Shown piece after piece: positions 1 through 47,886 of a stretch of 47,886 bases of DNA. The position numbers were made by a program, and so were the translations under genes. Within the stretch, counting starts at the first letter, position 1. The number at the start of each line of letters is the position of its first letter. Source of the stretch: Candidatus Delongbacteria bacterium. GTDB lineage: Bacteria > JAGOEH01. The stretch is from NCBI GenBank assembly GCA_017997825.1, contig JAGOEH010000005.1, positions 1 to 47,886 on the forward strand, in the 5' to 3' direction. The notes below the pieces were generated by a model, which did not search any database, was not told where the DNA came from, and saw only the letters and a program-made list of their open reading frames with translations.

Positions 1-2
1 AC

Positions 3-800
3 GGCCTGATCGTGGCGCTGGGAGGAGGTGTAGTCGGCGATTTGGGAGGATTCGCAGCCGCCAGCTACATGCGTGGAGTCGATTTTATCCAGATCCCAAC
101 CACCCTGCTGGCCATGGTGGACAGCAGCGTCGGAGGCAAAACCGCCATCAATCTGGCGCATAATAAAAATATCATGGGGGCCTTTCATCAACCCCGTCTG
201 GTGTGCGCCGACCTGAATTTTCTTACGACCCTTCCGGAACGCGAACTGATGGCCGGCATGATGGAAATCATCAAATACGGCCTGATTCTGGATGAAGAAT
301 TCTATCGCTACATCCGGCAAAACCGCCTGGCTATCCGCCAACGCCACCCTGAGGTGATGGCCTACCTGATCTACCGGTCATGCCAACTTAAGGCTCAGAT
401 CGTCTCCATGGATGAAACCGATCAGGGGATCCGAAACATTCTGAATCTCGGCCACACCATCGGCCATGCCCTCGAAAGTTACACCGATTACCTGGTTTAT
501 CTGCACGGCGAAGCTATTGCCGTCGGCACTACCGTTATCATGGAATATCTTCATGAACAAGGAATCATTTCCGATACGATCCATCAGGATTTCATCGATC
601 TGCTCGACGATTTTTCACTCCCTCATACCATCCCGGCTTCCATCGATGTTGAAACCCTCTGTAATCAGCTCCGTTACGATAAGAAAAACAAAAAAGATAA
701 AATCCAGTGGGTTCTGTTGAAAAAAATCGGGATCGCCGCCTGGGATCAACATCTTAATCTTGTCAGGATCGAAAAAATCTTACAAAGGATCACCCAATGA
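3..800 (+). CDS. aroB: 3-dehydroquinate synthase, 5'-truncated by window edge
   Basis: AroB converts DAHP to 3-dehydroquinate, the second step of the shikimate pathway, in the cytoplasm with NAD+ and a divalent metal. The reading frame is open from the first bases of the window, and the translation opens with GLIVALGGGVVGDLGGF, the AroB nucleotide-binding glycine loop, so the N-terminus lies upstream. Further family signatures follow: TTLLAMVDSSVGGKTAIN, the EIIKYG stretch (metal ligand Glu and catalytic Lys), NLGHTIGHALE and LHGEAIAVG, which hold the His ligands. About 265 residues are visible of a usual ~350. Its last four bases (ATGA) overlap the start of aroQ, so the two are translationally coupled. 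The GTG at 12 is internal, not the real start. Confidence 0.95.
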   Translation, partial: GLIVALGGGVVGDLGGFAAASYMRGVDFIQIPTTLLAMVDSSVGGKTAINLAHNKNIMGAFHQPRLVCADLNFLTTLPERELMAGMMEIIKYGLILDEEFYRYIRQNRLAIRQRHPEVMAYLIYRSCQLKAQIVSMDETDQGIRNILNLGHTIGHALESYTDYLVYLHGEAIAVGTTVIMEYLHEQGIISDTIHQDFIDLLDDFSLPHTIPASIDVETLCNQLRYDKKNKKDKIQWVLLKKIGIAAWDQHLNLVRIEKILQRITQ

Positions 801-1237
801 CTGTCACCCGCAAACTCCTGTGCCTGAATGGACCAAATCTGAATATGTTGGGGAAGCGTCAACCTGAGATATACGGTTCCGTCACACTGGACCAGATCCG
901 GGATCAACTTCGCCGGCAAGCCGCCAATCATCAGATTCTACTGGATTTTGTCCAAAGCAATCATGAAGGCGACCTGGTAACCGCCATTCAACAGTCGGAC
1001 AGCACTTACCAGGGTATCATCCTGAATGCCGGGGCTTACACTCATACCAGCATTGCCATTCGTGACGCTATTCTCAGCATCAGCATCCCGGTAATCGAAG
1101 TTCATCTTTCCAATCTAAGCCAACGGGAAGAATTTCGGCATCATTCCTGTTTGACCGATGTATGTCGCGGTATGATAATGGGTTTTGGCTTTCACAGCTA
1201 CCATCTCGCCCTTAACTACTTCATTGAAACCCTTTAA
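797..1237 (+). CDS. aroQ: 3-dehydroquinate dehydratase, type II
   Basis: This enzyme dehydrates 3-dehydroquinate to 3-dehydroshikimate, directly after AroB in the shikimate pathway. The 146-residue length is standard for the small dodecameric type II enzyme. Visible signatures are LNGPNLNMLGKRQPEIYG near the N-terminus, with the catalytic Tyr of the PEIYG loop, then NAGAYTHTSIAIRDA, then EVHLSNLSQREEFRHHS with the active-site His and Arg. The ATG at 797 sits inside the aroB stop (ATGA). The gene is the last of this cluster: it is followed by an A/T-rich block and a new promoter for the HU gene. No other shikimate gene lies downstream in the window. Confidence 0.96.
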   Translation: MTVTRKLLCLNGPNLNMLGKRQPEIYGSVTLDQIRDQLRRQAANHQILLDFVQSNHEGDLVTAIQQSDSTYQGIILNAGAYTHTSIAIRDAILSISIPVIEVHLSNLSQREEFRHHSCLTDVCRGMIMGFGFHSYHLALNYFIETL

Positions 1238-1284
1238 AACCACGATTTTTCTTGTTTTTTTTTAAAAAAAAAAAGTTTTTGGTA

Positions 1285-1313
1285 TTGACAAATAGATTTT
1301 ATCATATTAATAT
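1285..1313 (+). promoter_or_regulatory. sigma70-type promoter for HU gene
   Basis: A perfect TTGACA (1285-1290) is followed after exactly 17 bases by TAATAT (1308-1313). A T-run/A-run block at about 1255-1275 lies just upstream and could act as an UP element, or as a weak end for aroQ transcripts. The predicted start near 1320 leaves a leader of roughly 55 bases before the HU ATG. Confidence 0.8.
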
Positions 1314-1376
1314 TAGAGTAATATGTTCATTTAACCGTGTTTTTTATTGACAACCCAATCCATGAGGAGGAAAGAC

Positions 1377-1649
1377 ATGACGAAAGCCGAATTAATTGAT
1401 GTTGTTGCCGGCAAGTGTGAAATGACGAAAAAAGCGGCTGGATGTGCCATTGATGCAACAATTGAAGCAATTACTGCGGCCTTGTCCAAAGGTGATGGAC
1501 TCACGCTGGTTGGTTTTGGAACCTTTTCGGTGGTTCAGCGCGCCGCCCGCAAAGGCAGAAATCCTCAGACCGGTAAAGAAATCAAGATTAAAGCCCGTAA
1601 GGTTGTGAAATTCAAACCCGGCAAGAATCTGAAAGAAGAAGTCGCTTAA
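1377..1649 (+). CDS. HU/IHF-family DNA-binding protein
   Basis: This is a 90-residue nucleoid-associated protein that bends DNA as a dimer. The sequence begins MTKAELIDVVAGKCEMTKK, the usual HU helical start, and holds GFGTFSVVQRAARKGRNPQT, which covers the GFGxF turn and the beginning of the beta-arm. It ends VKFKPGKNLKEEV, the typical C-terminal helix. The ATG at 1377 is chosen because GAGGAGG (1364-1370) lies six bases upstream; an in-frame TTG at 1347 and ATG at 1362 would place the initiator before or within that site. HU and IHF subunits cannot be told apart by eye here, so no symbol is given. It has its own strong promoter and a terminator about 160 bases downstream. Confidence 0.95.
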   Translation: MTKAELIDVVAGKCEMTKKAAGCAIDATIEAITAALSKGDGLTLVGFGTFSVVQRAARKGRNPQTGKEIKIKARKVVKFKPGKNLKEEVA

Positions 1650-1806
1650 GTATTCTCAATATTAAGAGTCGATTCCATGGTTCGGACAATCCGAGATAGC
1701 GTCGGATTCAATCAGGGTTCTGCCTAGAAGTCCGAATCAGGAAACCATTCAAACGGTTTATGAACGGAAAAACCGAAGCTTACGATAGAAATGGCTCGGT
1801 TATAGG
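1650..1806 (+). ncRNA. structured 3' region, possible 3'UTR-derived small RNA
   Basis: These 157 bases between the HU stop and the terminator hold no ORF but several short inverted repeats. TCGGA/TCCGA pairs at 1682-1686 with 1690-1694 and again at 1702-1706 with 1731-1735. CGGTTT/AAACCG pairs at 1754-1759 with 1770-1775. AACCGA/TCGGTT pairs at 1771-1776 with 1796-1801, so it competes with the previous stem for the same bases. With the terminator at 1807-1840 this could be a small RNA processed from the HU transcript. I do not recognise it as tmRNA, RNase P or SRP RNA, and no promoter is evident just upstream. Confidence 0.3.
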
Positions 1807-1840
1807 AAAAAAAGGAACGATTCAGATCGTTCCTTTTTTT
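1807..1840 (+). terminator. Rho-independent terminator after HU
   Basis: GGAACGA (1814-1820) pairs with TCGTTCC (1827-1833) around a six-base loop. It is flanked by an A-run (1807-1813) and a T-run (1834-1840), so it should work in both directions. Confidence 0.9.
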
Positions 1841-1970
1841 ATTGCACCATGAAAAGGAAACCAAGCAAACCATCCATGGTAATAATCATAATCAAACCCA
1901 ATTCTACGATGCGTCTCGGCACAATATCTCATTCATTTTATTTTGATCGGCAGAATTCATCATCAACGAC

Positions 1971-1998
1971 TTGATTTTTAGTTTTTTTTTGATAGATT
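1971..1998 (+). promoter_or_regulatory. candidate promoter for glutamate dehydrogenase
   Basis: TTGATT (1971-1976) and TAGATT (1993-1998) are separated by 16 bases in an A/T-rich stretch, 35 bases before the start codon. Each box matches the consensus only partly. The rest of 1841-2032 holds nothing else I can identify. Confidence 0.4.
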
Positions 1999-2032
1999 AT
2001 ATGCACACAACCGTAATTCAAAGGAGAAAGAA

Positions 2033-4906
2033 ATGAAGACGTTAAAAGAAATTGCGGAAAGAAGCGTATTAACTGAAGAGCAATTGGAGCAGCTCGAGAA
2101 AAAGATGAAGGAACATCAGAACTATACCGAACGAATCATTCGGGAAGAAATAGAGTGGTTCTGCGCCGGATTGGGAATGAACGACTACTATTTTAAAACC
2201 ACTCCGATGGAAACCATCGCCGGACATATTGAGGCCATCAAGGCGGCTGAAATCATTTCCGCTATCCGCAACGAAAAAGTGGTCAATATCGATCTGGCCA
2301 CCGAATTGGAAAATGAAGCCATCTATCTGGTCGATGACAACCATAACCGGGCTTACGAAACCGAACGCCGTATCGAAAACAAGTACCTATCCTATCGTCT
2401 TCAATCCTATCGCACTCTGGGAAAAACCCATGGGGTAGATCATCTCCGAATGTACCTGGCCTATAAACCCAGCTTCCCGATTCAGCACATTGATCCCAAT
2501 GAAACCGATCTAAGAAAAATCGCCGATATTTCATTTTTAAGCTCCACCACCGAAGAAACCTTCAAACGTTATCAGGAAGTGATCAACCGATCCAAAGGTT
2601 GGGAAACCCCTCTGATCGATACCACCCACAAGAAGGAAACCAATGAACTTCGGATTATGATTGCAGTTAATACTGACTCCAATCAGCACTTTTTCTCCAA
2701 TGTTTCCGATGTCATCAATTCGCATCGTCTGGTTTCCAATCGCAAATACATTGAACACTTCGCCAACGGAAAGACCATCTATGCCATTTATGTCGATGAT
2801 GTCAGCGATCCGGAGCTGATTACCAATGTGGTAGAAGACATCAGCCTGGTGTATGTGATTCCGGAATGCCCTCTCTCCCCATTGTTCCGTGAAGGCAAGC
2901 TGAATGCCCAGGAAACCGTTTTTGCTTATGCGGCCTGGGGATTCGCTCACCAGTTCCTATCCGGGTACAATGAAGAATATATCCGCCTCTCCAAAGAATT
3001 GGAATACTCTCCGGAGCTGATGGGTATCCTCAGAAACATGAAAACCAAACTGGCCAAGGATACCTATACGGAATCCAAAGTATGGGATACCCTGATCCAG
3101 AATTCGGACTACATCCGGAAGGCATTCACGATTTTCGACCGTAAATTCAACCCGGATCTGGAGAATCATTCCATTACCACGGTCATGGATGAATTGAAAA
3201 ATGATATCAGTCGGAATATTAAAATCGAAATTGATAATAAAATCCTTTTAATGGTGCTGAAGTTCATCGAGATGATCCAGAGGACCAATTTTTACTATCA
3301 CGAAAAGACCTCGATCGCGTTTTCCCTCAGCCCCGATTTTCTCAATCCGGTCGACTATCCCGAGATGCCCTTCGGTATCATGTTTATTCTGGGTAGCGAA
3401 TTCCGTGGATTTCATATCCGGTTCCGGGATATCGCCCGTGGGGGGATCCGCATTGTCAAATCACCCAATGTCCAAAGCTATCTGAACAACTCCGATTTTA
3501 TTTTTGACGAGAATTATAACCTGGCGCTGACTCAGCAGCGTAAAAACAAGGATATCCCGGAAGGCGGTTCCAAGGGAACCATTCTGCTGCGCTGGGGGTT
3601 CCAGGACAAAGCGGAATCGGCCTTTAAAAAGTATGTCGACGGATTGTTGGATCTGATCCTGAGCAGTGAGAAAGTCGTCGATTACTATGGTAAACCGGTG
3701 ATCCTCTTCCTTGGACCGGATGAACACACCGCAGAATTAATGGAATGGGCGGCATTGCGGGGCCGGAAACGCCGTTATGCCTATTGGAAAGCCTTTTCCA
3801 CCGGTAAACCGGTCAAAATCGGCGGTATCCCCCATGATCTCTACGGAATGACCACCAATTCCGTCCACCAGTATGTAGTCGGCACTCTGGAAAAACTCCA
3901 GTTGGATGAGGCAAAAATCTCCAAAGTCATGACCGGCGGTCCGGATGGCGATCTGGGAAGCAATGAAATTCTGATCTCTAACGATAAGATCATGGCAATC
4001 GTGGACGGTTCCGGGGTATTGTTCGATCCCCAGGGAATTGACCGCCCTGAAATGACCCGGTTAGCCAAAACCCGTCAGATGATCAAAAACTACGACCGCG
4101 CAAAGTTGTCCGCTCAAGGGTTCATCGTCACCACCGAGGAGCAGGACATCACCCTGCCCAATGGTGAAAAAGTGGTTAATGGGATGGAATTCCGCAATAC
4201 CTTCCATCTCCATCCGCTGTTCAAAGCCGATTTGTTCGTTCCATGCGGCGGTCGGCCCGCTTCCATCAATATCAATAACTGGACCCGCTACCTGGATGAC
4301 CACGGGAATCCCCGCTTCAAAATCATTATCGAAGGGGCCAACCTGTTCATCACCCAGGATGCCCGTTTGAGACTGGAAGAAAAAGGAGTCATTCTCTATA
4401 AGGATGCTTCGGCCAACAAGGGCGGTGTAACCTCTTCCTCGATGGAAGTCTATGCCAGTCTGGCTTTGACCGATGAGGAATACAACGAATGGATGTGCGT
4501 GGTCGATAATAAGGTCCATCCGATCCGTGAACAGTATGTCAATGAAATTCTGGATATCATCAAACTCAATGCCGCGATGGAATTTGAAGCGATCTGGAAA
4601 GAAAACCTCAGGACCAAAACCCCGCGTGCGGTCTTAACCGATCTGCTCAGCAACAAGATCAATCAGGTCACCGATGCCATCTATCAGTCCAATCTGGATC
4701 AGGATAAAGCCCTATTCCGTAAAGTTATCCAATCCCATTCTCCCAAGATTTTAGTGGAAAAAGTCGGCTTGGATAATATTTTCAAACGGGTTCCGGAAAC
4801 CTATCTCAAATCGATCCTGGCGTCACGTCTGGCCAGCCAGTTTGTCTATAAATACGGACTGCAGGCCAATGAAATCGATTTCTTCAATTACCTGAAAGAG
4901 GTCTGA
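2033..4906 (+). CDS. large NAD-type glutamate dehydrogenase (~115 kDa class)
   Basis: The protein is predicted to oxidise L-glutamate to 2-oxoglutarate and ammonia with NAD+, in the cytoplasm. At 957 residues it matches the ~1000-residue class of GDH, not the ~450-residue hexameric enzymes or the ~1600-residue bacterial ones. The first ~400 residues are a poorly conserved regulatory-type region. The catalytic part shows ARGGIRIV (468-475), the GGSKGTILL lysine segment (511-519), GPDEHTAELMEWA (561-573), the dinucleotide-binding TGGPDGDLGSNEI (634-646), VPCGGRPASIN (736-746) and IEGANLFIT (766-774). AAGGAG (2021-2026) lies six bases before the ATG. It is a single-gene unit convergent with ahcY. 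A catabolic role in using glutamate as carbon and nitrogen source is inferred from the family. Confidence 0.93.
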   Translation: MKTLKEIAERSVLTEEQLEQLEKKMKEHQNYTERIIREEIEWFCAGLGMNDYYFKTTPMETIAGHIEAIKAAEIISAIRNEKVVNIDLATELENEAIYLVDDNHNRAYETERRIENKYLSYRLQSYRTLGKTHGVDHLRMYLAYKPSFPIQHIDPNETDLRKIADISFLSSTTEETFKRYQEVINRSKGWETPLIDTTHKKETNELRIMIAVNTDSNQHFFSNVSDVINSHRLVSNRKYIEHFANGKTIYAIYVDDVSDPELITNVVEDISLVYVIPECPLSPLFREGKLNAQETVFAYAAWGFAHQFLSGYNEEYIRLSKELEYSPELMGILRNMKTKLAKDTYTESKVWDTLIQNSDYIRKAFTIFDRKFNPDLENHSITTVMDELKNDISRNIKIEIDNKILLMVLKFIEMIQRTNFYYHEKTSIAFSLSPDFLNPVDYPEMPFGIMFILGSEFRGFHIRFRDIARGGIRIVKSPNVQSYLNNSDFIFDENYNLALTQQRKNKDIPEGGSKGTILLRWGFQDKAESAFKKYVDGLLDLILSSEKVVDYYGKPVILFLGPDEHTAELMEWAALRGRKRRYAYWKAFSTGKPVKIGGIPHDLYGMTTNSVHQYVVGTLEKLQLDEAKISKVMTGGPDGDLGSNEILISNDKIMAIVDGSGVLFDPQGIDRPEMTRLAKTRQMIKNYDRAKLSAQGFIVTTEEQDITLPNGEKVVNGMEFRNTFHLHPLFKADLFVPCGGRPASININNWTRYLDDHGNPRFKIIIEGANLFITQDARLRLEEKGVILYKDASANKGGVTSSSMEVYASLALTDEEYNEWMCVVDNKVHPIREQYVNEILDIIKLNAAMEFEAIWKENLRTKTPRAVLTDLLSNKINQVTDAIYQSNLDQDKALFRKVIQSHSPKILVEKVGLDNIFKRVPETYLKSILASRLASQFVYKYGLQANEIDFFNYLKEV

Positions 4907-4926
4907 TTTAATCGGATCTGACTAAT

Positions 4927-4965
4927 AAAAAAAGGCTGCCCCCTGACGGAGGCAGCCTTTTTTTT
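4927..4965. terminator. bidirectional terminator between GDH and ahcY
   Basis: A ten-base stem, AAAGGCTGCC (4931-4940) with GGCAGCCTTT (4951-4960), has an A-run before it and a T-run after it. It therefore terminates both the plus-strand dehydrogenase and the minus-strand ilv-ahcY operon. Confidence 0.93.
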
Positions 4966-4985
4966 GTGCGCCCGGCAGGGCGCAC
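4966..4985. repeat. GC-rich perfect hairpin beside the terminator
   Basis: GTGCGCCC (4966-4973) and GGGCGCAC (4978-4985) form an eight-base perfect inverted repeat with a four-base loop. It lies directly next to the terminator, on the ahcY side. On the minus strand it would fold before the terminator and could protect the ahcY mRNA 3' end. It has no U-run of its own. Confidence 0.6.
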
Positions 4986-5000
4986 CTACTGAATTAAAAC

Positions 5001-6419
5001 TCAATAGCGATAATGGTCCGGTTTGTAGGGTCCTTGAACATCCACCCCAATATAAGACGCCTGTTTAGCGGTCAAGGTCGTCAATTTAACACCCAGCTTT
5101 TCCAGATGGAGCCTTGCTACTTCTTCATCCAGTTTTTTGGGCAGACAGAAGACCTGGACCGGATACTGGTTCTTCCACAGATCGAGCTGGGCCAGGGTCT
5201 GATTGGTGAATGAATTGCTCATGACAAAACTGGGATGCCCATTGGCACATCCCAAGTTGACCAAACGACCTTCCGCCAGCATCAGGATGCAATGGCCATC
5301 AGTAAAGATATACTTATCAACCTGAGGTTTGACGGTAATTTTTTGAATTCCCGGCCACTGGTTCAGTGCATCGACCTGGATCTCATTATCGAAATGTCCG
5401 ATATTGCAGACGATAGCCTGATCTTTCATTCGGCTCATATGATCGGCTGTGATCACATCGCAGTTTCCGGTCGCTGTGACGAAAATATCGGCTGCAGAGA
5501 GATAATCTTCCAGACAGGCGACCTGGTAGCCTTCCATGGCGGCTTGTAGGGCACAGATCGGATCGATTTCGGAGACAATCACCCGGGCTCCGAAACCCCG
5601 CATGGACTGGGCACATCCCTTCCCGACATCCCCATACCCCATCACGACGACCACCTTGCCGGCCACCATCACACCGGTGGCGCGCTTGATTCCGTCCGCC
5701 AACGATTCACGGCATCCGTACAAATTGTCGAATTTGGATTTGGTTACCGAATCATTGACATTAATGGCCGGAAACAATAATGATCCCTCTTTCATCTTCT
5801 GATAGAGGCGGTGAACCCCGGTCGTCGTTTCTTCACTGACTCCTTTGATCGACGCCACCACCTTATGCCAGCGGTCGGGTTTTTCAGGCAGTTCCTTGAT
5901 AATCAGGTTCTGCAAAATAGCCAATTCTTTATTTTCAGTGGTCGCCGGCGGCAGTTTCCCGGTTCGGCGGTACTCCTCTTCCAAGCGATAACCTTCATGA
6001 ACAAACAGAGTGGCATCTCCCCCGTCATCCACAATCAACTGAGGGCCTTCCTGCTCCGAAAAACTCAGGGCCTGTAACGTACACCACCAGTATTCCTCGA
6101 GGCTTTCGCCTTTCCAGGCGAAAACCGGCACCCCGCGCTGGGCAATGGCAGCCGCCGCATGGTCCTGAGTGGAAAATATATTACAGGAAGCCCAGCGAAC
6201 CTGGGCACCCAACGTGGTCAGGGTTTCAATCAGAACAGCGGTCTGGATCGTCATATGCAATGATCCCGAAATCCGGGCACCCCGGAGGGGTTTCTCCCCG
6301 CCGTATTTGGCCCGCAGCGCCATTAATCCCGGCATCTCCTTCTCGGCAATCTCGATCTCACGACGCCCCCAATCGGCTAAACTGATATCCTTCACTTTGT
6401 AATTCATCGCGGTTTCCAT
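5001..6419 (-). CDS. ahcY: adenosylhomocysteinase
   Basis: It hydrolyses S-adenosylhomocysteine to adenosine and homocysteine with tightly bound NAD+, which relieves product inhibition of methyltransferases. The 472-residue length fits the bacterial form. Visible signatures include TTGVHRLYQ, the Rossmann segment [50 protein letters not shown], and the C-terminal YKPDHYRY with the conserved Lys and Tyr that reach the neighbouring subunit's NAD. The ~40-residue insert typical of long-form enzymes (around [18 protein letters not shown]) is present. AAGGAG lies seven bases before the ATG at 6419, in the 11-base gap after the upstream gene, so it is probably the last gene of the ilv transcript. 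A second ATG four codons in is less likely. Confidence 0.96.
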
Positions 6420-6430
6420 CGTTTTTCTCC

Positions 6431-7354
6431 TTATTTATACTTTTCTATCAGGGCTCGCATCGCCGGATCATCCAGATCGGCATTCTCCATCGAAACGATG
6501 GTTCCCTCGATTTTGGGCGCCACCTTCTTATCACCCGAAAAGAAAACACTGACATGCCCCAGATACTTGCCATCCCGAAACGCCTGTCCGAGGGTGGTCT
6601 GATTGATAACCTTGTATTCCCGTTTTCCGGTAATCCCACCTAGAATCAAATCAATTCCGGGAATTTCATGCACCAGCTTCTCATCCCGATCCCAGCCGCT
6701 ATAGCTCAACAGAATGATAAAATTGACCTCGCGGCGCAGTTTCTTGACCAACTCCGGCAAAACACTTCGGACATCCAGAATATCAAACTGGGGCCTCAAA
6801 TGGGACATAAATCCCATCGTGCTACTGTCACATACCCCAATCACCGCGATCTTATTGCCATTCTTCTCAAAGATCTTATAGGCCGGGAAAATCGCTTTCC
6901 GGGTCTTTTTATCGACAATAGTGGCCGATAGAAAACTGGCGGTTGAGAGTTTCTGCAATACGTTAAGGGAATCGATTCCATATCGGAAATCATGCGGGGT
7001 CAGGTTGACCGCATCATATTTCATCAGATTGATCGCATCCACGGTAAAACGTCCTTTGGACTGATCCGCCGTTCCGTCGCCGAACAGCATATTACCGGCA
7101 TCCAGTACCAGCAAAGCTGTTGCCGTATCCCGGACCGTCTTGATCTTAAAGGAACGTTTGATCAAACCGCCTCCGGCGTGCCGGCATCCGCATCCCTGAA
7201 TCTGGGCATGCGTGTCATTGGTATGCAAGATCGTTAAAGGTCCCTTTTTAGGGGTTTGGCTATCGCTCCAGAACCAAAATCCATAACTATATCCCGTCAT
7301 GCCAATAACAAGACTCAATATCAAACCAAATTTAACACCATTATTTCGTTTCAT
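6431..7354 (-). CDS. secreted 5'-nucleotidase/UshA-like metallophosphatase, ligands degenerate
   Basis: The fold is that of the N-terminal metallophosphatase domain of UshA-type 5'-nucleotidases, about 307 residues without the C-terminal substrate domain. It starts with a signal peptide ([18 protein letters not shown]...). [12 protein letters not shown] keeps the first Asp-x-His, followed by a GCGC/GGG segment seen in a subgroup of the family, and [12 protein letters not shown] keeps the next Asp. The usual GNHE motif reads TPHD, LSHxG reads LSYSG, and GGHTH reads GGITG, so several metal ligands appear lost. It may be a non-catalytic relative. The ATG at 7354 is preferred to GTG at 7369 because AAGGAG lies six bases upstream of it. 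It is just upstream of ahcY, whose product adenosine links the two loosely. Confidence 0.75.
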
Positions 7355-7423
7355 GGATAACTCCTTCACTGTGAATTGAGTTCGAATTAATTATAGTAAA
7401 ACGAAAATAATGGTGAAAAGTTC

Positions 7424-7906
7424 CTAAAACTTCTTGGAAAAAATGACCTTATCATCGCCCGGATGGTAAAAATCCTTTAAAACAGCTTCGACCTGATATC
7501 CATGCCGAAGATAAACTTGGCGGGTCGGTTGGTACTGAGGCCGGGAGGAGGTTTCGATATAGATCCCCCTTCCCTGTACAGTCACAATTTGGTTTTCGGT
7601 TTCATGGATCAGCATTCGACCCAGGCCTTGGCCGCGCCGGTTATTGAGCACCGCCAGCCAGTAAAAGTCAAAGCTGCCCTGGGTGCAGGCGATGGGCCCA
7701 TAACAGCTGTACCCCACCACCTGCCCGTCATCCAGCAGGAAAACAAAATAGTAACCGCTGGATTCTCCCTTTTCCAGGCGCTCGCTGACCAATTCTACCG
7801 CCACATCCACTTCCTCGGGATAAAAAAAACCGCTGGATTCGACAATCGTTCGGATAGTCTCGGTGTCCTGCGGCAGAGGCTCGTATCGAAATGTCAGATT
7901 ACCCAT
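7424..7906 (-). CDS. GNAT-family acetyltransferase in the ilv operon
   Basis: This is a 160-residue single-domain GNAT protein predicted to move an acetyl group from acetyl-CoA to an amine; the substrate is unknown. The core is visible as FYWLAVLNNRRGQGLGRMLI, with the R/QxxGxG/A acetyl-CoA loop (RRGQGLG), followed by the helix ending HETENQI and the late strand YLRHGYQVEAVLKDFYHPGDDKVIF. It begins nine bases after the ilvC stop with no clear Shine-Dalgarno, so translation is probably coupled to ilvC. It ends with TAG, which shows that TAG is a normal stop here. A protein-modifying or small-molecule role cannot be decided from sequence. Confidence 0.85.
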   Translation of the reverse strand: MGNLTFRYEPLPQDTETIRTIVESSGFFYPEEVDVAVELVSERLEKGESSGYYFVFLLDDGQVVGYSCYGPIACTQGSFDFYWLAVLNNRRGQGLGRMLIHETENQIVTVQGRGIYIETSSRPQYQPTRQVYLRHGYQVEAVLKDFYHPGDDKVIFSKKF

Positions 7907-7915
7907 GTGAATGTT

Positions 7916-8935
<1,020 letters not shown>

Positions 8936-9031
8936 TTATTTATGGTTCATATCACCAATCGAAATCCCCTTATTCGGTCACAGTTGATAACCGGATCGTA
9001 ACGGGATTGACAATTCGTTGTAATGACAGGA

Positions 9032-10696
9032 TTAGAGAGATCGAAATACCGCGCCGGTATGGGCGGATTGAACAAAATGAGCATAGCGTTTCAGCAGATC
9101 GGATTCCGGAGAAACCGGGGGAGCAGGGGATTTTTGTTTTCTTGATTTCAGGGTGGTCTCATCGACCAGCAGGTTGAGTGAACGCTGATCAACATTGATT
9201 TCGATGATATCACCGTTTTCCACCCAGGCAATTAATCCGCCCTCGGCCGCTTCCGGCGAGACATGCCCGATCACGGCTCCCCGTGATCCGCCGGAAAACC
9301 GGCCATCGGTGATAAGGGCCACCCGGTCCAGTAATCCCATTCCGACCAACGCAGAGGTGGGAGAGAGCATTTCTCTCATTCCGGGTCCGCCTTTGGGGCC
9401 TTCATAGCGGATAATCACCACATCGCCGGCCTTGATTTTTCCGTCCAGAATAGCCTGGACCGCTGTTTCACCATCATCGAACACTACGGCCGGGCCGCGG
9501 TGGACTCGCATGGCCTGAGGCACTCCCGACTGTTTCAGGACTGACCCGTTTTCCGCCAGATTTCCATACAAAATAGCCAATCCCCCTTCCGCATGATAGG
9601 GATTCTCCAGGGGCCGGATGACATCCTCATTATAAACCTCGGCCGACTCGACCATTTGCCCGATCGGTTTTCCATAGACCGTCATGGCCTCCGAATCCAG
9701 CAATCCTTTCTGATGGAGTCGGTTCATCAGGGCATATACGCCGCCGGCCTGATGCAGATCTTCCATATGATGATTCCCGACCGGGGATAAATCGCATAAA
9801 TGGGGGATTTTTCGGCTCATGTCATCAAAGGCCCGGATCGGGAGTTCCAACCCAAAACTGTGAGCAATCGCCGGCAGATGCAGAACGGTATTGGAGGAAC
9901 CTCCCATGGCCAGATCGACGGCAATGGCATTATTGAATGATTGATGGGTCACGATCCGACGAGGCGTAAGCTGTTGTTCGATTAGCATCATGACCTGCCG
10001 GCCGGCCTGTTTGGCCAGGCTGAGGCGTTCCGCAAACACCGCCGGAATGGTTCCGTTTCCTTTCATGGCAATGCCCAGGGCTTCGGCCAGTGAGTTCATG
10101 GAATTGGCCGTAAACAGACCGGAACAGGACCCGGCGCCGGGGCAGGCACAGCTTTCGATCTCATCCAGCTCGCGGGATGTCATTTTCCCGCTTTTATACT
10201 GTCCCAGGGCTTCAAAGACCGTGATCAGATCCACCGGACGTCCGTGATGGAGCCCGGCCAGCATCGGTCCCCCGCTGACCATAATCGAGGGTATATCCAG
10301 TCGGCCCATGGCCATCATCATTCCCGGCGTCACTTTATCACAATTGGTAATCATCACCATCCCATCCATCGGCATGGCATTCATCATCAACTCGATCGAA
10401 TCGGCGATCAATTCCCGTGACGGCAGCGAATAGCGCATTCCGGCATGATCCATAGCCAAACCGTCACAGACCGCAATCACAGGAAACTCGAACGGGACTC
10501 CTCCGGCCAGTCGAATGCCGGCTTTGACCGCTTCCGCTACAGATCGTAGATGAATATGTCCCGGAACCAGTTCATTGAATGAACAAGCGACTCCCACAAA
10601 CGGACGGACCATCTCGTCGCCGGTCACCCCCAACGCCCTCATCAATGATCGATGAGGGGCTCTCAATTCCCCCTTTTTCATTCGGTCACTGCGCAT
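9032..10696 (-). CDS. ilvD: dihydroxy-acid dehydratase
   Basis: IlvD dehydrates the dihydroxy acids to 2-keto acids in valine, isoleucine and (indirectly) leucine synthesis, with an Fe-S cluster. The 554-residue length is standard. It shows [17 protein letters not shown] and [19 protein letters not shown] with the cluster cysteines, [29 protein letters not shown], and the C-terminal [20 protein letters not shown] with the catalytic Ser region. The ATG at 10696 follows AAAGGG by six bases, a ribosome-binding site that is part of the last ilvN codons. Only three bases separate the two genes, so coupling is likely. Confidence 0.97.
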
Positions 10697-10699
10697 ATA

Positions 10700-11221
10700 T
10701 TACCCTTTCCGGCCTGATTTTACCGCCCATCGATCCATCGCGATAAACCCGGTCCTGGATATATCCTTCACATTATCATTGCCCAACAGATTGATAAAGG
10801 CATCAATCTTTCCGACATGCCCGGTAATCTCAACGATGAATCCCTCCTGGTTGGCATCCACGATTTTGCCTCGGAATATCTCCACGATTTGAATCACTTC
10901 CGCATTGGTCAGAGTGGAGGGTTTAACCTTGATCAAGGCCATCTCCCGTTCGACATTGTTAACCGGATGAATCAGGGAAACCGAAACGGTATCCACAACC
11001 TTATACAACTGGCGTTCCACCTGTTCCAGGATTCGTTCATCGCCCAACACGACAATAATGATCCGGGTCATACGCTCATCCACCCATTTGCCGGCGCTGA
11101 TGCTTTCGATATTGAATCCCCGGCGTTTGATAAGAGCTGTGATCCGCATCAAGACACCCGGTTTATTCCAGACCAGGACCGATACAATATGGGTATTGTC
11201 TAAAGTGGTATGTTTTGTCAT
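10700..11221 (-). CDS. ilvN: acetolactate synthase regulatory (small) subunit
   Basis: This small subunit activates the IlvB catalytic subunit and confers feedback inhibition by branched-chain amino acids. The 173 residues carry the N-terminal ACT domain, visible as VSVLVWNKPGVLMRITALI and RRGFNIESISAG, the typical Gly/Asn effector-binding turn. The C-terminal half (EREMALIKVKPSTLTNAEVIQI onward) is the ALS_ss_C domain. The length is that of the long IlvH/IlvN form with both domains. It starts 14 bases after the ilvB stop with only a weak ribosome-binding site, and it is followed after three bases by ilvD. The symbol ilvH would be equally acceptable. Confidence 0.93.
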   Translation of the reverse strand: MTKHTTLDNTHIVSVLVWNKPGVLMRITALIKRRGFNIESISAGKWVDERMTRIIIVVLGDERILEQVERQLYKVVDTVSVSLIHPVNNVEREMALIKVKPSTLTNAEVIQIVEIFRGKIVDANQEGFIVEITGHVGKIDAFINLLGNDNVKDISRTGFIAMDRWAVKSGRKG

Positions 11222-11235
11222 ACTTCGACCTATGG

Positions 11236-12912
11236 TTAAATGGTTGTCAGCGGATTGCTCAGAGACGTTCCGACAGGAACCATCGGCAGCACATTCTCAT
11301 TAGGATCGATCCGGGCATGAAGCAGTATACTGTGATCAGCCTGAACCAACTCCTTGACTTTCTCCTCCGCCTGTTCATTGCGGTCCAGCTCAATCCCTTT
11401 GATTCCCATGCTGCAGGCGATCTCGGCGAAATTGGGATTATCCGTCATACAGGTTCCGGAATAGCGCTTATTATAAAACGCTTGCTGCCATTGTCGGACC
11501 ATGCCCAGGCAATTATTGTCCAGCACCACCATCTTAATTATCAACCCATAGCGTTGAACCGTCATCAATTCCTGAATATTCATCTGGAAACCGCCATCCC
11601 CGGCAATCATCAAAACCTCACGATCAGGATTGGCGATCTTGGCTCCGATCGCCGCCGGCAAAGCAAATCCCATCGTTCCTAATCCTCCCGAACTCAGCCA
11701 ACAGCGGGGATGTTTGAAGGTATAATATTGAGATGTCCAGATCTGGTTCTGGCCCACATCGGTCACTACGATTGTATCGTCGGGAAAATAACGTGTCAGC
11801 AGCTCGATCACATACTGGGGCTTTAACAAACCATCCCGATTGTAGTGAAAGGGATGGTTCTGTCGCATGGCCTTCAATTCACCGATCCACTCCCCGGTAT
11901 CCAGTTTCCCCTTGTTCAGCTTGTTCATCTCATTCAGAAAGGACTGAATATGGACAATGATCGGATAATTGGCTCTGACATTTTTCCCGATTTCAGCGGC
12001 ATCAATATCAACATGGATGATCCTGGCTTTGGGTGCAAAGCTTTTGATATTGCCCAGGATCCGGTCACTGAACCGCACGCCCAATGCTATTAAAAGATCA
12101 CAGCTCTGAATGGCATGGTTGGCATAGACTGATCCGTGCATCCCGACCGTTCCATAATAAAGATCCGGATCGGCCGGATAAATCCCATGTCCCATCATGG
12201 TATGAACCACCGGAATCCCGTATCCTTCCAGAAACTGATGCAGGGCCGGGGTTGAATTGGACTGGATAATACCGCCGCCGGCCAGGACCAGCGGCCGCTT
12301 GGAGTCCATAATCAGCTGGAAAGCATTCTTAATCTGCTTGGGATGCTCATATTCCTTGGGTTCATACTTGGCCAGCTCAATTTTATCGGGAAATTCGAAC
12401 TGGTATTCCGCCTTCTGAATATCAAGTGGAATATCCACCAGCACTGGTCCCGGACGTCCGCTGCGAGCGATATCAAAAGCTGTTTTCAGCGTCGATGCCA
12501 ATTCCTCCACATGATAAACTAAAAAACCGGCCTTGGTGATGGGGAGCGTAATCCCGGTGATATCCGCTTCCTGGAAGGCATCCGTCCCAATCATACTGAT
12601 CGGAACCTGGCCGGTAATGATCACCAGCGGAATCGAATCCATATACGCCGTCGCAATTCCTGTCACCGTATTGGTGGCTCCCGGCCCGGAAGTGGCCACC
12701 ATCACTCCCACCTTACCGGTGGAACGTGCATACCCGTCAGCAGCATGAGTTCCCCCCTGTTCATGGCGAGGAATGATCAGTTGAAGCTTAGAGGTATAAT
12801 TATACAGTTCATCAAATAAAGGGATGACCTGTCCCCCGGGATATCCGAAGATTGTATCTACTCCTTCCCGAAGCAGACTCTCGATAACAATCTTGGTGCC
12901 ACGCATTTTCAT
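11236..12912 (-). CDS. ilvB: acetolactate synthase catalytic (large) subunit
   Basis: IlvB condenses two pyruvates, or pyruvate with 2-ketobutyrate, using thiamine diphosphate and FAD; it is the first common step of branched-chain synthesis. Three domains are visible: the N-terminal pyrimidine-binding part with FGYPGGQVIPLFDELY and PRHEQGGTHAADGYARSTG (catalytic Glu upstream), the central FAD-type domain, and the C-terminal diphosphate-binding motif starting MIAGDGGFQMNIQE and ending at the NN of LDNN. ATG 12912 is preferred to ATG 12921: AAAGG lies nine bases before the first and directly abuts the second. It is the first gene of the ilv operon, with a promoter just upstream and a very short leader, so no peptide or T-box attenuator fits. 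Confidence 0.96.
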   Translation of the reverse strand: MKMRGTKIVIESLLREGVDTIFGYPGGQVIPLFDELYNYTSKLQLIIPRHEQGGTHAADGYARSTGKVGVMVATSGPGATNTVTGIATAYMDSIPLVIITGQVPISMIGTDAFQEADITGITLPITKAGFLVYHVEELASTLKTAFDIARSGRPGPVLVDIPLDIQKAEYQFEFPDKIELAKYEPKEYEHPKQIKNAFQLIMDSKRPLVLAGGGIIQSNSTPALHQFLEGYGIPVVHTMMGHGIYPADPDLYYGTVGMHGSVYANHAIQSCDLLIALGVRFSDRILGNIKSFAPKARIIHVDIDAAEIGKNVRANYPIIVHIQSFLNEMNKLNKGKLDTGEWIGELKAMRQNHPFHYNRDGLLKPQYVIELLTRYFPDDTIVVTDVGQNQIWTSQYYTFKHPRCWLSSGGLGTMGFALPAAIGAKIANPDREVLMIAGDGGFQMNIQELMTVQRYGLIIKMVVLDNNCLGMVRQWQQAFYNKRYSGTCMTDNPNFAEIACSMGIKGIELDRNEQAEEKVKELVQADHSILLHARIDPNENVLPMVPVGTSLSNPLTTI

Positions 12913-12941
12913 GCTTATCATCCTTTTTTTTAGTTTTATGC

Positions 12942-12970
12942 AACATAATAAATCTATGACATTCTGTCAA
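12942..12970 (-). promoter_or_regulatory. sigma70-type promoter for the ilv operon
   Basis: On the minus strand TTGACA (12965-12970) is followed after 17 bases by TATGTT (12942-12947). The predicted start near 12935 leaves about 22 bases before the ilvB ATG. It is back-to-back with the tRNA-Leu promoter on the other strand. Confidence 0.75.
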
Positions 12971-13001
12971 GAACCTTTTTTTTGAAATCCCGATTTTTCC
13001 C

Positions 13002-13030
13002 TTGACTTCAGCTTGATAATATTATATATT
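13002..13030 (+). promoter_or_regulatory. promoter for tRNA-Leu(CAA)
   Basis: TTGACT (13002-13007), a 17-base spacer and TATATT (13025-13030) place the transcription start only a few bases before the mature tRNA 5' end. Confidence 0.75.
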
Positions 13031-13040
13031 TTTTTCACCG

Positions 13041-13124
13041 GCCGAAGTGGCGAAACTGGCATACGCACGGGACTCAAAATCCCGCGGGCTCAAACTCATG
13101 TGGGTTCGAATCCCACCTTCGGCA
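13041..13124 (+). tRNA. tRNA-Leu, anticodon CAA
   Basis: The acceptor strands GCCGAAG (13041-13047) and CTTCGGC (13117-13123) pair fully, followed by discriminator A at 13124. The anticodon stem CGGGA/TCCCG encloses the loop CTCAAAA, giving anticodon CAA for codon UUG. The long variable arm is typical of a class II leucine tRNA, and the T loop reads GGTTCGAATC. The CCA end is not encoded, so a CCA-adding enzyme is needed. Confidence 0.95.
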
Positions 13125-13131
13125 CTTATTC

Positions 13132-13158
13132 AGGTTACCTTACGGGTAACCTTTTTTT
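13132..13158 (+). terminator. terminator after tRNA-Leu(CAA)
   Basis: AGGTTACC (13132-13139) pairs with GGTAACCT (13145-13152) around a five-base loop, followed by a T-run. The hairpin starts eight bases after the tRNA. Confidence 0.92.
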
Positions 13159-13291
13159 GTTTATACTCATCATCTTCATATCGTCCATGCCGCTCACCCG
13201 ATGAGTAACCACCATAATCCGGCAGCGGAGATGGGACCGGCTCCGCTGTGTCCCGCATACCAATACGCCGGAAAGCCCCAAGGAGGTATCT

Positions 13292-13582
13292 GTGCCGCTC
13301 AAATCAGCCCGCGATCTGGCCTTTGAAAAATCCAACCAATACATCGATTCCAGCCTCATCCAAAAATTATCCCCATCCCAAAAGAACCAATTGGATGAGC
13401 TGCGTCAAAAATACCAGGCTAAAATTGCCGAACAGGAAATCATGGCCCAATCCAAAATGAATCAATTGCCCCCGGACCAGGTCGATGCGTGCCGTCAAGA
13501 ATTGGCACAAATCCGGCAGCAAATCCAGCATGACCTGGATGTAAAAATACAAAACCTGATGGATCAATTTAAAAATGAATAA
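13292..13582 (+). CDS. small charged helical protein of unknown function
   Basis: I do not recognise this 96-residue protein. It starts with GTG, justified by a perfect AAGGAGGT (13280-13287) four bases upstream. It has no signal peptide or membrane segment. Its composition is rich in Gln, Lys, Glu and Leu with heptad-like spacing (SQKNQLDELRQKYQAKIAEQ, then ELAQIRQQIQHDLDVKIQNL), so it is probably a helical or coiled-coil protein of the cytoplasm. Its last eight bases overlap the start of the secreted subtilase gene, which argues for translational coupling. A role connected with that protease, such as a chaperone or regulator, is only a guess from position. Confidence 0.8.
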   Translation: MPLKSARDLAFEKSNQYIDSSLIQKLSPSQKNQLDELRQKYQAKIAEQEIMAQSKMNQLPPDQVDACRQELAQIRQQIQHDLDVKIQNLMDQFKNE

Positions 13583-16331
13583 TAGAATCCTCACCCTAGG
13601 TGTCTGGCTGATCCTGATCATATGGACAGCCTCCGTGAAGCCCGATGATTTTCACCCCCATCAACTGATCATCCGGCTGCCGTCTACCCTGGCCAAATCA
13701 TCCTTATCCCGTCTTCCGGTATCGATCCATCACAGCACCCTCCTTTTCAATGACCACCTTCATCATAGCTACTACCTATTGGAGATCGAAGATTCGGTCG
13801 ATCTGACCATAGCTTTCCGGGAACTCTCGGCTTATGGCTATCCGATATATTACAATCATATCCTGCATGCCTGCCGGGATATCGTTCCTCCCAATGATCC
13901 CCGTTACAGCGATCAGCCCCACCTATCCAGGATTCAAGCCCCCCTGGCCTGGGAATATTTTAAGGGAAACGGAACGGTTCCGGTTTATATTCTGGATTCA
14001 GGCGTCGATTATCATCATCCGGATCTGGTACCCTCCCTGTATCATAATCCCGGAGAGATCGCGAACGGCCTGGATGATGATCACAACGGGTTAATCGATG
14101 ACACGATCGGATATGATTTTGTGACGGTTGATCCGGGGCAGACCGACAATGGTGATGGGTATCCCCCGGATAATGACGTGATGGATTGCGCTTCACACGG
14201 CACCTCGGTGGCCGGTATCGCCGGTGCGGCAACGAATAACGGCATCGGATTGGCCGCTATGAATTGGAATGCCCGTCTCTATCCGATCCGGGTCGCCTAT
14301 TCTTATCAAGGATCATTGGATGCAATGGAAAGTGATGTGATCAACGGAATCGAATACGCTCTTTCTATGGGAGCTCGGGTTATCAGTTTCAGTTACGGCG
14401 GTATCGCTAAGACTCCAGCCCTACACGCTGCCATTCAAAAGGCTACCTATCAGGGCGCCCTTTTTCTGGCTGCCGCCGGCAATGAATTCACCGAAACCAA
14501 ATACTATCCCTCCGCCTATCCGGAAGCGATCGCCGTGACCGCCCTTTACAGCAATGACATGAATGCGTCCTATGTCTACGGAAGCTGGATTGATCTGGCC
14601 GCCCCGTGCAAAATGATGACCACTCTGCCCAATAACCGATATGACTCGCCATCCGGCACCTCCATGGCCACGCCCCTGGTGGCGGCCGCCATGGCTTATC
14701 TGATGGAATACCGCCCCACTTATTCATCATCCCAGATCCAACATTTACTCTACCGATGCGCCGACAGCCTCGACCAGAAAAATCCCGCCATCCGAAATAA
14801 ACTGGGATATGGTCGAATCAATATCGGACGCGCCTTCCAGTCGGCCGACAGCCTTAGCTTAGTGCTGGCCGATTCATTCCGCCTACAGTCATCTCAAACC
14901 GACCTCCCCATGCAGTCCGGACAAAGCGTTATCTTAAATTTTCAACTCTATAATCCCGGTCCCAACCCACAGCCCCCATCCTCCATGGACCTGAGTTTTC
15001 CTCTGCAAGCCGGGTATGTTCAAAGCTCCCTCAATCCGATCGATCTACCTGAACTGGCCGTCGGTCAACGCTGGCAATCCCCGGATATTCTTCTTTCCCT
15101 CTCCGATCAGCTCCCATTCGAAAGCGAATTACTCGGACAACTGACTGTCACTTCCGGCAGCCAACGGTTGTATTCGATCAACCAGGTTTTGGAACCTAAA
15201 ATCAACCCCATCTTCCATACCCTACATACCGGCAATCTGGCCTGCTCCTTTTCCTCCATCGGCCTGATCGGCCATAATGATGTCGTTTCTTTCAGTAAAT
15301 ATCATCCTTACAGCGAGTATTACCTTGGTGACGGTATCCTCTACAGGGATTTTCCGGATATATGCTTCACCGCCGGCTGCTGGTTCGGGGGTTCCAATAC
15401 CCCGGTTTATGACGGCACCCTAAAAAATACAGTCAAAACCCTCTCCGAATGGGTTCAGCATACGCCATGGCAAATCGATACACTGAACAATGGTCTGATC
15501 GTTCTACAGAGTTCTTTTGCCTCCGATACCGCCGATCCAACCATCCGAATCCGTCAGAGTATTTATTCCTTTCCCGATTCCAATTATTTTCTGTTACATT
15601 ACACGGTCTATAACTATTCATCCCAGCCGGTCATCAATCCACGATTCGGACTGTTTTGGGAACTGGATATGATACGCTACACCCAAAATCAGGTTACCCT
15701 TGATACGGCCCGGAACATGATCGTTCAACACTATCAGACCAGCCTCTATACCGGAATCGCTTGTCTGAAAGGGGATAATCCCCGATACCGGAGTATAACC
15801 GATTATTGTAATCTGAACCTAGCCGACAACCAGAAATTTATCTGCCTCAACAATTCCAGTATTTCCAATGAAACCGGGGATATGGCCGTTCTGATCAGTA
15901 ACGGCGTCACCGATCAGCAATTGGAGATATACTCTCAAATGCCGGACAGTCTGGATGGCTGGTATTTCATGAGTGTGGCCGAGAACCAGGAATTACTGAA
16001 CCAGCGTCTGGAATCAGCTCGATCGGCCTTGAATTCCATAATCACCGATATTGCGGATTCGGAACGCCCCGATGCCCGTCCCCCCTGTATCAGGCTTTAC
16101 CCAAATCCGGCCGGACACAAGATTACAGTCGAATACGCCCATATGGAACCCGGCACCTATCACTTAAGGCTTTTCAATCTGTTGGGACAACCGATATGGG
16201 AAACCCAGCTCTCATTCTCCTCCGAGGGCATGATTCCCCTATGTCTCCCCGAACTGCCGAATGGTGTCTTTTTCATTAAACTGCATCGATCCTCGATAAC
16301 CTCTATCCATAAAATCATGATTTTGAAATAA
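13575..16331 (+). CDS. secreted subtilisin-family protease with C-terminal sorting domain
   Basis: This is a 918-residue S8 serine protease. An N-terminal signal segment (ILTLGVWLILIIWTAS) is followed by a ~100-residue pro-like region. The catalytic domain has Asp141 (VYILDSGVD), His208 (DCASHGTSVAGIAG), the oxyanion Asn303 (AAAGNE) and Ser363 (SGTSMATPLVAA). An inserted acidic loop, NGLDDDHNGLIDD at 165-176, resembles a calcium site. The middle third is a beta-rich region without a recognised family. The last ~80 residues form a type-A-like T9SS sorting domain: RLYPNPAGHKI, then LRLFNLLGQPIWE, then a Gly-Val-Phe-Phe-Ile-Lys-Leu strand ending ILK. It is thus predicted to be exported to the cell surface or medium by a Por-type pathway. 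The start overlaps the preceding small gene. Confidence 0.93.
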   Translation: MNNRILTLGVWLILIIWTASVKPDDFHPHQLIIRLPSTLAKSSLSRLPVSIHHSTLLFNDHLHHSYYLLEIEDSVDLTIAFRELSAYGYPIYYNHILHACRDIVPPNDPRYSDQPHLSRIQAPLAWEYFKGNGTVPVYILDSGVDYHHPDLVPSLYHNPGEIANGLDDDHNGLIDDTIGYDFVTVDPGQTDNGDGYPPDNDVMDCASHGTSVAGIAGAATNNGIGLAAMNWNARLYPIRVAYSYQGSLDAMESDVINGIEYALSMGARVISFSYGGIAKTPALHAAIQKATYQGALFLAAAGNEFTETKYYPSAYPEAIAVTALYSNDMNASYVYGSWIDLAAPCKMMTTLPNNRYDSPSGTSMATPLVAAAMAYLMEYRPTYSSSQIQHLLYRCADSLDQKNPAIRNKLGYGRINIGRAFQSADSLSLVLADSFRLQSSQTDLPMQSGQSVILNFQLYNPGPNPQPPSSMDLSFPLQAGYVQSSLNPIDLPELAVGQRWQSPDILLSLSDQLPFESELLGQLTVTSGSQRLYSINQVLEPKINPIFHTLHTGNLACSFSSIGLIGHNDVVSFSKYHPYSEYYLGDGILYRDFPDICFTAGCWFGGSNTPVYDGTLKNTVKTLSEWVQHTPWQIDTLNNGLIVLQSSFASDTADPTIRIRQSIYSFPDSNYFLLHYTVYNYSSQPVINPRFGLFWELDMIRYTQNQVTLDTARNMIVQHYQTSLYTGIACLKGDNPRYRSITDYCNLNLADNQKFICLNNSSISNETGDMAVLISNGVTDQQLEIYSQMPDSLDGWYFMSVAENQELLNQRLESARSALNSIITDIADSERPDARPPCIRLYPNPAGHKITVEYAHMEPGTYHLRLFNLLGQPIWETQLSFSSEGMIPLCLPELPNGVFFIKLHRSSITSIHKIMILK

Positions 16332-16353
16332 CCTCACCAAGCAAGGAGTATGT

Positions 16354-17670
16354 ATGTTGAAGGAAAAAATCGAATCCTCCCAGGCTAAAATCGGTGTCAT
16401 TGGATTAGGCTACGTCGGACTGCCCCTGGTCATCGAATTTTGCGGCCGAGATTTCAAGGTGACCGGATTTGATATCGATCCGAAAAAAGTGGAATTACTG
16501 AAAGCCGGTCAAAGTTACATCCGTCATATTAAGGCCGAAAAAACCAAAACCCTGATCGATCGGGGATTGTTCAATCCCACCACCGAATTCACATTGATAT
16601 CGGAAGTTGATGCCGTCATTATTTGTGTTCCGACTCCCTTAGACCAGCATCGGGATCCCGACATGAAATACATTGTCGATACCTGTGAAAGCATCGTGCC
16701 CTTTATCCGCCCGGGACAACTGATCATTCTGGAAAGCACCACCTATCCCGGAACCACCGAAGACGTCATGCGGCCGATTTTAGAGAAGTCCGGATTGAAG
16801 GCCGGCAGCGATTTCTATCTGGCATTCTCTCCGGAACGTGAAGATCCGGGGAATCCGATTTATACCACCTCCACCATTCCTAAGGTGGTCGGAGGAATGA
16901 ACGAAGCCAGCCTGGAATTGGCCGTGACGTTATACGGACGAATTATTCAGAAGGTGGTGCCCGTTAGTTCCACCCAGGCGGCTGAGATGACCAAGCTGCT
17001 GGAGAACATCTATCGAAGTGTCAATATCGCTCTGGTCAATGAATTAAAAATGTTGTGCGATCGGATGGGGATTGATATCTGGGAAGTGATTGAAGCCGCT
17101 TCCAGCAAACCGTTCGGATTCCATCCCTTTTATCCCGGGCCCGGGCTTGGAGGACACTGTATCCCAATCGATCCCTTCTATCTGACCTGGAAAGCCAGGG
17201 AATATGAATTCCCGACCCGGTTTATCGAATTGGCCGGCGAGATCAACACCCAGATTACCGAATTTGTCCTGCATAAAATCATCGACGCCCTCAACAATCA
17301 CAGTAAGAGTCTGAAAGGCTCCACTATTATGCTGTTGGGAGTAGCCTACAAGAAAGATGTGGATGATCTGAGGGAATCCCCGGCTCTTAAGCTGATCGAG
17401 TTACTGGAAGAAAAACAAGCCCATGTTCTGTATAATGATCCCTATATTCCTCAGATCCCTAAAGTCTCACCGATGCGGAAGTATCAGATTGTTATGGAAA
17501 GCCAGCCTCTGAGCGTGGAGCTTTTCGCTAAAGTCGATGCCGTTGTAATTGTTACGGATCACTCCGATTACGATTACCAGTGGATTGTATCCAATTCCCA
17601 ACTGGTGATCGATACCCGTAACGCCACCAGGAAAGTGACCGAAAATCGAAAGAAAATCGTCAAGGCCTGA
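16354..17670 (+). CDS. UDP-N-acetylhexosamine (WbpA/WecC-type) dehydrogenase
   Basis: The enzyme oxidises C6 of a UDP-sugar to the uronic acid with two NAD+, supplying a precursor for surface polysaccharide. The 438 residues show the N-terminal Rossmann IGVIGLGYVGLPL (G17-x-G19-x-x-G22), the CVPTPLD segment, LESTTYPGTTED, AFSPEREDPGN, and the catalytic Cys269 in GPGLGGHCIPIDPFY. The C-terminal UDP-binding domain starts near MLLGVAYKKDVDDLRESPA. The AFSPER and GGHCIPIDP forms are those of the UDP-GlcNAc/ManNAc enzymes more than of UDP-glucose dehydrogenase, but substrate is not decided by sequence. AAGGAG precedes the ATG by five bases. Its stop runs into the coding frame of the next gene, a glycosyltransferase. 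Confidence 0.92.
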   Translation: MLKEKIESSQAKIGVIGLGYVGLPLVIEFCGRDFKVTGFDIDPKKVELLKAGQSYIRHIKAEKTKTLIDRGLFNPTTEFTLISEVDAVIICVPTPLDQHRDPDMKYIVDTCESIVPFIRPGQLIILESTTYPGTTEDVMRPILEKSGLKAGSDFYLAFSPEREDPGNPIYTTSTIPKVVGGMNEASLELAVTLYGRIIQKVVPVSSTQAAEMTKLLENIYRSVNIALVNELKMLCDRMGIDIWEVIEAASSKPFGFHPFYPGPGLGGHCIPIDPFYLTWKAREYEFPTRFIELAGEINTQITEFVLHKIIDALNNHSKSLKGSTIMLLGVAYKKDVDDLRESPALKLIELLEEKQAHVLYNDPYIPQIPKVSPMRKYQIVMESQPLSVELFAKVDAVVIVTDHSDYDYQWIVSNSQLVIDTRNATRKVTENRKKIVKA

Positions 17671-17671
17671 A

Positions 17672-18553
17672 ATATCCATCCTGATTGTTACATTCAACAG
17701 CCAGGATTTCATTCTGCCCTGTCTGGATTCGATCCCGGCCGCCACGCAGCTCGCTTATGAGATTGTTATCGTTGATAATGCGTCCACCGACCAAACCGTA
17801 GAATGGATCCAAGGCTATTATCCGGACTTGCCATTATGGGTATCCCCTACCAATCTGGGTTTTGCTGAAGGCAATAACCTGGCATTGTCGCATGCCTCAG
17901 GGCGATCGATCATGCTGCTCAACCCGGATACCATCCTATTACCGGATTGCCTGGATATTCTCCATCATCGTCTACATTCCGATCCCTCCATTGGCGCAGT
18001 GGCGCCGCAATTGCTGAATTTTGACGGTACACTACAACCATCCTGCCGCCGCCTATTCCAGCCTCATTATCTGATCTATGAGATCTCCGGATTGGCGGCC
18101 TTATTTCCAGATTCCCTCCGATTCGGCCAGTGGAAAATGGGCTATTTTGACCATCGTCACCCGGCTGAGGTCGAACAACCCATGGCGGCAGCCCTGATGA
18201 TCAGGGCCGATCTGATTGATGAGCTCGGAGGATTCGATCCCCAGTTCACCATGTTTTTCAATGATGTCGACCTGTGCCGTCGAATCCTGACCCACCACCG
18301 CATCCTCTTCTGCCCCGACAGCCGGATCAAACACTATAAGGGTCACAGCATCTATCCTAGACGCAACCGGATGCTGATCGCCTCCCACGCCCAGATGCGC
18401 CTCTATCTCAAAAAATATGCCGATACCTTCCTCAAGCGAATGATGCTCCCGGCCTGGAACCTGCTCATCCATCTACTTCTCATCATTCGCCTGATTCTCA
18501 ATTCATGCCGACGGTACCAGGATCCTCCACCTCCCTCCCCACCGACCGGTTGA
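17672..18553 (+). CDS. family 2 glycosyltransferase, start codon non-canonical
   Basis: This GT-A glycosyltransferase transfers an unidentified sugar. In frame from 17672 the translation begins with the canonical first strand (ISILIVTFNSQDFI), then EIVIVDNASTDQTVEW, NLGFAEGNNLAL, MLLNPDTILL (the DxD-like site), and FFNDVDLCRRI, the RfbF/rhamnosyltransferase-like pattern. The only canonical start is TTG at 17828, inside the gene and after half the nucleotide-sugar fold. Between the in-frame stop at 17636-17638 and there, no ATG, GTG or TTG occurs. The best initiator seems to be ATA at 17672, six bases after AAGG (17662-17665) and immediately after the upstream stop. Alternatives are ATC at 17645 or a frameshift from the dehydrogenase. 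The C-terminus has one hydrophobic helix, probably membrane-associated. Confidence 0.8.
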   Translation: MSILIVTFNSQDFILPCLDSIPAATQLAYEIVIVDNASTDQTVEWIQGYYPDLPLWVSPTNLGFAEGNNLALSHASGRSIMLLNPDTILLPDCLDILHHRLHSDPSIGAVAPQLLNFDGTLQPSCRRLFQPHYLIYEISGLAALFPDSLRFGQWKMGYFDHRHPAEVEQPMAAALMIRADLIDELGGFDPQFTMFFNDVDLCRRILTHHRILFCPDSRIKHYKGHSIYPRRNRMLIASHAQMRLYLKKYADTFLKRMMLPAWNLLIHLLLIIRLILNSCRRYQDPPPPSPPTG

Positions 18554-18724
18554 TCGGATCAGTCATCGATGTATCGATTATTGCAGTCTAAGAATCGAAT
18601 TGGAGTATTCCAGTATGCCGGCATTGATTTTTCAGGATCATCAAAATAAATATTGCCAAATGCTTATTATTTTATTAGTTTATACCTGCTGAACGGTAAA
18701 AGTTAATTTATACGAGGAATGATT

Positions 18725-19888
18725 ATGCCCACTAAACGAGATTACTATGAAGTGCTGGGAGTGGATCGGCAAGCCACCGAAAGCGACATTAAGAAAGCCT
18801 ATCGCAAGCTGGCTATGCAGTATCATCCGGACAAAAATCCGGGAGACAAGCAATCGGAACACCAGTTCAAGGAAGTGACGGAAGCCTATGAAGTCCTAAA
18901 GGATGCCGACAAACGCGCAAAATATGACCGGTTTGGCCATGCCGGGCTGTCCGGTGCCGGAGGATTCAGCGGCGGGGGGATGGATATGGATCTTTCCGAA
19001 GCTTTGCGTTCCTTCATGCAGGATTTCGGCGGACTGGATTTCGGATTTGGCGGATTCGAGGACATTTTCGGTGGCGGACGTTCCTCCCGATCATCCCAAT
19101 CTCAGCCCCGGGGTGAAGATCTGAAGGTCGCCATCGATCTGACTCTGGAAGAGATTGCCACCGGTGTTGAAAAGAAAATCAAGATTAAGAAATATGTCAC
19201 CTGTGATGAATGCCAGGGAACCGGATCCCGTAACAAGCAGTTCAGTACCTGTCAGACCTGCCGAGGCAGCGGAAAAATCCAGAATATATCCAAATCCATC
19301 TTTGGGCAGTTTATCAATGTTACCCCCTGTCCGACCTGTAACGGTACCGGCAAGATTCCCAGCAATCCCTGCCAGCGATGCGGAAGTACCGGCCGCATCG
19401 AGACCACCATTCCCCTCACCATTCCCATACCCGCCGGGGTTTCAGAGGGGAATTACATCCCCCTCAAAGGTCAAGGGAATGTGGGCCCTCATAACGGCCC
19501 CGCCGGCGATATCATCATCCTGATCCGGGAAAAAAGCGATCCGGTATTCCAACGGCGTGGGGATGACGTCATCTATGAATTACGACTGACCATCTGGCAG
19601 GCCATTCTGGGTGATAAAATCAAGATCCCGACCCTGACCGGACCGGTCATGCTGCAGATCCCCGCCGGAACCCAGCCGGGTAAAATACTGCGGCTGAAAA
19701 ACAAAGGAATCCCGCATCTTCACAAAAACACCCAGGGGGATCAACTGGTCGCTATCGATGTCTATATCCCTGAAAAAATATCAAGCGAAGCACGAAAACT
19801 GACGGAACAACTTAAAGACTTTCCGGAATTCCAGGAGATAAAAGGAAGCAGTTATTTCTCCCGCTTTAAGGATAAATTCAATCACTGA
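18725..19888 (+). CDS. dnaJ: chaperone DnaJ
   Basis: DnaJ is the DnaK co-chaperone: it delivers unfolded clients and stimulates ATP hydrolysis. The 387 residues have the full type I layout: J domain with HPD at residues 34-36, Gly/Phe-rich linker ([17 protein letters not shown]), and the zinc domain with four CxxCxGxG-type repeats ([24 protein letters not shown] and a variant CQRCGSTG), then the C-terminal client-binding domains. ATG 18725 is chosen over ATG 18719 because GAGGA (18714-18718) directly abuts the earlier one. No dnaK or grpE is near, and I see no CIRCE element upstream. The following gene, rsmE, is a common neighbour of dnaJ in bacteria. Confidence 0.97.
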
Positions 19889-19911
19889 CCCCTGATTTCC
19901 TCGTCATCCGA

Positions 19912-20676
19912 ATGAAAACCCAGTCTTTACCCCTTTTTTTTTCCCCTTCTCCCCTGATATCCGATTCCCGAATAGAATTATCGGTTGAGGAAACCCGGCA
20001 TCTGTATCAAAGCCGGCGGATAACGCCGGGGTATTCCATTGAACTGATCAACGGCAAGGGAGTCCGAAGCGAAGGAACCTTTGTCGGTTTAACTAATGGC
20101 AGACAAGCGGTCATTCATATCGGACCATGTCATACCATCGAGCGTTCTCTCCCTCGAGTCGAATGCTTTTTCCCGATTATCCGCCTGCCGCGTCTGGAAA
20201 TAGCCTTGGAAAAACTGACCGAACTGGGCATCGATGCGATCCATTTTTATCATGGAACCTATTCGATTCCTTTTTCCGATCGCGCATTCCGTCAAAAATC
20301 GGATCGGTGGCAAGCCCTGATGGCAGCAGCCATGAAGCAATCGCGACAGCCTTATCAACCGGAAATAACCTATTCTTCCAGCCTGGAAAACGCCATCAGT
20401 CTCTGCCGTTCGGAATTCAGGCTGGTTCCGCTGGAAACCCGATCCGGTACATCCCTGGTCTACCACGTGGAAACCGCTCTGACCCATGACAACCTGGCGT
20501 GTATCATCGGAGCCGAAGGCGGTTTCTCTCCGGATGAAATCGAATGGATGACCTCTCACCAGTGCCGATTCGCCAGTCTCGGCCATTCCATCCTGCGGAC
20601 CGAAACCGCCGCCATCTTAACGGCCGGTCTGTTGAAAACCTTAGTTCGAAAAGAGAATTCATTATGTCAAAATTAG
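19912..20676 (+). CDS. rsmE: 16S rRNA m3U1498 methyltransferase
   Basis: RsmE methylates N3 of U1498 in 16S rRNA using SAM, on assembled 30S subunits. The protein has 254 residues, the usual size. The N-terminal PUA-like domain includes LSVEETRHLYQSRRITPGYSI. The C-terminal SPOUT knot is seen as FFPIIRLPRLEIALEKLTEL, the SAM loop IIGAEGGFSPDEIEWM, and SLGHSILRTETAAI. In most homologues the SAM loop reads IGPEGG, so Ala for Pro is a mild variation. The start lacks a strong ribosome-binding site and lies 23 bases after dnaJ. Its end overlaps the next gene by 13 bases. Confidence 0.95.
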   Translation: MKTQSLPLFFSPSPLISDSRIELSVEETRHLYQSRRITPGYSIELINGKGVRSEGTFVGLTNGRQAVIHIGPCHTIERSLPRVECFFPIIRLPRLEIALEKLTELGIDAIHFYHGTYSIPFSDRAFRQKSDRWQALMAAAMKQSRQPYQPEITYSSSLENAISLCRSEFRLVPLETRSGTSLVYHVETALTHDNLACIIGAEGGFSPDEIEWMTSHQCRFASLGHSILRTETAAILTAGLLKTLVRKENSLCQN

Positions 20677-22163
20677 ATCCCTATCAGATCCAGAAGGATC
20701 TGACGGAATTCCTGAAACAAAAATATGGCGATCAGGCGGTTGTGCCGGAAATCAATTTCAGTGAAAAAGATGGCACCGAGAGCCATGAACCGGAAGCTCC
20801 TGAGATCAATTTTAGTCTGACGCCTGATCAACTGGCCGCCTATCTGAATGAGTATGTCATCAATCAGCAGGAAGCGGTAGAAATCCTCTCCACCAAAGTC
20901 TGTACCCATTTCCACCGCATCAATTATCTACGCCGCCGGCCGATGGAATCCGCCGCTCTAACCGGCAATATCAAAAACAACATCCTGATGATCGGATCGA
21001 CAGGGGTTGGAAAAACCTATATTATCAAGCTGATCGCCGATAAAATCGGAGTACCGTTTGTGAAAGCCGATGCCACCAAATTCAGTGAAACCGGGTATGT
21101 AGGGGGGGATGTAGAGGATATCATCCGGGATCTGGTCAAGGAAGCCAAAGGCAATATCAAGGCGGCTGAATATGGAATCGTCTATATTGATGAAATCGAT
21201 AAAATCGCGGCCGGCAAGGGGATTATCGGTCCCGATGTATCCAGAACCGGGGTCCAGCGCAACCTGCTCAAATTGATGGAAGAGACCGAAGTCAATCTCA
21301 AGGTCCCCCATGATATCGCCTCTCAGATGGAGGCACTGATGGAAGTCCAGAAGAACGGGAAACTGAAACGGCAGGTCATCAATACCCGCCACATCCTTTT
21401 TATCGTCTCGGGAGCCTTCGACGGCCTGGCTGATATTATCAAACGACGGAAAAACAAGCAGGAAATCGGATTTTACAGCCAACTCTCCACCCGGCGGGAC
21501 GAGATCGAATACCTCAAAATGATGCAAACCGACGACCTGATCGAATATGGTTTCGAATCCGAATTCATCGGCCGCCTCCCCGTCATCACCGTCCTGAACG
21601 ATCTGACCGAAGCGGATCTGCTTAAAATCCTGAATAATCCCAAAAGCTCGATCATCAATTCTAAAAAAATCGATTTCGCGTCGTATGGAATCAGCCTGGA
21701 ATTCACCCAGGAGGCATTGCATCATTATGCCAAGCTGGCCGCCAAAGAAAAAACCGGGGCCCGCAGCTTGGTCAGTGTAATCGAAAAATCGCTGATCCGC
21801 TATGAACGCAGCCTGCCTTCCACCACCCTCAAAGACTTCCTGGTTACCGAATCCGTCGCTGTGTCCGATGAATTCACACTTCCGGCCATCATCATTGAAA
21901 ACAGCCTGAACCAGTTTCGGAATGAGTATGAGCATATTTACCATATCCGGCTAAACTTTACCACGGATGCCATCGAATACCTGAATGAAACCTTCCGGGA
22001 AAATCCCGCCGGAGTTCGGGAGTATTGTCATGGAATCCTGAAAGATTACGAATATGGACTCAATCTGGTCAACCAGAGTGAATTCACCATTACCCGCGAG
22101 GTTTTAATCGATCCCCGAAGTTATCTGACTCGCCTGATCAAAGAATCATATGAAAAGAATTGA
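20664..22163 (+). CDS. ClpX-like AAA+ unfoldase without zinc domain, extra C-terminal lid-like repeat
   Basis: This 499-residue ATPase follows the ClpX core closely: Walker A GSTGVGKT (111-118), pore loop GYVG (144-147), Walker B IVYIDEIDK (172-180), the box FIGRLP with the arginine finger (301-306) and sensor-2 GARS (365-368). It even keeps an IGF tripeptide (268-270) at the position of the ClpP-docking loop, so partnering with ClpP is plausible. The zinc-binding N-domain is absent, replaced by ~50 acidic residues. After the normal lid (ISLEFTQEALHHYAKLAA..., 343-388), a second segment with the same pattern (IRLNFTTDAIEYL...AGVREYCHGILKD, 428-461) follows. It is therefore a paralogue, not standard clpX. 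The ATG at 20664 overlaps rsmE; the longer upstream frame overlaps the rsmE SPOUT domain and is not used. Confidence 0.88.
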   Translation: MSKLDPYQIQKDLTEFLKQKYGDQAVVPEINFSEKDGTESHEPEAPEINFSLTPDQLAAYLNEYVINQQEAVEILSTKVCTHFHRINYLRRRPMESAALTGNIKNNILMIGSTGVGKTYIIKLIADKIGVPFVKADATKFSETGYVGGDVEDIIRDLVKEAKGNIKAAEYGIVYIDEIDKIAAGKGIIGPDVSRTGVQRNLLKLMEETEVNLKVPHDIASQMEALMEVQKNGKLKRQVINTRHILFIVSGAFDGLADIIKRRKNKQEIGFYSQLSTRRDEIEYLKMMQTDDLIEYGFESEFIGRLPVITVLNDLTEADLLKILNNPKSSIINSKKIDFASYGISLEFTQEALHHYAKLAAKEKTGARSLVSVIEKSLIRYERSLPSTTLKDFLVTESVAVSDEFTLPAIIIENSLNQFRNEYEHIYHIRLNFTTDAIEYLNETFRENPAGVREYCHGILKDYEYGLNLVNQSEFTITREVLIDPRSYLTRLIKESYEKN

Positions 22164-24585
22164 ATTATGGCTTGTGTTGGGCATTCTGATCCGGTTCAGC
22201 GCGATTCAGGCAGCCCCTCACCTGTTGATCCTGACCATCGATACCTTCCGTCCCGATTTTGTCGGCTGCTTTCATCCCACTGCCGATCCGGCTTCCTCCC
22301 TGACACCAGCCCTGGATTCACTGGCCGGCGAATCGGTTGTTTTTAGCCGATGCTATGCCACCTCAGCCTGGACCTCACCCGGACTGGTCTCCATCCTGAC
22401 CGGACTCTACCCATCCTCTCACCAGGTCACATCCCGGGATCGATCCATCCCTCCAACTCTTCCGACCCTCTTCAAACTCATTACTCCGATCGGGTACCAG
22501 TGCCAGGATATCTGCTATCTGACTGTAATCCCGAATTTCTACCATCTGGGAATGACCCCCTACCCGGAACGTGAACAATACCTAAACTCCGGCGACCAAA
22601 TCCTGTTCCACTACCTAGAAAACTACCGTTCAACCGCTCCCTTCGGGTTGTGGTACCATTACCGCGATCTGCATATCCCCTATGAAGCCGACTTCCGCTA
22701 TCTGCCATCAGATTTTAAAACCATGATTCCATCCGATTCGAACGCTCTCAAGCGATACCGTCTGGTGACTACCATGCCGGTCATCCATTATGGTTCAGTC
22801 GCATTTCTCCCGACGGACTCGCTTTGGGTTAAACCGCTGTATGGATCCCAGGTCAAGCGCATGGATACCGAATTTATCGCCCCCTTGATCCGGCAACTGA
22901 AAGCGCAGGCAATATGGGATGATCTGATACTGATCATCACGGCCGACCATGGCGAGGAGTTATTGGAACACGGGTTTGTGGGGCATGGTTCCACTTCGCT
23001 CAACAGCCGGCTCTATAACGAAATCATCCACATTCCACTAATCATCAAATTCCCCCGCCGCGAGTATGCCGGCCGGAAAATTACCGATATGGTCCAACAA
23101 ATCGATCTGGTGCCGACCATCCTGGACTACCTTCACATCCCGATCCCCCAATCGCTTCAGGGCCAGAGCTTGATCCCCCTGTTGCAGGGAGACCGGATCA
23201 ATCGCCCCTTTTTAATGGCGGAAACCAATCCCGGCGGCTATCAGGCTGATCCGTCCATGCTGAACACCGAGATCAAAGCCCTCTTCAATTCAAAAGCCAA
23301 ACTGATCCGCACCCGGGATCCGAGCAACTCTCACTATGAATTCTATGATCTGTATCGGGATCCCAAAGAGAAAACCGATCTCTATCCGGCTCACCACTCC
23401 GAACTCAATATCCTGATGGACGGATTGGAACCCAAAATCTCAGCCACACCCGAAAGCTCTCAAACCGCTTCGATTAGAATTCCGGACACCGTCCGTGCCC
23501 ATTCTCAACTTATGATTCCGACGATTCTGGTCCCTAAGAACAGCGACCGGCTCTCTTATCAGCTTCATCAGGGAGCCATCCATGGAGAATGGACGGGACC
23601 GGATTCGATTTGGTATATCCTGAACTATCAGGTCGGAAGCGGTTCGCTCAGTCTGAAAGGAGAATTCAGGGTATTTGGCAACCGCCATGTTTTCGGCCCC
23701 TTCAGCCCGGCTATGTGGAATACCTTGGCCATTTATAATCCATGGGTATTTCGGGTTTACCCGGAGGGAAGGCCCGATCTTCAGAGCCGGCGGCTGGATT
23801 TCACCCTAACCGCTTACCAGCCCAATCATGGGCATTCTCCATCCTCCCTCGCACTCTTTTTTTTCCGATCCCGGCCGCTCATCAGCTCGATCCTAACCCA
23901 ATCCCCCCTCTTTTCACGATACGGCTTGATCGGAATCATGATCCTGACTCTGCTCGGTATCCTGATCTACGCCATGCGATATGCTCCTCCAGGCCAAGGT
24001 AAAGCCAATCTTTGCCTGGCCCTGTTTTTGCTCGTACTGCAATTCCATTTCTTCACCTTGGGTGTTATGCCGCTGTATTGGGAAAAACTCTACCATTGGG
24101 CGGGAGGCGGAGAAAAACTCTCCGGGTATTCGCTCTATCTGGGAGGACTTTTCTTCTTTCTGTTCATTCTGGTTTATCTGATCCGACGTCGAACCCGAAT
24201 CTGGTGGAAAATTATGCTGGACGCCCTGACCATCATTGGTTTGTTGCTGGTTCTCTATCATCAGAGCATCGCCGCCACCCGATTCCATATTTTTATCTAT
24301 ACCCTGTTGGGACTCCTCCTGATCCACTATCTCCATTACCGCGGCCGATCATTCCGAACCAGCCTGATTACCAGTGTACTGATGATGAGTTTTTTCAGTC
24401 TGCTGGATGAACTGATCCAGTTTTATCTACCGATCCGCTATTTCGGTCTCGATGATATCTGGATCAATCTGCTGTCCTCCCTGGCCGGAATCAGCCTCGG
24501 AGTTTCGATGCTATCCCCATCCCCGCATCCATCCCGGCCCTCGATCGATCAGAATTACCACGGTTATCCGCCGGATGACCAATAA
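22150..24585 (+). CDS. sulfatase/alkaline-phosphatase-fold protein fused to VanZ-like membrane domain
   Basis: The first ~450 residues have the sulfatase fold after a signal segment: LTIDTFRPDF (Asp31 metal ligand), AWTSPGLVSILTGLYP, ITADHGEELLEHGFVGHG (Asp266, His267, His279) and the IHIPLIIKFP strand. At the nucleophile position, where type I sulfatases have Cys/Ser-x-Pro-x-Arg, it has Thr75 without the Arg. Formylglycine formation is thus not expected, and a phosphatase or phosphotransferase activity is more likely. A beta-type region (~450-590) leads to about seven hydrophobic segments. The last ~110 residues match VanZ, with YRGRSFRTSL, FFSLLDELIQFYLPIRYFGLDD and a final helix. The catalytic part should face the periplasm. 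The start overlaps the ClpX-like gene by 14 bases. 24586-24747 downstream shows no gene or clear terminator. Confidence 0.85.
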   Translation: MKRIELWLVLGILIRFSAIQAAPHLLILTIDTFRPDFVGCFHPTADPASSLTPALDSLAGESVVFSRCYATSAWTSPGLVSILTGLYPSSHQVTSRDRSIPPTLPTLFKLITPIGYQCQDICYLTVIPNFYHLGMTPYPEREQYLNSGDQILFHYLENYRSTAPFGLWYHYRDLHIPYEADFRYLPSDFKTMIPSDSNALKRYRLVTTMPVIHYGSVAFLPTDSLWVKPLYGSQVKRMDTEFIAPLIRQLKAQAIWDDLILIITADHGEELLEHGFVGHGSTSLNSRLYNEIIHIPLIIKFPRREYAGRKITDMVQQIDLVPTILDYLHIPIPQSLQGQSLIPLLQGDRINRPFLMAETNPGGYQADPSMLNTEIKALFNSKAKLIRTRDPSNSHYEFYDLYRDPKEKTDLYPAHHSELNILMDGLEPKISATPESSQTASIRIPDTVRAHSQLMIPTILVPKNSDRLSYQLHQGAIHGEWTGPDSIWYILNYQVGSGSLSLKGEFRVFGNRHVFGPFSPAMWNTLAIYNPWVFRVYPEGRPDLQSRRLDFTLTAYQPNHGHSPSSLALFFFRSRPLISSILTQSPLFSRYGLIGIMILTLLGILIYAMRYAPPGQGKANLCLALFLLVLQFHFFTLGVMPLYWEKLYHWAGGGEKLSGYSLYLGGLFFFLFILVYLIRRRTRIWWKIMLDALTIIGLLLVLYHQSIAATRFHIFIYTLLGLLLIHYLHYRGRSFRTSLITSVLMMSFFSLLDELIQFYLPIRYFGLDDIWINLLSSLAGISLGVSMLSPSPHPSRPSIDQNYHGYPPDDQ

Positions 24586-24747
24586 ATCTGTTGCCAATCC
24601 TTATTACCTTCATGTGGAAGGCAAACGGCCTCCTCCCGGCTAAAATTCGAATATAGCGAAATGGACAAGATCATACTTTCTTTAAAAGTACCCGCTCAGT
24701 CCTTCACCTGAATTGATCAGCCGATAGAGGAAGAACCATCCTATCGC

Positions 24748-25911
24748 TTAAAGATCAAAATCCCAGATCCGGTACTTTTTATAGACAACGCCCCCGACCT
24801 TCTCGATGGCTTTATTGATCATCACATTATCCTCAAGTTCCCAGGAGAGTTCACCGTGCTGCAGACCCAAGCGACGGCCATTATCGAAGGGGATCACATA
24901 CAGCAGGGAATCGATACCGGATTGTCGGTATTCAGGCAGAATCCCGGCAATCAGCATCCTGCCCCAATTGAACTTGGGATAGGGCTTGAGGTAGATCCGC
25001 CATCCCAAAACCATTAATTGCAGCAGGGACTGAATCCATAGCGGCCACCGCTTGAAACGGCGCAAAGCATAGGTAACTTCCATCAGATCAAAAACCGAAC
25101 CGGTAACCGCCACCGGTTTGTCATGATCCATGATAAACATGATCAAGCGTTCATGGCTGATCAGAACCAGATTTTTAGCCAGCACCGAGATCTCTTTTTC
25201 CGTAATGGGAACATACCCCCAATTATCTTTCCAGGCCGTGCGATAGATCTCCATGATCTGCTCAATATCGCGCCGGGCATTTTTTTTGTCGAAGTATCGA
25301 ATGGAGAATCCTTTCTTCTCCATCCTGGTCTTGACATAATCGGCAATCCGCATCACCTTTTCCGGAACCGGTTTGGATACATCCAGATAAAAAGCGATCA
25401 AATCTTTGGCTTTCTGCATCCCAAAGCGCCCGCACAGGTCGAGGTAATAGGGCGGATTATAGGGCATCATGATACAGGCATGAGAATCAAAGCCTTCCAT
25501 CAGCATACCGCATTCGTCATTCGTCCCGAAACTCATCGGCCCCCGCATCCGATTCATTCCCCGTTGTCTGAGCCATTCAGCGGCCTTGGTAAATAAGGCG
25601 TCCGAGATCCGCGAGTCATTGCGGCATTCAAAAAAACCCCAGAATCCGGTTTTTTCATGATGAAACTCGTTATGCAGACGATCGATCAATACCGCAATCC
25701 GCCCCTGACACGCCCCCCGCTCATCATAAGCTAAAAGAAACTCCGCCTCGGCATGCTCAAAAAATGGGTTCCGCTTGCGATCCAACCGCAGCTCGATATC
25801 CTGAATCAAGGGAGGCGCCCAATGGGTATCCTCCCGGTAAATTTCCCATGGCAAGGCCATAAACTGTTTCATTGCTTTCCGTTGATCCACCGATACAATC
25901 CTGATTTCCAT
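24748..25911 (-). CDS. GNAT-fold protein of the YghO-like type
   Basis: This ~388-residue cytosolic protein resembles the long two-lobed GNAT-fold family typified by E. coli YghO; the activity is unknown. Typical stretches are PWEIYREDTHWAPPLIQDIE and HAEAEFLLAYDERGACQGRIAVL (first lobe), FGTNDECGMLMEGFD followed by MPYNPPYYLDLC, and in the second lobe ILPEYRQSGIDSLLYVIPF, where the acetyl-CoA loop is degenerate, and LSWELEDNVMINKAIEKVGG. ATG 25911 is preferred to TTG 25920: AGGGGA abuts the TTG but leaves nine bases to the ATG. It stands alone, divergent from the hybrid kinase gene. Confidence 0.75.
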   Translation of the reverse strand: MEIRIVSVDQRKAMKQFMALPWEIYREDTHWAPPLIQDIELRLDRKRNPFFEHAEAEFLLAYDERGACQGRIAVLIDRLHNEFHHEKTGFWGFFECRNDSRISDALFTKAAEWLRQRGMNRMRGPMSFGTNDECGMLMEGFDSHACIMMPYNPPYYLDLCGRFGMQKAKDLIAFYLDVSKPVPEKVMRIADYVKTRMEKKGFSIRYFDKKNARRDIEQIMEIYRTAWKDNWGYVPITEKEISVLAKNLVLISHERLIMFIMDHDKPVAVTGSVFDLMEVTYALRRFKRWPLWIQSLLQLMVLGWRIYLKPYPKFNWGRMLIAGILPEYRQSGIDSLLYVIPFDNGRRLGLQHGELSWELEDNVMINKAIEKVGGVVYKKYRIWDFDL

Positions 25912-25950
25912 TCGCGTCAATCCCCTCTCTGTATGAATTCCAATGCCATA

Positions 25951-25978
25951 AAGATATAAAAAAAAAACCGCTTGTCAA
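25951..25978 (-). promoter_or_regulatory. candidate promoter for the YghO-like gene
   Basis: On the minus strand TTGACA (25973-25978) is followed after 16 bases by TATCTT (25951-25956), about 40 bases before the ATG. The -10 box matches in four of six positions. Confidence 0.45.
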
Positions 25979-26019
25979 TCTATTTTCCCATTATCTGTCT
26001 ATCCACTTTTTTCTTTCTC

Positions 26020-26048
26020 TTGACAAACTGCTCTTTTCAGTTTAGATT
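26020..26048 (+). promoter_or_regulatory. candidate promoter for the hybrid histidine kinase
   Basis: TTGACA (26020-26025), 17 bases and TAGATT (26043-26048) sit about 200 bases upstream of the kinase ATG. The -10 box equals that of the glutamate dehydrogenase promoter. The remaining leader (26050-26244) holds no ORF or recognised riboswitch. Confidence 0.55.
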
Positions 26049-26244
26049 ATAGAAGAGTCATCTGAAATCTTAGAAATTCGACAATGATCCATAGTCATAG
26101 ACAGCTGAAAATCAGCAATACCACGCCTATCGGCTTCGGTTATACTTTCAAGCCTTTGCCTCCCTGCTCCTGTTGGATAAAGTATATGATGATAAATTAT
26201 GACGGCTGATAGTAAAACGGTCATCCCAAGATCGGAACCAAACT

Positions 26245-29139
26245 ATGAACAGCAGGAAGAAACGCCTTCCTTTATTGACCAGTCTGATTCTGATGCTGGT
26301 CATTTCCATACCGGCTTATGCCCAATCCAGAGAGAAACCCCTGATTATCGGGGCGGATAACAACTATCCCCCTTTTGAATTCATCGATCAGAATGGTGAG
26401 TTGAGCGGCTTCAATATCGAACTGATCCGGGAAATTGCCCGGGAAATGGGGATGGAAATCCAGATTAAATCAGGAATCTGGAGTACACTTCGACAGGAAT
26501 TCGATGATGGTAAAATCGACATTCTATCAGGGATGTTTTACAGCGAGTCTCGGCTTCAGACTTATGCATTCTCAATCCCCCATTCGATCATCAGTTACGC
26601 CTATTTTGTCCATAACGATTCGGATGCCGTCATATCGGAAGAGCAGTTAAAGACCAAACGGATTGCCTGCCAGAACAATGATATAATCCATGAATACTAT
26701 AAAGCGTTAGGATTTGATGTGTTCGGTGAGAATTCTCCACGGGAGGCCCTGATTGGACTTGCCCGGGGGCATTATGACTGCTGTGTGGTCAGTAAAGTGG
26801 TAGGATTGTATTACCTCCGGGAATTAAAACTAAAGTCGATCCGGATTACCGGCAATCCCTTTTTTATTCAAAAATACTGCTTTGCAGTTCGAAAATCCGA
26901 TTATGATCTTTTAGCCCGTTTGAATGAAGGCCTCTATTTTATAAGGTCGACTCCATTTTACGAGAAACTCTATTCCAAATGGCTGGGTGAAAGCGGACCC
27001 TATCCCAGCCGTTCCGGTTATCCGGACTATTTTATCCCGTCTCTGAGTGGGGCAGCCATTCTCCTGCTGATTTCGTTAAGCTGGATGATCCGATTGATGA
27101 TAAACAAGCGAAACCAGGATCAGATCATATCCAGGAATATCCAACAGATTGCCGAGCAAAACGAGGTGATTAGAATCAACCGGCTTCGCTGGGAGTGTCT
27201 GCTCGATACTGTCGATAACGGCATCTGGGACTGGAATCTGGAAAGCGGGGTGGTCTATTTCTCCAACCGATGGAAAGAAATGCTGGGATACCAACCGAAT
27301 GAATTGAAGTCCGATTATGAAACCTGGAGTTCCCTTCTGCATCCTGACGATCAAAAATCAGTGCCGGCTGCCGTATGGCAATACATCCGGGATGAATCTC
27401 CCTCCTATCAGATCGATTGTCGAATGAAAACCAAAAGCAATAACTATCGGTGGATTCGAACCCAAGGCCATAAAATTCGGAATGAAAAAGGGCAATGTAT
27501 CGGCATCATCGGAAGCCATATCGACATCCAAACCCAAATGGATCTGAATGCTCACCTCGAACAAATCCGGCAGCAGTTCAACCAGCTCATGAAGTATACG
27601 CCGGATGGAATCCTGATTACCGATCCCAACGGAATTATTCAGGAAACGAATCTCGAACGATGGGAATCCATCAATCCGGTATTTGCCCAAGCCAAAGGCA
27701 TGCCGGTCTGGGAACTTTACCGCCGACTTTCTCCGGAACTGGAGAATAATTCGGAACGCACGCATCGGATCAAGAGCATCATTCTGGATTTTTTAAAGAC
27801 CGGAAAAGGAAAATGGCTTGAAAAACCGATCGGACACCACATCCGGGATCGGGAAGGTAAAGACTACTTTTTTCAGACCATTAGTTTTCCCATTCAAACG
27901 CCTCAGGGGTTCCGATTGGGAGGAATCAGCCGCGATATATCGGGCCTACAGAAAAGTGAAAAAGAGAAACTATCATTGCAAAACCAGCTCACTCAGGCCC
28001 AAAAAATGGAGGTGGTTGGAATTCTGGCAGGTGGTCTGGCCCATGATTTCAATAATATTCTGGGGGGGATCACCGGCACCATATCCCTGCTTCAGTACTA
28101 CCTTTCTCAGAACATCCCGATCGAACGGCAGCAATGGATTGATAGTGTCATGATCATTGAAAAATCAGCCGAACGAGCCACTGAGATCGTTAAACATGTT
28201 ATGGCGCTATCCCGCAAACCGGAAATCAAGAATAGTGTAGTGGATCTGGTTCCGATGCTGACTCATATCGATAAAATCTGCCGCAACACCTTTGATAAAT
28301 CGGTGGAAATCAAAACCGAAACAGTCCTCAATCAGGCAATCATGATGGGTGATTCCACGCAAATTGAACAATTGTTCCTGAACCTTTGCATTAACGCCTG
28401 TCATGCCATGACCATCATGAGAACTTCATCCGAAGCCCAAGGCGGAACTCTCAGTCTGATCCTGGATAAAACCCATATCCCTCCCCCATCGAATCTGATC
28501 ATCAAACCGGGTTGGTATTGGTCGATCAACATATGTGATACGGGGGTGGGAATCCCGCCCCAAAACCGGGATAAGGTTTTCGACCCGTTTTTCACTACCA
28601 AAAGCAAAAAAGATGGCAGTGGATTGGGTTTGTCGATCGCCTATATGATCACGGATCGGCATGGCGGGGCCATTACCCTCGATTCTCAACCCGGAATCGG
28701 AACCTGTTTCCATGTTTTTCTTCCGGTACTTGAAAAAACCAGGGATGAGGACACGGTATCCCCGGAAGAAAATCCGGGAACCATCCTGATGATTGAAGAT
28801 GAAGAAGTAGTAGCCCAAGTAGCCTCCCAGATGCTGTCCGAATATGGATACAACGTTATCTGGGCCGCTAATGGGATCGATGGCCTGGAATTCTATCGGC
28901 AAAAAGCCGGTAAAATCGATCTGATTATTCTGGATATGGGATTGCCAAAACTATCCGGGATGGATACTCTCTCGAACTTAAAACAGTTCAATCCCAATCT
29001 CAAGATCCTTATCTCCTCCGGCTCCTCGATCACAATCCCCGAACACCTGTCCACGTCCGGCAAGTTGGACTTCATTGCCAAACCCTATTCTATGACCGAA
29101 CTGATCAATAAAACCCGATCGATGCTGCAAACCGACTGA
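26245..29139 (+). CDS. hybrid histidine kinase with periplasmic solute-binding sensor
   Basis: This is a 964-residue membrane sensor kinase. The layout is: signal segment (8-26), one extracytoplasmic SBP_bac_3-like domain (about 31-250, with GADNNYPPFEFIDQNGELSGFN), a transmembrane helix (265-287), a coiled linker, two PAS domains (about 315-435 and 440-565), the HisKA dimerisation helix with His600 in GILAGGLAHDFNNILGG, an ATPase domain (ICDTGVGIPP, GSGLGLSIAY), and a receiver domain with Asp897 (LIILDMGLPKLSG). The sensor resembles amino-acid-binding proteins, so it may detect an amino acid or a related small molecule. The partner protein or regulator is not encoded nearby. The ribosome-binding site is weak. 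Confidence 0.93.
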   Translation: MNSRKKRLPLLTSLILMLVISIPAYAQSREKPLIIGADNNYPPFEFIDQNGELSGFNIELIREIAREMGMEIQIKSGIWSTLRQEFDDGKIDILSGMFYSESRLQTYAFSIPHSIISYAYFVHNDSDAVISEEQLKTKRIACQNNDIIHEYYKALGFDVFGENSPREALIGLARGHYDCCVVSKVVGLYYLRELKLKSIRITGNPFFIQKYCFAVRKSDYDLLARLNEGLYFIRSTPFYEKLYSKWLGESGPYPSRSGYPDYFIPSLSGAAILLLISLSWMIRLMINKRNQDQIISRNIQQIAEQNEVIRINRLRWECLLDTVDNGIWDWNLESGVVYFSNRWKEMLGYQPNELKSDYETWSSLLHPDDQKSVPAAVWQYIRDESPSYQIDCRMKTKSNNYRWIRTQGHKIRNEKGQCIGIIGSHIDIQTQMDLNAHLEQIRQQFNQLMKYTPDGILITDPNGIIQETNLERWESINPVFAQAKGMPVWELYRRLSPELENNSERTHRIKSIILDFLKTGKGKWLEKPIGHHIRDREGKDYFFQTISFPIQTPQGFRLGGISRDISGLQKSEKEKLSLQNQLTQAQKMEVVGILAGGLAHDFNNILGGITGTISLLQYYLSQNIPIERQQWIDSVMIIEKSAERATEIVKHVMALSRKPEIKNSVVDLVPMLTHIDKICRNTFDKSVEIKTETVLNQAIMMGDSTQIEQLFLNLCINACHAMTIMRTSSEAQGGTLSLILDKTHIPPPSNLIIKPGWYWSINICDTGVGIPPQNRDKVFDPFFTTKSKKDGSGLGLSIAYMITDRHGGAITLDSQPGIGTCFHVFLPVLEKTRDEDTVSPEENPGTILMIEDEEVVAQVASQMLSEYGYNVIWAANGIDGLEFYRQKAGKIDLIILDMGLPKLSGMDTLSNLKQFNPNLKILISSGSSITIPEHLSTSGKLDFIAKPYSMTELINKTRSMLQTD

Positions 29140-29153
29140 TCATGAAAATCCTG

Positions 29154-29183
29154 TTGACAATCCCGGTAAAAAATGTATATTAT
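29154..29183 (+). promoter_or_regulatory. promoter for tRNA-Leu(UAG)
   Basis: TTGACA (29154-29159) is followed after 16 bases by TATATT (29176-29181), or after 18 by the overlapping TATTAT (29178-29183). The start would fall a few bases before the tRNA. Confidence 0.7.
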
Positions 29184-29192
29184 TGATTCCTT

Positions 29193-29274
29193 GCGAAAGT
29201 GGCGGAACTGGCAGACGCGCTGGACTTAGGATCCAGTGGGTAACACCGTAGGGGTTCGATTCCCCTCTTTCGCA
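29193..29274 (+). tRNA. tRNA-Leu, anticodon UAG
   Basis: The acceptor strands GCGAAAG (29193-29199) and CTTTCGC (29267-29273) pair, followed by discriminator A. The anticodon stem CTGGA/TCCAG encloses loop CTTAGGA, giving anticodon UAG, which reads CUN leucine codons. The long variable arm and GGTTCGATTC T loop are typical. As with the other tRNA, CCA is not encoded. No strong terminator follows. Confidence 0.95.
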
Positions 29275-29345
29275 TTGCAACAACCTACCAGCTTGGATAA
29301 TCCTTTTCACCCCATTCGATATTATCATTATCATAATTGGATGAA

Positions 29346-29726
29346 TCAATTAAAAAACTGATAGTCGATCGAGACCGATCGGAGGGGAACCCGGATCCGA
29401 TCAAAACGGACTCGGATTGAATCACTATACCAGTCGCCATGAAAGCTGGAATCGGCGGCTCCAAACAACAGCATCTGATGGTAAGCTTTATCATACATAA
29501 AAAAACTAACCCGGACAGTGTCGGTAAAATCCCCCCGGATGCGCAAGTCGATCCCCCAAATACTTCCCTGCCAGTTTTTCTTCTTCAGGACAATCATTGT
29601 ATCCTGTGAAATATCCAGCATCAGACCGCTTCGTTCTTTCATGGCCCAGCAGCCTGACAACAGACTGCCTATAACGATCCCTATTCCAAGAGATCTCCCT
29701 AACCATACAATCGTTTTCATCATCAT
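29346..29726 (-). CDS. small lipoprotein of unknown function
   Basis: This 126-residue protein starts with a lipoprotein signal: MMMKT, a hydrophobic stretch (GIGIVIGSLLSGC) and a lipobox LSGC. It should be anchored in the inner or outer membrane after lipidation of that Cys. The remaining ~95 residues are mainly predicted beta strands with pairs such as DTVRVSFFMYDK and RFDRIRVPLRSVSIDYQFF; I do not recognise a family. The ATG at 29726 (three tandem ATGs follow) lies seven bases after AAAGG and just after the stop of the hydrolase gene. It is therefore in the same transcript and coupled to it. The longer upstream frame is not used. Confidence 0.8.
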   Translation of the reverse strand: MMMKTIVWLGRSLGIGIVIGSLLSGCWAMKERSGLMLDISQDTMIVLKKKNWQGSIWGIDLRIRGDFTDTVRVSFFMYDKAYHQMLLFGAADSSFHGDWYSDSIRVRFDRIRVPLRSVSIDYQFFN

Positions 29727-29727
29727 T

Positions 29728-32559
29728 TCACTGCCTTTGAAACGTTCCGGAGGCATTGATATTATTACGGCTTTCCCAATCCGGCTGCCACCAGTGAATC
29801 CGGACAGTCGAATCGACCGGTGAAACATCTCGCTGAGCAATATTCAAACGAACCTCTCTCCAGTTTTCCCCTTGACGCTCATTTAAATAGGATATCGGAA
29901 CGGCAATTTCGGCTGCATAACCGTTCCGATCCGTTAAAGCGGTTGCCCGGGTGCCGGATGGAAGCTTTTTCCCGTAAAAAGTATCGGTTTGCAATAACAT
30001 CGAAGATGGAGTGTGACCGGGAGAGAGAGTCAGTACTAAAAAATCTACCCATTTGGATAGCCCCCGGCCTAAGGAACGGACAGGATCAGGCCGAGCATCC
30101 AGATAAATCATTATCCCATCTCTGAGAGCCGGATCGGTACCATTAACGACCAATCCGCTGTCTATTACCTGGATTGCCAGGTAAAACCAGTGATCATCCC
30201 ATGTCATATCAAACTTGAAATTACCCCCGGATTCCGGCATCAGGGTATGACAGGATAGGGGTTCCCATTCCTTCAAATCACCATCCACCTTGATCTGAAC
30301 AGGCTTTCGCCTTATTGACCGCCTCGGGTACTCATTCACATTATAACTCCGTATGGACAACGCCGCATTCTGATCCTGATGTTTCATCCTCAACACCGTC
30401 CACCCGGCACGGACTGGAACAATTGAGCCGCTCAGCGGGTCCAGAATCCCGGCTTTGGATGTGTCCATAATTTCCATGACAGGACTGACGGCATTACATC
30501 GATAACCATCAGAATACTGCAATTCAAGTAAAAAATTGGCATTCTCACCCAGCGATTCAAGATCGGCCATATGTAAAGAACCACTTCCAATCGATTTGAC
30601 GGCACAATCCAGCGGGCGAGGTTTATTCTTCCAAAGCAAGAAATGAAGCATTTCCTCCATCTGTTGGCGACATGATACTCGAGAATGATACCCGCCATAG
30701 ACATGGCAATAGGCCAGATTATCTCCTTCTGTCCACCCCTGATTCAGCAAATGCTGAGCTACTCGCCGAGCATTCCGCCACATTGCAGGATCCTCAGTGT
30801 CAGCCGACATAATCCAGAACCGGGTCTTGGGCTGATGATACGCTCCTTGGGCAGTCAATCGGATCGGATAGTCATTATCCCACCAAAAAGACGGACTCAT
30901 ACAGGCCGACAACCCAAATCGATCAGGATGAGAATAGGCCAGATGAAAGGATGCCAATCCACCCAATGAATGACCGACAATCCCGGTACAACAAGGATCT
31001 TTCATAGTCCGAAAACTATGGTCAATATAAGGCTTAATCACCTTGTTCCAATAATGATAGAACTGATCCAATTCACCTCCCGGAATTCTACAGATTCCCG
31101 GAGTCGGCGTCAGTTCCTTGAAGCGGTTTCCATTATTATGAATGGCAACCAAAATAGCCGGATTGATTAAACCATCATTCCATAACCGATCATGAACCCT
31201 ATCCGCTCCCAAACGGGTGGAATCCGAATTGCATCCGTCGAAAACACGTTCTCCATCCAGAAAATAGAGAACCCGGAATGAATCCTGACACCCATAGTAA
31301 TTCGAGGGCAGAACAACACTGATACTCCTCATGCCATTGAACAATCCCTGGTCCGAAAGGCTATCGATCCGAATCTCACGGGTATATTTCCTGGGACGGG
31401 GATTCCAATGGGCATAGTAAGACACCGTATAGGTTAAAGCGATAAAAGCCCGTTCAACCGACTCAGCCTGAATCCTGATCAGTTCAGTTTTAGATGGAGG
31501 CCGAGTTCTCCACTCTTCCCGTTTCCGATTGACCATCCGATAAATAGAATCCTCGATCGGCATCATGGTTGTAATCATTTTAAGGGCACGATCACAATGA
31601 ACCAGCCGGGGATTGTCATGATCAAAAATCATCGATTTGAGCCGTTGGGCTGCCCCATACATGGAATAGTCGGAAACGGAACTGCTCAAAGCCGGAGGCT
31701 CTCCGACCGGCCAATAAGGAACGGCGATCGAGGCCAGGGGATTGCCCAGCAACCCCCACATCGTAGTCAAAAATGCCGGTTCTCCCGGTTTGACACCATG
31801 AAATACAACGGCCGCAATAGAAAATGGAGTGCATATGGTACGACTGCAATCCACATACCCGTTCGGAACCGACGGATCACCCGATGCCGATAGATTATCC
31901 GGAATATCACGAATCTGATGCTTCATAATACTTCGAACCCCCAAACTGTCCCCCTGGAAAAAGTCCTCGATAAAGGCCGCAGAACGTTTATAACGCTCTA
32001 TTCCATTATTGCCTCCCTGACTGAATGTAAAATTGGTTCTGACAATATAACCATGGGGTGCAGTAATCGAATCATTGGCATCATACATCCAATAATGATG
32101 ACTGTTGACCTCAAATATGGCGGCCCCTCCAATTGAATCCATAATACCGAATACCGCCTTTGTTTTTCGCCCCGTCAGATTGGTCGAATCCAACAAAAGT
32201 TTGAAATCATGGACTGTAGCACACCTTTCAAGCGCCAGATCCATGAAGGGACCGTTGCCTAATCCATTAATCCCTTCCGGATAATCATTGATATAGGTGT
32301 TCACCAAAACCATGCCTTTCTCATTGACTCCAAACCAGGATTGATCAAAACCATATTCCGGTGTTATATTGGACAGAAAATCATATCCATCCGTCCGGGT
32401 GTAATGGAAAATATTCGGTTTGACTTCATAATCACGGGTTTTCCACACCATCGGTCGTCCATCCTCAGTAGCCCTGCCAATCGCCACCCCGATGGTACAG
32501 GATTCCAACTCAGCGAAATTGATGCAGCCGAAAATGATGATCATCCAGAAGGTTTTCAC
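29728..32559 (-). CDS. secreted three-domain hydrolase: Ntn amidase + esterase + CBM9-like
   Basis: This is a 943-residue exported protein. A signal peptide ends just before Cys21 (ES|CTIGVAIGRATEDGRPMVWK), which would become the N-terminal nucleophile of a linear-amide C-N hydrolase (choloylglycine/C45 type) spanning about 21-370. A second enzyme domain (about 395-650) is an esterase-D-like alpha/beta hydrolase with Ser531 in GHSLGG, an SPSFWW strand and His625 (GGYHSR). The last part (about 765-943) looks like a CBM9-type carbohydrate-binding domain (IKVDGDLKEWEPL, FDMTWDDHWFYLAIQV, DGIMIYLDARPDP, AAEIAVPISYL). The start is GTG, set by GGAGGA eight bases upstream. It is followed directly by the lipoprotein gene. 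The natural substrate is unknown; a bile-acid-like or acyl-amide ester substrate is only one possibility. 32560-32769 shows no convincing promoter. Confidence 0.85.
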   Translation of the reverse strand: MKTFWMIIIFGCINFAELESCTIGVAIGRATEDGRPMVWKTRDYEVKPNIFHYTRTDGYDFLSNITPEYGFDQSWFGVNEKGMVLVNTYINDYPEGINGLGNGPFMDLALERCATVHDFKLLLDSTNLTGRKTKAVFGIMDSIGGAAIFEVNSHHYWMYDANDSITAPHGYIVRTNFTFSQGGNNGIERYKRSAAFIEDFFQGDSLGVRSIMKHQIRDIPDNLSASGDPSVPNGYVDCSRTICTPFSIAAVVFHGVKPGEPAFLTTMWGLLGNPLASIAVPYWPVGEPPALSSSVSDYSMYGAAQRLKSMIFDHDNPRLVHCDRALKMITTMMPIEDSIYRMVNRKREEWRTRPPSKTELIRIQAESVERAFIALTYTVSYYAHWNPRPRKYTREIRIDSLSDQGLFNGMRSISVVLPSNYYGCQDSFRVLYFLDGERVFDGCNSDSTRLGADRVHDRLWNDGLINPAILVAIHNNGNRFKELTPTPGICRIPGGELDQFYHYWNKVIKPYIDHSFRTMKDPCCTGIVGHSLGGLASFHLAYSHPDRFGLSACMSPSFWWDNDYPIRLTAQGAYHQPKTRFWIMSADTEDPAMWRNARRVAQHLLNQGWTEGDNLAYCHVYGGYHSRVSCRQQMEEMLHFLLWKNKPRPLDCAVKSIGSGSLHMADLESLGENANFLLELQYSDGYRCNAVSPVMEIMDTSKAGILDPLSGSIVPVRAGWTVLRMKHQDQNAALSIRSYNVNEYPRRSIRRKPVQIKVDGDLKEWEPLSCHTLMPESGGNFKFDMTWDDHWFYLAIQVIDSGLVVNGTDPALRDGIMIYLDARPDPVRSLGRGLSKWVDFLVLTLSPGHTPSSMLLQTDTFYGKKLPSGTRATALTDRNGYAAEIAVPISYLNERQGENWREVRLNIAQRDVSPVDSTVRIHWWQPDWESRNNINASGTFQRQ

Positions 32560-32769
32560 CGCTTGATTCCTCCATGATATACGTTGGTTCCAACAGCCTG
32601 CTCACCATCAATTGAGTGATATGATCCTATCCTCAAATTAAATTTATTTTTGGCATCGATTATTAGGCTTATTAGACATTATCATCAATAAAAAGTATAA
32701 CTAACTCCAATATGAATCTTCTGTTTTTTACTATCGATAAAACCAGGATAAAAATCACACGCAGAATGA

Positions 32770-34830
32770 TCAACCGGAGAAAGCGGAATTTGAAAGATAC
32801 CGGTCAACCAACTCATGCAGGTGTTGGGGATCGATAGGTTTGCTCAGATACCCATCAAAACCGAATTCATCGGCTCTCTCCAGGTCCTGAGGCATGGCAT
32901 AAGCTGTATAGGCAATGATAGGCAGATCCGGCCGGAAAGATTTTATCATCCGAGTCGCATCATATCCATTCATGATCGGCATTTTCAGGTCCATGAAAAC
33001 CGCTGATATTTCAGCATTCACCCTGCAAAATTCTACCGCTTCCCGACCATTTTTGGCATGCAGCAAGCGTAAATCCCGATCGCTCAATAGTTCCTTGATG
33101 AATAAATAATTATACTCCTCATCTTCACATACCAGAATCGATTTCGGCTTATACGGTTCAAGGTTTTCACTATCTGTTTTCCGATTATGGCTCAATACCG
33201 GTCGGTAAGGAACCGTAAAAAAGAAGGTTGATCCCTGACCGGGTTCTGAAACCAGATGCACCTTACCGCCCAGGAGCTCAACATAACCGCGGGAAATAGC
33301 CAATCCCAGACCGGTTCCGCCATACTGCCGGCTCATCGATGAATCCGCCTGCCGGAATCGCTCAAAAATCTTGGCATGCAAATCGGGTTGAATCCCGATT
33401 CCGGTGTCTTTGACATAAAACTCCACCTCATAGGTTTTCAAACCGTACCCGATCTCAATACAACCCTGATGAGTAAACTTGATGGCATTGTTGATCAGAT
33501 TGGTCAAAATCTGGCGAAGCTTGATTTCATCCGATATAAACTTGTCATGAGAATCCGCCAGTCCCAAGGTTAGATGTAAGGCAAGATTTCGATCCTGGGC
33601 CGCGGTTCTGAACGACAATTCAAGATCCTTCAACATCGCATTGATCGAAACCGGTTCAAAATTGATCTTTTCCTGTTTGGTTTCCAAGGTGGAGATAGCC
33701 AGAATGTTGTTGACAACCGCCAGAAGCTGTTTGCTGCCGGCGATGATGATTTCCGTATACTGGTGACGTTTATCCGATGTCGGATCGGCTTGCCCCAACA
33801 TCTCGGAGAATCCGATAATCGCGTTCATCGGGGTGCGAATCTCATGCGACATATTCTGCAAAAATGCCGTTTTCAGCCGGTCACTCTCTTCCGCCTTTTC
33901 CTTGGCGGCAATCAGCTGGATCTCCGTATTTTTCTGTTCACTGACATCCATCACCGTAAACACCATCGTATCCTGCTCAATCATTGGAATCCTGGCGGCA
34001 TTGACAATCCGATGCTCACCATCTTCACGGCAGATAATGATATTATCCCACCGCATCCTTTCAGCATTCCCGGACTGGACATCCGATTTGATCCTTTTTT
34101 CAATCATCGCACGATAATCCTCATCCGGAAATACATGGCTGAAGAACTCCTCTTCATTCTTGAGGATTTCCGAATTCCACCCATAAATAGCTTCATACCG
34201 CTTATTCATATAGGTCAGCTTCGATTCATTGAACCGACTTAAACCCAATCCGATCGGAAGATTATCCATAATGGTCTGAATGAATTCATTCTTCTGCCGG
34301 ATCGCATTTTCTACTATTTTTCTGGCAGTGACATCCCGGGCAAAAACCAGAGCCCCGTTTTTCTTTTGGTACTGGAATGGGATCGCTGAGATTTCGACTT
34401 CAATCACACTTCCATCAAGCCGTAAATGTCGGAATTCAGCTCTGGGAACGGTAATACTCGCCCCATTCAGATCAGCCATCCGTTGCATTACGATTTCCCT
34501 ATCATCCGGATGAACCCGTTCAATAATGGGAGTATCCAGCAGTTGATCAAGATGATCGGCTCCATAAATCGCCAAAGCGGCATTATTCAGATAGGAAAAC
34601 CGATAATCCGTCTGAATATAGATTCCGTCCGGGGCGTTTTCCACCAAAAGCTTGAAATGCTCCTCCTTAACCGACAACTCGTTATATAAATGAAGCAGTT
34701 CCTCATAATGCTCCTTCAATTCGAATACATTAAACTGAGAAAGCTGGTTCAGTCGATTTTCCAACTCGGAAATCTCGTTTTGGAGATCCTGATAGCTAGG
34801 TTTTGGTGAATCCATCGGTTCCTTAAGCAT
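32770..34830 (-). CDS. cytosolic hybrid histidine kinase with two PAS domains
   Basis: This is a 686-residue signalling protein without membrane segments. After an N-terminal coiled coil (about 12-60) come PAS1 (about 58-172), PAS2 (about 180-300), the HisKA helix with His329 in FLQNMSHEIRTPMNAIIG, an ATPase domain (ISDEIKLRQILTNLINNAIKF, DTGIGI, GGTGLGLAIS) and a receiver with Asp614 (AVFMDLKMPIMNG). It resembles the common PAS-HisKA-HATPase-REC phosphorelay architecture; the downstream phosphotransfer protein is not in the window. Two starts are possible: ATG at 34830 (AGGA five bases before) and an internal ATG five codons in with AAGGA. Its stop lies 210 bases before the hydrolase gene. 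Confidence 0.93.
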   Translation of the reverse strand: MLKEPMDSPKPSYQDLQNEISELENRLNQLSQFNVFELKEHYEELLHLYNELSVKEEHFKLLVENAPDGIYIQTDYRFSYLNNAALAIYGADHLDQLLDTPIIERVHPDDREIVMQRMADLNGASITVPRAEFRHLRLDGSVIEVEISAIPFQYQKKNGALVFARDVTARKIVENAIRQKNEFIQTIMDNLPIGLGLSRFNESKLTYMNKRYEAIYGWNSEILKNEEEFFSHVFPDEDYRAMIEKRIKSDVQSGNAERMRWDNIIICREDGEHRIVNAARIPMIEQDTMVFTVMDVSEQKNTEIQLIAAKEKAEESDRLKTAFLQNMSHEIRTPMNAIIGFSEMLGQADPTSDKRHQYTEIIIAGSKQLLAVVNNILAISTLETKQEKINFEPVSINAMLKDLELSFRTAAQDRNLALHLTLGLADSHDKFISDEIKLRQILTNLINNAIKFTHQGCIEIGYGLKTYEVEFYVKDTGIGIQPDLHAKIFERFRQADSSMSRQYGGTGLGLAISRGYVELLGGKVHLVSEPGQGSTFFFTVPYRPVLSHNRKTDSENLEPYKPKSILVCEDEEYNYLFIKELLSDRDLRLLHAKNGREAVEFCRVNAEISAVFMDLKMPIMNGYDATRMIKSFRPDLPIIAYTAYAMPQDLERADEFGFDGYLSKPIDPQHLHELVDRYLSNSAFSG

Positions 34831-34980
34831 TGTTATCCTGATTTTAGAATCTTCAATCCGCCGATCTTCCCTGCCGCCTTCAGTCGATCATCGTTGTCGG
34901 AAGGTCGATCAGGCTTCATACATAACTTATCATACACTATTTTATAAAAAAATTCAAGATTTCATTTTATTGATTTTTTT

Positions 34981-35796
34981 TTACTGGTCATCTCCATCCC
35001 GGACAACGTGCCGAAGCCGAACCCGGTAGGCGCAATGATCCGAGGCCACCGAATCCTGAATAACCTGACGGTTGATCACCTCCCATCCATCGTTCGGACA
35101 CGTCATAATATAATCGATTTTTCGATCGGGGCAATTGGACGGAAAGGTGAACGCAGGCTGATCGGGAGCATAAGCCGGAGACCAGATTTTCTGCAGGGTT
35201 TGAATGGTGCGGCTGCCCGGGATATCATTAAAATCTCCGGCCAGCACCATCGGATACGGATAGGATTCCATCTCGCGAACCAGATGGTTGACTTGCATCA
35301 TCCGTACGCTGTCCTGACTCAGATAATCCAGATGAGTACTGACAAAAACCAAGGTATCACCGGCCGGCATGACCGTCATAACCTCGACCGCTACTCTTGG
35401 TTCATGCCCTGTCCGGAAGGGCAGGGGAATGATCCGGGTTTGGATCAGACTCCATCTCGACAATACGGCATTTCCATATTCGCCCCCATCAAAATTCATC
35501 GCCTTACCGAACAGAGGGATTAGCCCGGTTCTATATCCCAGCTCCATGGCCAAATCCATATTCTTAGCCCGATGGGTCCGATAATCCACCTCCTGTAAGG
35601 CTACCAGATCAGGCTCAGCATCCCGAATCACCTGGGCAATCCGGTCCAGATCATAATCCCCCTGGGTCGTTGCCCCATGAAAGATATTGAAAGTCAGAAC
35701 CGTAATTTCACGATTGCCGGAGCTTATCTCACCCGCAACCAGCAGTACCCCCTTCACCGATACCATCAATACAATCCAAACGATAACCATTCTCAT
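34981..35796 (-). CDS. secreted endonuclease/exonuclease/phosphatase-family protein
   Basis: This is a 271-residue metal-dependent phosphoesterase of the EEP fold. A signal segment precedes the catalytic motifs: TVLTFNIFHG (Asn), ALQEVD (Glu), EYGNAVLSR, STHLDYL (His), AGDFNDIPGS (Asp-x-Asn), RKIDYIM, and VASDHCAY (Asp-His). All catalytic residues of the family appear to be present, and the arrangement is that of the secreted group that includes sphingomyelinase-like and inositol-phosphatase-like enzymes, so substrate (DNA, phospholipid or inositol phosphate) is open. It overlaps the preceding EFR1 gene by four bases (ATGA), so both are translated from one mRNA. Confidence 0.9.
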   Translation of the reverse strand: MRMVIVWIVLMVSVKGVLLVAGEISSGNREITVLTFNIFHGATTQGDYDLDRIAQVIRDAEPDLVALQEVDYRTHRAKNMDLAMELGYRTGLIPLFGKAMNFDGGEYGNAVLSRWSLIQTRIIPLPFRTGHEPRVAVEVMTVMPAGDTLVFVSTHLDYLSQDSVRMMQVNHLVREMESYPYPMVLAGDFNDIPGSRTIQTLQKIWSPAYAPDQPAFTFPSNCPDRKIDYIMTCPNDGWEVINRQVIQDSVASDHCAYRVRLRHVVRDGDDQ

Positions 35797-36599
35797 ATCG
35801 ATATCCCATTCGACTTATCAACAGTCCGGTTTGCTTCTTTAATCTCGCCGAGTGTTACATTGCGATTCATAAACCGATCCTTGCTTTTCTGGCGTTTGGA
35901 TTGTATAGCGTTGATAGGACAGAGATTGATGCAGGCCATACAATAGATACAGCCGTCATTAAAAACAGGCTGCGGATCGAGCCGGATATTATCGACCGGA
36001 CAGACCTCGACACATATCCCGCATCCATTGCAGGCTTCGGTAATCCAAAAATTCCGGCATTTCCCTCCCATCATCCATTCCTTAGATTTCAGGGCAAAAA
36101 AAGAAATCACTCTCATGATCGGATTACGGGCAGGGTGGCTCCGCCGGGTATTCCGGATATCATGGAGAATCGATTCCAAATGTTCTTCACTATGCTTATT
36201 GGGTTCCTCCCGAATCTCCCGGGCTATATCGAACATGGGAAGATAATTGTCAACCATCAGAATCTGATTACTGTAATCGATCCGGATTCCAGCCCGCTCG
36301 GCCATCCTCACCAGATGCCCGACTCCCTCTCCCGGAAATCCGCCATAGGTCATAACGGCAAAAATATAGGAAGCCCTCAGTCGGACCTTACGAAGAAACT
36401 CCATCACGATATCAGGAGTACCAAGAAAATAGCAGGGACAGACAATTCCGATCCTATCATCTTCCAGACTGGTCACCCCCATTTTCATCAATCGCGGAAT
36501 GGAAAGGAGTTCGCCCTGTTCTCCCACCCCCTGACGATCCGCCAGTCTTTTAGCCACATACAAACTGTTTCCGGTCGCTGTAAAATATAGTACTTTCAT
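35793..36599 (-). CDS. EFR1-type flavodoxin plus 2[4Fe-4S] ferredoxin
   Basis: The protein has a flavodoxin-like N-terminal half (VLYFTATGNSLYVAKRLAD, and the loop CPCYFLGTPDIVMEF) and a C-terminal pair of [4Fe-4S] sites (CNGCGICVEVCP and CIYCMACINLCP). It matches the EFR1 ferredoxin architecture: a cytosolic electron carrier that binds FMN and iron-sulfur clusters. Electron donor and acceptor are not known. The ATG at 36599 starts at the conserved MKVLYFTATGN. An in-frame ATG four codons upstream is less likely, since GGGAAG lies between the two. The coupling with the secreted phosphoesterase gene is unexplained. Confidence 0.9.
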   Translation of the reverse strand: MKVLYFTATGNSLYVAKRLADRQGVGEQGELLSIPRLMKMGVTSLEDDRIGIVCPCYFLGTPDIVMEFLRKVRLRASYIFAVMTYGGFPGEGVGHLVRMAERAGIRIDYSNQILMVDNYLPMFDIAREIREEPNKHSEEHLESILHDIRNTRRSHPARNPIMRVISFFALKSKEWMMGGKCRNFWITEACNGCGICVEVCPVDNIRLDPQPVFNDGCIYCMACINLCPINAIQSKRQKSKDRFMNRNVTLGEIKEANRTVDKSNGISI

Positions 36600-36658
36600 T
36601 GATCTTCCCATCCTTTACTGATTGAAGAAATCACCATAATCCCCCGGTCGGATAGGAT

Positions 36659-37495
36659 CTAAAACAGGATCATCAGATCCATTCTACCGGGGAATACCGA
36701 AAGCTGAAATCCCTGAGCTGTGCTTTTCCGTCGATGCAGAGCCGGAATGGCGTATCCGATGGCGCTGCCGACTGCCGCTCCGGCCAGGATGTCGGTGGGA
36801 AAATGATTGCCGGAATGGTATCGGCAAAATCCGGTCGCTCCGGCGGCCGACAATCCGGTTATCCAGATCAATTTTCCACAAGGATTATCGCCATACAGGT
36901 CACGATAGGTGACCGCCAGAAATACTGATGCACTAAAGGCATTGGCCGTATGTCCTGAAAAAAAGGAATTGTTTCCCTGATCATCCTCAATCAGTTCCAT
37001 CCGTTGGATCTCACTCAGATCGGAATTGTAAAGATAAGGCCGTTTACGCTTCACCAGAGCCTTGGTCAGGTCCTTCAGCCCGTTGGTCAGGGCCACGGTT
37101 TCCAAAAACATGATACTATAGGTAGCCAGTTCCCGCCAGTTCCGGTGACGGGATTGAGCCAGCCAAATCGCCCCGGGAGTGGTTAACAATCCTCCCGCCA
37201 GAATATCACTGATCCGGCCGAAATCGGGATCCCAGTTCCGGGTAGACCATCGATCCAGCGGATTGATATCCGATCGGCTCAATCCGGCCAATTCCTCCCG
37301 GCTGATCTCGAAATGACGGTTATCCAGGTAAAGCGCCAGACATTCGGAACCGATTCCGCCTGAAAGCAGGGCATAATCCAGGGTATTCAGGCGATAGGGG
37401 AAATCGGAGGCTGGTGACTCGATCCTGAAAAGGATCAGGAGCCAGACCATCACTGGGGTCAATCGAATAACCGGAGAGAGGGGATTACCTCTCAT
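36659..37495 (-). CDS. PAP2-family membrane phosphatase
   Basis: This 278-residue protein has the PAP2 motif triplet: K-x6-R-P (residues 145-153, KALVKRKRPY), SGH (180-182, SFFSGHTAN) and R-x5-H-x3-D (225-235, CRYHSGNHFPTD). It probably removes phosphate from a lipid-linked substrate such as phosphatidic acid or undecaprenyl pyrophosphate; the catalytic site is usually periplasmic. A hydrophobic segment near the start and others around the motifs fit a membrane protein. The ATG at 37495 overlaps the stop of the AlkD-like gene (ATGA), replacing the TTG-initiated longer frame. It ends with TAG. Confidence 0.9.
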   Translation of the reverse strand: MRGNPLSPVIRLTPVMVWLLILFRIESPASDFPYRLNTLDYALLSGGIGSECLALYLDNRHFEISREELAGLSRSDINPLDRWSTRNWDPDFGRISDILAGGLLTTPGAIWLAQSRHRNWRELATYSIMFLETVALTNGLKDLTKALVKRKRPYLYNSDLSEIQRMELIEDDQGNNSFFSGHTANAFSASVFLAVTYRDLYGDNPCGKLIWITGLSAAGATGFCRYHSGNHFPTDILAGAAVGSAIGYAIPALHRRKSTAQGFQLSVFPGRMDLMILF

Positions 37496-38199
37496 TTCGC
37501 CATGGCCTGTCGTTTCCAATCGGCCGGCATTTTTTCAATAGCATATCGCAAGGCTGTCCTCGGCATCCGTGCCTTGTTACTCATCACATAGTCAAAAACA
37601 GCCTCGGGATGGGCCTGGCTGGCCGCTTTCAGCATCCAGCCATAGCCTTTCCGAACCAGGTCATCGCTATCCATCAGAAGCTGATCGGCAATCCGGAAAA
37701 TATCCTCCAGATAGCGTCCCTCCCGGGCCGGAATGATCAGAGAAACGGCCGCCGCTCTTCGATCCCATCGATTGGAGGATGGTGTCCAGGATTTAAGATT
37801 GTCAAGATATGCCGGGTACCTATCGATAAAACTCCCGATGGTATGATTGCATAAGGTATCACAGGAAGCCCAATTACTGACATTCTGATGGACCCATCGC
37901 TCAAAAACGGAAAAATCCGAAGGCTGATACTGGGTTCGGAGCTGGTATGACCAATCACAAGCCACAAACGTCTCCTCCATCATGCCGGATTGCCACAACC
38001 GGTCACAGCAGATCAAAATCTCGGATTTGGGAAGATCACGGATCAACTTGAAACACTCCCGAGCGATCCGACCAACCACTGCCGATTGGACACCGTACAG
38101 TCTGACCTCCTCCTTGAAGAACCGCTGACCACTCTCCCTCACAGCCGGATCGGCACTCTCATTCAAACGCAAACGAACCTGATCGACAATAGGATTCAT
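37492..38199 (-). CDS. AlkD-like DNA alkylation repair protein
   Basis: This 235-residue all-helical HEAT-repeat protein is of the AlkD/AlkC group, DNA glycosylases that remove alkylated bases such as 3-methyladenine. Conserved points include FFKEEVRLYGVQ, FERWVHQNVSNWASCDTLC (with the Trp and Asp of the active cleft), NRWDRRAAAVSLI, and the last helices with LVRKGYGWMLKAASQAHPEAV. The ATG at 38199 overlaps the stop of the upstream gene (ATGA), and the downstream PAP2 gene overlaps in turn. The three therefore form a tight translationally coupled trio. Repair of DNA alkylation is inferred from the family. Confidence 0.87.
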   Translation of the reverse strand: MNPIVDQVRLRLNESADPAVRESGQRFFKEEVRLYGVQSAVVGRIARECFKLIRDLPKSEILICCDRLWQSGMMEETFVACDWSYQLRTQYQPSDFSVFERWVHQNVSNWASCDTLCNHTIGSFIDRYPAYLDNLKSWTPSSNRWDRRAAAVSLIIPAREGRYLEDIFRIADQLLMDSDDLVRKGYGWMLKAASQAHPEAVFDYVMSNKARMPRTALRYAIEKMPADWKRQAMAK

Positions 38200-38663
38200 A
38201 CCTGACCTACCACCACCACATAGTTTTTCCCGAATTTTTTGGCGCATTTAGGACAAGTGGTATACCACATATACCATTTTTTGACCGTCAATCCCTGCCG
38301 GCCGGCCACCGCTTCAAAATCACGGCACCATGCCCCGGTTTGATTAAAATCTCCTTCATACACCTTACTGAAAAACCGTCCGCTCAGTTCGAAATTTTCA
38401 GCTTCCGCCACCGGTTTGTCCACCGCCAGATAAAGATCCATATTCCATTTGGAGGTATGATCGGACAGACAAAGCCAATCGGGGCATTGGGCTCCCGATT
38501 TTTCCAATTGTCCCATCATCCGTTTGATCACCCGACTGAATGTAATCGGGATATAAAACAGGGTAAAGACCTTGTCCCGGATAAAGGTTTTCCGGTTCCA
38601 TTCCAGCATTTTCCCGTCCCAGGGTTCGGGATTGAACCGGGGACAACATTCGGTTTCATTCAT
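38196..38663 (-). CDS. conserved protein, GyrI-like fold suspected
   Basis: This 155-residue protein is a member of a widespread family commonly annotated only as a hydrolase. I recognise the family by CPRFNPEPWDGKMLEWN, DWLCLSDHTSKWNMDLYLAV, LSGRFFSKVYEGDFNQTG and the ending KKWYMWYTTCPKCAKKFGKN. The CPKCAKKFGKNY end looks like a metal or redox site. No catalytic function is proven. The fold may be GyrI-like (small-molecule binding). AAGGAGG lies seven bases before the ATG. It is the first gene of the AlkD-PAP2 operon. Confidence 0.75.
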   Translation of the reverse strand: MNETECCPRFNPEPWDGKMLEWNRKTFIRDKVFTLFYIPITFSRVIKRMMGQLEKSGAQCPDWLCLSDHTSKWNMDLYLAVDKPVAEAENFELSGRFFSKVYEGDFNQTGAWCRDFEAVAGRQGLTVKKWYMWYTTCPKCAKKFGKNYVVVVGQV

Positions 38664-38702
38664 ACTGAGCCTCCTTGATAATACATCCTGTTTTATCCGA
38701 CC

Positions 38703-38737
38703 GATGGTATCAGGCTGGATCGCAGCCTGATACCATC
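38703..38737. repeat. 14-base perfect inverted repeat
   Basis: GATGGTATCAGGCT (38703-38716) and AGCCTGATACCATC (38724-38737) pair fully around a seven-base loop. It lies in the 155-base gap between the diguanylate cyclase and the conserved 155-residue gene. No T-run follows on either strand, so a classic terminator is not clear. It could be an operator for the downstream gene or a Rho-type end. Confidence 0.7.
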
Positions 38738-38818
38738 AATGGCCGCCCTGATCATGGCCTGGAATCCGATAGCGTTCAATCCAATTCCATAGATTCGGAA
38801 TCGATTACGATCACACCA

Positions 38819-40399
38819 CTAAACTCCATGGTTCGAATTCCTCCTTGATTGATCCGGCTGATCATCCGTAACAATCCGGTCACGGCCTGCCAATTTAGCC
38901 ATATATAATCGGCGATCGGCCTTACTGATAATACTTTCGGCCGTGATTGCTTCCTGCCGGAAATCATCACAGTCAGCGATCCCGCAACTGAACGAATAAC
39001 TGATGGCATGGTGGTTGAAGACCAGTCGATCCCGCTTGATCTGCCGGCGGATCCGTTCAATGATCCCCAAGGTCTGCCTTTTATCACTATGGATCGAAAT
39101 AATCAGAAATTCCTCGCCCCCATAACGTCCCGGGATATCATAAATCCGGATATGGTGCAGAATGGTTCGTGAAAATTCCAGCAGCACATAATCACCGGTC
39201 TGATGCCCATACCGGTCATTGACCAGCTTGAAGTGATCCAGATCTATCAGCGAAACCGAAAAACGGATTCCCAGACGTTGAAATTCGGCTATCACTGTCT
39301 CAAACCGTTCAAACAGATAGCGGCGATTGAACAAATTGGTCAACGGATCACGGATCGAAATCTCCCGAATCCGTTCCTCCATCCTTTTCTGTTCCGTAAT
39401 ATCATTGATGGTGGAGATAACGATGGCCTGATTGTTGAGATCAATAAGCTCCGCGGAGACCAATCCGGTAATGATTCGACCGGAGCTGATTTTAAAATCC
39501 TGTTCAACTCCATGCAATCGCTTATTCTGAGCGATTGCACGATCAAATCGCTCACGATCCTCATCACAAACCCAGAACCCCATCTCATTGACCGTTCGTC
39601 CGATCACCTCCCGGTAATCGTAACCGCTAATCCTGACGAAACCATCATTGACCTCGATGATCATTCCGTCCGTCAAACGACTCAGCATAACAGCGTAGGG
39701 AGATGAATGGAAGGCCTTGGAGAACTTTTCCTCCTGAAAGCGGATATCCATCTCCAGTCTTCGGTTGACCATCAGAGATAGACCATAGGTCAACATAATG
39801 AAGATCATCAGATTGGCAATCATCATCATGGTTTCGAAAGATCCGGCGTGAAGATAATCATTGGTGGCCTGGGGATTAAGCAGGTATATGATTACCCGGA
39901 TCAGATTCTGCAAGCTCAAAACCCCGAATAATAATCCAACCGGAAGGGTATAAGATCGCATCCGGCGATCCACACGAACCACCAGCAGCCAGGCGCTCTC
40001 AACACTTAAAACCCCTAATCCGACGCAAAGGGCAAGACTTCGCATATTCAGATTCAAATCGATAATCGCATAATAGGCAATAGCGGCAATAAATATCGGA
40101 ACCACAATCAGATTGACGATCCGATGGGACTTAATACCGGTAAAACGCTGCAGCCCTATGTAGCCCATCCAGAATCCGATGATGATCATCCCATTGGAAA
40201 CTACGATCGAGATCCAGTCCGGAATAAGGTTGCGGAGTGAAACAAACACCAGTCCCAGAGTCTGAAACATTAAATCGATCGACAAATAACCCAACCCATC
40301 AAATCGGTCCCGATTCTGACGCCAAAGTATAATGATCAGCAGGGTACATACCCCGGATGCCACAATGGTCGCCACCGCGATACTTCTTAAATCAAGCAT
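38819..40399 (-). CDS. membrane-bound PAS-GGDEF diguanylate cyclase
   Basis: It makes cyclic di-GMP from two GTP. The 526 residues contain about seven membrane helices (roughly 5-210), a PAS domain (about 224-338) and a GGDEF domain (about 345-510). The signature GGEEF is at 427-431, preceded by RxxD (RIYD, 418-421), the inhibitory I-site, so product feedback is expected. The segment DPLTNLFNRRYLFERF and the metal-binding SLIDLDHFKLVNDRYGH are intact. No EAL or HD-GYP domain is nearby. It is the last gene of a run starting with the MFS transporter (gaps 59, 13 and 34 bases). Confidence 0.95.
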   Translation of the reverse strand: MLDLRSIAVATIVASGVCTLLIIILWRQNRDRFDGLGYLSIDLMFQTLGLVFVSLRNLIPDWISIVVSNGMIIIGFWMGYIGLQRFTGIKSHRIVNLIVVPIFIAAIAYYAIIDLNLNMRSLALCVGLGVLSVESAWLLVVRVDRRMRSYTLPVGLLFGVLSLQNLIRVIIYLLNPQATNDYLHAGSFETMMMIANLMIFIMLTYGLSLMVNRRLEMDIRFQEEKFSKAFHSSPYAVMLSRLTDGMIIEVNDGFVRISGYDYREVIGRTVNEMGFWVCDEDRERFDRAIAQNKRLHGVEQDFKISSGRIITGLVSAELIDLNNQAIVISTINDITEQKRMEERIREISIRDPLTNLFNRRYLFERFETVIAEFQRLGIRFSVSLIDLDHFKLVNDRYGHQTGDYVLLEFSRTILHHIRIYDIPGRYGGEEFLIISIHSDKRQTLGIIERIRRQIKRDRLVFNHHAISYSFSCGIADCDDFRQEAITAESIISKADRRLYMAKLAGRDRIVTDDQPDQSRRNSNHGV

Positions 40400-40433
40400 T
40401 TCCTAAAAACTCCTGTGATAAACATCAAAGGGA

Positions 40434-40766
40434 TCATTTTAGTTTTCTCATTTTTTTAGGAATCGGCTTGGGTAATTCCCGTTCCGTTATTCGAATCAAC
40501 TCGCTGAACCATTCCCGGTCTTCAAACTGCTCCTCGATCAAAAAATGAAGCTTGGCCCCCGGATAGGGTGGGGCTTCGACGACGCACCCGATATAATTCC
40601 TTCCTCCCGCCGTCGGTTTGACAAACAACCGGTCATCGCAAACCATGGCCACCACTTTATCATTGCAATAGATGGCATACTCACCGAACATTTTTCGGGC
40701 GCTAATCATTCCTGCATTTTCGATCTGTTCAAGGATAAAATCTACAAACACTTTATCCGATGACAT
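40434..40766 (-). CDS. TfoX N-terminal-domain protein
   Basis: This 110-residue protein equals the TfoX_N domain alone: FVDFILEQIENAGMISARKMFGEYAIYCNDKV begins in typical fashion (RKMFGEYAIYC), followed by MVCDDRLFVKPTAGGR and the Ala-Pro-Pro-Tyr-Pro-Gly-Ala-Lys turn. The C-terminal TfoX domain that couples to competence in gammaproteobacteria is missing, so a competence role cannot be assumed. GAGGAG precedes the ATG by six bases. It lies 13 bases after the methyltransferase gene. Confidence 0.9.
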   Translation of the reverse strand: MSSDKVFVDFILEQIENAGMISARKMFGEYAIYCNDKVVAMVCDDRLFVKPTAGGRNYIGCVVEAPPYPGAKLHFLIEEQFEDREWFSELIRITERELPKPIPKKMRKLK

Positions 40767-40779
40767 AACCCGCTCCTCT

Positions 40780-41508
40780 TTATCCGTTTTTTTGGCCGAT
40801 CAAGGCCGCCATCCGTCCCATCTGCCCATTCAGGACAATCGTGAATCCGGCACCCGAAAGAGCCGTTCCAATCATCGCGGAGCTGACACGAATTTTGTAA
40901 TAGGAACTGATGGCGCGAGTCCAATGATCCTGTTCCCGTTCATATACCAGATCGGTAACCCGGACTCGATCGGGAAAGTATTCGAGCATGCAGGTGAAGA
41001 TCCGATCGGGATCACTTTTGACCGGGATAAAGCGCTGAGTATCCTCCAAGGCATCAGTATAATCCCGAAATGTCAACACAACCCGCCCCCCGGGTTTCAG
41101 TATCCGGTAGGTTTTTTCCATTAGGGTTTCGATATGGACAAGCGATTCCAGGTGAGCGATGGTATCACCGCAACAAATGATCAGTTCGGGGGATAGCGGA
41201 GCAAATGGCTCCAGATTCAGGATATCACCCTGGATGGTCTCGATCGGCAGATCACCCCGCCGCCGATTGAGATCTTCGATCAGGTGAGGATTAAAATCAA
41301 TAGCTTTTACCGTAAATCCAAGATCGGCTAGGGCCAGGCTCTGGATACCGTGAGCAGATCCCAGATCGATCGCGACGGCGCCGGGAGACGGAATGATCCC
41401 ATGAGACCTGGCAAAAAGTGTGAAATCCTGTCGACCCTGCTCAAAATCACCTGCAATCCAAGTGTAATAGTTTCCGAGCATTCGCTCATAATGGCGATAA
41501 ACACTCAT
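40780..41508 (-). CDS. class I SAM-dependent methyltransferase
   Basis: This 242-residue enzyme has the Rossmann SAM site: AVAIDLGSAHGIQSLALADLG (motif I), VKAIDFNPHLIEDL, a ...TIQGDIL strand, and ELIICCGDTIAHLES. Substrate is unknown; small molecules are more likely than nucleic acids, by size and lack of extra domains. AAGGA precedes the ATG by about seven bases. It is probably co-transcribed with the upstream MFS gene and the downstream TfoX and diguanylate cyclase genes. Confidence 0.88.
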   Translation of the reverse strand: MSVYRHYERMLGNYYTWIAGDFEQGRQDFTLFARSHGIIPSPGAVAIDLGSAHGIQSLALADLGFTVKAIDFNPHLIEDLNRRRGDLPIETIQGDILNLEPFAPLSPELIICCGDTIAHLESLVHIETLMEKTYRILKPGGRVVLTFRDYTDALEDTQRFIPVKSDPDRIFTCMLEYFPDRVRVTDLVYEREQDHWTRAISSYYKIRVSSAMIGTALSGAGFTIVLNGQMGRMAALIGQKNG

Positions 41509-41567
41509 AGATTCTTCCTTTACAGTAGATTCGGCTTAAACCCTTAATCCATATCAAGCAGACAGGA

Positions 41568-42734
41568 TTAGGCTTTGACGGCTGTCAGCCGCGTAATTCG
41601 TTCACTCATGAAGATCAATAAAACCAGGAAACTGCAGATAAAAAACGGGAGTACTTCCAGACCGATATCGGCGGCGACCAGGCCGATACCGGCCGGCACC
41701 AATGACGCCCCGATACAGGCTGATCCCACCTGATAACCGATCAGCCGCCGTGAGGTTTCCGGGCTGAATCGGCGGGGTGTTTCATGCATCATACACGGGT
41801 AAAGGGGCGAAAGCCCGAGTCCCAATAGAATCAGACTGATTAATCCCGCGTTCCCCGGGCGAGAAAAGAAAAAAACGATTGAACCGAGCAGGGTAATCCC
41901 CAGACCGATCCGAATGATAACGGTATTTTTAAGAAAATCAGCCACAATTCCATTCAGAAACCGGCCAACGGTAATGGCTCCATAGAACATGGCAATCCAG
42001 AATCCGGCACTCTGTTTGTCGATTCCGCGTGACTCGATCATTAGGCTGTAACTCCACAACCCGATCGAAAATTCGGTAGCAGCATATAAAAAATAGAACA
42101 TCACCGATTCCCAAAAACCGGCCGGAGATCTCCCGGGTAATCGATCCGATTGGGTTGATGGTGACACCGATCGGCGAATCATTGCACCCTCATTCCACAA
42201 TCGTAAACTGATCAGAAAAGCAATCGCCAAAACGAGCTGGATCCCCGCAATAATCCGAAATCCGATGTTCCATCCAAACCCGGCTCCCAAAGCTGTTGTC
42301 ATAATGATCGGTCCCAGAGTCGCCCCAATTCCCCAGCAGCAATGCAGCCAGTTCATATGGCGGGATGAATAGTGCCGGGCAACATAATGGTTCAGACCGG
42401 CATCCACCGCCCCGGCTCCCAGTCCCAGCGGCAGCGTCATCACCAGCAGCCAACCAAAACTGGGTACCAGTGAATACCCCAACAACGCCAGACCGGTCAT
42501 GAAACAGCTCACCATCACGACCCGGCCGGTACCGAACCGGCCCAATACCCGGCCACTCATAAAACTGGACAGGGTCGAACACCCGGTTGACAATACCGTT
42601 ATTATTCCAGCCGCCTCCAGCGGCCTACCCAATCCGGCCCGCATTGTCGGCCAGGCTACACCCAGAATACTGTCCGGCAATCCCAAACTGATGAACGCCA
42701 AATAGATAATCAACAACAACAGGATCTGTGCCAT
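41568..42734 (-). CDS. MFS transporter
   Basis: This 388-residue integral membrane protein has about twelve helices. The pattern (LGLPDSILGVAWPTMRAGLG at the start, GRVLGRFGTGRVV between helices 2 and 3, GLGAGAVDAGLNHYVARHYSSR, then a second half with GRFLNGIVADFL) is that of the FucP-like sugar/metabolite transporter branch of the MFS. Substrate is not predictable. ATG 42734 is used in place of TTG 42746: GAGG lies six bases before it. It is divergent from the SemiSWEET gene, another likely sugar carrier, across a 195-base gap. Confidence 0.88.
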   Translation of the reverse strand: MAQILLLLIIYLAFISLGLPDSILGVAWPTMRAGLGRPLEAAGIITVLSTGCSTLSSFMSGRVLGRFGTGRVVMVSCFMTGLALLGYSLVPSFGWLLVMTLPLGLGAGAVDAGLNHYVARHYSSRHMNWLHCCWGIGATLGPIIMTTALGAGFGWNIGFRIIAGIQLVLAIAFLISLRLWNEGAMIRRSVSPSTQSDRLPGRSPAGFWESVMFYFLYAATEFSIGLWSYSLMIESRGIDKQSAGFWIAMFYGAITVGRFLNGIVADFLKNTVIIRIGLGITLLGSIVFFFSRPGNAGLISLILLGLGLSPLYPCMMHETPRRFSPETSRRLIGYQVGSACIGASLVPAGIGLVAADIGLEVLPFFICSFLVLLIFMSERITRLTAVKA

Positions 42735-42857
42735 CTTCAGCCTCAATTCTTCCAGTAATGATCATTCGTTCAGAGGAATATACCTGCATCACCCGTTAAA
42801 GTCAAGCCCAAAACCCAATTCTTCTGAACATTACCATTTCTCTAAGGACGATTTGAC

Positions 42858-42886
42858 TTGACTTCCAACCCGATAAAAACTACTAT
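42858..42886 (+). promoter_or_regulatory. promoter for the SemiSWEET gene
   Basis: TTGACT (42858-42863), a 17-base spacer and TACTAT (42881-42886) lie about 45 bases upstream of the ATG. A second TTGACT (42853-42858) overlaps the first. Confidence 0.5.
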
Positions 42887-42929
42887 CAGAGCAAGCGATC
42901 ATTTAACCCCCACAGCCATGGAGGCAAAT

Positions 42930-43205
42930 ATGGAATTCATCAAGCAGATTCTCAAGATAGTATTCGATTTGGGTATGTATTTCAATATCGTGGCATTGAT
43001 CTCCCAACCGATTCAAATTTGGCGAACCAAAAGCTCGGAAAATGTTTCCATCATGATGTGGTGCCTGTTTTTGATATTTCAGACCGGCATCAGCCTTCAC
43101 GGTTTGATCAATATCCATTCCACCTCCATGTTTTTGGGGATGGGAGGCAGTGCCGTCGTTTCCCTGACAACCTTGATCCTATGCCTGATCTATCGGAAAA
43201 AGTAA
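42930..43205 (+). CDS. SemiSWEET-family small transporter
   Basis: This 91-residue protein is a half-size SWEET: three membrane helices with the PQ-loop motif in the first (ALISQPIQIWRTKSSENVS), and two more (MMWCLFLIFQTGISLHGL and GSAVVSLTTLILCLI). Such proteins dimerise to make a sugar (glucose or sucrose) carrier. The ATG at 42930 is chosen because GGAGG lies five bases upstream; an earlier in-frame ATG (42918) overlaps it. It is convergent with the small membrane gene downstream. Confidence 0.88.
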   Translation: MEFIKQILKIVFDLGMYFNIVALISQPIQIWRTKSSENVSIMMWCLFLIFQTGISLHGLINIHSTSMFLGMGGSAVVSLTTLILCLIYRKK

Positions 43206-43250
43206 TATTGATCCGGCTTTATCGGTTATAACTCGTCATCATAACCCGGT

Positions 43251-43793
43251 TTATTTAACCGGACCAGCCAAAAAACCCAGGACCGGCAACAACATCAGAA
43301 TCACAAATAGAATTCCCATCATCCGATTGAACCACTTGATCTGGGAATGATGGATCCACCAACATAAAACCACAGATAAACCCAGTGATTGCAGAATGAT
43401 TTCAGGCAGGCCTTTCAGATGAATCCATAATGGAAAAATGGTATAGACCATACCTTCCAGCGATCCCGGGGCAGGACCGAAGGTTCCGAAGATTCCAAAG
43501 ATCATCAGAACCAGCCACATTTTCCACCAACCTTTTTGATCGGTGAAAAAAAGATCCCGTAACAAATAGAAACCAATGCCGAACAGAATTCCCCTAAGCG
43601 GCTGAAATAGAGGGCCGGCCATGACCCACGGATCATCAAGAGGTCTCATCATAACTTTCAGGCTGGATTCGGAAAAAAAACCGGCATAGTTAAGCAACGT
43701 GGAAGCCAATAATCCCATGATCATATAGGTAACACTATGGGTGACGATTGTCTTGATCGACACTTCCATCAAACTGGGGGGAGATTGTCGCAT
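43251..43793 (-). CDS. membrane protein of unknown function
   Basis: I do not recognise this 180-residue protein. It has about five hydrophobic segments, for instance SVTYMIMGLLASTLLNYAG, GPLFQPLRGILFGIGFYLL, MWLVLMIFGIFGTFGP, LQSLGLSVVLCWWI and GILFVILMLLPVLGFLAGP. The loops contain PLDDPWVMAG and LFFTDQKGWWK. ATG 43793 is chosen in place of TTG 43811: AGGAGG precedes it by six bases. An inverted repeat (CCGGTT/AACCGG, 43246-43262) spans its stop codon. The role is open. Confidence 0.75.
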   Translation of the reverse strand: MRQSPPSLMEVSIKTIVTHSVTYMIMGLLASTLLNYAGFFSESSLKVMMRPLDDPWVMAGPLFQPLRGILFGIGFYLLRDLFFTDQKGWWKMWLVLMIFGIFGTFGPAPGSLEGMVYTIFPLWIHLKGLPEIILQSLGLSVVLCWWIHHSQIKWFNRMMGILFVILMLLPVLGFLAGPVK

Positions 43794-43929
43794 AGGGAAC
43801 CTCCTGTTCAATAGGTTGAATTAAATGCCAGATATTCGTTTATCTGATTATCGATTCAATAGTTAGGGTTAATCCGGAAAGTGAAACTCACGATTCCGAC
43901 TAAGATCCCTCCCGATATACATCCCGATA

Positions 43930-44589
43930 CTATGTCCGTTTGATGCCGGCAACAGTCAGTCCGATGCAGTTGGACGAGATCGAACAGTTGGACATACGGG
44001 TTTTACGGATAAGTCCCGCCAGTTCATCGCGGGTATAGGCGGCATTGATGGAAGTCAACAGTCCGGGACGAATGGCCTTGGGTTTGGCGGTAAACCATAA
44101 AACCCAGCGGATCAGGAAATTCATATCCCTTTTGAAATCGGAAATAAAGACTCGGCCGCCGCTTTTCAATACCCGCCAGATCTCATTCATAGTTTGCTCG
44201 GGATTGGCCCATTCATGTAGTGATCCGTTGGTGAAGACTGCATCAAACGACTGATCCTCGAAGGGCATGGAATCACCGGGACTGACGATATAGTCGGTTC
44301 GCGATTCCATTCCATAATCCCGGGCATTTTTTCGGGCCAGATTCACCATATCGGGACTGATATCCAGTCCTTTGAGCCGGGTTTCCTGCGTCTTTTTGAG
44401 CCATTCCAGACCCAGGTAGCCGGGACCGGGTCCTACCTCCAATACCAAACCGTTCTTGATCCCTGATTTTATCAATTCGTCGGTTTCCATAAATCCCTTG
44501 TCACGTAAATTACGCTGTAATTCATCATAAACAGCCACATTGAACTCACCCTGAATCCCGCAATCCGTCTCCGTTACCCGTGCTTTCAT
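43930..44589 (-). CDS. class I SAM-dependent methyltransferase
   Basis: This 219-residue enzyme has the full SAM motif set: NGLVLEVGPGPGYLGLEWL (motif I), LKGLDISPDMVNLARKNA, PFEDQSFDAVFTNGSLHEW (motif with Asp and Asn) and ILRVLK-type (EIWRVLKSGGRVFISDFKR). It looks like the UbiE/Methyltransf_11 type; substrate unknown. A C-terminal hydrophobic stretch (LIRWVLWFTAKP) may anchor it at a membrane surface. The ATG at 44589 follows AAAGGA by eight bases; the earlier ATG (44622) lies upstream of that site. Confidence 0.88.
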   Translation of the reverse strand: MKARVTETDCGIQGEFNVAVYDELQRNLRDKGFMETDELIKSGIKNGLVLEVGPGPGYLGLEWLKKTQETRLKGLDISPDMVNLARKNARDYGMESRTDYIVSPGDSMPFEDQSFDAVFTNGSLHEWANPEQTMNEIWRVLKSGGRVFISDFKRDMNFLIRWVLWFTAKPKAIRPGLLTSINAAYTRDELAGLIRKTRMSNCSISSNCIGLTVAGIKRT

Positions 44590-45024
44590 GATCCAATTCC
44601 TTTCATTATGATAATCGATCAAGCGGTTGATTACTCTAACCTATCAATCAAATTCATATCATCCAGTCTATACTGGCCGTTTGTCACTTAATCAATTCCG
44701 GTCGTCCGAACTCCACCCCCGACACTCCATTTGTAAATCCAAAATTCATTACTCAATATCGTCAAATACCAAATCACTCCTCATTCATTTTATCGAATGA
44801 AATTCAAACCATACAGCCGTCATATCATCATCGATTGCGATAAAAATCAATCCGGAATCAAAGAAATAATACGAAAATATGATTAAAAGGTTCGGTAGAA
44901 ATTTATAGCAGCCCCAAGACAGCCTGATTTACTATCTGATTGGTACCGATTGGCAGGAACCCCCTGATTCAGGCTGCAAATAGCAGGTAGCCAATTTGAT
45001 GACACAGGCATGACACGACCCGGT
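44590..45024. other. 435-base gene-free gap
   Basis: No ORF, RNA gene or clear promoter is seen. The only structure is CAGCCTGA (44920-44927) with its inverse TCAGGCTG (44969-44976), 41 bases apart, downstream of the beta-helix gene; it lacks a T-run. The central part is A/T-rich. Confidence 0.5.
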
Positions 45025-47358
45025 TTAATCACCGGACTCAAATCCAAAAGCCCCGATATCAGGCCTGAGCTTGGTTGGTCTGGCTTGAATGGCTTGGTGT
45101 TTCACATACTGATGCTCAACCGGATAGCGATCGAACGGAGCACTCAGAGAAATCCCGGATCCGATGCAGGCTGATCCAGGAACCAGTTCGAAGGATTGAC
45201 CGACAAGGTCGATCAATCCCGGCCAGACCCCTTCCACATTTTGGTTTTGAAGTATTGAGCCGTTAAAGGTGCTCTCGTGTGTTGTCTTCCAACCGGTATT
45301 CAGCCAGTTGCCCTCAAGGCGGACCTGCCCCTGGCCGGCAGTGATCGCCAACCGATTCCCCCCGGCCGGAGTATAAATGATAGTATTCCGGATATCAGCT
45401 GCAATCGAATTGAGCGACAATCGAACCAGGGTCGTAGTGCCGCTGCGGAGAGATATCACGGTATTATGGTAAAAATAGAGGGTGCCGGGGCGATAGAGAG
45501 CCGCATTGCCCCCATCTCCGCCGTAATGGATGATCTGGCTGTTGCCGGCGTCTTCCGGTTCGATCAGGATATTCCCGTATACCCAAGTCACTTTATAGGT
45601 CGAGTCATCAGCCAGTTCCTGATGAGAGGTCTCCACCAGGTCGAGCTGACGATTTCCACCTTCGATCCAGTTATAGCGAATCACGGTTCCGCAAGAACGA
45701 TCCTTCAGATTGTTTCCGCCGCAGCCTGACCGCAAGGAACCGAATCGATTGTATTCATAAATGATACCCTGACACTCGGTATAGGTATTGTGTTCGTAAT
45801 AACTGCCTTCGATCCCGTTATCATAAATATAATTACCGGCAATCCGAACATTCCGGGCCATATAGGTACAGAAAATCCCATTCCCGCAGTCATGGATTTC
45901 GCAATTTTGGATGGATATGAATTCCCCGGTCTCGATATGAACCGCAGACGCATTGTTGCTGTAAGTTCCGGACTGTCCCTGATCATCGGTATACCCGAAT
46001 CCCGGCCGGGCGCTGCGAATATCCAAACCGTCCAGATAGATCCAGGTGGGAACATGATTGCCCGTCGGTAAGCTGGAACCGCCGATTTTGATAACAGAAC
46101 GGTTTTCGTTCCAATAATCCAGCTCCAGACGAGTCACCGCATTGTGGCCGGTAATGACCGGTTTTCTGCCATGATCGGCAATTCCCTCGATCACCAACAG
46201 CCGATCCGCTGAGGCTTGGGTTGTAATCACCCATTTGCAGGCATAAGGCATCTCCCGCCAATGGATCCTCACTAATGTCGATGGTTCCAGGCTCTCCCAG
46301 GGAACTTCGGAAGGATCAGCGTAAGGATAACCGGGACCAACCTCATAAACATGAAGAAATTCAGCCGGATCCCATCCTCCCGGACCAGAAGGAGCTTTCA
46401 GATCAATCATGACCGAATCCCGGGTCACAAATCCCATCGAATCCTCCAGCATCACCCCTATCCTATATTGCCCATAATCGATAAAAGAATGCTCCCATGA
46501 CATCATCTCCTGCTCCAGGGCCTGACGGATGGGGATCAGGGTATCGGATACGCCGCTGCCGCTATGGTCAACCCCCAGCATCACCAAATCCCGATCATCA
46601 TCCCGAAAAAAACAGTCAAAAACGACCCGGAGCGAATCCGATCGGTACCGGATCGAATCGATACCGGGAGCCTTGGTCGCCGGAACCAATTCCCGATCGT
46701 ATAGGGTACCGGGCTGGGGCATAGTATCGGACCAGGTCTGCTCCCAAAAATAATCGGCATACAGGGTGAACGAGTAGACCAAAACGGAAGCCTGACGATC
46801 CAAACCGGAAAAAAAACTTCCAGTCCGCTGACACGAAAATCCGGGACTGGGACCGGATTTAGCTTTAGGTCCGATTTTGGTAATTTTCATGCACTGTTGC
46901 CATGATGCGCCGGAAACCAGTATAAAATAAATACCGGGCACCAGTTCAATTCCGTCCAGGCGGCATTCCTGATTTCCCGGATCAACATCAATTCCTGCTT
47001 GCATGATCATCCTACCCAAAAGGTCATACAACCGAATCCGAATCCATTCTTTTTTGAAACTCCGAAACACAAATCCGGTTTGGCGTGAGAAGGGATTGGG
47101 ATAACATGAACCGAGCATTATCGTACCGTCATCTGGAGAGGCAGACTCGATCCCGCTGATGACCGGCATCCGGAATGTATCGCAGGTGATGAGCGTGTCC
47201 AGTCCCTGATTATTAATGATCCGGATGGAATCCGGCCGAACCGGGTGATGATTCAATTGGTTCCAAGCTCGAAACACCAAAAAATCCGATTGGGCTTGAA
47301 TCGAAACAGAGAGTGCCGCAATGAATAAATTTATCCATAATGTATAATACCATCGCAT
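45025..47358 (-). CDS. secreted parallel beta-helix protein with N-proximal sorting-like domain
   Basis: This 777-residue exported protein has a signal peptide (LFIAALSVSIQAQS). Residues 86-163 match the type-A sorting pattern (CYPNPFSRQTGFVF, IRIRLYDLLGRMIMQ, GIYFILVSG...MKITKIG). This pattern usually occupies the C-terminus, as in the subtilase of this window, but here it lies in the first quarter. After a beta-rich part (170-340) come right-handed beta-helix repeats: VTRLELDYWNENRSVIKIGG, HVPTWIYLDGLDIRSA, EFISIQNCEIHDCGNGIFC, MARNVRIAGNYIYDNG and NTVISLRSGTTTL. Such repeats occur in polysaccharide lyases and other surface proteins; catalytic residues cannot be identified. The last residues (IGAFGFESGD) are typical of beta-helix ends. 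Confidence 0.85.
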   Translation of the reverse strand: MRWYYTLWINLFIAALSVSIQAQSDFLVFRAWNQLNHHPVRPDSIRIINNQGLDTLITCDTFRMPVISGIESASPDDGTIMLGSCYPNPFSRQTGFVFRSFKKEWIRIRLYDLLGRMIMQAGIDVDPGNQECRLDGIELVPGIYFILVSGASWQQCMKITKIGPKAKSGPSPGFSCQRTGSFFSGLDRQASVLVYSFTLYADYFWEQTWSDTMPQPGTLYDRELVPATKAPGIDSIRYRSDSLRVVFDCFFRDDDRDLVMLGVDHSGSGVSDTLIPIRQALEQEMMSWEHSFIDYGQYRIGVMLEDSMGFVTRDSVMIDLKAPSGPGGWDPAEFLHVYEVGPGYPYADPSEVPWESLEPSTLVRIHWREMPYACKWVITTQASADRLLVIEGIADHGRKPVITGHNAVTRLELDYWNENRSVIKIGGSSLPTGNHVPTWIYLDGLDIRSARPGFGYTDDQGQSGTYSNNASAVHIETGEFISIQNCEIHDCGNGIFCTYMARNVRIAGNYIYDNGIEGSYYEHNTYTECQGIIYEYNRFGSLRSGCGGNNLKDRSCGTVIRYNWIEGGNRQLDLVETSHQELADDSTYKVTWVYGNILIEPEDAGNSQIIHYGGDGGNAALYRPGTLYFYHNTVISLRSGTTTLVRLSLNSIAADIRNTIIYTPAGGNRLAITAGQGQVRLEGNWLNTGWKTTHESTFNGSILQNQNVEGVWPGLIDLVGQSFELVPGSACIGSGISLSAPFDRYPVEHQYVKHQAIQARPTKLRPDIGAFGFESGD

Positions 47359-47436
47359 TATAGTACTCCTTTATCTGTTCGACTTACTGTAGCTCCGGGT
47401 TTTCATTCCGACTCCCATCCATTCCTCCCTGCCTGT

Positions 47437-47886
47437 TCAGTCTTTCCAGGAAGGATTACCGAGCTTCATTCTTAGGATCGGATAATGGCGGCCCTGGTCG
47501 TCATACTCGCATCGTTCATAGATCTCAAACCCCAAGCGGCGATAGAATTCGACCGCACTCTCATTCTGTTCGTTCACATCGACCCGCTCGATTTTCCATT
47601 CGGAAATGGCAAACATCATCAGCCTTTTTCCCAATCCCTGTCTGAAATACCGGGGCGCAATAAACAACATTTCGACTTTACGTTCTGCGATCCCGACAAA
47701 TCCGGCCAAGATATCGCCATCCATCATACAGAATAGATATAGCCGGTTGAAATCGATGGTATGGACACAATCCCGGATGGCCTGAAAATCCGTCTAATTC
47801 AGGAAATGATGGGTGGCCGTGACGGATTCTTCCCAGACATTCAGGATTTGGTTCCGATAGGTGTCGGAATAGGGTACGATTTCCAT
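47437..47886 (-). pseudogene. GNAT acetyltransferase split by in-frame amber stop
   Basis: Reading from the ATG at the window edge, the frame gives MEIVPYSDTYRNQILNVWEE and HHFLN, then TAG at 47794-47796 (codon 31). It continues in the same frame with TDFQAIRDCV and the GNAT core YFRQGLGKRLMMFAISEW, NEQNESAVEFYRRLGFEIYERC. The whole is a normal ~149-residue GNAT with a single nonsense codon where homologues have Glu or another residue (GAG to TAG is one base). A second start, ATG at 47727, would give only the last 96 residues, lacking the N-terminal strand. It may be a pseudogene, a sequencing error or a read-through site. The gene begins exactly at the end of the window. Confidence 0.8.

Follow-up and report, generated by a model that had tools for sequence, protein, structure and literature searches.

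An Asn and an Arg are described as essential in the N-terminal-nucleophile (Ntn) hydrolases (PMC2739207); in the bile salt hydrolase LpBSH they are Asn-174 and Arg-227, of which the Arg is reported to be essential (PMC9207391). Several families of the fold bear comparison with the protein considered here: C45/AAT proteins, C69 dipeptidases, and the C59 choloylglycine hydrolases and penicillin V acylases. A second line of comparison leads to serine esterases of the CE1/IroE type, including feruloyl esterases.

The window (the whole stretch of DNA analysed, 47,886 nucleotides of a Candidatus Delongbacteria contig) contains a gene in which both lines meet. Its ORF (29728-32559, minus strand) starts with GTG downstream of a GGAGGA motif and runs as a single uninterrupted frame of 943 codons for amino acids. 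Pfam matches to AAT, Esterase and CBM9_1 all fall on this one ORF, which bears out the three modules that an earlier note had read from the DNA alone; the residues it named, Cys21, Ser531 (in GHSLGG) and His625, are likewise where it placed them in the translation. We put at about 0.5 the probability of the reading as a whole, in which a real fusion specifies one exported two-enzyme protein: an Ntn amide hydrolase, a serine esterase and a tethering tail. The evidence establishes the families, the folds of the first two domains, the nucleophile residues and the single frame; activity at both sites, processing of the chain and binding by the tail we infer.

The first domain (residues 21-390; 31390..32499, minus strand) is an Ntn hydrolase by both fold and family, as Pfam, NCBIfam, alignment, fold model and profiles agree. 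The AAT family PF03417 matches residues 37-179 with 25.1 bits in the whole protein (cut-off 23.2), and with 27.4 bits when the domain is scanned alone. The NCBIfam model for the C45 proenzyme, NF040521, scores 39.7 against a cut-off of 85 bits; its alignment begins only at model position 85, implying that the fused protein lacks the long C45 prosegment. An AlphaFold model of the domain (mean pLDDT 92.8) finds 122 PDB matches at E<=0.001, and those listed are Ntn hydrolases (C69 dipeptidase, CV2077, PVA, BSH, AAT, NAAA, acid ceramidase and phospholipase B-like proteins) together with TANGO2. The fold proposed earlier, with Cys21 in the nucleophile position, stands.

Which family is closest depends on the measure. 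Among the matches listed, the best by fold is the C69 dipeptidase 5iau (TM 0.73 by query length), with which the domain shares equal spacing from the Cys to D-G and from the Cys to the second Asp; however, identity is 12%, and the Pfam scan found no match to the C69 family PF03577 at E<=0.1. Profile comparison places C45/AAT proteins closest (Prob 98.3 over 228 columns), whereas the match to C69 is weak (Prob 71, 124 columns). We therefore dropped the C69 filing suggested by the top fold match, since the sequence profiles favour C45/AAT, whose AAT structure 2x1e also matches the model (E=1.7e-08). With C45/AAT proteins the domain shares the Cys-Thr nucleophile motif, K-x-R-D and Asn176; it differs in lacking the N-terminal prosegment of about 85 positions and in being joined to an esterase. 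The C59 enzymes share the Ntn fold, the Cys nucleophile and an equivalent of the Asn, but the active-site Arg of BSH is probably unmatched (Thr244 in the fused protein); Pfam gave no match to choloylglycine hydrolase, PF02275, and the domain profile against a single CBAH protein reached Prob 2.8.

Whether the site still works is a separate matter. In an alignment of 38 rows, numbered so that Cys21 becomes Cys1 of the mature chain, Cys1 occupies 35 rows; D13, G14, R15, P16, K20, R22 and D23 occur in at least 90% of rows; and Cys1, Thr2, N156 and R197 are among the nearly invariant residues. The fused protein keeps Cys21, Thr22, Lys40, Arg42, Asp43 and Asn176, and so both the nucleophilic Cys and the oxyanion-hole Asn in that alignment. 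Two conserved positions, by contrast, have changed: of about 69 relatives, 62 have Asn at position 136 and 62 have Arg at position 244, where the fused protein has Val and Thr; neither V136 nor T244 occurs in any of the roughly 70 other relatives. Judged by chain order and motif rather than by superposition, Asn176 and the Arg of position 244 probably correspond to the essential Asn and Arg of Ntn hydrolases. Because the equivalence of the Arg is drawn in that way, Thr244 weakens the case for amidase activity more than that for kinship. The amidase proposed in the earlier note thus holds for fold and nucleophile; its activity is not assured by the residues present, given the changes N136 to V and R244 to T.

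These changes raise a reading that we consider rather improbable, in which the Ntn domain is non-catalytic, or nearly so, and acts as a binding or structural module, making the protein a tethered CE1-like esterase. It would account for the two unique substitutions and for the deviation of the fused protein at 7 of 54 highly conserved columns (0-5 in comparably close relatives). It would also fit the behaviour of two rows with a Ser or Gly nucleophile (L050, L057), in which Asn176 has become Asp, at least one of K40, R42 and D43 has changed, and Arg244 is missing; such joint change of Asn176 and K40/R42/D43 is as expected if these residues are catalytic. Against it stand the intact Cys21, Thr22, Lys40, Arg42, Asp43 and Asn176. 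Moreover, Asn or Gly stands at position 244 in several relatives that have the Cys, and five relatives in which Cys, Lys, Asp and Asn are all intact likewise lack Arg244, so that loss of the Arg may be tolerated; the nearby Arg240 might stand in for it.

The candidate nucleophile lies just behind a predicted export signal, residues 1-20 (MKTFWMIIIFGCINFAELES; 32500..32559, minus strand), recognized from the sequence and from the N-termini of relatives. Its hydrophobic segment ahead of Cys21 supports the secretion claimed for the protein. Whether the signal ends exactly at Cys21, as also claimed, is less settled. Candidate cleavage sites lie between Ala16 and Glu17 and between Ser20 and Cys21. 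In about 61 relatives of the domain, the residue preceding the nucleophile is Glu in 34, Ala in 11 and Gly in 10, and the spacer between hydrophobic segment and Cys is often 2-40 residues. Cutting behind a Glu is unusual for signal peptidase I, and so most close relatives probably shed a short propeptide by self-cleavage. For the fused protein, a cut behind Ala16, after which the chain would itself remove ELES, is as likely as a direct cut between Ser20 and Cys21. By either route (signal peptidase alone, or signal peptidase and then the chain itself), the segment before Cys21 would be removed after export, leaving a C45/AAT-type hydrolase of linear amides with Cys21 as its N-terminal nucleophile. 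Lipidation at Cys21 (LESC) or Cys12 (IFGC) was also considered and is unlikely: both fit the usual lipobox poorly, and nearly every relative has its nucleophile at the position aligned with Cys21.

The second domain (residues 408-640; 30640..31338, minus strand) is a CE1/IroE-like esterase of the alpha/beta-hydrolase fold, again by Pfam, alignment, fold model and profiles. Esterase PF00756 matches it with 83 bits (cut-off 22). Ser531 and His625 are present in 28 of 29 aligned rows, supporting the separate hydrolase site that the earlier note had proposed. The third member of the triad is most likely Glu589, which aligns with a Glu conserved in the family (in 25 of 30 rows); Asp587 was passed over as the catalytic acid for that reason. 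The top PDB matches of the model are siderophore esterases (BES, IroE-like, EstA/EstB and Fes) and feruloyl or acetylxylan esterases; TAFC is matched as well, and the profile search also found CBM48-CE1 proteins. GHSLGG, the His, the aligned Glu and the fold are shared with CE1/IroE-like and feruloyl esterases (2qm0, 3gff, 7b5v and 1jjf). There are two differences: five residues ahead of Glu589, where the D-x-G-x-x-E motif of the family has its Asp, the fused protein has Met584; and the partner is an N-terminal Ntn domain rather than CBM48. The chain would accordingly carry, independently of Cys21, a putative serine-esterase site formed by Ser531, Glu589 and His625 and belonging to the CE1/siderophore-esterase superfamily.

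Between the esterase and the C-terminal domain lie about 95 residues (650-740; 30340..30612, minus strand) with no Pfam match. Judged by eye, in a part of the model of low confidence, they are possibly Ig-like; a similar-looking stretch follows the esterase in two other proteins (L107 and L008). The C-terminal domain (about residues 745-943; 29731..30327, minus strand) was recognized by Pfam and by C-termini shared with proteins in other genomes. CBM9_1 (PF06452, residues 782-892) scores 19.7 bits in the whole protein and 24.3 when only the C-terminal part is scanned, on either side of the cut-off of 23.4, and close relatives score 33-42 bits; the CBM9-like character claimed earlier is supported, though near the threshold in this protein. 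The same C-terminus is found in metallophosphoesterase proteins of other genomes (L063, L064, L105 and L130), which share about residues 711-943 at 33-38% identity, whereas their catalytic domain is a calcineurin-like phosphoesterase. In the fused protein, this domain would anchor the enzyme on a glycan or some surface.

The families are known; their arrangement is one seen nowhere else in the searches made. A search with the second half of the protein across 386 sampled genomes, searches of 82 genomes of the richest phylum and of two smaller phylum sets, and the loci from a scan of 84,980 species gave no other protein in which this Ntn domain is joined to an esterase; a whole-protein pattern scan of the 84,980 species genomes gave no relative, and no esterase was found on the roughly 70 relatives of the Ntn domain. 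These searches, being sampled or pattern-limited, show rarity rather than uniqueness. A literature search on this domain combination found nothing relevant.

A fusion seen in one metagenome-assembled genome (MAG) of 357 contigs, with no second genome carrying it, might reflect an assembly error that joined two genes. That explanation is very improbable. GC (0.47-0.49) and GC3 (0.47-0.50) are even across the domains of the one continuous ORF; the join keeps the reading frame and falls where domain 1 naturally ends, the point at which relatives (L007, L062/L093) stop; and the host genome holds no near-identical copy of either part, the best paralogues being only 33% and 35% identical. Misassembly is unlikely on these grounds. 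Nothing pointed to the erroneous joining of two genes that the earlier note had named as a refutation, and no second instance of the architecture emerged from the genomes searched.

The host MAG (3.58 Mb, 93% complete) has no relationship to the sampled genomes nearer than "same domain". Over full length, its RpoB shares no more than 57% identity with that of any of 145 sampled genomes, and so the host represents a deep lineage. Elsewhere in the window, 13575-16331 (plus strand) encodes an S8 protease that carries a T9SS sorting tail, consistent with a Bacteroidota-like superphylum for the host, and a single ORF at 22150-24585 (plus strand) joins a sulfatase to a C-terminal VanZ-like membrane part. 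A sensor kinase gene lies upstream of the fused gene, and the neighbours (sensor kinases, phosphatases and a lipoprotein) gave no hint of a pathway.

The lipoprotein had been proposed as coupled to the enzyme. It is a small ORF product of 126 residues (about 29346-29726, minus strand) with the lipobox LLSGC and no family, and its ORF begins one base past the stop codon of the fused gene. Adjacency is therefore real; conserved partnership is not borne out. The sole relative in 290 genomes (L136, 6381-6737, minus strand) is 26% identical over 108 residues, and the genes around it are unrelated. We rejected the lipoprotein as a conserved partner on the basis of this single weak relative among unrelated genes; the coupling is local.

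About 70 relatives of the Ntn domain are at hand; whole-genome searches gave relatives up to 46% identical over the domain, and the scan of the 84,980-species collection, made with an 11-row alignment, placed them in MAGs of Bacteroidota, KSB1, Calditrichota, Neomarinimicrobiota, Latescibacterota, Ignavibacteriae and Cloacimonadota. Most are stand-alone secreted proteins, many with T9SS-type tails. The host itself has a separate 407-residue Ntn paralogue with the Arg intact (contig C302, L002) and, on contig C79 (L139), a true C69 dipeptidase. Second Ntn copies in three loci (L077, L079 and L102) have a Ser nucleophile (ASTIGIATG), Lys for Arg42 and His at 136, and may form a Ser-Ntn subfamily. 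Other fusions occur as well. One protein (L065, 3787-6066, plus strand) joins the Ntn domain to a BPL_N/DJ-1-like domain and HEAT repeats. Another, of 1059 residues, from Candidatus Latescibacterota RS_11_2 (L066, 2552-5731, minus strand; the same as L084), has DUF2961 (GH172) followed by the Ntn domain, placing the nucleophile Cys within the chain. The open-access literature gave nothing under the usual annotation names of the Ntn family.

The substrate of the fused enzyme, including the acylated and amidated polysaccharide that the earlier note suggested, is a guess. DUF2961/GH172 is a glycan-active family (PMC10115798, PMC8605356), and its fusion to an Ntn relative is a weak and indirect pointer to glycans. 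A speculative and quite unlikely extension of the two-enzyme proposal has the Ntn site, re-tooled through Val136 and Thr244, and the CE1-like site successively stripping amide- and ester-linked groups from one polymer or conjugate recognized by the CBM9-like domain. Alternatively, each enzyme may have its own, unrelated substrate, or the target may be a small molecule (a siderophore or peptide with both ester and amide links) instead of a polysaccharide. We regard this too as unlikely: the CBM9-like tail and the DUF2961/GH172 fusion both speak against it, whereas siderophore esterases stand beside feruloyl and acetylxylan esterases among the nearest esterase structures, the nearest Ntn structure among the matches listed is a dipeptidase, and no polysaccharide-degradation genes were seen adjoining the fused gene in the window.

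The two-enzyme fusion belongs to an Ntn family that occurs widely, in secreted form, across many bacterial phyla that have received little study. Its fusions, whether to an esterase and a CBM9-like domain, to GH172/DUF2961 or to BPL_N and HEAT domains, provide concrete hints for assigning a substrate to the family.
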